43,612 nucleotides of DNA, from positions 1 through 43,612 of the forward strand of contig JAFMFH010000006.1 of the NCBI GenBank assembly GCA_017856235.1. Reading direction: 5' to 3'. The stretch is from Flavobacteriaceae bacterium (GTDB lineage: Bacteria; Bacteroidota; Bacteroidia; Flavobacteriales; Flavobacteriaceae). A model generated the notes under the pieces. That model was not told the DNA's origin. It saw only the letters and a list, made by a program, of their open reading frames with translations, and made no database searches. A program made the position numbers and the translations under genes. Positions 1 through 43,612 of this stretch are shown here, piece by piece (the stretch's first letter is position 1; the number at the start of each line of letters is the position of its first letter).

Positions 1-31
1 AAGGTCGCAGGTTCGAGTCCTGCCCTCGCTA
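1..31 (+). tRNA. tRNA, 3' fragment (isotype uncertain, possibly initiator Met)
   Basis: The window opens inside a tRNA. Visible are the end of the variable loop, a perfect 5-bp T-stem (7-11 with 19-23) around the T-loop TTCGAGT, the 3' acceptor strand CCTCGCT (24-30) and discriminator A31. CCA is not encoded. The anticodon lies outside the window. The variable-loop/T-arm start AAGGTCGCAGG resembles bacterial initiator tRNA-Met, but this is only a resemblance. The 5' half would settle it. Confidence 0.85.
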
Positions 32-46
32 CTAAAACAATAAAAC

Positions 47-82
47 GGTTATACTATTAAAGTGTAACCTTTTTTATTTTTT
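47..82 (+). terminator. Rho-independent terminator of the tRNA
   Basis: An 8-bp stem (47-54 with 62-69, one G-T pair) encloses a 7-nt loop and is followed by six Ts, an A and six more Ts. It lies 16 bases after the tRNA end. It sits 3' of the gamma-glutamyltransferase-like gene on the other strand, so it may serve both, although the T-run favours the plus strand. Confidence 0.75.
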
Positions 83-103
83 AAAATATTAATTAATCTC
101 ATT

Positions 104-1708
104 TTATTGAAATTCTGAAACTTTTCCATCCCAGTCTGGATCTGCAGCTCCAATCCATTTATTATTTATTGTGTCAAGAGCAACAGCATGAACTCTTCCA
201 AAATACCCTTCTTGCCTAATTTTTTCTACATTGTAGAATTCAGGGTAATATACCTTATCATTAAATCTATCTATTCCTAGATGACCTTCAACATATCTTG
301 GACTATCATACATATAGGTTCTAGGCATTACTAAAGCGTCATATAATCTAAACTTTTGCTTTAAATATCTATACGCAACCTGATTAATTGCTACTGGAAT
401 TTTATTTCCTCCAGCTGCACCGAGTGCAAGTATTACTTCATCATTACTTGTAAATAAAGTTGGTGAAATATGAGATGAAGATCTATCTCCTGGTTTATCT
501 TGCCCTAAATATCCTCCTAAATAAGGCCCCATAGTAACATTGTAAAGAAATCCAAGGCCTTTTGTAGCAACTTTTGACCCCATATTGGGTCCTAAAGTTT
601 GAGTAAGTGATACTACATTTCCATACTTATCTGAAGTAGTTAAATGAGCAGTATGCTCAAGTGCAATGTCCTGGTAATCATATTTTTTAACTTCATTATT
701 ATAAGTTATAACCATATTTGTTGACTCAATCTTATCTGCAATTCTTTTAGCTGTTTCTTTAGACAAAATACTTCTAACAGAATCGATGTTATTCTGATAT
801 GGTCTATATCTATAAGATTCTTCAACAGCAGAAGAAACCTTTATAGTCCAATCTTTTTCATCATTAATACTAAGGTTATCAAATATTTGAATCATGTTTA
901 TAGTTATTGAACCATATGATGGAAGGTTTAGAGTATGAATTTGATAGTCATTAAATTCACCAATTAAAACTTCAGACTCCACAGCTGAATAGTTTTTCAA
1001 ATCATCATGAGTTATAAATCCTCCATTTGATTGAATATCGTCAACCATTTTTTGTGCAACTTCTCCCTCATAAAATCCTTTTTTTCCTTTTTCTGAAATA
1101 ATTCTCAGAGTATTGGCGAGATCTTTTTGGACTAGAACATGACCATTTCTGTATGATTCTAATTCTGAGTCCAGGAAATAAAATTTTGATCCTTCAAATA
1201 ACTTTAATTTTTCTTTTTCGCTTTGAAATCTTTTAATTTCTCCAGGAAGAACAAGAAATCCTTCTTCTGCAATTTTAATAGCAGGCTGCATTATTGTTTT
1301 TAAATCAAGATTACCATTTTCTTCATGAAGTTTTATTAGACCTGCAACAACACCCGGTATACCTATTGTCTTATATCCAAAACTAGGTAACTCCTCATCA
1401 CTATCTTCAAAGCTTTGAGGTATTTGTGTGGTTCCATCAATTCCATGAATATTCCCATTTGCTTTTTTATAAATAACTTGAAGTCTTCCTCCTATTCCAC
1501 TCATACTTGGCTCAACAACAGTTAAGGTAAATGAAGCAGCAACAGCAGCATCAAATGCATTTCCTCCTTTTGAGAAAATCAACTTACCAGTTTCTGACGC
1601 AAGTGGGTGTGGTGAAGAGATTATACTATTTGAATATTTAGAATTATCTGAGCAACTAATTAAAGCTGCTGCAATAAATAAGTAATATTTTTTTCTAGAA
1701 TAGAACAT
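104..1708 (-). CDS. Gamma-glutamyltransferase family lipoprotein
   Basis: 534 aa, close to the usual length of the GGT family of N-terminal nucleophile hydrolases, which cleave gamma-glutamyl bonds such as in glutathione after self-processing into two chains. A lipoprotein signal with lipobox LISC (Cys19) predicts export and lipid anchoring. The processing site reads TAH (Thr353) followed by a DKYGN block, aligning with the TTH...DKDGN of E. coli GGT, so the nucleophile Thr is kept while the second Thr is Ala. The PGDRSSSHISPT block matches the family substrate loop. The N-terminal Gly-rich motif is reduced to GIGGR. It could equally be a cephalosporin-acylase-like member; the substrate cannot be read. 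A hairpin abuts the start codon (1711-1741) and no ribosome binding site is visible. Supports scavenging of peptides or glutathione in the periplasm. Confidence 0.88.
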   Translation of the reverse strand: MFYSRKKYYLFIAAALISCSDNSKYSNSIISSPHPLASETGKLIFSKGGNAFDAAVAASFTLTVVEPSMSGIGGRLQVIYKKANGNIHGIDGTTQIPQSFEDSDEELPSFGYKTIGIPGVVAGLIKLHEENGNLDLKTIMQPAIKIAEEGFLVLPGEIKRFQSEKEKLKLFEGSKFYFLDSELESYRNGHVLVQKDLANTLRIISEKGKKGFYEGEVAQKMVDDIQSNGGFITHDDLKNYSAVESEVLIGEFNDYQIHTLNLPSYGSITINMIQIFDNLSINDEKDWTIKVSSAVEESYRYRPYQNNIDSVRSILSKETAKRIADKIESTNMVITYNNEVKKYDYQDIALEHTAHLTTSDKYGNVVSLTQTLGPNMGSKVATKGLGFLYNVTMGPYLGGYLGQDKPGDRSSSHISPTLFTSNDEVILALGAAGGNKIPVAINQVAYRYLKQKFRLYDALVMPRTYMYDSPRYVEGHLGIDRFNDKVYYPEFYNVEKIRQEGYFGRVHAVALDTINNKWIGAADPDWDGKVSEFQ

Positions 1709-1710
1709 AA

Positions 1711-1741
1711 AAAAAGGTTTGTAAAATTTACAAACCTTTTT
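1711..1741. terminator. Symmetrical hairpin with A/T flanks, abutting the GGT start codon
   Basis: A perfect 10-bp inverted repeat, GGTTTGTAAA (1716-1725) and its complement (1727-1736), is flanked by an A-run and a T-run, so it reads as an intrinsic terminator on both strands. On the minus strand the T-run leads straight into the ATG of the GGT-like gene (1708), leaving no room for a ribosome binding site. It could end a small upstream minus-strand transcript or act as an attenuator. Confidence 0.7.
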
Positions 1742-1749
1742 TTAAAGTT

Positions 1750-1892
1750 TTACTGATTTACCTGGGTTTTTGTAAAAATACCTGAGTCTTCAGCAGGAGC
1801 ATTTGCATTTGAATTTAATTCATTAGCTGCATATGGTATCCTTATGATAATAATGATAAAAGAAGAAATACTGAACTCAGTATTATTCTCAT
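1750..1892 (-). other. Leader-peptide-like or frameshifted small ORF region
   Basis: On the minus strand an ATG at 1892 opens a 16-codon peptide that starts MRIILSS, has six Leu codons and stops at 1844-1842. In another frame the reading continues open through five consecutive Ile codons, then RIPYAANELN and a polar tail ending TQVNQ, to a TAA at 1752-1750, just before the hairpin at 1711-1741. The longer frame has no ATG, GTG or TTG. Together they look like a signal-peptide-bearing small gene broken by a frameshift, or like an amino-acid attenuator leader (Leu/Ile codons, then terminator, then gene). Codon-level selection cannot be shown here. Confidence 0.3.
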
Positions 1893-1966
1893 AATTATTT
1901 GATTTTTGTTTATTATTATCTAGAATATAATATATATTTTTAAATTGTAAAGGAAAACTTATAACA

Positions 1967-2164
1967 ATGGAAAATATTACCTATACATGTGAAAAGTGTG
2001 GTATGGCTGTTAAAAGCCAATGTGCTAAATGTGATGAGCCTCTACAAAATAAAACTATAACTACTGATAGCGGAGAAGAAATTAAAGTTTCTTACTGTCC
2101 AGAGTGTGATGGAATGATTAAGTCCCCTATGTGCTGTGGACTTGACATGTCATGTGAACTATAG
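1967..2164 (+). CDS. Small Cys-rich zinc-ribbon protein, function unknown
   Basis: 65 aa with nine Cys, in clusters CEKC, CAKC, CPEC and MCC. These pairs suggest one or two zinc-ribbon knuckles or a rubredoxin-like metal site. There is no signal peptide or membrane segment, so it is predicted cytoplasmic. The start has an A-rich leader and no clear Shine-Dalgarno sequence, like its neighbours. It stands alone: the neighbours on both sides are on the minus strand, and its stop lies 6 bases from the stop of the M20 gene. The high Cys content and regular motif spacing make chance coding unlikely. I do not recognise a named family and give no function. Confidence 0.78.
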   Translation: MENITYTCEKCGMAVKSQCAKCDEPLQNKTITTDSGEEIKVSYCPECDGMIKSPMCCGLDMSCEL

Positions 2165-2170
2165 TATAAA

Positions 2171-3766
2171 TTAATCTTTATTTATAACTGGATATTCTAT
2201 TCCAAGTTGATCAAGATATGTGTCATACTTATTTTCATCAAAGTAAAACTCCTTTAATTTTGTTTTATATCTCTCCATGATATCCTTATTAAGAAATATT
2301 GCAGGAGGATCATTTTTAGAAATCATTGGTTTATACTGAGTTTCTTTTTTCTGAACATTTTCAAAATAATCCTTTGCCTGATTAAGTTTTTCAGGTTTCA
2401 AAAGAAAATCTAATACAGTCATAGCAACAACTTTAGCTCCAGCATTTGCACCTTTATGAGCAATTGGAGTTGCCATAGTTATTGCATTTGACCAATGGTG
2501 TCCTTGTAATCCTGGAATATTAGATGGAAATCTAAGTGTAACTGTTGGTACTTTCCATGATATATCACCAATATCATCTGAACCACCACTTATATTATAA
2601 GGAAGAGGAGATCCAATTTCATTAAGTTTAGTTGCAAGACCATTAGTATTATTTGAATTTACTTCTTTTTGAACTGCTACAGCAAGCTTTTGATCATCTT
2701 CTGACCAATCAGGCAGACCAATTGTCTTAATATTTTCATACATCTCCTCAGCTATAATTTTATTAAAATGTCTTGGCCAAGCTGTTCCAAGTACTCTTGA
2801 GGAAAACTTGGTGTCAGTCATTAATGCAGCTCCCTCTGCAATTTTATTTGCTTTTTCATAATTTTCCATTATGCCCTCATAGGTTATGTTTCTTATATAA
2901 AACCATATTGATGCTTTAGAAGGGACTACGTTTGGCTGATCTCCAGAATCTGTAAAAATTGAGTGGGATCTTTGATCTGGGTGCAGGTGTTCTCTTCTAT
3001 AATTCCAGCCAATATTCATCAATTCAGCAGCATCAAGAGCACTTCTTCCTCTCCATGGAGCGCCAGCAGAGTGAGCAGTTTCACCTTCAAATGTATATTC
3101 AACAGAAATTAATCCAGTTCCAGTAGCCTTTCCCCATGAAACAGATAAGTTACTACTTACATGAGTAAAAATACACATATCAACATTATCAAAATAGCCA
3201 TCTCTAACATACCAAGCTTTAGTTCCTATCTGCTCTTCTGCAACACCCGGCCATATAATTAACTTGCCTGGTATATTATTTTCTTGCATGACTTTTTTCA
3301 CAGAAAGTGCAGCTGTAATGACAACTGGAAGACCTGAATTATGCCCCTCACCATGACCTGGTGCTCCTTCTACAATTGGTTTATGATATGCAACACCTGG
3401 ATACTGAGAAGCTACCGGAATTCCATCAATATCACTACCTAAAGCTATAGTGGGTCCACCTTCACCATTAGACCAAGTAGCAAGCCATGCAGTTGGAACA
3501 TCTGAAATACCATTTTCAATTTCAAATCCATTTTCCTCAAGTATTGAAGTTAAATATTTTGAAGTCTCAAATTCTTGAAATCCAAGTTCAGCAAAGCTAA
3601 ACACTTTGTCTACCATAATTTGAGTAGACTTTTTATCATCCTCAACCATTTGAGATACTTGAGTCTTAAGATTATTTATTTTTCTTTTTGAAAAATTTTG
3701 TGAATGAGTAATATGTATAGATCCTAATATTAGAAGGTAAAGTATATTTTTCTTGAATTTGCTCAT
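2171..3766 (-). CDS. Exported M20-family amidohydrolase (AbgB-like)
   Basis: 531 aa. An N-terminal signal peptide ends near HSQ (about residue 23), so the enzyme is probably periplasmic. The body is an M20D-type metallo-amidohydrolase like AbgB (aminobenzoyl-glutamate hydrolase subunit): HGEGHNSG matches the HxCGHD/N metal motif with Glu in place of the usual Cys, GVAEEQIG carries the catalytic Glu pair, GETAHSAGAPWRGRSAL is the lid-domain start, and GSDDIGDISW and GHHWSN complete the C-terminal half. The product likely removes an acyl or amino-acid group from an N-acyl amino acid or small peptide; the substrate is not deducible. It starts 9 bases after the NagB fusion ends, so the two are probably one transcript. 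Confidence 0.88.
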   Translation of the reverse strand: MSKFKKNILYLLILGSIHITHSQNFSKRKINNLKTQVSQMVEDDKKSTQIMVDKVFSFAELGFQEFETSKYLTSILEENGFEIENGISDVPTAWLATWSNGEGGPTIALGSDIDGIPVASQYPGVAYHKPIVEGAPGHGEGHNSGLPVVITAALSVKKVMQENNIPGKLIIWPGVAEEQIGTKAWYVRDGYFDNVDMCIFTHVSSNLSVSWGKATGTGLISVEYTFEGETAHSAGAPWRGRSALDAAELMNIGWNYRREHLHPDQRSHSIFTDSGDQPNVVPSKASIWFYIRNITYEGIMENYEKANKIAEGAALMTDTKFSSRVLGTAWPRHFNKIIAEEMYENIKTIGLPDWSEDDQKLAVAVQKEVNSNNTNGLATKLNEIGSPLPYNISGGSDDIGDISWKVPTVTLRFPSNIPGLQGHHWSNAITMATPIAHKGANAGAKVVAMTVLDFLLKPEKLNQAKDYFENVQKKETQYKPMISKNDPPAIFLNKDIMERYKTKLKEFYFDENKYDTYLDQLGIEYPVINKD

Positions 3767-3775
3767 AATTTAAAT

Positions 3776-5692
3776 TTAATAATGATATCTTTTAAAAGAC
3801 TCAATGGCAGCATAATCTGCAAGCCCCATCTTTTTGTATTTTTCAGCAGTTTCTTTATTCCTCTCTTCAGCTCTTACCCAAAACTCTCTTAGATCTTGAC
3901 CCTGGAACATTACACCATCTTTTTGAGTTTGATGGAAAAAAATTGCTTTTCTTTTTCTAAGTACTTGAGCGGGACTCATTGGAACAGCCATATCAATATC
4001 ATGAATATCCCAATCCAGCCACGCTCCTCTATATAGCCATAACCAAGAATCCTTGATAAATTTTTCACCCTTTAATGTGTTTAAAGCCTCCAAGATTACA
4101 TCCAAACACACTTTGTGAGTTCCATGCGGATCTTCTAAATCTCCTGCAGCAAAAATCTGATGAGGTTTAATTTTTTTAATTAATGAAGCTGTAATTAATA
4201 CATCTTTTTTTGTATAAGGATTCTTCTTTATTCTCCCTGTATCATAAAATGGAAGATTCATAAAATGAGTATTTGAATCTGGAATCCCTATATATCTGGT
4301 AGCAGCAATGGCCTCTCTTTTTCTTATAAATCCCTTTAAATTTCTTACGGATTGTGAATCAATTTTATCAGGCTTATTATTCCTTAATTCCTTTATTAAT
4401 TCATTGACAGATTTAGAGTCGTTTTTAAACATATCCCTGGAAACCTCTATAAATTTAAGAGCATCATGATCTGAAACAGCAATATTACCTTTAACTTGGT
4501 ATGCAATATGGACTTCATGACCTTGAGATACAAGTCTATCAAATGTTCCTCCCATTGACACTACATCATCATCAGGATGAGGGCTAAAAATAATTACTCT
4601 CTTAGAATTAGGTGATTTTCTCTCAGGTCTAGTTGAGTCATCAGCACCTGGTTTTCCCCCAGGCCATCCTGTAATTGTATTTTGAAAGTGGTTAAACATT
4701 TTAATATTTAGTTCATATGAAGATCCTTCAAGAGCCAAAAGATCAGACAATCCATTTTTATTGTAGTCTTCATCTGTTAATTTTAAGATCGATTTTCCAG
4801 TTGTTTCACATAGCCAAACAATTGCTCTTCTTTTCATTGAATCAACCCAATCACATGAACTAACTAGCCAAGGTGTTTTAAACCTTGTTAATTCACTTGC
4901 AGATTCACTATCAAGAACAAGAGTTGTGTTTTTATGGTTCTGAAGATATGTTGTTGGTATTAATGAATCAACATTATTCTCCACTGATTTTTTTACAATT
5001 AAACTTTTATGTGAACCCCATGCCATTATAATAATTCTCTTTGAATTAAAAATTGTTCTAACTCCCATAGTTATTGCCTTAGAAGGGACATTTTCAATAC
5101 CATTAAAACTTTTACTAGCATCAAATCTAGTTGTATGGTCAAGGGTTATAAGTCTAGTTTTTGAATTAAAATGAGAACCAGGTTCATTAAAGCCTATATG
5201 TCCAGTTCTTCCAATACCTAGTATCTGTATGTCAATTCCCCCACATGCTTCAATTTTATTCTCATACCAAGAACAGAATTTTTTTATTTCTTTCTCACTT
5301 ATTTCTCCAGAAGGTATATTAATGTTTTCTTTAAGAATATCAATATGATCAAATAAATTTTCATTCATGAAATGATGATAACTATTGATATCATCTTTTT
5401 TAATACTATAATATTCGTCAAGATTAAAAGCAATTACATTTTTAAAGCTTAATGATTCATTTTTATGAATCTTTATTATTTCTTGGTAAACTATTGTAGG
5501 TGATGAACCTGTAGCAAACCCAATTACACAACTTTTATTTTTTTCCTGTTTAGATTTAACTAAATCACAAATTTCTCTAGCAATAAGTCGAGAAGCTTCT
5601 TGTGAATTTTGAAAACTAACAGTGTGAAGTTTTTCAAACCTAGTCTCCTCATTGATACCTGGAGATTGATACTTGAGGTTTTTATTAGTCAT
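3776..5692 (-). CDS. nagB: Glucosamine-6-phosphate deaminase fused to a PIG-L/LmbE domain
   Basis: 638 aa, two domains. Residues about 20-275 are a NagB-type deaminase/isomerase that turns glucosamine-6-phosphate into fructose-6-phosphate and ammonia: FATGSSP phosphate loop, NLDEYY (Asp92) and GIGRTGHIGFNEPG (His165, Glu170). The residue matching Asp141 of E. coli NagB is Thr163. Residues about 364-600 are a PIG-L deacetylase-like domain with zinc motif SPHPDDD (371-376) and a later DPHGTH block. This fusion is typical of Bacteroidota, where the second domain may deacetylate an amino sugar; that role is inferred. The gene is divergent from trxB and upstream of the M20 gene. It serves amino-sugar catabolism or cell-wall recycling. 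A TAACTTTG box lies upstream. Confidence 0.93.
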   Translation of the reverse strand: MTNKNLKYQSPGINEETRFEKLHTVSFQNSQEASRLIAREICDLVKSKQEKNKSCVIGFATGSSPTIVYQEIIKIHKNESLSFKNVIAFNLDEYYSIKKDDINSYHHFMNENLFDHIDILKENINIPSGEISEKEIKKFCSWYENKIEACGGIDIQILGIGRTGHIGFNEPGSHFNSKTRLITLDHTTRFDASKSFNGIENVPSKAITMGVRTIFNSKRIIIMAWGSHKSLIVKKSVENNVDSLIPTTYLQNHKNTTLVLDSESASELTRFKTPWLVSSCDWVDSMKRRAIVWLCETTGKSILKLTDEDYNKNGLSDLLALEGSSYELNIKMFNHFQNTITGWPGGKPGADDSTRPERKSPNSKRVIIFSPHPDDDVVSMGGTFDRLVSQGHEVHIAYQVKGNIAVSDHDALKFIEVSRDMFKNDSKSVNELIKELRNNKPDKIDSQSVRNLKGFIRKREAIAATRYIGIPDSNTHFMNLPFYDTGRIKKNPYTKKDVLITASLIKKIKPHQIFAAGDLEDPHGTHKVCLDVILEALNTLKGEKFIKDSWLWLYRGAWLDWDIHDIDMAVPMSPAQVLRKRKAIFFHQTQKDGVMFQGQDLREFWVRAEERNKETAEKYKKMGLADYAAIESFKRYHY

Positions 5693-5716
5693 TTTTTTCT
5701 TTCTATTTGGAAACTA

Positions 5717-5724
5717 CAAAGTTA
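5717..5724 (-). promoter_or_regulatory. Candidate -7 box TAACTTTG for the nagB-M20 transcript
   Basis: Read on the minus strand, TAACTTTG fits the Bacteroidota -7 consensus TAnnTTTG. It ends 24 bases before the nagB ATG, giving a short leader. No TTG -33 element is found 17-23 bases further upstream, so it rests on the -7 match and position alone. Confidence 0.5.
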
Positions 5725-5798
5725 ATAATGTTTTCATGAATTTATTCTTATGTTTTTTTAATTTTACAAAATCAATATTAAATCTCAGTTATCTTAGT

Positions 5799-6722
5799 AT
5801 GAATACAATCATTATAGGAAGTGGGCCAGCTGGATATACAGCGGCAATTTATGCAGCTAGAGCTGATCTAAAACCAATAATATATACTGGGTTAGAACCA
5901 GGTGGTCAACTAACAACTACAACCGAAGTAGATAATTTTCCTGGTTACCCTAAAGGTATTGATGGGCCAACTATGATGAATGAGCTTAAGGAACAAGCAG
6001 AAAGATTTGGAACAAAAGTTGAATTTGATTTTATTTCAAGAGTAGAGTTTTCAAAAGAAAAAGGTGGAGTTCATAAAATATATACTCAAAAAGGTGATGA
6101 AATTCAATCTAAGACTATAATAATATGCACAGGTGCTTCAGCAAAATATCTTGGTCTTGAGAGTGAACAAAAACTTATTGGAGGTGGAGTTTCAGCTTGT
6201 GCTGTCTGTGATGGATTCTTTTATAAGGATCAAGATGTTGCTGTAGTAGGTGGAGGAGATAGTGCAATTGAAGAGGCAACATATTTGGCTAAAATTTGTA
6301 GTAAGGTTACAATGCTAGTGAGAAAAGATCACTTTAGAGCTTCAAAAGCAATGCAACATCGCTTAAGCAACTTTAAAAATATTAATGTTCTTTTTAATTC
6401 TGAAATTGATGAAGTATTAGGGGTCAATGTAGTTGAAGGAATAAAAATTAAAAATAATGTCAGTAACGAGTTTTCTGAAATTAATATTACAGGCCTATTT
6501 ATTGCCATTGGCCATAATCCAAATACTGATATCTTTAAAGGTATTGTTGATATGGATGATAGTGGATATATAATAACAGATAAGACTTCAACAAAGACAA
6601 ATATACCTGGTGTTTTTGCCGCAGGAGATGTACAAGATAAAGATTATAGACAGGCAATTACAGCTGCAGGTACAGGCTGTATGGCAGCTCTAGATGCTGA
6701 AAGATATTTACAAGAAATTTAA
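5799..6722 (+). CDS. trxB: Thioredoxin reductase
   Basis: 307 aa from the ATG at 5799, the usual size. The reading frame is open back to 5673, but that extension runs into the N-terminus of nagB on the other strand and precedes the conserved FAD-binding start, so it is rejected. GSGPAGY (residues 7-13) is the FAD Rossmann motif, CAVC (Cys134/Cys137) the redox-active pair, GGGDSA the NADPH site and AAGDVQD the C-terminal FAD motif. It passes electrons from NADPH to thioredoxin in the cytoplasm. Its stop shares a TTAA with the stop of the convergent arginase-fold gene. Confidence 0.96.
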   Translation: MNTIIIGSGPAGYTAAIYAARADLKPIIYTGLEPGGQLTTTTEVDNFPGYPKGIDGPTMMNELKEQAERFGTKVEFDFISRVEFSKEKGGVHKIYTQKGDEIQSKTIIICTGASAKYLGLESEQKLIGGGVSACAVCDGFFYKDQDVAVVGGGDSAIEEATYLAKICSKVTMLVRKDHFRASKAMQHRLSNFKNINVLFNSEIDEVLGVNVVEGIKIKNNVSNEFSEINITGLFIAIGHNPNTDIFKGIVDMDDSGYIITDKTSTKTNIPGVFAAGDVQDKDYRQAITAAGTGCMAALDAERYLQEI

Positions 6723-7840
6723 ATTCTTTTTGATGCTTTTAACCACCTTATGGGTATGTTATCATTTAAGGCATCTTGATAATCACTTTCAAGACAAGGC
6801 AAAAATTTAATTTTTTCATTACTAGATAAATTTATTGTCATCCACCACCTCTCTGAAATTTTACTTTTATAAAATATAATATCTCTGCCTGAGGTTTGTA
6901 CTATATATTTAAAGAATAATTGAGAATCATCAAAATTTGATTCAATAGTTCTATTATTAAAACTGTCAATAAAATACCAAATGATTTCAGAATATAATTT
7001 ATTTGAAACCTCATTTTTATTTAAGTCAAACAATCCAAAAAAGGATATTTTATTACTCTGACCTACATATTTACTCAATATACATGCAAGTCTTGAATCT
7101 ATTCCACTGGGGTTGGAATTTGCAGAAAATGATAATGATTTCATATCAAAACCAACTATATCAGCATCTCTAATAATTGGCTCAGCTTTCATGTTGTTTT
7201 CTAAAATTTCACCCAATGAAATTTTTTCAAAAAATAATTTTTCCATTAATTCTATTTCTTCATATGAGCATAGATGTCTTTGATATCCGATATTAGTAAA
7301 ATCATTCAATTTATTAGAATCATCCAATATAATTTTATTCATATATGTTCTGCCCGATATTATATCTGAATCTTGATATAAGTCAAATTGATTATCAATT
7401 GAAACAATGTTAACTTTCTTAGAATGAGAATCAAAAGATTTGAAGATTGGGTATATGATATCATTACTTCCACCAATTATAACTAAAGTAATTTTTTTTG
7501 AATATAATTCCTTACATATATCATATAATGCATGATAAGTATCCTCAACATTACTCCCATTAGGAAGATCACCTAAATCAGATATCGTTATCTTCCATTT
7601 GCCTTGTTTTAGATTGTATAATTCCTTTCTAAGTAAATTTAAATCTTGTAAGTCAGATTGAAAATAAGAGTTTCTAGTTTCACTAATTCCAATTAAGCAA
7701 AGATTTGATGAATTTAGATCAGGTATACCTGATTCTTTTGTGTGAAAATTTATTTTATTAAAAAGTGATCCTTGTAAATGATTTTCATCTAATTCATCAA
7801 GTAAATTTTCTGAAATAGGTTTCAATAGCTCAAGGCTCAT
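6719..7840 (-). CDS. Arginase/formimidoylglutamase-fold protein with lost metal ligands
   Basis: 373 aa, ureohydrolase superfamily by fold pattern, similar in size and position to the protein often called formimidoylglutamase beside topA in flavobacteria. The three signature blocks are recognisable but altered: GGxH is GGSN (His to Asn126), DAHxD is DNQFD (His to Gln151; Asp149 and Asp153 kept), and the DxD block reads DMK (Asp232 kept, second Asp to Lys234). Three of six manganese ligands are therefore replaced and hydrolase activity is unlikely. Its ATG overlaps the topA stop as ATGA, so translation is coupled to topA. A structural or binding role is possible; none can be named. Confidence 0.85.
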   Translation of the reverse strand: MSLELLKPISENLLDELDENHLQGSLFNKINFHTKESGIPDLNSSNLCLIGISETRNSYFQSDLQDLNLLRKELYNLKQGKWKITISDLGDLPNGSNVEDTYHALYDICKELYSKKITLVIIGGSNDIIYPIFKSFDSHSKKVNIVSIDNQFDLYQDSDIISGRTYMNKIILDDSNKLNDFTNIGYQRHLCSYEEIELMEKLFFEKISLGEILENNMKAEPIIRDADIVGFDMKSLSFSANSNPSGIDSRLACILSKYVGQSNKISFFGLFDLNKNEVSNKLYSEIIWYFIDSFNNRTIESNFDDSQLFFKYIVQTSGRDIIFYKSKISERWWMTINLSSNEKIKFLPCLESDYQDALNDNIPIRWLKASKRI

Positions 7841-10287
7841 TTTTTCTTTTTTGGATTTAGATACTCTTTAGCAGTATCTAAAGTAATAGTTTTAGGGTCA
7901 ATTTCTTTTGGAATTTCTATTTTCTTTTTACCCATTGATATGACTGATCTTCCCCATCTACCTTTTTCGATCTTTATACCCTCTTCAACCCACTCATTAA
8001 TTAGTTTTTCTTTTTCTTTTTTTAATTTTAATTCAATTAGCTCTTCGATATTATCAATGGTAAGATTGTCAAAGTCATATGCCTTATTTACGTTAATGAA
8101 CATTTCATTCCAATTTATAAATGGTCCAAACCTACCCTTTCCTTTTGTTACAGGTAAATCGTTATAAATGTGAATAGGCTCATCTAATTTTAATTTTTCA
8201 TCAATCAGAGGAATTGCAGAGTCTATGTCTACTGAATGTGGATCAATTTCCTTCGGTAATGAAATAGATTTAGAGGAAAATTTTAAATATGGTCCATATC
8301 TCCCATTATTTACAGTTACAACCTCACCTTTATAATTTCCAATTTCCTTTGGAAACTTAAATAGCTCTAATGCTTCGTTAAGAGTTATTGTATCAAGCTG
8401 CTGGTCTTTGGTTAAGCTTGCAAAAATTGGTTTTTTATCGTCATCCATCGTTCCTATTTGAGCTATTGGACCAAACTTTCCAAGTCTAACCTTAACAACT
8501 CTTCCTGATATAGGATCATCTCCTAAAATTTTTTCCCCAGATTGTCTTTCAGCTGTATCTTTTACAATATTTACATTTGTATGAAAATCTGTATAAAATT
8601 GTTTTATTATATCAGTCCAATTTTGATTTCCTTCAGCTATTTTATCAAAGCTTTTTTCAACCTCTGCTGTAAATCCGTAATCAAGAATGTTGTCGAAATT
8701 ATCAACTAAAAAGTCATTTACGATTATTCCAATATCAGAAGGTACAAGCTTACCTTTATTGGAACCAGTTTTTTCAGTTAAAGTACTTTCAATTATATCT
8801 CCACTTTTAAATTCAATGGATTTATAGCTTCTTACTATACCTTCATTATCACCTTTCTCTACATATCCTCTATTTTGAATTGTTGATATTGTAGTAGCAT
8901 AAGTTGCTGGTCTACCAATACCAAGTTCTTCCAATTTTTTAACTAAAGATGCTTCAGTATATCTTGAGGGAGGTCTTGAAAATGACTCTCTTGATATAAT
9001 ATTAATTAAATCAAGGTTTTCATTGATATTTAGTTGTGGTAGTATACCCTCTTCTTCCTGAAATTCATCATCAGTTCCTTCATTATATATTCTGAGAAAA
9101 CCATCAAATTTTATTACTTCACCTCTAGCAATAAATATTTCATTAAAAGAGTTAGAATTGATATTCACAACTGTTCTTTCAATTTGTGCATCTGACATTT
9201 GAGAGGAAATTGTCCTTCTCCAAATAAGTTCATATAATCTTTGCTGATCATAATCTGACGATATATCTTCAACTGAAATATCTGTTGGTCTAACAGCTTC
9301 ATGAGCTTCTTGAGCTGATTTATTTTTATTTTTATAATTTCTTGGATTTACATAACTATTTCCATATTTGCTTTCAATTACAGATAAAATTGAGGATTTA
9401 GCTTCTTTAGATATAGTGACACTATCTGTTCGCATATATGTTATTAAACCTGCTTCGTAAAGTTTTTGAGCAGTAGACATTGTCCTTGTAACACCAAAAC
9501 CAAGTTTTCTTGAAGCTTCTTGCTGGAGTGTTGATGTAGTGAAAGGAGGAGCAGGAGATTTCTTAGCTGGTTTTTTTTCTACATCAGATATAGTGTAGTT
9601 ACTATTAATATTTTTTTGAAGAAATACTTTTACTTCTTCAACAGAATCAAATTTATTATTTAATTCAGCATTAAGTATAACTCCACTGGAATTTTTAAAT
9701 GTTGCAATAGACTTGAAATAACTATTAGTTAAAAAGTTTTTAATTTCTCTTTCCTTTTCAACAATAAGTCTCACAGAAACAGACTGAACTCTACCAGCAG
9801 AAAGACCTGTTTTAACTTTTCTCCATAAAACTGGGGATAATTCATAGCCTACTAATCTGTCTAGAACTCTTCTGGCCTGTTGAGCATTTACAAGATTATA
9901 GTTTATCTCTCTTGGACTATCTAATGCATTTAAAATTGCGTTTTTAGTGATTTCATGAAATACTATTCGATCATAGTCTTTGTTATTTAAATCCAAATTT
10001 TCATATAAGTGCCAGGCAATTGCCTCTCCTTCCCTGTCTTCATCACTAGCTATCCAAACTTTATCAGACTCACTAACGTACTTTTTAAGGTCTTTTATAA
10101 CAGGTTTCTTTTCTGTAGGAATTATATATTTTGGTTTAAAGTCATTTTCTATATCAACTCCCAATTCTTTAACTGGAAGGTCTGAAATATGCCCTACACA
10201 TGAAACAACTTTAAAGTCTTCTCCCAAAATTTTTTCAATTGTCTTTGCTTTTGTTGCAGACTCAACAATGACTAAATTTTTTGGCAT
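7837..10287 (-). CDS. topA: DNA topoisomerase I
   Basis: 816 aa type IA topoisomerase that relaxes negative supercoils. It starts with the TOPRIM domain (Glu9; acidic cluster DEDRE at 82-86), has the active-site Tyr284 in LITYMRTDS, and then the annular core. The C-terminus has no zinc-finger cysteines; instead there are four glycine/aromatic repeats (GKFGP, GRYGP, GRFGP, GRWGR), the topoisomerase C-terminal repeats usual in Bacteroidota, ending in a Lys-rich tail for DNA contact. It is the first gene of a two-gene unit with the arginase-fold protein. About 150 bases of very A/T-rich DNA separate it from the divergent hydrolase gene at 10439. Confidence 0.97.
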   Translation of the reverse strand: MPKNLVIVESATKAKTIEKILGEDFKVVSCVGHISDLPVKELGVDIENDFKPKYIIPTEKKPVIKDLKKYVSESDKVWIASDEDREGEAIAWHLYENLDLNNKDYDRIVFHEITKNAILNALDSPREINYNLVNAQQARRVLDRLVGYELSPVLWRKVKTGLSAGRVQSVSVRLIVEKEREIKNFLTNSYFKSIATFKNSSGVILNAELNNKFDSVEEVKVFLQKNINSNYTISDVEKKPAKKSPAPPFTTSTLQQEASRKLGFGVTRTMSTAQKLYEAGLITYMRTDSVTISKEAKSSILSVIESKYGNSYVNPRNYKNKNKSAQEAHEAVRPTDISVEDISSDYDQQRLYELIWRRTISSQMSDAQIERTVVNINSNSFNEIFIARGEVIKFDGFLRIYNEGTDDEFQEEEGILPQLNINENLDLINIISRESFSRPPSRYTEASLVKKLEELGIGRPATYATTISTIQNRGYVEKGDNEGIVRSYKSIEFKSGDIIESTLTEKTGSNKGKLVPSDIGIIVNDFLVDNFDNILDYGFTAEVEKSFDKIAEGNQNWTDIIKQFYTDFHTNVNIVKDTAERQSGEKILGDDPISGRVVKVRLGKFGPIAQIGTMDDDKKPIFASLTKDQQLDTITLNEALELFKFPKEIGNYKGEVVTVNNGRYGPYLKFSSKSISLPKEIDPHSVDIDSAIPLIDEKLKLDEPIHIYNDLPVTKGKGRFGPFINWNEMFINVNKAYDFDNLTIDNIEELIELKLKKEKEKLINEWVEEGIKIEKGRWGRSVISMGKKKIEIPKEIDPKTITLDTAKEYLNPKKKK

Positions 10288-10438
10288 ATTTTATTTTTTG
10301 GGTTTAAATGTAAATAGATTTATTCTTTTGAATGAAAAAAAAAATAAAAATTTAAAAATTGTTTAACGTATAGATCTTAAAAAAAAGGTGCAAAAAAAAT
10401 CAAAAAAAATATATTTAACTTAGATAAATTTTAACAAT

Positions 10439-11227
10439 ATGCGCTATTTAATTATAATACTAATCAGTTTATTTCAGTTTGGCTTTTCTCAAAGTTCAAT
10501 AGAAAGACTTCAGACTTCACCACGGCATCATGAATGGGTTAGTATTAAAACAAATACTCATGAAATTAACAGTTTTTTGGTATATCCTGAAGTATCTGAA
10601 AAAGTTCCTGTAGTTGTTCTTATACATGAAAACAGGGGACTAGACAATTGGGCAAGAAGCATGACAGATCAAATTGCTGAAATGGGGTTTATTGCAATCG
10701 CACCTGATTTTCTTTCGGGCTCTGCACCAAATGGAGGAGGAACAAATGATTATGAAAATTCAGATGCTGCAAGAAAAGCAATATATAGTCTTGACTCCAA
10801 TTTCATTAACGAAATTTTAAATAATACCGTTAATTATTCCAAAAAGATTCCTTCTAGTAATGGAAAAGTAGTTATTATTGGATTTTGTTGGGGAGGAAGC
10901 CAATCATTCGAATTTGCAACTCAATCGAATGAGATAGAAGCTGCAATTGTTTGTTATGGAACAGGCCCTTCAGATAATAACTCTTATTTTAATATTAGGG
11001 TTCCTGTATATGGTTTTTATGGTGGAGATGATAACAGAGTAAACTCGACAATTTCAGCTAGCGCGTCTGCTATGAAAGCTTCTGGTAATATTTTTGAGAC
11101 CATTATTTATAAAGGTGCTGGGCATGGTTTTTTTAGATCTGGTGAGAATCAAAATGCAAAAAAAGAAAATCGTTTGGCAAGAGAACAAGGACTTATACGT
11201 TTAAAAGAAATTTTAAGAGGAATTTAA
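10439..11227 (+). CDS. Exported dienelactone-hydrolase-family protein
   Basis: 262 aa alpha/beta hydrolase. A signal peptide ends at FSQ (residue 18), so it is probably periplasmic. The family's triad is visible: nucleophile Cys150 in GFCWGG, an Asp in GGDD (197-198) and His229 in GAGHGFF, plus the Glu of HENRG (64) that normally gates the Cys. Dienelactone hydrolases open lactone rings, but exported relatives act on unknown esters or thioesters, so the substrate is open. The Crp-type regulator begins only 4 bases after its stop and may share its transcript, which could tie it to the sulfur genes; this link is inferred from spacing only. Confidence 0.88.
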   Translation: MRYLIIILISLFQFGFSQSSIERLQTSPRHHEWVSIKTNTHEINSFLVYPEVSEKVPVVVLIHENRGLDNWARSMTDQIAEMGFIAIAPDFLSGSAPNGGGTNDYENSDAARKAIYSLDSNFINEILNNTVNYSKKIPSSNGKVVIIGFCWGGSQSFEFATQSNEIEAAIVCYGTGPSDNNSYFNIRVPVYGFYGGDDNRVNSTISASASAMKASGNIFETIIYKGAGHGFFRSGENQNAKKENRLAREQGLIRLKEILRGI

Positions 11228-11231
11228 ATCT

Positions 11232-11867
11232 ATGATTGTTCAAAAAGATCATGAATTGTTAAATCTAATTTTTGAAAGGAAACTTGTTGAAGAAATTCTT
11301 GATTTTGGTATTGTAAACACTTTTTCAAAAGGTGATATAATTGTTAATTATGAAGATACCCTTAAAAGCATACCCATAGTAATTGATGGTTTAGTTAAGG
11401 TTTTAAAAGAGAATAAAGATTCTGGTGAAAGTTTACTGTACTATATTAAAAAAGGTGATACTTGTTCAATATCAACTGGGTGCATGACTGGTTATAAAAA
11501 AAGTACTATAAAAGCAATTTGTGAAACAGACACAAAAATTATATTTTTTTCAGCTCTAAAAATGAATGAATGGATGCAAAAATATCCATCTTGGAGATTT
11601 TTTATAATTAATAGTTTTCAAGATAGACTTAATGAGCTTTTTGATATTATTAAATCAATTAGTTTTGATAATCTTGAAGAGAGAATAATAAGCTATCTTA
11701 GAAACAGATCATTAGTTATTAAATCAAAAATAATAATAACAACACATGAAGAAATAGCAAAAGAATTAAGCACCTCTCGTGTTGTAGTATCAAGAATTCT
11801 TAAATCTTTAGAATCTAATTCAAAGCTTGAACTTGGCAGAAATTCAATTACTTTATCTAATATGTAA
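11232..11867 (+). CDS. Crp/Fnr-family transcriptional regulator
   Basis: 211 aa: an N-terminal cyclic-nucleotide-binding-type beta barrel (about 10-115), a dimerisation helix, and a C-terminal winged helix-turn-helix with the typical EEIAKELSTSRVVVSRILK stretch (about 167-188). The cAMP phosphate-binding signature is absent. Instead Cys78 and Cys84 sit in GDTCSISTGC, with Cys97 nearby, positions where relatives that sense redox or sulfur species carry cysteines. A perfect TGTAAC-N4-GTTACA palindrome overlaps its own stop codon, directly upstream of the sulfur operon. The likely job is to activate that operon in response to persulfide or sulfide (inference). It could also be controlled from the hydrolase promoter upstream. 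Confidence 0.92.
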   Translation: MIVQKDHELLNLIFERKLVEEILDFGIVNTFSKGDIIVNYEDTLKSIPIVIDGLVKVLKENKDSGESLLYYIKKGDTCSISTGCMTGYKKSTIKAICETDTKIIFFSALKMNEWMQKYPSWRFFIINSFQDRLNELFDIIKSISFDNLEERIISYLRNRSLVIKSKIIITTHEEIAKELSTSRVVVSRILKSLESNSKLELGRNSITLSNM

Positions 11868-11879
11868 CCTATGTTACAT
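11862..11879. promoter_or_regulatory. Crp/Fnr-type operator, perfect palindrome
   Basis: ATGTAAC-CTAT-GTTACAT is a perfect 7+7 inverted repeat with a 4-nt spacer and the half-site geometry of Crp/Fnr sites. It overlaps the crp-like stop codon. Its centre (11870.5) is about 40 bases upstream of the start point expected from the -7 box at 11900-11907, the position of a class II activator site that replaces the -33 element. Confidence 0.75.
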
Positions 11880-11899
11880 TATTAAATTTATTAATGATT

Positions 11900-11907
11900 T
11901 ATTTTTG
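11900..11907 (+). promoter_or_regulatory. -7 box TATTTTTG of the sulfur operon
   Basis: TATTTTTG fits TAnnTTTG. No TTG -33 element lies 17-23 bases upstream; the palindrome occupies that space. The ATG of the exporter gene follows 6 bases later, so the transcript would be nearly leaderless. Confidence 0.6.
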
Positions 11908-11913
11908 CTTTAA

Positions 11914-12705
11914 ATGGAAACACTGGGATACATTGGAGCTCTTTTGATTGGATTAATTCTTGGTTTAATAGGAAGTGGCGGCTCTGTTTTGGCAGTACCT
12001 ATTTTTACTTATCTTTTTTTACTAGATGAGAAAGTTGCTACGGCTTATTCTCTTTTTGTTGTTGGGTTAACAAGTCTTGTAGGAAGCATTAACTATAATT
12101 TAAAAAAATTAATAAACTGGAATCAGGTGTTACTTTTTGGGTTACCATCAATAATATCTGTAGTTCTTGTTAGATATTTTATAATGCCTAATATTCCAGA
12201 CATAATTATAAGTATTTCTGGCAATGATATTTCAAGAAGAATATTAATTTTAGGATTATTTTCAATTCTTTTGATTTTGTCAAGTATAACAATGTTTATA
12301 AATAAACAAAGTAAAACTTCCGGAATTGATTTGAACTATTTCAAAATAGCATCAGAAGGTTTTATAGTGGGTGGATTAACTGGATTAATTGGTGCTGGAG
12401 GAGGGTTTCTAATTATACCTTCACTAGTAATTTTGGGTAAACTACCTATAAAAGAAGCAGTAGGAACATCATTGGTCATTATTTCGCTTAAATCGTTATC
12501 TGGATTTTTCTTTGGGGATGTTTTTTTAATTCAAATAGATTGGAGCTTAATTTTAAATTTTACTTTTATATCAATTATAGGAATATTTATAGGTAATTAC
12601 TTATCTGTTTATATTAATGCCAAATTATTAAAAAAAATATTTGCTGTTTTTATCTTTATTATAGGTTTCCTAATAATAATAAACGAACTACTAAATTTAC
12701 AATAA
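11914..12705 (+). CDS. TauE/SafE (TSUP) family sulfite/sulfonate exporter
   Basis: 263 aa integral inner-membrane protein with about eight hydrophobic helices. It shows the internal duplication of the TSUP family: GLIGSGGSVLAVP near residue 18 and GLIGAGGGFLIIP near 158 are matching glycine-rich repeats. Family members export sulfite, thiosulfate or organosulfonates. It is first in a four-gene operon and its stop overlaps the next start (TAATG), so translation is coupled to the persulfide dioxygenase. That enzyme makes sulfite, so sulfite export is the simplest role (inference). Nothing in the sequence is damaged. Confidence 0.92.
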   Translation: METLGYIGALLIGLILGLIGSGGSVLAVPIFTYLFLLDEKVATAYSLFVVGLTSLVGSINYNLKKLINWNQVLLFGLPSIISVVLVRYFIMPNIPDIIISISGNDISRRILILGLFSILLILSSITMFINKQSKTSGIDLNYFKIASEGFIVGGLTGLIGAGGGFLIIPSLVILGKLPIKEAVGTSLVIISLKSLSGFFFGDVFLIQIDWSLILNFTFISIIGIFIGNYLSVYINAKLLKKIFAVFIFIIGFLIIINELLNLQ

Positions 12706-14084
12706 TGAAAATAGAACAAATTTATACTGGTTGCTTAGCTCAAGGAGCTTATTATATTGAAAGCGAAAATGAAGTAGCAATTATTGATCCTCTTAGAGAG
12801 GTAAATCAATATATAGATAAAGCTAAAGAGTCAAACTCGACAATAAAATACATATTTGAAACTCATTTTCATGCAGACTTTGTAAGCGGTCATATAACAT
12901 TATCTAAAAAGACAGGAGGTAAAATAGTTTATGGTCCAACTGCTGAAACAAATTTTGATTCTATAAAGGCAAGGGATGGTGAAGTTTTTAAGATCGGTAA
13001 AATAACAATTACTGCAATTCATACACCTGGACATACCCTTGAGAGTACATGTTATTTACTTAGGGATGAGAATAATAAAGAAATTGCAATTTTTACAGGC
13101 GATACATTATTTTTAGGAGATGTAGGAAGACCCGATTTAGCTCAAGCAAATTTAAAATTAACAAAAGAACAACTTGCGGGTAAATTATATGATAGTTTAA
13201 GAACTAAAATAATGAGCTTACCGGATAATATCATTGTATATCCTGCTCATGGAGCTGGTTCTGCATGTGGTAAAAATATGATGAAAATTACATCCGACAC
13301 ATTAGCAAATCAAAAAAAAATGAACTATGCCTTAAATGAAAATCTTTCTAAAGAAGAATTTATAAATGCAGTCTTAGATGGCCTTGGCGAACCTCCTAAA
13401 TATTTCCCAGCTAATGTTAAAATGAATAAAGAGGGCTATAATGATATTAATAATATTCTTCAAAAAAATAGACCTTTGAAACCAGATGAAGTTGAACAAA
13501 TTGTTAATACATCTGAAACTATTATACTTGATGTTAGATCACCTGATGACTTTGAAAAAGCTCATATACCAAGATCAATTTTTATTGGTTTAGACGGATC
13601 TTTTGCTCCATGGGTAGGTGAGCTAATTGCAAATGTTGATCAAAAAATAATTTTTATTTGTGATACTGGTAGAGAAGAAGAAACTATTATCAGGTTATCT
13701 AGAGTAGGATTTGATAATACAATAGGATATTTGGATGGAGGAATTGCATCCTGGATTAATTCAGGAAGAGAAATAGATTCTGTAACATCAATTGATCCTG
13801 AAAAAACATCTCAGATTAATACAGAAAATGACCAAATCATTGATGTTAGAAAAAAATCTGAATTTGATATGGGTAGGGTCGAAAAAGCAAGTAACATTTG
13901 TTTATCAACTATAAATAATCACCATGATAAATTTTTAACAGATAATCACAAATACATTCACTGTCAAGGAGGATATAGGAGTATGATAGCTTGCTCTATT
14001 CTAAAAAGTAGGGGGGTTCATAATATCACAAACATTAGGGGGGGCTTTAAACAAATAATGAATTACACAAATATTATTATATGA
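12705..14084 (+). CDS. Persulfide dioxygenase fused to two rhodanese domains
   Basis: 459 aa. Residues 1-205 are a metallo-beta-lactamase-fold domain of the ETHE1 type: THFHAD (His54, His56, Asp58), His110 in HTPGH, Asp133 in FTGDT and His182 in PAHG. ETHE1 enzymes use one iron to oxidise glutathione persulfide to sulfite. Two rhodanese domains follow, about 260-358 and 368-455, each with a catalytic Cys (Cys319 in CDTGRE; Cys420 in CQGGYRS), so both can carry sulfane sulfur. The fusion suggests sulfur is handed between thiol carriers and the dioxygenase in the cytoplasm. Start and stop each overlap neighbouring genes, placing it at the core of the sulfur operon. Confidence 0.93.
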   Translation: MKIEQIYTGCLAQGAYYIESENEVAIIDPLREVNQYIDKAKESNSTIKYIFETHFHADFVSGHITLSKKTGGKIVYGPTAETNFDSIKARDGEVFKIGKITITAIHTPGHTLESTCYLLRDENNKEIAIFTGDTLFLGDVGRPDLAQANLKLTKEQLAGKLYDSLRTKIMSLPDNIIVYPAHGAGSACGKNMMKITSDTLANQKKMNYALNENLSKEEFINAVLDGLGEPPKYFPANVKMNKEGYNDINNILQKNRPLKPDEVEQIVNTSETIILDVRSPDDFEKAHIPRSIFIGLDGSFAPWVGELIANVDQKIIFICDTGREEETIIRLSRVGFDNTIGYLDGGIASWINSGREIDSVTSIDPEKTSQINTENDQIIDVRKKSEFDMGRVEKASNICLSTINNHHDKFLTDNHKYIHCQGGYRSMIACSILKSRGVHNITNIRGGFKQIMNYTNIII

Positions 14085-14641
14085 TTATGGAAAGTATATT
14101 AAATCCTTGGCCTTGGTATATTTCAGGCCCATTAATATCCATGATAATGTTTTTATTAATTTTTAATGGTAAAACATTTGGTGTTTCATCAAATTTGAGA
14201 ACAATTTGTTCTGTCTGTGGTGCAAATAAGTTTTCAAAGTTTTTTGACATTAAAGTAAAAGATCATTTATGGAATATAATTTTTATACTTGGAGCTTCTC
14301 TTGGAGGATTTTTAGGTCTTAAGTATTTATCTAAAAACTCTTATGTTGAAATTTCTGAAAATACAAAGTCTACTCTGAGGTTATATGAAATAGATAGTTT
14401 TGATAGCAACTATATGCCTTTAGAATTATTTGCTATAGAAAATCTTGATTTAAATAATATAACAATGCTTATTGCTGGAGGACTTCTAATTGGTTTTGGA
14501 ACCAGGTATGCTGGAGGATGTACATCAGGTCATGCAATAACTGGACTTAGTCAGCTTCAGTTAGGGTCCTTAGTTTCGGTAATTGGTTTTTTTGTTGGGG
14601 GGCTTTTAATGATTCATCTAATTTTTCCAATTTTATTTTAA
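14081..14641 (+). CDS. YeeE/YedE family (PmpA-like) sulfur-compound transporter
   Basis: 186 aa membrane protein with about four hydrophobic helices. The signature GFGTRYAGGCTSGHAITG (about 147-164) is the YeeE/YedE motif; its conserved Cys lines the thiosulfate or sulfide path in the family. The ATG overlaps the dioxygenase stop (ATGA); a second in-frame ATG lies 6 bases later. With the next gene it makes up a split YeeE-type pair in which each protein supplies half of the transporter. Transport of thiosulfate or a persulfide-related ion is inferred from family and operon. Confidence 0.9.
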   Translation: MIMESILNPWPWYISGPLISMIMFLLIFNGKTFGVSSNLRTICSVCGANKFSKFFDIKVKDHLWNIIFILGASLGGFLGLKYLSKNSYVEISENTKSTLRLYEIDSFDSNYMPLELFAIENLDLNNITMLIAGGLLIGFGTRYAGGCTSGHAITGLSQLQLGSLVSVIGFFVGGLLMIHLIFPILF

Positions 14642-15054
14642 TGAGAAAGCTATATTTTTTTTTAGTAGGAATTGCTTTTGGTATTATTATGATCAAATCC
14701 GAGGCAGCTTCATGGTTTAGAATATTTGAGATGTTTTACTTTCAATCTTTTCACATGTATGGTATTATTGGAAGTGCAATAATTACTGGTGTAATAGGCA
14801 ATCAATTAATTAAAATTTTTAAAATAAAAGACTTTAATAATAACAGTATTCAATATCCAAATAAGGATAATACTTTTAAAAGATACATAATAGGTGGATC
14901 AATTTTTGGATTAGGCTGGGCTCTAGTAGGGGCTTGCCCTGGACCAATGTTTGTACTTTTTGGTGCAGGGTTTTATTCTGTTATAATTATCATTATATCA
15001 GCTGTATTAGGAACCTTTTTATATGGACTTATACAAAATAAGCTACCTCATTAA
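14641..15054 (+). CDS. YeeE/YedE-like (PmpB/DUF6691-type) membrane protein
   Basis: 137 aa, about four hydrophobic helices, with the second-half YeeE motif GLGWALVGACPGPM (about 97-110), again holding a conserved Cys before Pro-Gly-Pro. It begins in the overlapping TAATG of the previous gene and ends the sulfur operon. It probably pairs with the preceding protein to form the full channel. No terminator hairpin follows; the 3' end carries one copy of a 15-bp direct repeat that recurs at the miaB start. Confidence 0.9.
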   Translation: MRKLYFFLVGIAFGIIMIKSEAASWFRIFEMFYFQSFHMYGIIGSAIITGVIGNQLIKIFKIKDFNNNSIQYPNKDNTFKRYIIGGSIFGLGWALVGACPGPMFVLFGAGFYSVIIIIISAVLGTFLYGLIQNKLPH

Positions 15055-15067
15055 AAAAGTCATTATA
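15053..15067 (+). repeat. Direct repeat, copy 1 (AAAAAAGTCATTATA)
   Basis: A perfect 15-bp copy begins in the stop codon of the YeeE-like gene. The second copy is exactly 100 bases downstream. The pair encloses the whole upstream region of miaB. Confidence 0.75.
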
Positions 15068-15099
15068 AAATCAAAAAAGTAATTCTATAAACTGACAAA

Positions 15100-15112
15100 T
15101 TGGCATAATTTA
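15100..15112 (+). promoter_or_regulatory. TTGGCATAATTTA motif upstream of miaB
   Basis: Matches 12 of 13 bases of the motif upstream of groES (19295-19307). It has the GG and TTGGCA of a sigma-54 -24 element, but no GC at the -12 position, so it is either a weak sigma-54 site or an unrelated shared element. It lies about 33 bases before the earliest possible miaB start region. Confidence 0.4.
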
Positions 15113-15144
15113 AATTAATTAAGTACTTTTACTAAAATTTAAAT

Positions 15145-16533
15145 ATTATCAAAAAAAAGTCATTATATATCGAAACATACGGGTGTCAGATGAATTTTGC
15201 TGACAGTGAGGTTGTTGCGTCAATATTAAAAAAAGATGGATATGAATTAACCGATGATTCGAAGACTGCAAATCTGGTTTTATTAAATACCTGCTCAATT
15301 AGAGATAAAGCAGAACAAACAGTTAGAAATAAACTTAAAACATTTAATTCTTATAAGAAAGAGAATAGTAAACTAAAAATAGGGCTTTTAGGCTGCATGG
15401 CAGAGAGATTAAAGGATAAGCTTCTTGAAGAAGAAAAGATGGTTGACCTTATTGTGGGACCAGACTCTTATAAAGAACTTCCAAACCTATTAGATGAAGT
15501 TGATCATAATCAAAAAGCAGTTAATGTTATACTATCAAGATCTGAAACCTATGGAGATATTTCACCAGTAAGAATTCATAACAACGGTATTAATGCATTT
15601 GTGTCAATCACAAGAGGGTGTGACAATATGTGCACATTTTGTGTTGTACCATTTACTAGAGGTAGAGAGAGAAGTAGAAACCCTGATAGTATATTAAAAG
15701 AAATAGATGAATTAAATCAAAAAGGATACAAGGAAATTACATTACTAGGGCAAAATGTTGATAGTTATTTATGGTATGGAGGAGGTCCAAAAAAAGACTT
15801 TAGAAAGGCAACAGAAGATCAAAAGAAAAATTCAGTAAAATTTTCAAGCTTACTTGACCTAGTTGCTTCAAGTTTTCCAGAAATAAGAATAAGATTTTCA
15901 ACTTCAAATCCTCAGGATATGACAATTGATGTAATTGAAACAATGTCTACATATGAAAATATTTGCAACTATATTCACCTACCAATTCAGTCTGGAAGTG
16001 ATAGAATTTTAAAAAAGATGAATCGACTTCATACTAGAAAAGAATATCTTGATTTAATTAAGAAAATAAGAGAAATAATTCCTAATTGTGGTATTTCCCA
16101 TGATATGATTACTGGATTTCCCTCTGAGACTGAAAGAGATCATCAAGCTACTTTATCTCTGATGGAAGAAGTAAAGTATGACTTTGGATATATGTTTGCG
16201 TATTCTGAAAGACCAGGAACTTATGCGGCTAGACACTTTAAAGATGATATCTCTCCAGAAATTAAACAAAGAAGGTTAGAGGAAATAATTGATCTTCAAC
16301 AAAGGCATAGCCTAGAAAGAAATAAAAGTTTCATTAATAAAGAGTGCAAAGTACTTATAGATAAAGAATCTAAAAAATCAAATGATTTTTGGAGTGGAAG
16401 AACAACTGAAAACAATGTTGTTGTTTTTCCTAAATACAATTTTAAATTGGGTGATACTGTAAATGTTAATATAAGTGATTGTACAACTGCAACTCTAATT
16501 GGAAATATTAATCAATTAAAAGCTAAAGTTTAA
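15145..16533 (+). CDS. miaB: tRNA-2-methylthio-N6-dimethylallyladenosine synthase (MiaB), non-AUG start
   Basis: Radical-SAM methylthiotransferase that modifies A37 of tRNAs. The first ATG (15190) would remove the first cluster cysteine, because the conserved YIETYGCQMN block (its Cys encoded at 15184-15186) lies in frame upstream. The frame is open back to a TAA at 15133-15135, yet contains no ATG, GTG or TTG; only ATT (15145) or ATC (15148) could start. From ATT it is 462 aa. The other auxiliary-cluster Cys (NTCSIR, LLGCMAE), the radical-SAM CxxxCxxC in RGCDNMCTFC and a C-terminal TRAM domain are all intact. Its stop overlaps the next start (TAATG). First gene of the miaB-secG operon. Confidence 0.93.
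   Translation: MIKKKSLYIETYGCQMNFADSEVVASILKKDGYELTDDSKTANLVLLNTCSIRDKAEQTVRNKLKTFNSYKKENSKLKIGLLGCMAERLKDKLLEEEKMVDLIVGPDSYKELPNLLDEVDHNQKAVNVILSRSETYGDISPVRIHNNGINAFVSITRGCDNMCTFCVVPFTRGRERSRNPDSILKEIDELNQKGYKEITLLGQNVDSYLWYGGGPKKDFRKATEDQKKNSVKFSSLLDLVASSFPEIRIRFSTSNPQDMTIDVIETMSTYENICNYIHLPIQSGSDRILKKMNRLHTRKEYLDLIKKIREIIPNCGISHDMITGFPSETERDHQATLSLMEEVKYDFGYMFAYSERPGTYAARHFKDDISPEIKQRRLEEIIDLQQRHSLERNKSFINKECKVLIDKESKKSNDFWSGRTTENNVVVFPKYNFKLGDTVNVNISDCTTATLIGNINQLKAKV
15153..15167 (+). repeat. Direct repeat, copy 2, inside the 5' end of miaB
   Basis: Identical 15 bp to 15053-15067. Here it codes for the Lys-rich residues just before the conserved YIETYGCQMN start of MiaB. The A8 run just 5' makes this end prone to slippage or assembly error. 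Confidence 0.75.
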
Positions 16534-17786
16534 TGGAGTCCGTTTTAACTGTAAAGCAAAGGTTTGGAATAATTGGAGATAATCCTAAGCTTAATAGAGC
16601 AATTGAAAAATCAATTCAAGTTGCTAACTCTGATATATCTGTCCTTGTTACAGGTGAGAGTGGTGTTGGAAAAGAGAACATTTCTAAAATTATTCACCAG
16701 TATTCTCATAGAAAACATGCAAAATATATTGCAGTTAATTGTGGAGCAATTCCTGAGGGTACAATTGATTCTGAATTATTTGGGCATGAGAAAGGAGCAT
16801 TTACTGGAGCTACAGCAAACAGAAGTGGTTATTTTGAAGTATGTGACGGAGGGACAATATTCCTAGATGAAGTAGGAGAACTGCCTCTTTCAACCCAAGT
16901 TAGGCTTTTAAGAATTCTTGAAAGTGGAGAATATATTAAAGTTGGATCTTCAAAAGTTCAAAAAACTAATGTAAGAATAGTAGCCGCAACTAATGTAAAT
17001 ATGGATGAGGCAATAAATAAAGGAAAGTTTAGAGAAGATCTTTTTTACAGACTAAGTACTATTATTATTAATATACCACCGTTGAGGGAAAGGAAAGATG
17101 ATATTCCAATCTTGTTCAGAAAATTTGCATCTGATTTTGCCCAAAAATATAATATGCCAACATTAAGACTTGATGAGTCCGCTCAAGATTTGCTTTGTCA
17201 ACAAGACTGGAAAGGTAATATAAGGCAACTAAGAAATATTGCTGAACAAATGTCTATATTAGAAAAAGAAAGGAATCTCAAAAGTGATACTTTAAATAAT
17301 TACCTTCCAAGTAAAGTATCAAACCTTCCCGCAACTCTTGATAATTTTAAAGAAGATTCATCATCTTTCTCTTCAGAGCGAGAAATACTTTATAAAGTTC
17401 TTTTTGATATGAAAAATGACTTAAATGATCTAAAAAAATTAACCTTAGAAATAATGCAAGGTGATGACAAAACTGATATAAAAGAAAAGAATCAAGGATT
17501 GATTAAAAAAATTTATGGGGATGATGAACCATATGATAGTCAAGAAACAGAAGATTCAGGCCTTGATTTGAATATTGACATAGAGAACAAAGTTCAGGAT
17601 AAGTATGAATATGTTGAGACTATTGAAGAAGAAGAGACTCTTTCTCTTCAGGATAAGGAACTAGAAATGATTAAACAAGCTTTAATTAGGACTAATGGAA
17701 AGAGAAAAAATGCTGCTAAAGAGCTAGGTATATCAGAAAGAACATTATATAGAAAAATCAAACAACATAATCTTGGAGATGATTAA
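16533..17786 (+). CDS. Sigma-54-dependent activator without receiver domain
   Basis: 417 aa. The AAA+ domain begins almost at the N-terminus: Walker A GESGVGKE (41-48), the sigma-54 contact loop GAFTGA (88-93) and Walker B with FLDE (about 110-113). An acidic, low-complexity linker (about 270-375) follows, then a Fis-type helix-turn-helix (about 385-412, KRKNAAKELGISERTLYRKI). There is no receiver, PAS or other sensor domain, so activity is probably set by level or by a partner protein. Intact GAFTGA means RpoN should be encoded elsewhere in the genome. It is coupled by overlap to miaB and lptE, an envelope-related context that suggests control of envelope or stress genes (inference). Confidence 0.93.
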   Translation: MESVLTVKQRFGIIGDNPKLNRAIEKSIQVANSDISVLVTGESGVGKENISKIIHQYSHRKHAKYIAVNCGAIPEGTIDSELFGHEKGAFTGATANRSGYFEVCDGGTIFLDEVGELPLSTQVRLLRILESGEYIKVGSSKVQKTNVRIVAATNVNMDEAINKGKFREDLFYRLSTIIINIPPLRERKDDIPILFRKFASDFAQKYNMPTLRLDESAQDLLCQQDWKGNIRQLRNIAEQMSILEKERNLKSDTLNNYLPSKVSNLPATLDNFKEDSSSFSSEREILYKVLFDMKNDLNDLKKLTLEIMQGDDKTDIKEKNQGLIKKIYGDDEPYDSQETEDSGLDLNIDIENKVQDKYEYVETIEEEETLSLQDKELEMIKQALIRTNGKRKNAAKELGISERTLYRKIKQHNLGDD

Positions 17787-18303
17787 GAATTTAAAAAAAT
17801 ACTATTTACTTTTCAGTTTTTCATTATTAAGTTTCTCATGTGGAATCTACAGTTTTACTGGTTCATCAATTCCAGTAGGAGTTGAAACTGTTCAAGTCGA
17901 TTATTTTGAAAACACTGCTGGGGGAAAACCTGGATCTACGGTAGAACCTGGTCTTGATAGAGACTTTACCATAGCTCTTCAAGATTTAATAGTTAACCAA
18001 ACAAGTCTTAATCTTGTAAATGAAGGTGGAGATATAGTTTACAGCGGTGAGATTGTTGAATTTAGTGTTACTCCAATGGCAGCTACTGCTGAGATTACAG
18101 CCGCTCAAAACAGGTTAACTATGGCAGTTATGGTTAGTTATGAAAATGTTTTAAATGAGGAGGATAACATAGAAAAAAGATTCTCTTTTTATTATGACTT
18201 TCCGGGCAATCTTCAAGTGTTTGATATAAGAGATGCTGCTCTTCAAGAAATTTTTGAGAGAATTACTCAAGATATCTTTAACGAAACATTAGCAAAATGG
18301 TAA
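17779..18303 (+). CDS. lptE: LPS assembly lipoprotein LptE (Bacteroidota type)
   Basis: 174 aa from the ATG at 17779; an in-frame TTG at 17773 is less likely. A lipoprotein signal ends in lipobox SFSC (Cys21). The body has the LptE-like pattern of a short Tyr-Phe-rich strand after the Cys (GIYSFTG), a 'VDYFENTA' strand and a central alternating region. LptE plugs the LptD barrel in the outer membrane and helps insert LPS. It overlaps the activator gene by 8 bases and the TPR gene by 7. LptC and LpxB are encoded elsewhere in the window, in keeping with an LPS-bearing outer membrane. Confidence 0.88.
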   Translation: MIKNLKKYYLLFSFSLLSFSCGIYSFTGSSIPVGVETVQVDYFENTAGGKPGSTVEPGLDRDFTIALQDLIVNQTSLNLVNEGGDIVYSGEIVEFSVTPMAATAEITAAQNRLTMAVMVSYENVLNEEDNIEKRFSFYYDFPGNLQVFDIRDAALQEIFERITQDIFNETLAKW

Positions 18304-18902
18304 ATAAAACCCGTGATTCCTTCTCAAGAATTTTAAATGAATTTGATCCATCAGATTCTTCTACATCTATAGTTCTAAAAGAAATACTTAATACATATCC
18401 TTTTTTCCAATCAGCATCTGCTTATTATCTAAAAACACTTAAAGTTCAAAAGAAAGAGGCCTTTAATGAATTACTTCCAAAGACTGCTATCTTGACATAC
18501 AATAGAGATATTTTAAGGAATTGGATTTATAGTAAGAAAGAAACTGAAACTAATAAAAAAATTGATTTAATTGATAAATATTCTTTTTTAGATTGGTTTG
18601 ATGTAATAAATGAAAGTGAATCAAATTTAGATCATAAGATTGATTTAATTGATAAATTTTTAAAGAGTTCGCCAAAAATTAATTTAGACAAAGATTACGA
18701 TTCTAAAGTTGATATTATTACTGAATCTAAAATTAAGGATGACCTAATAACTGAGACTCTCGCCAAAATTTATATTAATCAGAAGAAATATAATAAAGCG
18801 ATAAAAGCTTATAATATATTAAGCTTGAAATATCCAAAAAAAAGTAGTTTCTTTGCAGACCAAATTGAAATGATAAAAAAACAAAAAAATATTAATAATT
18901 AA
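18297..18902 (+). CDS. TPR-containing protein of unknown function
   Basis: 201 aa, soluble, no signal peptide. The C-terminal 45 residues make a tetratricopeptide-like pair of helices (LAKIYINQKKYNKAIKAYNIL then a KYPKK turn). The N-terminal two thirds is Lys/Asp/Ser-rich with no motif I recognise. It overlaps lptE by 7 bases and ends 2 bases before secG, so it is expressed with envelope-export genes and may act as a protein-interaction adaptor. No firm function. Confidence 0.85.
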   Translation: MVNKTRDSFSRILNEFDPSDSSTSIVLKEILNTYPFFQSASAYYLKTLKVQKKEAFNELLPKTAILTYNRDILRNWIYSKKETETNKKIDLIDKYSFLDWFDVINESESNLDHKIDLIDKFLKSSPKINLDKDYDSKVDIITESKIKDDLITETLAKIYINQKKYNKAIKAYNILSLKYPKKSSFFADQIEMIKKQKNINN

Positions 18903-18904
18903 TC

Positions 18905-19249
18905 ATGGGAACCTTTTGGATATTAGTATCGTTAATTTTATTTGTTTGTGTTTTATTAATACTCGTGATTATGGTTCAAAATCCTAAAGGAGGAGGCTTA
19001 TCTTCTACCTTTGGTGGAGGCCAACAACAAATTGGTGGTGTAAAAAGCACTACAGACTTTCTTGACAAAAGCACATGGGCTCTTGCTATAATTATTCTTG
19101 TTTTAATTCTTATTTCAAACGTAACCTTAATGAATGATTCCAATAATTCCGACTCAATTCTAATTAATGAATCAATTCCTGAGCAAACAATTCCTGAAAT
19201 TCCAGAACAAAGTATTCCTGAAATTCCCTCTGAAACAACAGACGAATAG
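18905..19249 (+). CDS. secG: Preprotein translocase subunit SecG
   Basis: 114 aa. Two membrane helices (about 4-24 and 53-74) flank the conserved cytoplasmic loop NPKGGGLSSTFGGG, the SecG hallmark. SecG assists SecYE-mediated export. The C-terminal tail is extended with a threefold repeat of the type IPE(Q/I)xIPEIP, rich in Pro and Glu, as in several Bacteroidota SecG proteins. Last gene of the miaB-secG unit; a hairpin follows at 19262-19280. Confidence 0.93.
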   Translation: MGTFWILVSLILFVCVLLILVIMVQNPKGGGLSSTFGGGQQQIGGVKSTTDFLDKSTWALAIIILVLILISNVTLMNDSNNSDSILINESIPEQTIPEIPEQSIPEIPSETTDE

Positions 19250-19261
19250 TGTCATGATGTC

Positions 19262-19280
19262 ATGAAAAATACTTTTTCAT
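19262..19280 (+). terminator. Hairpin after secG, weak terminator candidate
   Basis: ATGAAAAA (19262-19269) and its exact complement (19273-19280) enclose a 3-nt loop; a T5 run follows three bases later. The AT-rich stem makes it weak. Two TCATGA copies precede it. Confidence 0.4.
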
Positions 19281-19294
19281 AGATTTTTAACCAC

Positions 19295-19307
19295 TTGGCA
19301 TACTTTA
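19295..19307 (+). promoter_or_regulatory. TTGGCATACTTTA motif upstream of groES
   Basis: Shared (12 of 13 bases) with the site upstream of miaB. The GG is followed ten bases later by GA rather than the GC of a sigma-54 -12 element. It lies 36 bases before the groES ATG. No CIRCE element (HrcA operator) is present, so control of groESL is not HrcA-based. Confidence 0.45.
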
Positions 19308-19325
19308 TGAAAATTCTTAAATATT

Positions 19326-19345
19326 AAAATAAAATAAAATAAAAT
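19326..19345 (+). repeat. Four tandem AAAAT units leading into the groES ATG
   Basis: Perfect (AAAAT)x4; the last two bases are the A and T of the groES ATG. It replaces a Shine-Dalgarno sequence with an A-rich leader, as expected for Flavobacteriia, where A at certain upstream positions drives initiation. Confidence 0.8.
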
Positions 19346-19622
19346 GAGTAAAATTAATATTAAACCACTTGCAGATAGAGTTTTAGTTCAACCCTTTGAA
19401 GCTGAAACAACTACTTCATCTGGGATTATTATTCCAGATACTGCAAAAGAAAAACCTCAAAGAGGTAAAATTGTTGCAGCTGGGCCTGGAACAAAAGAAA
19501 ATCCAGTAACTCTTAAAGTTGGAGATATTGTTCTATATGGAAAGTATGCTGGAACAGAACTTCAACATGAAGGTATTGATTATTTGATAATGAAAGAAAG
19601 TGATATTCTTGCAATTGTATAA
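19344..19622 (+). CDS. groES: Co-chaperonin GroES
   Basis: 92 aa, normal length. Starts with the conserved [12 protein letters not shown] strand, carries the mobile loop around [13 protein letters not shown] that docks on GroEL, and ends [13 protein letters not shown]. It caps the GroEL ring during folding in the cytoplasm. groEL begins 16 bases after its stop, one transcript ending at the hairpin at 21292. Its leader is an AAAAT repeat with no ribosome binding site. Confidence 0.97.
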
Positions 19623-19632
19623 CTAAATTTAA

Positions 19633-21273
<1,641 letters not shown>

Positions 21274-21291
21274 TATATTAACCACAAAAAT

Positions 21292-21320
21292 AAAAACCTG
21301 CTTTTAAGCAGGTTTTTTTT
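21292..21320 (+). terminator. Rho-independent terminator of groESL
   Basis: CCTGCTT (21297-21303) pairs with AAGCAGG (21306-21312), extended by A-T pairs outside, followed by eight Ts. The clearest protein-gene terminator in the window. Confidence 0.92.
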
Positions 21321-21337
21321 GTACTTTTATTTTCTTT

Positions 21338-22849
21338 ATGAAAAAAATTTCTTCAGCACTTATCTCAGTGTTTAATAAGAATAAAATTGAACATTTATGT
21401 CAAATTCTTTCAGACAATAATGTTAAAATATATTCTACTGGAGGAACTTATGAATATATAAATAATCTAGGCATTAAAATAGATAAAGTAGAGGACTTAA
21501 CAACATTCCCTTCTATTTTAAATGGAAGAGTAAAAACCTTACATCCTAAAATATTCGGTGGAATATTAAGAACAAACTCCAAGTCTGACATTTATGAATC
21601 AAAAAAATATAAGATTCCTGAAATAGATCTTGTAGTAGTTGATCTTTATCCTTTTGAAGAGGCCGTCAAAAATTCAAATAGTCATGAAGATATAATTGAA
21701 AAGATTGATATAGGTGGGATTTCTCTTATTAGAGCTGCATCAAAAAATTATGAAAATGTTGTTTGTATTTCATCTATAGATCAATACAATGGATTAATTA
21801 ACATTTTAAAGAATGATTGTAAAACAGATATATTATATAGAAAGAAACTTGCATTTGAAGCATTCAAAAAAAGTTCAGATTATGATTCTAAGATTTCATT
21901 GTATTTAAGTAATGATAATAGTAGTACAAATTATGATAAGGATACTATTAAAGAGTTAAGATATGGAGAAAACCCTCATCAAAAAGGTAGATTTATTGGT
22001 CAAATTGATAAAATATTTGAACAAATACATGGTAAGGACATTTCTTACAATAATCTTTTAGATATAGATGCAGCAATATGTCTTCTTAAAGACTTGGAAA
22101 CAAAAAAATCAGTTTTTTTAATACACAAGCATAACAATCCATGTGGTTTTGCTATAAGAAACAACATATTAGATGCTTATTTAGATGCACTATCATGTGA
22201 TAATGTATCTGCTTTTGGTGGAATTTTAACTTGTAACCAAGCTATTGATATAAATACTGCCAAAGAGATTAATAAACTATTCTTTGAAATTTTAATTGCC
22301 CCTGATTTTAGTCCTAGTGCATTAGAGGTATTAAAATCTAAAAAGAATAGAATAATTATAAAACTAAAATCTTTTCCAATAAATAAACTCCAAACTCGAT
22401 CATGTCTTAATGGTATACTTGAACAAGATATAGATGATAAAATTGAAAAAATTGACGATTTTAAAGTTGTTACAAAAATATCACCAAGTTCTTCTAAAAC
22501 TGATGATCTGTTATTAGCATCAATTATTGCGAAGCATACAAAATCCAATTGTATAGCAATTGTAAAAAACAAACAATTAATTGGATCTGGAATGGGACAA
22601 GTATCAAGAATAGATGCATTAAATCAAGCAATTAAAAAATCAAAAAGATTTGGTTTTGACCTTAATGAATCTTGTTTGGCAAGTGATGCTTTCTTTCCAT
22701 TTTCAGATTGTGTTGAAATATCACATGCAAATAAAATAAACTATATTGTTCAACCAGGGGGGTCAATTAAAGATCAAGATTCTATAGATTTTTGTAATAA
22801 AAATGGGATGTCTATGGTTTTCTCAGGAATAAGACATTTTAGACATTAA
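21338..22849 (+). CDS. purH: Bifunctional AICAR transformylase/IMP cyclohydrolase
   Basis: 503 aa, catalysing the last two steps of IMP synthesis. Residues 1-190 are the MGS-like IMP cyclohydrolase (ISVFNK, YSTGGT, LNGRVKTLHP). The rest is the formyltransferase, with the catalytic Lys-His pair in HKHNNPCGFA and the SDAFFPFSD and VQPGGSIKD blocks near the C-terminus. The start ATG lies 17 bases after the groESL terminator T-run, so a promoter must be inside or just after that hairpin, or there is read-through. mreB starts 32 bases downstream. Confidence 0.97.
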   Translation: MKKISSALISVFNKNKIEHLCQILSDNNVKIYSTGGTYEYINNLGIKIDKVEDLTTFPSILNGRVKTLHPKIFGGILRTNSKSDIYESKKYKIPEIDLVVVDLYPFEEAVKNSNSHEDIIEKIDIGGISLIRAASKNYENVVCISSIDQYNGLINILKNDCKTDILYRKKLAFEAFKKSSDYDSKISLYLSNDNSSTNYDKDTIKELRYGENPHQKGRFIGQIDKIFEQIHGKDISYNNLLDIDAAICLLKDLETKKSVFLIHKHNNPCGFAIRNNILDAYLDALSCDNVSAFGGILTCNQAIDINTAKEINKLFFEILIAPDFSPSALEVLKSKKNRIIIKLKSFPINKLQTRSCLNGILEQDIDDKIEKIDDFKVVTKISPSSSKTDDLLLASIIAKHTKSNCIAIVKNKQLIGSGMGQVSRIDALNQAIKKSKRFGFDLNESCLASDAFFPFSDCVEISHANKINYIVQPGGSIKDQDSIDFCNKNGMSMVFSGIRHFRH

Positions 22850-22864
22850 TTGGTATTATTTAAC

Positions 22865-22872
22865 TAACTTTG
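22865..22872 (+). promoter_or_regulatory. -7 box TAACTTTG before mreB
   Basis: An exact TAnnTTTG match (same octamer as upstream of nagB). It ends 9 bases before the mreB ATG, giving a near-leaderless message. No TTG -33 element is in range. Confidence 0.5.
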
Positions 22873-22881
22873 CAAAATATT

Positions 22882-23901
22882 ATGGGATTTTTCACAGAAG
22901 AAATAGCTATTGACTTAGGCACTGCAAACACTTTAATTATTCATAATGATAAAGTTGTAGTTAATAGTCCATCTATTGTTGCAATTGACAGAGTTACAAA
23001 TAAAATTATAGCTATTGGTGAAGAGGCAAAATTCATGCAAGGTAAAACTCACGAAAATATCAAGACAATTAGACCCCTTAAAGATGGTGTAATTGCTGAT
23101 TTTGAAGCATCAGAAAAAATGATTAGTGAGTTAATTAGAAGTATTCCTACTCTAAAAAAAAGGTGGTTTTCTCCATCTTTAACTATGGTAATCTGTATTC
23201 CCTCTGGAATTACAGAAGTTGAAATGAGAGCTGTAAAAGAATCTGCTGAAAGAGTAAATGGAAAAGAAGTTTATTTAATTCATGAACCAATGGCAGCAGC
23301 AATTGGAATTGGGATTGACATCGTAAAACCAAAGGGTAATATGGTTGTAGATATTGGGGGTGGAACTACTGAAATTGCTGTGATTGCATTGGCAGGTATT
23401 GTTTGTGAAAAGTCATTGAAGGTAGCTGGAGACCAACTTACTAACGATATTGTATATTACATGAGAACAAAGCATAATTTATATATAGGCGACAGGACAG
23501 CAGAAAAAATTAAAATTGAAGTAGGGTCTGTAACTGAAAGTTTAGATGATCCTCCTGAAGATTTGCAAGTTCAAGGAAGAGATCTTTTGTCCGGTAAACC
23601 AAAAGAAAAGATAATCTCTTACATAGAGGTTGCAAAGGCAATTGACAAATCTATAATGAGAATTGAGGACTCAATCATGGAGACTCTATCTCAAACACCA
23701 CCAGAACTTGCTGCAGACATTTATAATACAGGAATATATCTAGCAGGAGGAGGTGCTCTTCTTAGAGGCTTAGATGAAAGATTATCAAAGAAAACTGATT
23801 TACCAGTTTATATTGCTGAAGATCCACTTCAAGCAGTAGTCAGAGGAACAGGAATTGCCCTAAAAAATATAGAAAAATTTAAGTCTGTTCTAATCAAGTA
23901 A
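22882..23901 (+). CDS. mreB: Rod shape-determining actin homologue MreB
   Basis: 339 aa from the ATG at 22882. An in-frame TTG at 22870 lies within the -7 box and is rejected. Phosphate-1 motif IDLGTANT, VDIGGGTTE (phosphate-2) and YLAGGGALLRG (adenosine) mark the actin fold; FFTEEIA at the start suggests membrane-proximal assembly. MreB filaments guide lateral wall synthesis. It heads a five-gene rod-elongation cluster with no gap over 6 bases. Confidence 0.97.
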   Translation: MGFFTEEIAIDLGTANTLIIHNDKVVVNSPSIVAIDRVTNKIIAIGEEAKFMQGKTHENIKTIRPLKDGVIADFEASEKMISELIRSIPTLKKRWFSPSLTMVICIPSGITEVEMRAVKESAERVNGKEVYLIHEPMAAAIGIGIDIVKPKGNMVVDIGGGTTEIAVIALAGIVCEKSLKVAGDQLTNDIVYYMRTKHNLYIGDRTAEKIKIEVGSVTESLDDPPEDLQVQGRDLLSGKPKEKIISYIEVAKAIDKSIMRIEDSIMETLSQTPPELAADIYNTGIYLAGGGALLRGLDERLSKKTDLPVYIAEDPLQAVVRGTGIALKNIEKFKSVLIK

Positions 23902-23906
23902 TTTTA

Positions 23907-24710
23907 ATGCAATCAATAATTAATTCCATTTTTAAAAACAGGAAATTAATTATATATCTTTTTCTTTCATTTATAACTTTTAACTATTTATATAATAATA
24001 GTTCAGTTCACTATTCTGGGTTTGGTAAGACTGGAACATTTATTTCTGGTTCAACTTCTACTATTTTTTCCTATATAAATTCTTATTTTAATCTTAGACA
24101 AGAAAATAATAGACTAATTGAAGAAAACCTAGAATTAAAAAAAATCGAATCTAAATTTATTGATATTTCTGGCACCAAAGACATTGCAGAAGGCAAAATT
24201 GATAAGACAATAAGTGCAAAAGTTATATTGAACTCAATTAATAAGAGTAAAAATATTATTGTAATTAACAAAGGGAAGCTTAGTGGAATTCAGAAAGAAA
24301 TGGGAGTTATATCTTCAAAAGGGGTTGTTGGAATTATAAAAAATATAACAAGTAATTATTCTTCAATTATTTCATTACTCAATACAGATTTAAAAATAAA
24401 TGCTATTTTGAAGGAGTCTTCTACTATAGGTTCATTGAGTTGGAATGGATTAGATCCAAGAATTGTTCAACTTAATGATATTCCTTTAAGTAGTTCTATT
24501 AAAGTTGGAGATACAATTGTAACTGGGGGTATGTCGTTTTATTTTCCTAAGGGAATACCGATTGGTAAAATAGAAGATTATGACAATTCATCACTTGAGG
24601 GATACTATTCAATCAACGTATCAATTTTCAATGACTTCTCTTCACTTTCTAATCTATATGTATTAGAGCGAACTGATAATGATGAAATTAAATCCTTATT
24701 AAATGAATAG
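23907..24710 (+). CDS. mreC: Rod shape-determining protein MreC
   Basis: 267 aa. One N-terminal membrane helix (about 14-30), a coiled-coil segment (about 55-80, ENNRLIEENLELKKIE), then the beta-rich periplasmic domain with VINKGKLSGIQKEMGVIS and GDTIVTGGMS typical of MreC. It links MreB to the PBP2-RodA synthase in the periplasm. Overlaps mreD by 8 bases. Confidence 0.93.
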   Translation: MQSIINSIFKNRKLIIYLFLSFITFNYLYNNSSVHYSGFGKTGTFISGSTSTIFSYINSYFNLRQENNRLIEENLELKKIESKFIDISGTKDIAEGKIDKTISAKVILNSINKSKNIIVINKGKLSGIQKEMGVISSKGVVGIIKNITSNYSSIISLLNTDLKINAILKESSTIGSLSWNGLDPRIVQLNDIPLSSSIKVGDTIVTGGMSFYFPKGIPIGKIEDYDNSSLEGYYSINVSIFNDFSSLSNLYVLERTDNDEIKSLLNE

Positions 24711-25203
24711 AGAGGTAGTAAAAGATATAATTTTATCATTCATAATTGTATTATCTCAATTATTGATTTTTAACCATATGAATCTTTTTGGAACTCTAAA
24801 TACATTTATCTATGTTTCTTTATTCATCCTCTATAAAACTTCATATGATAAAACTTTTCTAATAGTATATGGTTTCATAGTTGGATTGATAATTGATTTA
24901 TCATTGCAAACTTATGGGGTTCATACTTTAGCTTCTATAACAGTATGTTATTTCAGAGAAAGAATTGAGAAATATTCATTTGGAGTAAACTCTATATTGC
25001 CATTGGCAATGATTAGGGGGACACAAATAACAAATAGAATAACATTTTTCTTAATTATCATACTTCTACATTCATTAATTTATTTTTCATTAATCTTTTT
25101 TAATTTAGAATTTACATTGACTATATTTTTATATACTCTTATTAATGCAATTGTTAACTTTATAATTATTTGGATTATCTCTAAGTTAATTTTCAATAAA
25201 TAA
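24703..25203 (+). CDS. mreD: Rod shape-determining protein MreD
   Basis: 166 aa, about five hydrophobic helices with few conserved residues, as usual for MreD. The identification rests on size, topology and its place between mreC (8-base overlap) and mrdA (2-base gap). It is an inner-membrane part of the elongation complex. Confidence 0.9.
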   Translation: MNREVVKDIILSFIIVLSQLLIFNHMNLFGTLNTFIYVSLFILYKTSYDKTFLIVYGFIVGLIIDLSLQTYGVHTLASITVCYFRERIEKYSFGVNSILPLAMIRGTQITNRITFFLIIILLHSLIYFSLIFFNLEFTLTIFLYTLINAIVNFIIIWIISKLIFNK

Positions 25204-25205
25204 AA

Positions 25206-27056
25206 ATGATAAGAAAGAATCTCTTAGTATGGGTTACTTTAATTAGCTCAGTAATTTTTGTTATTCAGCTTGCTTCTCTTCAACTTTCCAGAGATTCTTT
25301 TAATACAGATTTTGCAATACAAGAAATTTCAGTATATCCTGAAAGGGGTTTAATTTTTGATAGAAACGGTGAATTATTAGTAGCTAATCAACCAATGTAT
25401 GAGCTGATTATTATTCCTGAAAACACAGTTGAATTTGATACAGTTCAATTATCAAATTTAATTGGGATTGAACAAAATGAATTATCAGAAAGAATATCAT
25501 CTGCAAAAAAATATTCAACAAAACTACCATCTGTTATAAAATCTCAGATTTCAAAAGAAAAGAATGCTTATTTACAAGAGAAAATCTGGTTATTTGAGGG
25601 ATTTTATCTTAGAAAAAATTCTGTAAGAGATTACATTAGTCCCTTTGCTAGTAATGTAATAGGCTATACAGGAGAGGTTGATCAAAATGATATAAACTCT
25701 AATCCATATTATGAGAAAGGAGAGATGATTGGAAAGCAGGGTATTGAGAGCTATTATGAAGAAAGGTTAAAAGGAGTAAAAGGTAAGAGATATTTTCAAA
25801 AAGATAGATTTAATAGAATTATAGGTCCATACAATGATTCTAAAGAGGATATATCTCCAAAAAAGGCTGATAATCTTACTTTAACTATTGATATTAAACT
25901 TCAAGAATACGCTGAAAGTTTATTAATAAATAAAAAAGGGGGGATTGTAGCAATTGAACCATCTTCTGGAGAGATACTTACATTAGTTAGTGCTCCAACA
26001 TACCAGTCTAGTCAATTTATAGGTCAAGATAGAGGATTTTATTTTCAAAGCTTACTTAAAGATACGATAAACAAGCCCTTATTTGATAGAGCCCTACAAG
26101 CTCAATATTCGCCTGGATCTCCTATGAAAATTCTTAATGCGTTAATTGGACTTCAAGAGGGAGTAATTGATGAGAATACTAATTTTACATGCAATGCAGG
26201 TCATTATTACGCAAAGAACGCCTTCATGGCTTGTCATAACAAATTTGGCACAATTAGTAATTTAAGAAAGGGTATTTATAACTCGTGTAATACATTTTTT
26301 GCCAAAACTTACAAAATGATAATTGACAAATATGATTCACCTAGCCTAGGTTTAGATAATTGGAGTAAGCATATTAAGAGTTTTGGTCTTGGAGATTATC
26401 TTGGATATGATTTATCTATCGGTAAAAAAGGTTTTATTCCAGAGTCAAGTTATTATAATAGATTTTATGGGAATAATCGATGGAGTGCCTCAACAACAAT
26501 TTCAAATTCTATTGGTCAAGGAGAAATTTTGACAACTCCCATTCAAATGGCCAACTTTGCATCTGCTATAGCAAATCGTGGATTTTTTTACAAACCTCAC
26601 TTTGTAAAAAAAATTAATAATCAGGAAAATATTAGTTTTGAAAAAAATATCACATCTATTGATAAAGAAAACTTTGAACTAGTAATTAATGGAATGGTTG
26701 ATGTTGTGGAGAGAGGTACAGCAAGAATTGCTAAAATTAAAAATATTAATGTAGCTGGAAAAACTGGTACTGTTGAAAACTTTATATTAATTGAAGGAGA
26801 AAAAAAACAACTAACTGATCATTCAACTTTTATAGCTTTTGCACCTGCAGAAGATCCAAAAATTGTTGTTTCAGTTTTCGTTGAAAATGGATATTGGGGA
26901 AGTAGATGGGCTGCTCCTATTGCCAGCCTCATTATAGAAAAATATTTAACTGGAAAAGTTGAAAGAAAATGGCTAGAAAATAGAATGATAAATGGTAGCC
27001 TGTTAGCTGAATATGAAAAGCCTTATAAATTTCAAAATTTTACAATAAATGAATAG
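25206..27056 (+). CDS. mrdA: Penicillin-binding protein 2 (elongation transpeptidase)
   Basis: 616 aa class B PBP. One N-terminal membrane helix, a pedestal domain (about 40-220; YPERGLIFDRNG is the conserved start), then the transpeptidase with all three penicillin-site motifs: SPMK (Ser305, Lys308), SCN (360-362) and KTGT (about 520). It cross-links peptidoglycan during side-wall growth in the periplasm. Overlaps rodA by 8 bases, the usual SEDS-bPBP pairing. Confidence 0.96.
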   Translation: MIRKNLLVWVTLISSVIFVIQLASLQLSRDSFNTDFAIQEISVYPERGLIFDRNGELLVANQPMYELIIIPENTVEFDTVQLSNLIGIEQNELSERISSAKKYSTKLPSVIKSQISKEKNAYLQEKIWLFEGFYLRKNSVRDYISPFASNVIGYTGEVDQNDINSNPYYEKGEMIGKQGIESYYEERLKGVKGKRYFQKDRFNRIIGPYNDSKEDISPKKADNLTLTIDIKLQEYAESLLINKKGGIVAIEPSSGEILTLVSAPTYQSSQFIGQDRGFYFQSLLKDTINKPLFDRALQAQYSPGSPMKILNALIGLQEGVIDENTNFTCNAGHYYAKNAFMACHNKFGTISNLRKGIYNSCNTFFAKTYKMIIDKYDSPSLGLDNWSKHIKSFGLGDYLGYDLSIGKKGFIPESSYYNRFYGNNRWSASTTISNSIGQGEILTTPIQMANFASAIANRGFFYKPHFVKKINNQENISFEKNITSIDKENFELVINGMVDVVERGTARIAKIKNINVAGKTGTVENFILIEGEKKQLTDHSTFIAFAPAEDPKIVVSVFVENGYWGSRWAAPIASLIIEKYLTGKVERKWLENRMINGSLLAEYEKPYKFQNFTINE

Positions 27057-28308
27057 ACTAGATTTATTAAAGTATGATTTAGTTTCAATTTTAATATATA
27101 TTGGTTTAGTATCGTTTGGTATAATAAATATCTATTCCTCAAGTTTTAATGGATCTTCTACAAATTTGTTTGATGTAAGCTCTATAGTTGGAAAGCAAAT
27201 CATTTTTTTTTTTCTATCTCTTGTTGTATTAATATTTATACTTTTTACAAGAAATAAGTTTTTTGATAATTCTGCATCTATAGTGTATTTTTTATCAATA
27301 ATACTTCTCATTGGTCTATTTGTTTTTGGTGTTGAAAGAGGGGGAGCAAAATCATGGTATGCTCTTGGTCCAATAAGTTTTCAACCAAGTGAACTTTCCA
27401 AATTCGGTACAGCTTTATTTTTATCAAAATTTTTAAGTATTATTCAGACAGATTTAAAGAAAAAAAGAGATATAGTAATTGTATTGATAATTATACTAGT
27501 ACCTCTAATTTTAACTACAATTCAACCTGATCCAGGCTCAGCATTAATTTTTTTAGCATTCATCTTTCCAGTTATTCGTGAAGGATTAAATCTTAATTAT
27601 TTTTATTTTGGATTATATATTATTTCAACTTTATTAATCACATTAAAATTCAATTTTCTTATATGTTTAACCATCCTAACAATAATTTTTTTTGCTTATC
27701 TAATTTATTTAAGAAATAAAAAGATTAAAGTTTCATTACTTAAATTTATATTTTCATTTTTCATACTAATTTCTACTTCCTTATCGACTAATTATTTATT
27801 TGAGAATGTCTTGGAGCAGAGGCATAGAGATAGAATAAATTTAGTTCTCGGAAAAGAGGTAGATAAAAGTGGAATTGGGTATAACATTAGTCAATCAAAA
27901 ATTGCAATAAGTAATGGTAGATTTTTTGGTACTGGTTTTTTAGAGGGTACTCAAACTAAAGGGCATTTTGTTCCAAGACAACACACTGATTTTATTTTTA
28001 GTACAATTGGAGAAGAATGGGGGTTTATTGGCAGCCTAACTACTATTGTTTTATTTTCATTTTTAATCATTCGAATTATAACAAGGGCAAACAAGCAACC
28101 AAACCATTTTAGACGTATTTATACTTATTGTTTTGCAAGCCTAGTTTTTTTCCACTTTTTTCTAAATGTTGGCATGTCAATTGGATTACTTCCATCTATT
28201 GGCATCCCCCTACCCTTTGTAAGTTATGGTGGATCAAGTCTATTAATATTTAGCCTAATGTTCTTTGTTTATATAAATTTTGACTCCAGTAGATTAAAAG
28301 AAAGTTAA
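27049..28308 (+). CDS. rodA: Rod shape-determining glycosyltransferase RodA (SEDS family)
   Basis: 419 aa with about ten membrane helices. The SEDS signature is clear: QPSELSKFG, the catalytic-loop region around DKSGIGYNISQSKIAI, HTDFIFSTIGEEWGF and the closing GIPLPFVSYGGSS. It polymerises lipid II glycan strands with PBP2. Its TAA shares TTAA with the stop of the convergent protease gene, leaving no terminator between them. Confidence 0.96.
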   Translation: MNRLDLLKYDLVSILIYIGLVSFGIINIYSSSFNGSSTNLFDVSSIVGKQIIFFFLSLVVLIFILFTRNKFFDNSASIVYFLSIILLIGLFVFGVERGGAKSWYALGPISFQPSELSKFGTALFLSKFLSIIQTDLKKKRDIVIVLIIILVPLILTTIQPDPGSALIFLAFIFPVIREGLNLNYFYFGLYIISTLLITLKFNFLICLTILTIIFFAYLIYLRNKKIKVSLLKFIFSFFILISTSLSTNYLFENVLEQRHRDRINLVLGKEVDKSGIGYNISQSKIAISNGRFFGTGFLEGTQTKGHFVPRQHTDFIFSTIGEEWGFIGSLTTIVLFSFLIIRIITRANKQPNHFRRIYTYCFASLVFFHFFLNVGMSIGLLPSIGIPLPFVSYGGSSLLIFSLMFFVYINFDSSRLKES

Positions 28309-30446
28309 TCATCAATATTTAGTTGAGATAAAATTTCATTTGATTTTATATAGGATAGATCCCTTAATAAATTTATAGCTTCATTTACATATATATCTTT
28401 TTTCATAGAATCAATCCATCTATCTCTTTTTTCTTTTATATCATCATTGTATGAATCATCTTCCTTATCATTAGTATTATTCCATTTAAATATATAAGGT
28501 GATTCAAATTCTTCAATAAGTTTTAATTTATTGTTTTGAGATTTTGAGCTTTTTAAATCATCTTTATACGCTAGATATTCTAAAGAAATTATCCTATTAT
28601 CTTGTTGAGATTTGATCCATGATGCGTGTTCATCAATTATTGAAAAAAACTCATTATTATTTATTCTCTCTTTACTCTCAGAAATAACCTGTGAATAATT
28701 AAATATATTGTCTGAATCATTATAACTAGCTGGATCAATTTTATCCCAACTTAATGGGTTTTTTAAATCTTTTTCTCCTATATCTAAATAAGAATATCTA
28801 TTAGGTAATATTATATCACTCTTTACTCCTTCTAACTGAGTAGATACACCGTTCACCCTATAAAATTTATCTGTTGTGATTTTAAGGGATCCTAGATCAC
28901 CATAAGTATTTCCTGAAATAACATTATTTAAATCAACAATATTCTGAACAGTTCCCTTTCCATAGGTTTGTTTACTACCTAAAATAATTGCTCTGTTATA
29001 GTCTTGAAGAGCTGCTGCGAGAATTTCGGATGCGGACGCAGAAAATTCATTAACTAGAACTACAAGTGGACCATCCCATAATATGGAAGGATCATTATCT
29101 CTTAGAATTTCTTTTCTTCCACCAATACTTTTAACCTGAACAACTGGGCCCTTTTCAATAAAAAACCCTGTAATATCAACTACAGTTTTAAGAGATCCAC
29201 CTCCATTATTCCTTAGGTCTAAAATCAATCCGCTAATACCCTTAGATCTAAGATTTATTATTTCTTTTTTTAAGTCATTAGCAGCATTTCTCTCGCCATA
29301 ATCATCAAAATCAACATAAAATCTTGGCAGATTTATTAAACCATATTTTGAAAAATCATCATTTATTATTGAGGATTTTGCATAAGTTTCTTCAAGTTCA
29401 ACAACATCTCTAGTAACAACAACCTGCTCTATGCTTCCATCAACTCTTTTAACATTTAAATAAACTTTTGTTCCTTTTTCTCCTTTAATAAGATCAGTCG
29501 CATCAGATAATTTCATTAATGATATTTCAGTAGGTTCTTCATCTTGAGACTGAGCTACAGAAATTATTATATCACCAACATTTAATAGGTTATCTCTCCA
29601 AACTGGACCACCAATTATTATCTCTACGATTTCAACTTGTTGTTTTGTTTTTGATAATCTTGCACCAATCCCTTGAAACTTTCCTGAAATATTTTGATCA
29701 AAAACCTCTTTAGCCTCAGGTGCTAAATAAGTAGTATGAGGATCGTATTGAGTAACAATAGAATTAAGATAAATCGAGAACCAATCAATTCTTTCTAATT
29801 CACTGTTAAATTGGAAAAAATCTTTAAGGTTATCTTTAATTGAAGATCTAGACTCTTTTTCAATTTCTTCGTCTGTTTTAGTCTGGGTTTTTTCTGAATC
29901 ACTATCATCATTTATTTCTTTTTTTGTAGCAAATGCATCAAGAGCTGATAGCTTTAATCTTTTCCTCCAAAGATTTTTTAAATCATTTAAATTTGATGCA
30001 TAGTTTAAATTTTCATAGTCAATATTTATATCTTCTTGAATATTAAAGTTGAACGGCTCATTAAGAATATCTTCATAAAACCCTTCAACCTCAGAAATTC
30101 TGTATAATAATTTTTCGTATACAGTATTAAAGAATGTTATATCTGAAGACTTTATCTGGTCATCTATAAGTAACTTATATTCTGATAACATTTCGATATC
30201 AGATTCAAGCAAAAACCTTTTCTGATAATCTACAGCTTGAATAAATTCATCAAACACTTTTATTGAGAAATCATCATTAATTATTTTAGGATCATAATGC
30301 AACTTGTCTAGAACGTAAGAAACAAGATCAACTAATAATCTGTCTTTATTTGGCTCATCACTTGAAAATTTAAAGTTTGATACTTCAAAATAAATTACAA
30401 GTGAAATTATACTAGATAAAACTATACCAAATACCCTTAAAATCAT
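28305..30446 (-). CDS. prc: Carboxy-terminal processing (tail-specific) protease
   Basis: 713 aa S41 peptidase similar to E. coli Prc. An N-terminal hydrophobic segment (about 5-20) directs it to the periplasm. A helical N-terminal domain precedes a PDZ domain (about 245-345) and the protease core with Ser471 in SASASE, Asp482 and Lys497 in TYGKGT, the Ser-Lys dyad region of the family. The C-terminal ~180 residues match the DUF3340 extension. It degrades misfolded or C-terminally tagged envelope proteins and can trim PBPs, in keeping with its position beside the rod cluster. A TAATTTTG box ends 4 bases before its ATG. Confidence 0.95.
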   Translation of the reverse strand: MILRVFGIVLSSIISLVIYFEVSNFKFSSDEPNKDRLLVDLVSYVLDKLHYDPKIINDDFSIKVFDEFIQAVDYQKRFLLESDIEMLSEYKLLIDDQIKSSDITFFNTVYEKLLYRISEVEGFYEDILNEPFNFNIQEDINIDYENLNYASNLNDLKNLWRKRLKLSALDAFATKKEINDDSDSEKTQTKTDEEIEKESRSSIKDNLKDFFQFNSELERIDWFSIYLNSIVTQYDPHTTYLAPEAKEVFDQNISGKFQGIGARLSKTKQQVEIVEIIIGGPVWRDNLLNVGDIIISVAQSQDEEPTEISLMKLSDATDLIKGEKGTKVYLNVKRVDGSIEQVVVTRDVVELEETYAKSSIINDDFSKYGLINLPRFYVDFDDYGERNAANDLKKEIINLRSKGISGLILDLRNNGGGSLKTVVDITGFFIEKGPVVQVKSIGGRKEILRDNDPSILWDGPLVVLVNEFSASASEILAAALQDYNRAIILGSKQTYGKGTVQNIVDLNNVISGNTYGDLGSLKITTDKFYRVNGVSTQLEGVKSDIILPNRYSYLDIGEKDLKNPLSWDKIDPASYNDSDNIFNYSQVISESKERINNNEFFSIIDEHASWIKSQQDNRIISLEYLAYKDDLKSSKSQNNKLKLIEEFESPYIFKWNNTNDKEDDSYNDDIKEKRDRWIDSMKKDIYVNEAINLLRDLSYIKSNEILSQLNIDD

Positions 30447-30450
30447 ATCG

Positions 30451-30458
30451 CAAAATTA
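30451..30458 (-). promoter_or_regulatory. -7 box TAATTTTG before prc
   Basis: Read on the minus strand it fits TAnnTTTG. The ATG follows only 4 bases later, so the transcript would be leaderless or nearly so. -33 element not evident. Confidence 0.4.
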
Positions 30459-30530
30459 AATGAAAAAAAATTAAGATAACCCTAATAACAGCAAAGTTTA
30501 TGTTAAAGTTAAAAGAGTAAAACGTTTTCA

Positions 30531-30541
30531 TATATTTACAT
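30531..30541 (+). promoter_or_regulatory. TATATTTACAT, candidate -7 region of surE-lpxB
   Basis: One base off the TAnnTTTG consensus (TTTA). The same 11-mer occurs before the HMG-CoA reductase gene at 34006-34016, at nearly the same distance (13 and 15 bases) from the ATG. Confidence 0.35.
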
Positions 30542-30554
30542 GAAATAGTTATAA

Positions 30555-31325
30555 ATGGAAAGACCACTTATTTTAGTTACAAATGATGATGGAATTAATG
30601 CTCCAGGAATTAGAACTTTAATAGCAATAATGAAAGATATTGGTGACATTGTTGTTGTAGCTCCAGATAGTCCTCAATCTGGAATGGGACATGCCATAAC
30701 AATAAATTCAACATTACATTCTTCTAGAATTACCCCAAAAGATTCTGAAATTATTGAGTATAGTTGTTCTGGAACCCCTGCTGATTGTGTAAAATTAGCC
30801 ATTAATGAGTTAATGCCTAGAAAACCTGATTTATGTGTATCTGGGATTAATCATGGTTCCAACTCATCGATTAATGTAATATACTCAGGAACAATGAGTG
30901 CTGCTATTGAAGCTGGAATTGAAGGAATTCCTGCTATAGGTTTTTCTCTTTTAGATTATAGTTGGAATGCCGATTTCAAACAATCTAAAAATTTTATTAG
31001 TAAGATTACCTTAAATGCTTTAAACAATGGGATTCCAAAAGGAGTTGTATTAAACGTTAATATTCCATCAGTAAAGAAATCTGATATTAAAGGTGTTAAA
31101 ATTTGCAGACAAGCAATGGCATATTGGGTTGAGGAATTTGATAAAAGAAAAAACCCACTTGGTCAAGAATATTATTGGTTAACTGGTAAGTTTGTTAATA
31201 AAGATAAAGGAGAAGACACCGATGAATGGGCTTTAAGTAATAATTATATTTCAATTGTACCGGTTGAATTTGATTTAACTGCTCACCATGCAATTCAAGG
31301 TCTAAACGAGTGGGATTTTAAATGA
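30555..31325 (+). CDS. surE: 5'/3'-nucleotidase SurE
   Basis: 256 aa, normal length. VTNDDG (metal-binding Asp11, Asp12), APDSPQSGMGHA (Ser ligand) and SGINHGSN (Asn ligand) are the SurE active-site motifs. It is a metal-dependent nucleoside monophosphate phosphatase linked to stationary-phase survival. Its TGA overlaps the lpxB ATG (ATGA), a common pairing in Bacteroidota. Confidence 0.96.
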   Translation: MERPLILVTNDDGINAPGIRTLIAIMKDIGDIVVVAPDSPQSGMGHAITINSTLHSSRITPKDSEIIEYSCSGTPADCVKLAINELMPRKPDLCVSGINHGSNSSINVIYSGTMSAAIEAGIEGIPAIGFSLLDYSWNADFKQSKNFISKITLNALNNGIPKGVVLNVNIPSVKKSDIKGVKICRQAMAYWVEEFDKRKNPLGQEYYWLTGKFVNKDKGEDTDEWALSNNYISIVPVEFDLTAHHAIQGLNEWDFK

Positions 31326-32419
31326 AATATTATATAATTGCTGGAGAAGCGTCAGGAGATTTATATGGCTCTCGTTTAATAACTGAGTTAAAATCCCTAG
31401 ATAATAATGCTGAAATTAGATTTTGGGGTGGAGATAAGATGGTTTTGAGTGGAGGAACTATTGTTAAGCATATAAGAGATCTTGCGTTTATGGGATTTTA
31501 TGAAGTAATTAAGAATATTGATAAAATCTTTAGTAATATTAGTTTCTGTAAAAAAGATATTCTTGCATTCAATCCCGATAAAATAATTTATATAGATTAC
31601 CCTGGTTTTAATTTAAGAATTTGTGACTGGGCTAAAAAAAAAGGATTTAGCAACTACTATTATATAAGTCCTCAAATATGGGCATGGAAGGAAGGACGAA
31701 TAAAAAAGATAAAAAGAAATGTAGATAAACTATATGTTATTTTTCCATTTGAAAAGAAATACTACAATGAAAAGCATAATATTGATACATTTTATTTTGG
31801 GCATCCTTTAATAGAGGCTATTAGTTCATATAATATAAATAAAAACTTTTTTAGTGAAAATAATATCCCTTATAATAAACCAATTATTGCATTTCTACCA
31901 GGTAGTAGAATTCAGGAGATTAAAACTATACTCCCAATTTTTTTATCTATAATTAGTAATTATCCTAATTACAATTTTATAATTGCGGGTGTAAATAATG
32001 TTGATCCTAATATTTATAATCTAGGATCATATTCTAATTTATTTATCGTTTATAATAAAACATATGACCTGTTAACTAATTCTTTTGCAGCTATTGTTAC
32101 AAGTGGTACTGCTTCATTAGAATGTTCTCTATTTAAAATACCTCAGTTAGTATGTTATAAAACTAGTCATCTTAGTTACTTTATTGGTAAATTATTTGTT
32201 AAGCTAAAGTATATATCTTTGGTAAATATTATACTAGAAAAAGGTATTGTTAAAGAACTTATTCAAGATAACCTTAACAAGAAAAGTCTTGCTTATGAAT
32301 TTAATAAGCTTTGTGAACAAGAAACAAGATCGAAAATAATTAAAGAGTATTCTAAAATTTTTGATTTACTATCTGTAAAAGATACATCGAAGAAAATTGC
32401 TTCATCAATAATTAATTAA
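31322..32419 (+). CDS. lpxB: Lipid-A-disaccharide synthase
   Basis: 365 aa, slightly short for LpxB (about 380). GEASGDLYGS at the start, YYISPQIWAW, FLPGSRIQEI and TSGTASLE are family landmarks of this GT-B glycosyltransferase, which joins UDP-diacylglucosamine and lipid X in lipid A synthesis. It is peripheral to the inner membrane. Its 3' end overlaps the stop of the convergent transporter by 8 bases. Confidence 0.95.
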   Translation: MKYYIIAGEASGDLYGSRLITELKSLDNNAEIRFWGGDKMVLSGGTIVKHIRDLAFMGFYEVIKNIDKIFSNISFCKKDILAFNPDKIIYIDYPGFNLRICDWAKKKGFSNYYYISPQIWAWKEGRIKKIKRNVDKLYVIFPFEKKYYNEKHNIDTFYFGHPLIEAISSYNINKNFFSENNIPYNKPIIAFLPGSRIQEIKTILPIFLSIISNYPNYNFIIAGVNNVDPNIYNLGSYSNLFIVYNKTYDLLTNSFAAIVTSGTASLECSLFKIPQLVCYKTSHLSYFIGKLFVKLKYISLVNIILEKGIVKELIQDNLNKKSLAYEFNKLCEQETRSKIIKEYSKIFDLLSVKDTSKKIASSIIN

Positions 32420-33968
32420 TTCCATGCATCATACTTAGAATTTTTTTATTTGCCAATATCATTAATAATCCAACAAATGCAGGTAAAATTGTGAAAATTA
32501 AGAAGAAAACAGACATACCATAATCTTCAACTATTGGATCAATATAACTCCCAGTTAAACCAGCACTAAGATTCGCAATAAAGTTCGCTACAAACCAAAC
32601 TCCAAACATTAAACCAACAAGTTTTTGAGGAGCTAATTTACTAACATAAGAAAGCCCAACAGGGGACACACACAACTCTCCTAACGTATGGAATAGATAT
32701 GCTAGAATAAGAAAAATCATACTTTGAGAGGCTGAAGATGAACCTAATGGTATATTTAAGGAACCATATGAAAGAATTGCAAATCCTATTGATAAAAGCA
32801 TTAATCCAATTCCAAATTTCACAGGTCCAGATGGATTATATTTTGATTGCCATATTTTAGCAAGTACTGGAGCAAATGTAATTATAAAGAAAGAGTTCAA
32901 AATTGCAAACCATGATGCAGGCACTTCAGTTGCATCCTTTAAAAATTCTCTATTTAGCATCCATATAATAATACCCCAAATTATAATAAAACTCAATGAT
33001 AGGAATATGTTTGATACAGCATATTTCTTAAATGTATTATTAAATAAGTAATAGAGAATTATTGTAAGAATGATCATAGGCACAATAACTAAAAGTGAGT
33101 TTATAATCTTAAATATTAAGGCTCCAGTCCCAATTAAATCTCTATTTGTATAGTCATTTGCAAAAATTGTCATACTACCTCCTGCCTGTTCAAAACCCCA
33201 CCAAAAAAATATAGTTACAAAAGAAAAGATTCCAATAACAATCAATCTATCAATAATAGTTTTTCTGGATGGTTCATTATCTTTCAAATCTATATTTTTA
33301 CCATCTTTTTTTTCACTTGGTTTTAAGCCTATAGATCCAAAAATATTCTGTCCATAGTGGAATTGAAGCATTCCAAATAACATAAAAATTCCTGCCAAAC
33401 CAAAACCATAATGCCAATTAACAGTTTCGCCAATATAGCCACAAAGAAGAATTCCAAGAAAAGCACCTGAATTAATTCCCATATAAAATATTGTATAAGC
33501 AGCATCTTTGATTTTTCCATCATCTTTGTACATTTGACCAACCATAGAGCTTATATTTGGCTTAAATAGTCCATTCCCTAATATTAGAAGACTTAAACCA
33601 ACATATAAATAGAAATCATTAAAAATCTCTAATGCCATAGCTGCATGACCAAGTGTCATAATTAAAGCTCCATAAACAACAGCTTTCCTAAAACCTATAA
33701 ATCTATCTGCAATTAGCCCACCAAAAATTGGAGTAATATAGACAAGTCCAGTATACCATCCATATAACACTAATGCTTCTGATCTTTCCCATCCCCATCC
33801 TTCGTTATCAATAGAAGAGATTAGAAATAGAACAAGAATTGCACGCATCCCATAGTATGAAAACCTTTCCCACATTTCAGTAAAAAAAAGTGTAAAAAGT
33901 CCTGATGGATGGCCAAGAATTGTTTTTTGATTTATTTCGTCTCCATTAAATAGTTTAATGTTATTCAT
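32412..33968 (-). CDS. POT/PTR family proton-coupled di/tripeptide transporter
   Basis: 518 aa, about 14 hydrophobic helices. The family motif ExxERFSYYG is present as EMWERFSYYGMRAIL (about 31-45), followed by GGLIADRFIG and the GNGLFKPNISSMVGQ block. It imports di- and tripeptides with protons across the inner membrane, fitting the exported peptidase-like enzymes at the left of the window. It is divergent from the HMG-CoA reductase gene. Confidence 0.95.
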   Translation of the reverse strand: MNNIKLFNGDEINQKTILGHPSGLFTLFFTEMWERFSYYGMRAILVLFLISSIDNEGWGWERSEALVLYGWYTGLVYITPIFGGLIADRFIGFRKAVVYGALIMTLGHAAMALEIFNDFYLYVGLSLLILGNGLFKPNISSMVGQMYKDDGKIKDAAYTIFYMGINSGAFLGILLCGYIGETVNWHYGFGLAGIFMLFGMLQFHYGQNIFGSIGLKPSEKKDGKNIDLKDNEPSRKTIIDRLIVIGIFSFVTIFFWWGFEQAGGSMTIFANDYTNRDLIGTGALIFKIINSLLVIVPMIILTIILYYLFNNTFKKYAVSNIFLSLSFIIIWGIIIWMLNREFLKDATEVPASWFAILNSFFIITFAPVLAKIWQSKYNPSGPVKFGIGLMLLSIGFAILSYGSLNIPLGSSSASQSMIFLILAYLFHTLGELCVSPVGLSYVSKLAPQKLVGLMFGVWFVANFIANLSAGLTGSYIDPIVEDYGMSVFFLIFTILPAFVGLLMILANKKILSMMHGIN

Positions 33969-34005
33969 TGTATGATATCTAAATTATATTGAGTTTGTTT
34001 TCACT

Positions 34006-34016
34006 TATATTTACAT
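34006..34016 (+). promoter_or_regulatory. TATATTTACAT, candidate -7 region of the HMG-CoA reductase unit
   Basis: Identical 11-mer to that before surE. A TTG lies 14 bases upstream, which is short of the usual 17-23. Confidence 0.35.
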
Positions 34017-34031
34017 AAAGAAAAGAAAATT

Positions 34032-35345
34032 ATGCCAAAAAAAATAATTGGTTTTTCAAAACTTTCAAGGGAGGAAAAAATAGATTGGTTAAGTAAAAAT
34101 TTTTTTGATAATTCAAATCAAGCTAAATCAATACTTGATATTTATTTAAATTCCAATAAAGATATTCAAGCCATACATGATTCATTTTCTGAAAATAGTG
34201 TTTCAAATTTTTATCTTCCATATTCTTTATCACCAAATTTTTTAATTAATGATAAAAATTATACTATTCCTCTAGTAACAGAGGAAAGTTCAGTTGTTGC
34301 TGCATTGTCGAATTCAGCTAAATTTTGGTTTGATAAAGGAGGATTTAAAGCTAAAGTTAAAAGTTTAATCAAAAGAGGGCATATACACCTCTCCTTTGAT
34401 GGTAATATAGATGTCCTCAAAGAATTCATTGATAATAATAGGTCAGATATACTCAAATCTACAGATAATTTAACAATGAATATGAAAAAAAGAGGTGGTG
34501 GTATATCTGCAATTGATATTATTGATAAAACAAGTGAGCTAAAAAATTATTTTCAATTATCTGTTGATTTTAATACCTCAGATTCAATGGGAGCTAATTT
34601 TATTAATTCATGTCTTGAAGCAATGGCAAAAAAAATAGACGAGTTATCTAAACAATATGATGGTTTCATTAAAAACTGCTTTAATTTAAATATAGTTATG
34701 TCAATATTATCTAATTATACACCAGATTGTATTGTTGAAGCACATGCAGAATGCAACATTGATGATCTAATAGATATCAATGGAACTAACTCAAATGACT
34801 TTGCAAAAAAAATGAAATACGCTTTTGATATTGCTAAAATTGACATCAATAGAGCCGTTACTCATAATAAAGGAATTATGAATGGAATAGATGCAATTTT
34901 AATAGCTACTGGAAATGATTTTAGAGCAGTAGAAGCTGGTATTCATGCTTATGCATCATCAAACTCAAAATATGAGAGTTTATCAGAATGTACTATTACT
35001 GATAATAAATTTAGATTAGGTATTAAAATTCCACTATCAATAGGAACAGTTGGAGGAATTACTGATTTGCACCCTCTAGTAAAACTATCATTAAAAATGC
35101 TAGGTAATCCTTCCTCAAGAGATCTTATGTGTATTATAGCCTGTGTTGGACTTGCTCAAAATTTTGCAGCAATTAAATCATTAATTACATCAGGTATTCA
35201 GCATGGACATATGAAAATGCACTTAATCAATCTTCTAATTAAGTATAATGCTAACAAAGATCAGATTATAAGAGCTGAAAAATATTTTGCAGATAAAGAG
35301 ATTAATAGTAGCTCAGTTTTTGAGTTTATTAAATCCCACAAGTAG
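34032..35345 (+). CDS. mvaA: Hydroxymethylglutaryl-CoA reductase (class II type)
   Basis: 437 aa. Class II features: the catalytic Glu in LVTEESSVVAA (84-85), DSMGANFIN, the Lys of HNKGIMNGIDA, the Asp of GNDFRA, GTVGGITDLHP and a C-terminal His in HGHMKMH. It reduces HMG-CoA to mevalonate, committing carbon to isoprenoids by the mevalonate route used by many flavobacteria. The GYDIA kinase starts 2 bases after its stop, so both serve the same pathway. Confidence 0.95.
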   Translation: MPKKIIGFSKLSREEKIDWLSKNFFDNSNQAKSILDIYLNSNKDIQAIHDSFSENSVSNFYLPYSLSPNFLINDKNYTIPLVTEESSVVAALSNSAKFWFDKGGFKAKVKSLIKRGHIHLSFDGNIDVLKEFIDNNRSDILKSTDNLTMNMKKRGGGISAIDIIDKTSELKNYFQLSVDFNTSDSMGANFINSCLEAMAKKIDELSKQYDGFIKNCFNLNIVMSILSNYTPDCIVEAHAECNIDDLIDINGTNSNDFAKKMKYAFDIAKIDINRAVTHNKGIMNGIDAILIATGNDFRAVEAGIHAYASSNSKYESLSECTITDNKFRLGIKIPLSIGTVGGITDLHPLVKLSLKMLGNPSSRDLMCIIACVGLAQNFAAIKSLITSGIQHGHMKMHLINLLIKYNANKDQIIRAEKYFADKEINSSSVFEFIKSHK

Positions 35346-35347
35346 AT

Positions 35348-36250
35348 ATGAGATTTTATAGTAATGGTAAGCTTTTAATAACAGGAGAATATTTTGTTCT
35401 TAATGGGGCATTATCTCTAGCATTACCAACAATCTATGGACAATATTTTGAAATAAATTATAATAACTCTAATATAATTAATTGGACAAGCTACAATAAT
35501 AATAGAAAGATTTGGTTTAATTGTCAAATAGATAAAGATAGCTTAACAGTTAAATATTCATCATCTAAAGAAATTTCACGAATTATAAAAGAACTAATAA
35601 ATTTCATTAGAGATAAAGAAAGTAATTTTTTAAAATCAAATGGTTCAACAATAATTACAGAATTAACATTTGATAAAGATTGGGGGTTAGGATCTTCATC
35701 AACTCTTATTAATAATCTCTCAAAATTTTCAGGTATTGATCCATATGAACTCAATACTAAATTTTTTAATGGAAGTGGTTATGATATTGCATGTGCTAAT
35801 TCAAATACCTCTTTAGTGTATAGATTAAATGATGACAAAAAAGAAATTAAAAAAATTAATTTTAACCCATCTTTTAGAGATAAATTACATTTTGTTTATT
35901 TAAATAAAAAACAAAATTCCTTAGATGAAATAAAAAGTTTCAGAGAAAGCATAAATTCAAAAATTGGTGTTACTGAGATCTCAGAAATTACAGAGAGAAT
36001 TATTTTAAGCAAAGATCAGTTAGAATTTAATTCACTAATAAAAGAACATGAAGATATAGTGTCAAAACTAATCTCAAAAGAGAAAATTAAGGATAAACTA
36101 TTTGATGACTTTAATGGTGAAATTAAAAGTTTAGGAGCATGGGGAGGTGATTTTATTCTTGCTTCTGCAATTGATAAAAACCCAATAGACTACTTTAGGA
36201 GTAAGGGGTTTCATACTATATTTAATTATAATGAATTAGCTTTAGTCTAA
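35348..36250 (+). CDS. GYDIA-family GHMP kinase, possible phosphomevalonate kinase
   Basis: 300 aa GHMP-superfamily small-molecule kinase. N-terminal NGKLLITGEYFVLNGALSLA (6-25) resembles the start of phosphomevalonate kinases. GLGSSS (113-118) is the ATP loop, GYDIA (144-148) names the family, and LGAWGGDF near residue 272 parallels the Gly-rich third motif. It follows the HMG-CoA reductase gene with a 2-base gap. The most economical role is a kinase step of the mevalonate pathway (inference); mevalonate kinase or another substrate is possible. Stop overlaps the PpiD-like gene's stop as CTAA. Confidence 0.9.
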   Translation: MRFYSNGKLLITGEYFVLNGALSLALPTIYGQYFEINYNNSNIINWTSYNNNRKIWFNCQIDKDSLTVKYSSSKEISRIIKELINFIRDKESNFLKSNGSTIITELTFDKDWGLGSSSTLINNLSKFSGIDPYELNTKFFNGSGYDIACANSNTSLVYRLNDDKKEIKKINFNPSFRDKLHFVYLNKKQNSLDEIKSFRESINSKIGVTEISEITERIILSKDQLEFNSLIKEHEDIVSKLISKEKIKDKLFDDFNGEIKSLGAWGGDFILASAIDKNPIDYFRSKGFHTIFNYNELALV

Positions 36251-38034
36251 TAGTAGATACTTCTATTATCAATAATCTCAGCTTTTGATTCAAGTACTTC
36301 TGGAATCAAAATTGATAATCTTTCTTTCTCTCTGTCACTAAAAGAATTAGATATTTCCTGACTAAGATTGATTTCCTCAGCGATTTCTTTAGATAAAAGT
36401 CTTATGATATAAACTCCATTATTTCCTTTTAATAAAGGAGATAACTCATTAGGTTCAAGAGAAAAAGAAGAACCTATTATGTAGGGTTCAACACCAGCTC
36501 CAACTAGAATTGGATCATATTGAGTAACTGCAGATGCATTTTCAAATTCTAGATTATTCTCCTCTGCAATAATATCTATATTCAATTCTGATTGATATTT
36601 ATTTTTCAAGAAATCATATTTTTTACTTTGAATTAGAATTTCGGTAATCTCAGTTCTAACATCTTCGATATTTGGAAGTCTTGTTTTATTAAATTCAATA
36701 ATTTTTGCAACAATATATCCATCATTTAGGGTAAATCTTCTTACATCACCAACTCTTGAATCATCATCATACATCCATTTAATCACTTCTCTAGAATTAG
36801 TTATCCCCGGCAAACCTCCATCAAAATCATCAAAAGATTCAAAAGTATTTATTTGTAAACTTAAATCACTTTGATTAAGTTGAAGACCGTTATTTGCATC
36901 AAATTCAACCTGAGAAGCTTTCCTAAAGTTTTCATTAGAAGATTCATTTGAAGGAATAATTTCAATCGCGACATCAGCAAGCAAAACTTTATCCAAATTA
37001 GCATCTCTTTTTTTATCTATCATTCTTGTAATTTTATAAAAATTACCATCCTTGTAAGGACCAAAGACTTGGCCAATGTCAAGGCCATAAAGAATATCAG
37101 AAAAATCACTTGATAATTCTTGTTTAGTTTTATAAATTGAGTCCCATACTACTTCAGAGTAGATATCAATAAATTCAGAATAATCTATAACATTAGCAAA
37201 TCCTTCAACATACTCTGTTGAGTTTGTAATTTGATTAAGTTGATTAAAACCATTTTTAAGCTGCTCAAGATTTGTTCTTATATTATTTTCATCAATATTA
37301 CTAGCTGTATCAGGTACATAAATAAATTCAACTTTCTTAGATTCTCCAATTTCGTATATCTCTCTCTTATTCTTTAAATAAGAATTAATTTCTGAATCTT
37401 TAATATTAAAAATAGAATCAGGGACTAATTCGTATGGTATTCTCAGGTATTGGATGTTTACCTTATCATTTTCTAAATGATACTGAATATTTGAATCTGC
37501 GTTGGTATAAGTCACACTTGACTTGATTAAATCAAAATATATTTTTTGTTTTGCAAGAGATATTATATTATCCTCTTGTAATTTCCAAGAATTATATAAG
37601 GTTGGGTTTGAGTTCTTTAATTGAGCTATATAATTTGAAAATTTGCTGAAGTCAAATAAACCTATTTCATTTTGAAATAAAGGGTTTAAAACTATTGATT
37701 CATCACTTGAAATGATTTGTTCTAATTGATTCTTTCCAGCATCGATCCCTAGTTTATTTAACTCTTGAAGTAAGGCTTGATTTTTAATACCTTGATCCCA
37801 TGCAAAGTTTACAGCGCTTGTTGTATTTAACCCATATACAGTCTGAGCTTGTTCAACCATCATATTGAAAATCTCAAAATCAATTTCTTCACCATTAATT
37901 TCACCAACTGGCTTATTTGAGCTAAAGCCTCCATTTGAAGTAAAAACTCCTGAAATAACAAATGCGAATAATGCCATTCCAATTACTATAATCAGGAATA
38001 CCGATCTTTTTCTAATTTGTCCAAGTATAGCCAT
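36247..38034 (-). CDS. PpiD-like membrane-anchored periplasmic chaperone (SurA-N domain)
   Basis: 595 aa from the ATG at 38034; a TTG 27 bases earlier is in frame but the conserved start MAILGQIRKRSVFLI favours the ATG. One membrane helix (about 11-33) anchors a SurA/PpiD-type N-terminal helical domain (GEINGEEIDFEIFNMMVEQ). Two later segments occupy the parvulin positions, but a canonical parvulin HILI-type signature is not recognisable, and the length is below the roughly 700 aa common in Bacteroidota. It probably helps outer-membrane proteins fold after Sec export. Last gene of the coaX operon. Confidence 0.87.
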   Translation of the reverse strand: MAILGQIRKRSVFLIIVIGMALFAFVISGVFTSNGGFSSNKPVGEINGEEIDFEIFNMMVEQAQTVYGLNTTSAVNFAWDQGIKNQALLQELNKLGIDAGKNQLEQIISSDESIVLNPLFQNEIGLFDFSKFSNYIAQLKNSNPTLYNSWKLQEDNIISLAKQKIYFDLIKSSVTYTNADSNIQYHLENDKVNIQYLRIPYELVPDSIFNIKDSEINSYLKNKREIYEIGESKKVEFIYVPDTASNIDENNIRTNLEQLKNGFNQLNQITNSTEYVEGFANVIDYSEFIDIYSEVVWDSIYKTKQELSSDFSDILYGLDIGQVFGPYKDGNFYKITRMIDKKRDANLDKVLLADVAIEIIPSNESSNENFRKASQVEFDANNGLQLNQSDLSLQINTFESFDDFDGGLPGITNSREVIKWMYDDDSRVGDVRRFTLNDGYIVAKIIEFNKTRLPNIEDVRTEITEILIQSKKYDFLKNKYQSELNIDIIAEENNLEFENASAVTQYDPILVGAGVEPYIIGSSFSLEPNELSPLLKGNNGVYIIRLLSKEIAEEINLSQEISNSFSDREKERLSILIPEVLESKAEIIDNRSIYY

Positions 38035-38078
38035 CTGTTCAAATAATTTTCGAAAATACAATTAAGTATTTATTTATA

Positions 38079-39329
38079 CTATTCTTGTTCAATTTTTTTT
38101 AATAGAACTTTTTCAATTTTTGAAGAGCTTGCTTCAATAATTTTTATTAAATATTGACCAATTATAATCTCATCGTCAACTTTTGGAATTTGCTCTTCAT
38201 TAAATACTATTAATCCTCCAAGTGTATCATAAGTCTCACTTTCAGGAAGATTTAGGTTATGGGATTTATTAAGGTATTCTATTTCTAACCTAGCAGATAA
38301 TTCATAAATATTTTCAGAAATTTTCTTTTCAAAATAATCGTAGTTGTCATGTTCATCTTCAATTTCTCCGAATAACTCTTCTACAATATCCTCCACAGTT
38401 ATAATTCCAGATGTTACTCCATATTCATCAATTACAACTGCAATACTCTTTCTTTGCCTTGTTAATAATTCCAATACATCGTTAACTAACATTGGCTCTG
38501 GAACAAATTCAACAGGTAAAATGAGTTCTTTTAGGCTATCTGGTTTTTTCAAAAAATCAAATGAATGTATATATCCAATAATCTCATCAATTGTGTCCAC
38601 ATATACAGGAATCTTTGATAGACCTGTCTCAGTTAAAATTTTTTTGATTTTCTCAATTTCAATAGATTTATCAACAGCGATGATTTCAGCTCTTGGAACC
38701 ATTACATCTCTTGCCTTTACATCGGATAATTCAAGAGCATTTTGAAAAATTTCAATTTCAGAGTCTAAAGTGTCATCAGAATTTTCTATTTCATTTTCTA
38801 TATAGCTTTCTAATTCTAACTTTGAAAAGGAGATTTTAGAATTATCAGGGTCAACTTTAAAGAAAATCTTTAGTATTAAATTTGATGTTATAGTAACAAG
38901 ACTTGTAATCGGATAAAGAAGTATGTAGAATACATATGCAGGTATTGAAAAAATTTTCATTGATAAATTAGAATAAATTTGAAATAATACCTTGGGAATA
39001 AATTCTGCAGCTATTAAAATTAAAAATGTTGAAAGAAAAGTTTGAATTAAAAGAGCAGAAAATTCATTAATGGAACTTAAATCTATGAACGGAATATTAT
39101 CAATTATAAATTGTCCCATAAAAATTCCATATATAACAAGAGCAAAATTGTTGCCAATAAGCATAGTTGCAATAAATCTTGATGGATTTTGTGTAATTAT
39201 AGATAGAACTTTAGGTATCAATCCTAATTTGTTTTTCTCTATTTCTAGATTTAATCTGTTTGAGGAAACATAGGCTATTTCCATTCCTGAAAAAAAAGCA
39301 GATAATAATAGACTGAATATAATTACCAT
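38079..39329 (-). CDS. CNNM/CBS-domain membrane protein (HlyC/CorC family)
   Basis: 416 aa. N-terminal DUF21/CNNM membrane domain with three to four helices (about 1-150), then a CBS pair (about 205-325, starting MVPRAEIIAVD), then a C-terminal CorC/HlyC domain. Family members handle Mg2+ or Co2+ efflux. Despite the 'hemolysin' label in databases there is no toxin evidence. The gldE paralogue of gliding flavobacteria has the same layout, so a motility role cannot be excluded. It starts directly after the stop of the 61-aa gene. Confidence 0.92.
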   Translation of the reverse strand: MVIIFSLLLSAFFSGMEIAYVSSNRLNLEIEKNKLGLIPKVLSIITQNPSRFIATMLIGNNFALVIYGIFMGQFIIDNIPFIDLSSINEFSALLIQTFLSTFLILIAAEFIPKVLFQIYSNLSMKIFSIPAYVFYILLYPITSLVTITSNLILKIFFKVDPDNSKISFSKLELESYIENEIENSDDTLDSEIEIFQNALELSDVKARDVMVPRAEIIAVDKSIEIEKIKKILTETGLSKIPVYVDTIDEIIGYIHSFDFLKKPDSLKELILPVEFVPEPMLVNDVLELLTRQRKSIAVVIDEYGVTSGIITVEDIVEELFGEIEDEHDNYDYFEKKISENIYELSARLEIEYLNKSHNLNLPESETYDTLGGLIVFNEEQIPKVDDEIIIGQYLIKIIEASSSKIEKVLLKKIEQE

Positions 39330-39515
39330 TTACTTTCTGTTTGAATACTTTTTTCTAAAATGCCTCCTAAATAAAGCCATAAAGACAGATAGTATACAAA
39401 ATCCAAGAAAAATAAAGGCTCTATTACTATTTATTGACCAATTCTCAATAACACTAAATAATGAAATGACGGCTATTACCCAATATATTATTTCAGAAAT
39501 TAGAAAGTTTTTCAT
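39330..39515 (-). CDS. Small two-helix membrane protein, unknown
   Basis: 61 aa: two predicted membrane helices (about 8-24 and 30-48) and a very basic tail (RRHFRKKYSNRK), which by the positive-inside rule faces the cytoplasm. It overlaps lptC by 4 bases and abuts the CNNM gene with no gap, so it is translated as part of this operon. The tight coupling and hydrophobic periodicity argue that it is real. Function unknown; an LPS-export accessory role is a guess from position. Confidence 0.75.
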   Translation of the reverse strand: MKNFLISEIIYWVIAVISLFSVIENWSINSNRAFIFLGFCILSVFMALFRRHFRKKYSNRK

Positions 39516-40033
39516 TGATCAGTGATATTAATAGACCCTGTTAAATTACCTGTTACAAGATCGGTAAAGTCTCTATTGGAATCAAGTCTATTTGCTATTA
39601 TTTTGTTAGACTTATCTGTATATTCAAATTTATCTTCAGTAAAAAGCCATTCATTCTCTGTATCATAGTATAACTGATCTGTGATCAATAATTCTCCATC
39701 TGAAGTAGTTATTTCGACATTTCCTTTAAATTCCATAAATCTAAATGAATTAAAAACAATTGCATAGTCAGATTTAATTGTTGATGTTTTATTATCATCA
39801 TAGATTATAAGTTCAACATTATCAAAGAATTCAGAATAATTAAGAATATTATTTGAATAATCAAAATGTTTATTACCAGAAACATATGATTTGACTTTAC
39901 TAGAATCAGTATAAGTCATTGTAAAGTTATTGGCAATGCTAAGAGGAATATTTACCTCATCAATATCATTGAATTGGATCTCTGTATCACATGAGATAAG
40001 TATTATAAAAGTTAAAAAAAAGGTATATCTCAT
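39512..40033 (-). CDS. lptC: LPS export protein LptC (lipoprotein form)
   Basis: 173 aa. Lipobox LISC (Cys15) suggests a lipid anchor in place of the membrane helix of E. coli LptC. The body has the alternating beta pattern of an LptA/LptC jellyroll, with KSDYAIVFN and FEGN-like strand motifs (MEFKGNVEI). It hands LPS from the LptBFG transporter to the periplasmic bridge. It starts 1 base after the TPR gene ends. Confidence 0.87.
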   Translation of the reverse strand: MRYTFFLTFIILISCDTEIQFNDIDEVNIPLSIANNFTMTYTDSSKVKSYVSGNKHFDYSNNILNYSEFFDNVELIIYDDNKTSTIKSDYAIVFNSFRFMEFKGNVEITTSDGELLITDQLYYDTENEWLFTEDKFEYTDKSNKIIANRLDSNRDFTDLVTGNLTGSINITDQ

Positions 40034-40034
40034 T

Positions 40035-41426
40035 TTAAAGGTTTGGGACCTTTACACTTCTTTTAATCCAACATGAAAAAGATATAGTTGAACCTTGATT
40101 ACCTTCGGTAAATATATCTGTTTTAGTCGGTGCTCTACCATCAAATGCAGCAGCAGTTCTGTCGGAAAGTTTTTTTAATGAGGCATCAACACTACCAGCT
40201 TTTTTAGCAGTTTGAGCAGCTAGCCAAAAAACAGCTCTTTTATTAAACTGAGAATCTCCACAATCATTTGCACTATCAGCATATAAATTTGCTATTAACA
40301 GATAGGCTCTACCTAAGGATGGTTGAAACGATAATGCCTGTTCAGCATAGTCTCTTGAAGAAACTTTTCTTCCAGCATTTCTAAATTTAACTGCAATTTT
40401 ATATAAAATATTTGCTTTTTTATAATTATCAGTTTCAAGAGAAACTGATTCTTGATAATATTTCAAGGCTTCATCAGTATTTGCTTTTTTATCATTTAAA
40501 ATTCCTAAATAATAAGCTGAATCAGCAGAGGGTTGCAAACTATGTAGTTGTTCAACTAAAGTGACAAAAAGTGGAGCATCTGAACAGTCTTTCCCATCTA
40601 ATCTACCAGCAGCTCTTCTTATCCATATTGGATTATCCTTATTCTCATCAAAGTTTTTAGTATAAAGTGGAATTAATATTTCACATGTTGCTTCTTTTGC
40701 AATAGTTTGATCAAGAAGTTCAAGATATGAACCAACCGCATTTGTGTTGGTATTATATATTCTTTTATTTCTTGTCTCAGATGAGGTTAATGCAATGCCA
40801 GACTCTTCTTTTTTTAGAATTATATCTAGATTCTTTGAAATGTCATTTTGAAGTAATTGAAACTTCTCGGTAAGTTCCTCATATTTCTCAAATAGGTCTT
40901 CTAATTCAATCTTTGATCCTTCTTTAAATAAGTCATAACCTGTAATAAAATAATAAGCCAAGGACTTTGGACTTGTAAAGCTTGCAGGGTCATTTTGGAA
41001 TGCATAATCAAAAGTTTCATAAATTAAGTTTTTATCATCAATTCCATAATCTAGCATTGCTTGTCCTTTACTGCTTAAAATTTTACCTATTTGACTTACA
41101 CCCGATCTAGTAGGAAAGTTTTCAGCCCATTTGTCATACAACTCAAGTAAATCATTAGTATAACTTTCCTTATCTTCAGGGCTAGTTGACTTTGATATAA
41201 AATCCTTTAGAATTCTTTCACCAAATTGGTAAGTCGCAACATTTAATTTTGGACAATTTTCAAATACAATCTTCCATGGTTCATATGCAGCTTGATAGTT
41301 TCTAATCTTTGCTGATTCGGCAAAAATTGATAGTTGTTCCATACACTCATTAGAACTAAGCTGGGAAAAAACTGGGAGAGAAAATAAGATTAAAATAAAA
41401 CTTCTTAAAAACCTTAAATTATTCAT
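40035..41426 (-). CDS. Exported TPR-repeat protein, unknown
   Basis: 463 aa. A signal peptide ends near FSQ (about residue 22). A helical region (about 30-260) precedes clear tetratricopeptide repeats (about 295-400: SAYYLGILNDKKANTDEALKYY, then two more). It is probably a periplasmic or outer-membrane-associated scaffold. Neighbours (lptC, outer-membrane protein) suggest envelope assembly. It is separated from the upstream outer-membrane gene by 49 bases that include a 24-bp palindrome. Confidence 0.86.
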   Translation of the reverse strand: MNNLRFLRSFILILFSLPVFSQLSSNECMEQLSIFAESAKIRNYQAAYEPWKIVFENCPKLNVATYQFGERILKDFISKSTSPEDKESYTNDLLELYDKWAENFPTRSGVSQIGKILSSKGQAMLDYGIDDKNLIYETFDYAFQNDPASFTSPKSLAYYFITGYDLFKEGSKIELEDLFEKYEELTEKFQLLQNDISKNLDIILKKEESGIALTSSETRNKRIYNTNTNAVGSYLELLDQTIAKEATCEILIPLYTKNFDENKDNPIWIRRAAGRLDGKDCSDAPLFVTLVEQLHSLQPSADSAYYLGILNDKKANTDEALKYYQESVSLETDNYKKANILYKIAVKFRNAGRKVSSRDYAEQALSFQPSLGRAYLLIANLYADSANDCGDSQFNKRAVFWLAAQTAKKAGSVDASLKKLSDRTAAAFDGRAPTKTDIFTEGNQGSTISFSCWIKRSVKVPNL

Positions 41427-41467
41427 GTTTTTAATTTAATTATACTTTAGTTAGACATTACAGATAG

Positions 41468-41491
41468 GAGAAAGTTTAATTAAACTTTCTC
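41468..41491. repeat. Perfect 24-bp palindrome across a stop codon
   Basis: GAGAAAGTTTAA followed directly by its complement TTAAACTTTCTC. It contains the stop codon of the outer-membrane protein gene. It lacks a T-run on the minus strand, so it is not a standard terminator; it may stabilise or process the operon message. Confidence 0.85.
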
Positions 41492-42753
41492 TTAATAAAC
41501 CAAATGTCATTTAACGATAGGCCTAATCTAAGAGCAACATAATTCTCTATTAATAAACTTTTATCATCATTTATTTTACCAAACTCAAGACCTAAATTAG
41601 CTTTTGATAGACCTGATAAAGGTAAACCAAGTCCCAAATTTAAACTAAAATGATTTATAGGCAAATTATTTATAATAATACTTTTTTCTTCATTTCTAAT
41701 TCCTAATCTATATTTAACTCTTTTCCAATAACTTGTTAAAGATGATGAATCTGGTATAAAATATCCTCCAATTGAGAATATTTTAGAGTCTCGGTATGAT
41801 ACGTTTTTTATATCTAAAAATTTATTTTCAAATTTTGATGATATCTTATTTTCATATTGAGCTCCGAAAAACCATTTATTTTTTTTCTCCAATCCTATTG
41901 AATAAATAGATTTTTTTGGAACAAGTAAACTAGTATTATCTAATCCTGAATTTGCAAGGTCTACATCAAAAAAATCTCCTATTGATTCTTCATTAATAAC
42001 AGCTGAAGTTGATGTATAAACAAACTCAGTATTATATGAATTCAGATAATCAGATAGATTATAATTGAATACTAAATTAAATAATATATCATCCTTTAGT
42101 GGAAAAGAAATACTTGAAGAAAGACTATATGTAAAACCTGTAATTTCTGAGCTACTATTTGAGTAAGTACCATAATTAATTCCATCATATTGGTTAAACT
42201 TATCATAAGAAAATTTTCCAAAGTTGTAGTTAATAGTAGCACCAATTGAAATATATTTATTCAAGGGTATTCCTAAGGATGCAAATGCTCTATTAATATC
42301 TCCATCTGCTCCAAAAAATCTTGTATCTATTATATTTTCATTATTAAATTCTTCTGAAGTCTGAAGTCTAAATCCTATTGAAGAATATGGCAAAAGACCA
42401 AATCCAAATCCAAATCTTTTAACAGGAATTCCGATAGCAATATAGTTTATATTTGCAGCATTAGCTCTTTCTGCTGATACACTATTTGAGATCCTCATAG
42501 ATTTATAAAAGGTTCCAATTTGATAATTTGTAGTTTTTAATTTTGCAAGTGAGGATGGGTTATTAATATTAAATTCGATTGAATCAATAGCTGAGTCAAT
42601 CCCTCCCATTGAAATATTAGATATATTACCAAGAAAGTTTATTTCACCTAATTCATTAAGGGAATATGGTGATCTAGTATTGTTTTGAGAAAAAGAAAAT
42701 AATGATGAAAATAGTATACAAACTAAAAAGGACGGAATTTTATCTATTTTCAT
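41476..42753 (-). CDS. Outer-membrane beta-barrel protein, unknown substrate
   Basis: 425 aa. A signal peptide ends near FSQ (about 23). The rest alternates polar and aromatic residues in many strands with glycine-rich turns (SMGGIDSAIDS, GFGFGLLPYSS), the pattern of a 14-strand-like FadL/OmpP1-type barrel, ending in an aromatic strand near the C-terminus (DIWFIKRKF). It is a channel or structural barrel; the substrate is not readable. It overlaps coaX by 14 bases, an arrangement I recall as common in flavobacteria. Confidence 0.83.
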   Translation of the reverse strand: MKIDKIPSFLVCILFSSLFSFSQNNTRSPYSLNELGEINFLGNISNISMGGIDSAIDSIEFNINNPSSLAKLKTTNYQIGTFYKSMRISNSVSAERANAANINYIAIGIPVKRFGFGFGLLPYSSIGFRLQTSEEFNNENIIDTRFFGADGDINRAFASLGIPLNKYISIGATINYNFGKFSYDKFNQYDGINYGTYSNSSSEITGFTYSLSSSISFPLKDDILFNLVFNYNLSDYLNSYNTEFVYTSTSAVINEESIGDFFDVDLANSGLDNTSLLVPKKSIYSIGLEKKNKWFFGAQYENKISSKFENKFLDIKNVSYRDSKIFSIGGYFIPDSSSLTSYWKRVKYRLGIRNEEKSIIINNLPINHFSLNLGLGLPLSGLSKANLGLEFGKINDDKSLLIENYVALRLGLSLNDIWFIKRKFN

Positions 42754-43474
42754 TGTAATTTATAATATAATTTAAACCTTGGGCTAAAAAGTCTTGGTTG
42801 GCAAATATTGCATTTTTTATCCTATTAAACAAAAACTTTGAAAATCCTCCAACTATAATAACATTAAGCTTTGGGTATTCTTTTTTAAGTATATCTATAT
42901 AATTATTTACCTCAGCAATGACCCCGTTATATATTCCAGAATGAATTGACTCATTTGTAGATGATCCAATTATATTTTTGGTTTCTTCAAATTCCAATAA
43001 TGGTAAATTAGAAGTGTGCGTATTTAAACTACTGTATCTAAGTTTAAACCCGGGTGATATTGCACCACCATGATATGTATTGTTTGAATCTACAAAATCA
43101 TAAGTTATACATGTACCTATGTCTATTATCAGATTATCTTTATTTGGATTATTAAATATAGCAGACGATACAAGAGCAATTCTATCTTGACCCAAGGATT
43201 TTTTTGTCTTATAATTATTCTTGAATGGAATTAATAATTTATCATCCAATAAACTAATATGCTTTGAATTTTTTAAACTCTGAGTTATATAAAGATCATG
43301 GTTAGAAGATACACTACAAGAAATTACATTTTTGATATTATTTTTATTGGGAATTGATTCAAATGTTTTAGCAAAATCTTCATCGTCACATATTGTATTA
43401 TATATAGTTTTATTTTTCTGGAATAGAAAAAACTTTACCTTACTGTTACCTATGTCAATCACTAAATTCATCAA
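42740..43474 (-). CDS. coaX: Type III pantothenate kinase
   Basis: 244 aa. DIGNSKVKFF (phosphate-1), LGQDRIALVSSA, DIGTCITYDF (phosphate-2) and GGAISPGFKLR are CoaX landmarks of the ASKHA fold. It phosphorylates pantothenate, the first step of coenzyme A synthesis, and is not feedback-inhibited in this family. It is the first gene of the seven-gene minus-strand operon and is divergent from tRNA-Phe; 73 bases between them hold both promoters. Confidence 0.95.
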   Translation of the reverse strand: MMNLVIDIGNSKVKFFLFQKNKTIYNTICDDEDFAKTFESIPNKNNIKNVISCSVSSNHDLYITQSLKNSKHISLLDDKLLIPFKNNYKTKKSLGQDRIALVSSAIFNNPNKDNLIIDIGTCITYDFVDSNNTYHGGAISPGFKLRYSSLNTHTSNLPLLEFEETKNIIGSSTNESIHSGIYNGVIAEVNNYIDILKKEYPKLNVIIVGGFSKFLFNRIKNAIFANQDFLAQGLNYIINYNENR

Positions 43475-43501
43475 GGAATTTTTTATAAAATTAAAGAAAC
43501 A

Positions 43502-43537
43502 TTTGAATACAGCTTTATCTAAATATTAATATATTTG
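43502..43537 (+). promoter_or_regulatory. Promoter of tRNA-Phe
   Basis: TTTG at 43502-43505 and TATATTTG at 43530-43537 fit the Bacteroidota -33 and -7 elements, with a 24-base gap, at the long end of the known range. The -7 box ends 10 bases before the tRNA, as expected. Confidence 0.6.
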
Positions 43538-43547
43538 CCATGCTTTT

Positions 43548-43612
43548 GGTACCATAGCTCAGTTGGTAGAGCAAAGGACTGAAAATCCTTGTGTCCCTGG
43601 TTCGATTCCTGG
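43548..43612 (+). tRNA. tRNA-Phe (GAA), cut at the window end
   Basis: Acceptor 5' strand GGTACCA, D-stem GCTC/GAGC (43557-43560 with 43569-43572), anticodon stem AAGGA/TCCTT, loop CTGAAAA with anticodon GAA at 43581-43583, variable loop GTGTC, and T-arm to position 65. The 3' acceptor strand is beyond the end. The T-stem CCTGG/CCTGG leaves a central T-T mismatch. Confidence 0.95.

Follow-up and report, generated by a model that had tools for sequence, protein, structure and literature searches.

A putative class II operator of a Crp/Fnr-family regulator upstream of a sulfur operon in Flavobacteriaceae

Organization of the regulator and sulfur operon locus

The window, a stretch of 43,612 nucleotides from a Flavobacteriaceae bacterium (contig JAFMFH010000006.1), contains on its forward strand a gene for a 211-amino acid regulator (11232-11867) with a cNMP_binding and an HTH_Crp_2 domain. 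Both domains score above their cut-offs (PF00027, 32.3 bits against 27.5; PF13545, 30 bits against 27), which places the protein in the Crp/Fnr superfamily. It scores far below the NCBIfam equivalog models for CRP (38.8 bits, cut-off 266) and NtcA (TIGR03697, 24 bits, cut-off 244.95). The helix-turn-helix, HEEIAKELSTSRVVVSRILKSLE, is encoded on the same strand at 11745-11813 and includes a recognition helix of the form SR-V-VVSR, in which R183, V184, and R188 correspond to R180, E181, and R185 of CRP. A dienelactone hydrolase (DLH) family gene (10439-11227) ends 4 bases before the regulator; none of the other regulator loci examined showed such a neighbor.

Four genes follow on the forward strand and together make up a sulfur operon, tauE-pdo-yeeE-yeeE. 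The first, at 11914-12705, encodes a TauE/SafE sulfite exporter family protein and is predicted to open the regulated operon. It is followed by a gene for a persulfide dioxygenase-type metallo-beta-lactamase fused to two rhodanese domains (pdo, 12705-14084), a YeeE/Sulf_transp half-transporter (14081-14641), and a second YeeE/DUF6691 half-transporter (14641-15054).

Between the regulator and tauE lies an 18-base perfect palindrome, ATGTAACCTATGTTACAT, at 11862-11879 with its center at 11870.5, composed of ATGTAAC and GTTACAT arms around a CTAT spacer. The TAA stop codon of the regulator (11865-11867) falls within its left half-site. This overlap and a TAnnTTTG promoter box behind the palindrome had both been pointed out in an earlier sequence-only reading, and both can be read directly from the DNA. 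In the genome of 1.22 Mb, this palindrome contains the sole exact TGTAAC-N4-GTTACA. When up to two mismatches were allowed, three matches were found in the window against 1.75 expected. The palindrome by itself is therefore unusual without being proof of an operator, and the proof was drawn from relatives.

Predicted promoter anatomy and transcription start

The −7 promoter box, TATTTTTG, occupies 11900-11907 on the forward strand and begins 21 bases after the end of the TGTAACN4GTTACA 16-mer. The composite of operator, spacer, and TAnnTTTG has a single exact match in the genome, at this locus. A start-site map of Flavobacterium psychrophilum places the TAnnTTTG box at −12 to −5 (PMC9723704), so that the transcription start is predicted at 11912 on the forward strand and the predicted dimer site is centered at exactly −41.5, the class II position. 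The same position is known from class II promoters of Escherichia coli CRP, whose TGTGA-N6-TCACA sites share the 16-base frame seen here. The sequence-only reading had placed the start at 11911, with the palindrome about 40 bases upstream in a class II-like arrangement. The arrangement agrees with the −41.5 center and with a distance to the box that is near-invariant among relatives, and the predicted start lies close by, although the exact base is better given as 11912.

With the tauE ATG at 11914, two bases after the predicted start, the transcript would be near-leaderless with a 2-base leader. Leaderless transcripts make up 5.5% of those in F. psychrophilum, so such a leader would be uncommon there (PMC9723704). 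In same-genus genomes, the box of the native pdo promoters likewise lies only a few bases from the ATG, and the short leader therefore looks normal for the genus.

No TTG was found 18 to 22 bases upstream of the box. The absence of a −33 TTG noted in the sequence-only reading thus holds at this promoter, but it is not diagnostic, because none of the five TAnnTTTG boxes upstream of long open reading frames in the window has an exact TTG at this distance.

Conservation of the operator among relatives

A search of 24 other genomes of the genus turned up no regulator orthologue, and the footprint was therefore made at the family level and above. A relative of the regulator is present in 181 of 200 family genomes (E ≤ 1e-30). 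Palindrome matches were scored from −30 to +170 of the regulator stop, with a 200-base stretch inside the gene as a control. The best match downstream of the regulator reached at least 10/12 in 70 of 117 loci, while the in-gene control never exceeded 9/12. The gene order regulator-tauE-pdo is common, and elsewhere yeeE, SulP, or pdo directly follows the regulator. Among related loci in which a TauE-like gene comes next, 36 of 43 (window excluded) carry a palindrome of at least 10/12 close behind the regulator, with flanks that drift; this is the outcome that the sequence-only reading had anticipated for an alignment of the region between regulator and TauE. The overlap of operator and stop codon, in which TGTAAC supplies the TAA, also recurs in L015, L016, L049, L063, L079, L095, L098, and other loci.

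The spacing between operator and promoter box was examined in 195 sites of at least 10/12, collected from the loci with no regard to a box. A TAnnTTTG sequence (at least 5/6) lies 20 to 22 bases downstream of 163 of them, compared with 5 to 26 in the other 3-base bins, and in 143 aligned sites the spacing is exactly 21 bases. Conservation in the aligned sites is confined to the two half-sites and TAnnTTTG; spacer, upstream, and −33 bases are near background, and a TTG −33 element is not conserved at the aligned promoters. The position of the operator, fixed near −41.5 relative to the core box in the family alignment, matches that of class II activators with the start site predicted from the box.

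The exact composite promoter was found in 139 of the 200 family genomes; three contain its reversed control. It is present in 138 of the 181 genomes with a regulator (E ≤ 1e-30), leaving 43 in which the exact composite is absent, and in one of the 19 without (Fisher p 1e-9). The palindrome is almost certainly, as judged from this comparative evidence, the docking site of the Crp-type regulator encoded just upstream. Across the flavobacteria it recurs at an unchanged distance ahead of sulfide-detoxification genes.

These data also bear on whether the regulator could act from this site as a repressor, as does BigR, which is among the known regulators of similar pdo/TauE operons (PMC5823870). The fixed center at −41.5 is the position of class II activators, as in NtcA-activated promoters, and the promoters share no conserved TTG −33 element, both of which argue against repression and make it improbable.

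Covariation of operator and recognition helix

Arg183 and Arg188 are kept in all 211 aligned relatives of the regulator; 151 of these have Val at residue 184, and 60 have Glu. Changes at the corresponding residue 181 of CRP reportedly alter the preference at the fourth half-site base. Sites were searched with no constraint on this base. The fourth base of TGT(A/G)AC is A in 165 of 188 Val-type half-sites and G in 66 of 82 Glu-type half-sites, an association with a Fisher p of 7e-28 when counted by half-site with relatedness ignored. One Thr-type regulator inside the family has a GG site. Three loci (L161, L163, and L164) are exceptions to the code, with Glu-type regulators and A/A adjacent sites (AGTAAC...GTTACT).

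A tree built with residue 184 masked provided four supported independent pairs, in which nearly all draws show a joint change of operator and residue; with only four supported contrasts, a formal p below 0.05 is out of reach. The covariation of the operator base with the recognition-helix residue ties the operator to the adjacent regulator.

Two other explanations of the palindrome can be weighed against this covariation. It might form an RNA hairpin, for example a terminator of the regulator gene, instead of binding a protein, and a short hairpin is indeed possible at the stop codon (−6.3 kcal/mol, z −1.85). The hairpin has no directly following U-run, and the half-sites keep their sequence in addition to their pairing as well as the fixed 21 bases to the −7 box. 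The same site also stands before genes that do not follow the regulator, and its bases covary with the recognition helix. We rejected the hairpin or terminator as extremely unlikely on the basis of sequence conservation, fixed spacing, and helix covariation. Alternatively, the site could be real but bound by another Crp/Fnr protein, given that some flavobacteria have several relatives of the regulator and that sites also occur in trans. Against this, the present genome encodes one protein of this type at E ≤ 1e-8 and has one exact composite site, site presence tracks this regulator across genomes, and the base changes with the helix residue where gene and operator are adjacent, so that binding by another protein appears very improbable. 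The comparison of relatives shows the operator itself, its spacing, its link to the regulator, and its target genes.

Predicted regulon

Ranked by number, the genes directly behind the sites encode pdo-rhodanese, tauE, SulP, an outer-membrane efflux protein, the regulator, yeeE, DUF983, a YgaP-like transmembrane protein, and an SQR-like flavoprotein. Genes for cytochrome c, peroxiredoxin, and a molybdopterin oxidoreductase are rarer. The underlying counts are no unbiased census, because either the regulator or the best site served as the center of each locus. The sites appear to mark mostly a sulfide and sulfane-sulfur oxidation regulon. Some targets (TolC, DUF983) have no obvious sulfur role, and among the loci fetched by pattern (L130-L159) the TolC/OEP outer-membrane efflux protein gene is the commonest behind the composite (10).

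A second exact composite site was not found in the genome studied here, where the regulon appears to be a single operon. Among matches with up to two mismatches, none lies upstream of the DLH-regulator pair; autoregulation, which occurs in relatives, is therefore not supported in this genome.

A candidate sensor residue

Cys78, encoded at 11463-11465 on the forward strand, is the only cysteine that is invariant in the 211 aligned relatives, in both Val and Glu types, and may serve as a thiol or persulfide sensor. A manual alignment places it in the beta-roll, beside the G71-E72 position of CRP. In CRP, cAMP is contacted by Gly71-Glu72 and Arg82 (PMC4868304). By manual alignment only, Ser79, Ile80, and Lys90 of the window protein stand at the cAMP-contact positions, and the equivalent of Glu72 is Met or Ile in relatives of the regulator, which makes cAMP unlikely as the ligand. 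Since the targets remove persulfide, persulfide-modified Cys78 is the preferred signal, and a sulfide-derived persulfide acting on this invariant residue is likely the cue for the regulator.

Proposed mechanism and relation to known systems

On the basis of these features, we propose with a probability of roughly 0.88 that a Crp/Fnr class II activator, encoded by the adjacent gene, uses the palindrome as its operator and controls tauE-pdo-yeeE-yeeE with NtcA-like recognition and likely in response to persulfide. The regulator dimer would bind TGTAAC-N4-GTTACA centered at −41.5, substitute for the −33 contact, and recruit RNA polymerase with the Bacteroidetes primary sigma factor to the TAnnTTTG box. 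DNA recognition would be NtcA-like, given that Arg183 and Arg188 are retained and that Val184, in place of CRP Glu181, accompanies A rather than G as the fourth half-site base, and a sulfide-derived persulfide on Cys78 would be the likely signal. The operon, once switched on, would convert persulfide or sulfane sulfur to sulfite and then export it. Local activation of the next four genes by the adjacent regulator, as the sequence-only reading had suggested, gains support from conservation, spacing, co-occurrence in 200 genomes, residue-base covariation, and the sulfur operon itself. Activation as opposed to repression, the start site, and the signal are the parts of this model that we infer.

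The regulator is NtcA-like in operation yet it is not NtcA. Both are Crp-family proteins that act as dimers in the same 16-base frame centered at −41.5; the GTAN8TAC core of cyanobacterial NtcA operators is contained in GTAACN4GTTAC near this position, and the NtcA recognition helix, STRVTVTR, has the same Arg-Val pair as the regulator. In contrast to NtcA, the regulator has sulfur instead of nitrogen targets, a conserved TGTAAC half-site, and the invariant Cys78. NtcA promoters carry a TAN3T box, whereas the promoters described here carry the Bacteroidetes TAnnTTTG. With E. coli CRP, the regulator shares its domain architecture and the equivalents of Arg180 and Arg185. However, CRP combines Arg180-Glu181 with TGTGA, while the regulator has Val at the second of these positions and A at the fourth base.

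The target genes are nearly the same as those of the BigR and FisR operons of Proteobacteria, which contain persulfide dioxygenase, TauE, YeeE/YedE, and SQR genes (PMC7315123; PMC5823870). BigR is an ArsR-type repressor and FisR a sigma-54 activator, whereas the regulator described here belongs to the Crp/Fnr family and has an operator in the class II position. The comparison points to a third type of regulator in charge of genes that an ArsR repressor or a sigma-54 activator controls in other bacteria. We know of hardly any description of operators for Crp-type regulators in flavobacteria. A literature search, for the most part of journals outside subscription, identified no Crp/Fnr protein linked to this operon or motif in Bacteroidetes, and the regulator and its sites apparently constitute a large, undescribed gene-control system.

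More broadly, these proteins could form a family-wide Crp/Fnr subfamily of persulfide-sensing (Cys78) class II activators of sulfide oxidation in Flavobacteriaceae, split into Val and Glu types with TGTAAC and TGTGAC changing in step, a proposal to which we give even odds. If it is true, the Val/Glu split would be a natural version of the specificity change at CRP residue 181, and it is directly testable as an amino acid-base code. The comparison yields promoter anatomy, regulon, predicted sensor residue, and recognition code together, all of which can be tested in cultivable flavobacteria.

Probable replacement of a native pdo gene by the regulated cassette

The DLH-regulator-tauE-pdo-yeeE-yeeE genes form a forward-strand cassette of approximate extent 10370-15062, flanked by native topA and miaB genes. 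The interval between topA and miaB is occupied in 13 same-genus genomes by a single pdo, 55 to 60% identical to that of the window and with no regulator, and no palindrome of at least 11/12 was found at this native locus. Up to about 10369 and again from about 15063, the sequence flanking the cassette is near-identical to that of these genomes, with clean breakpoints, and in the closest same-genus genome topA is 93% and miaB 96% identical. Because operator-less pdo genes lie between near-identical flanks in these genomes, the native gene was most likely exchanged in place for the regulated cassette of about 4.7 kb.

One same-genus genome (G003, contig C12, locus L285) has a pdo gene elsewhere that is 78% identical to that of the window, with the tail of a tauE in front, a cut-off yeeE behind, and no regulator. 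Judging by this arrangement, the copy looks like a decayed relic of the same cassette. At the contig end, the same locus also contains a 114-amino acid open reading frame (oriented 8-352) that encodes a simple MRLLLMK-like repeat.
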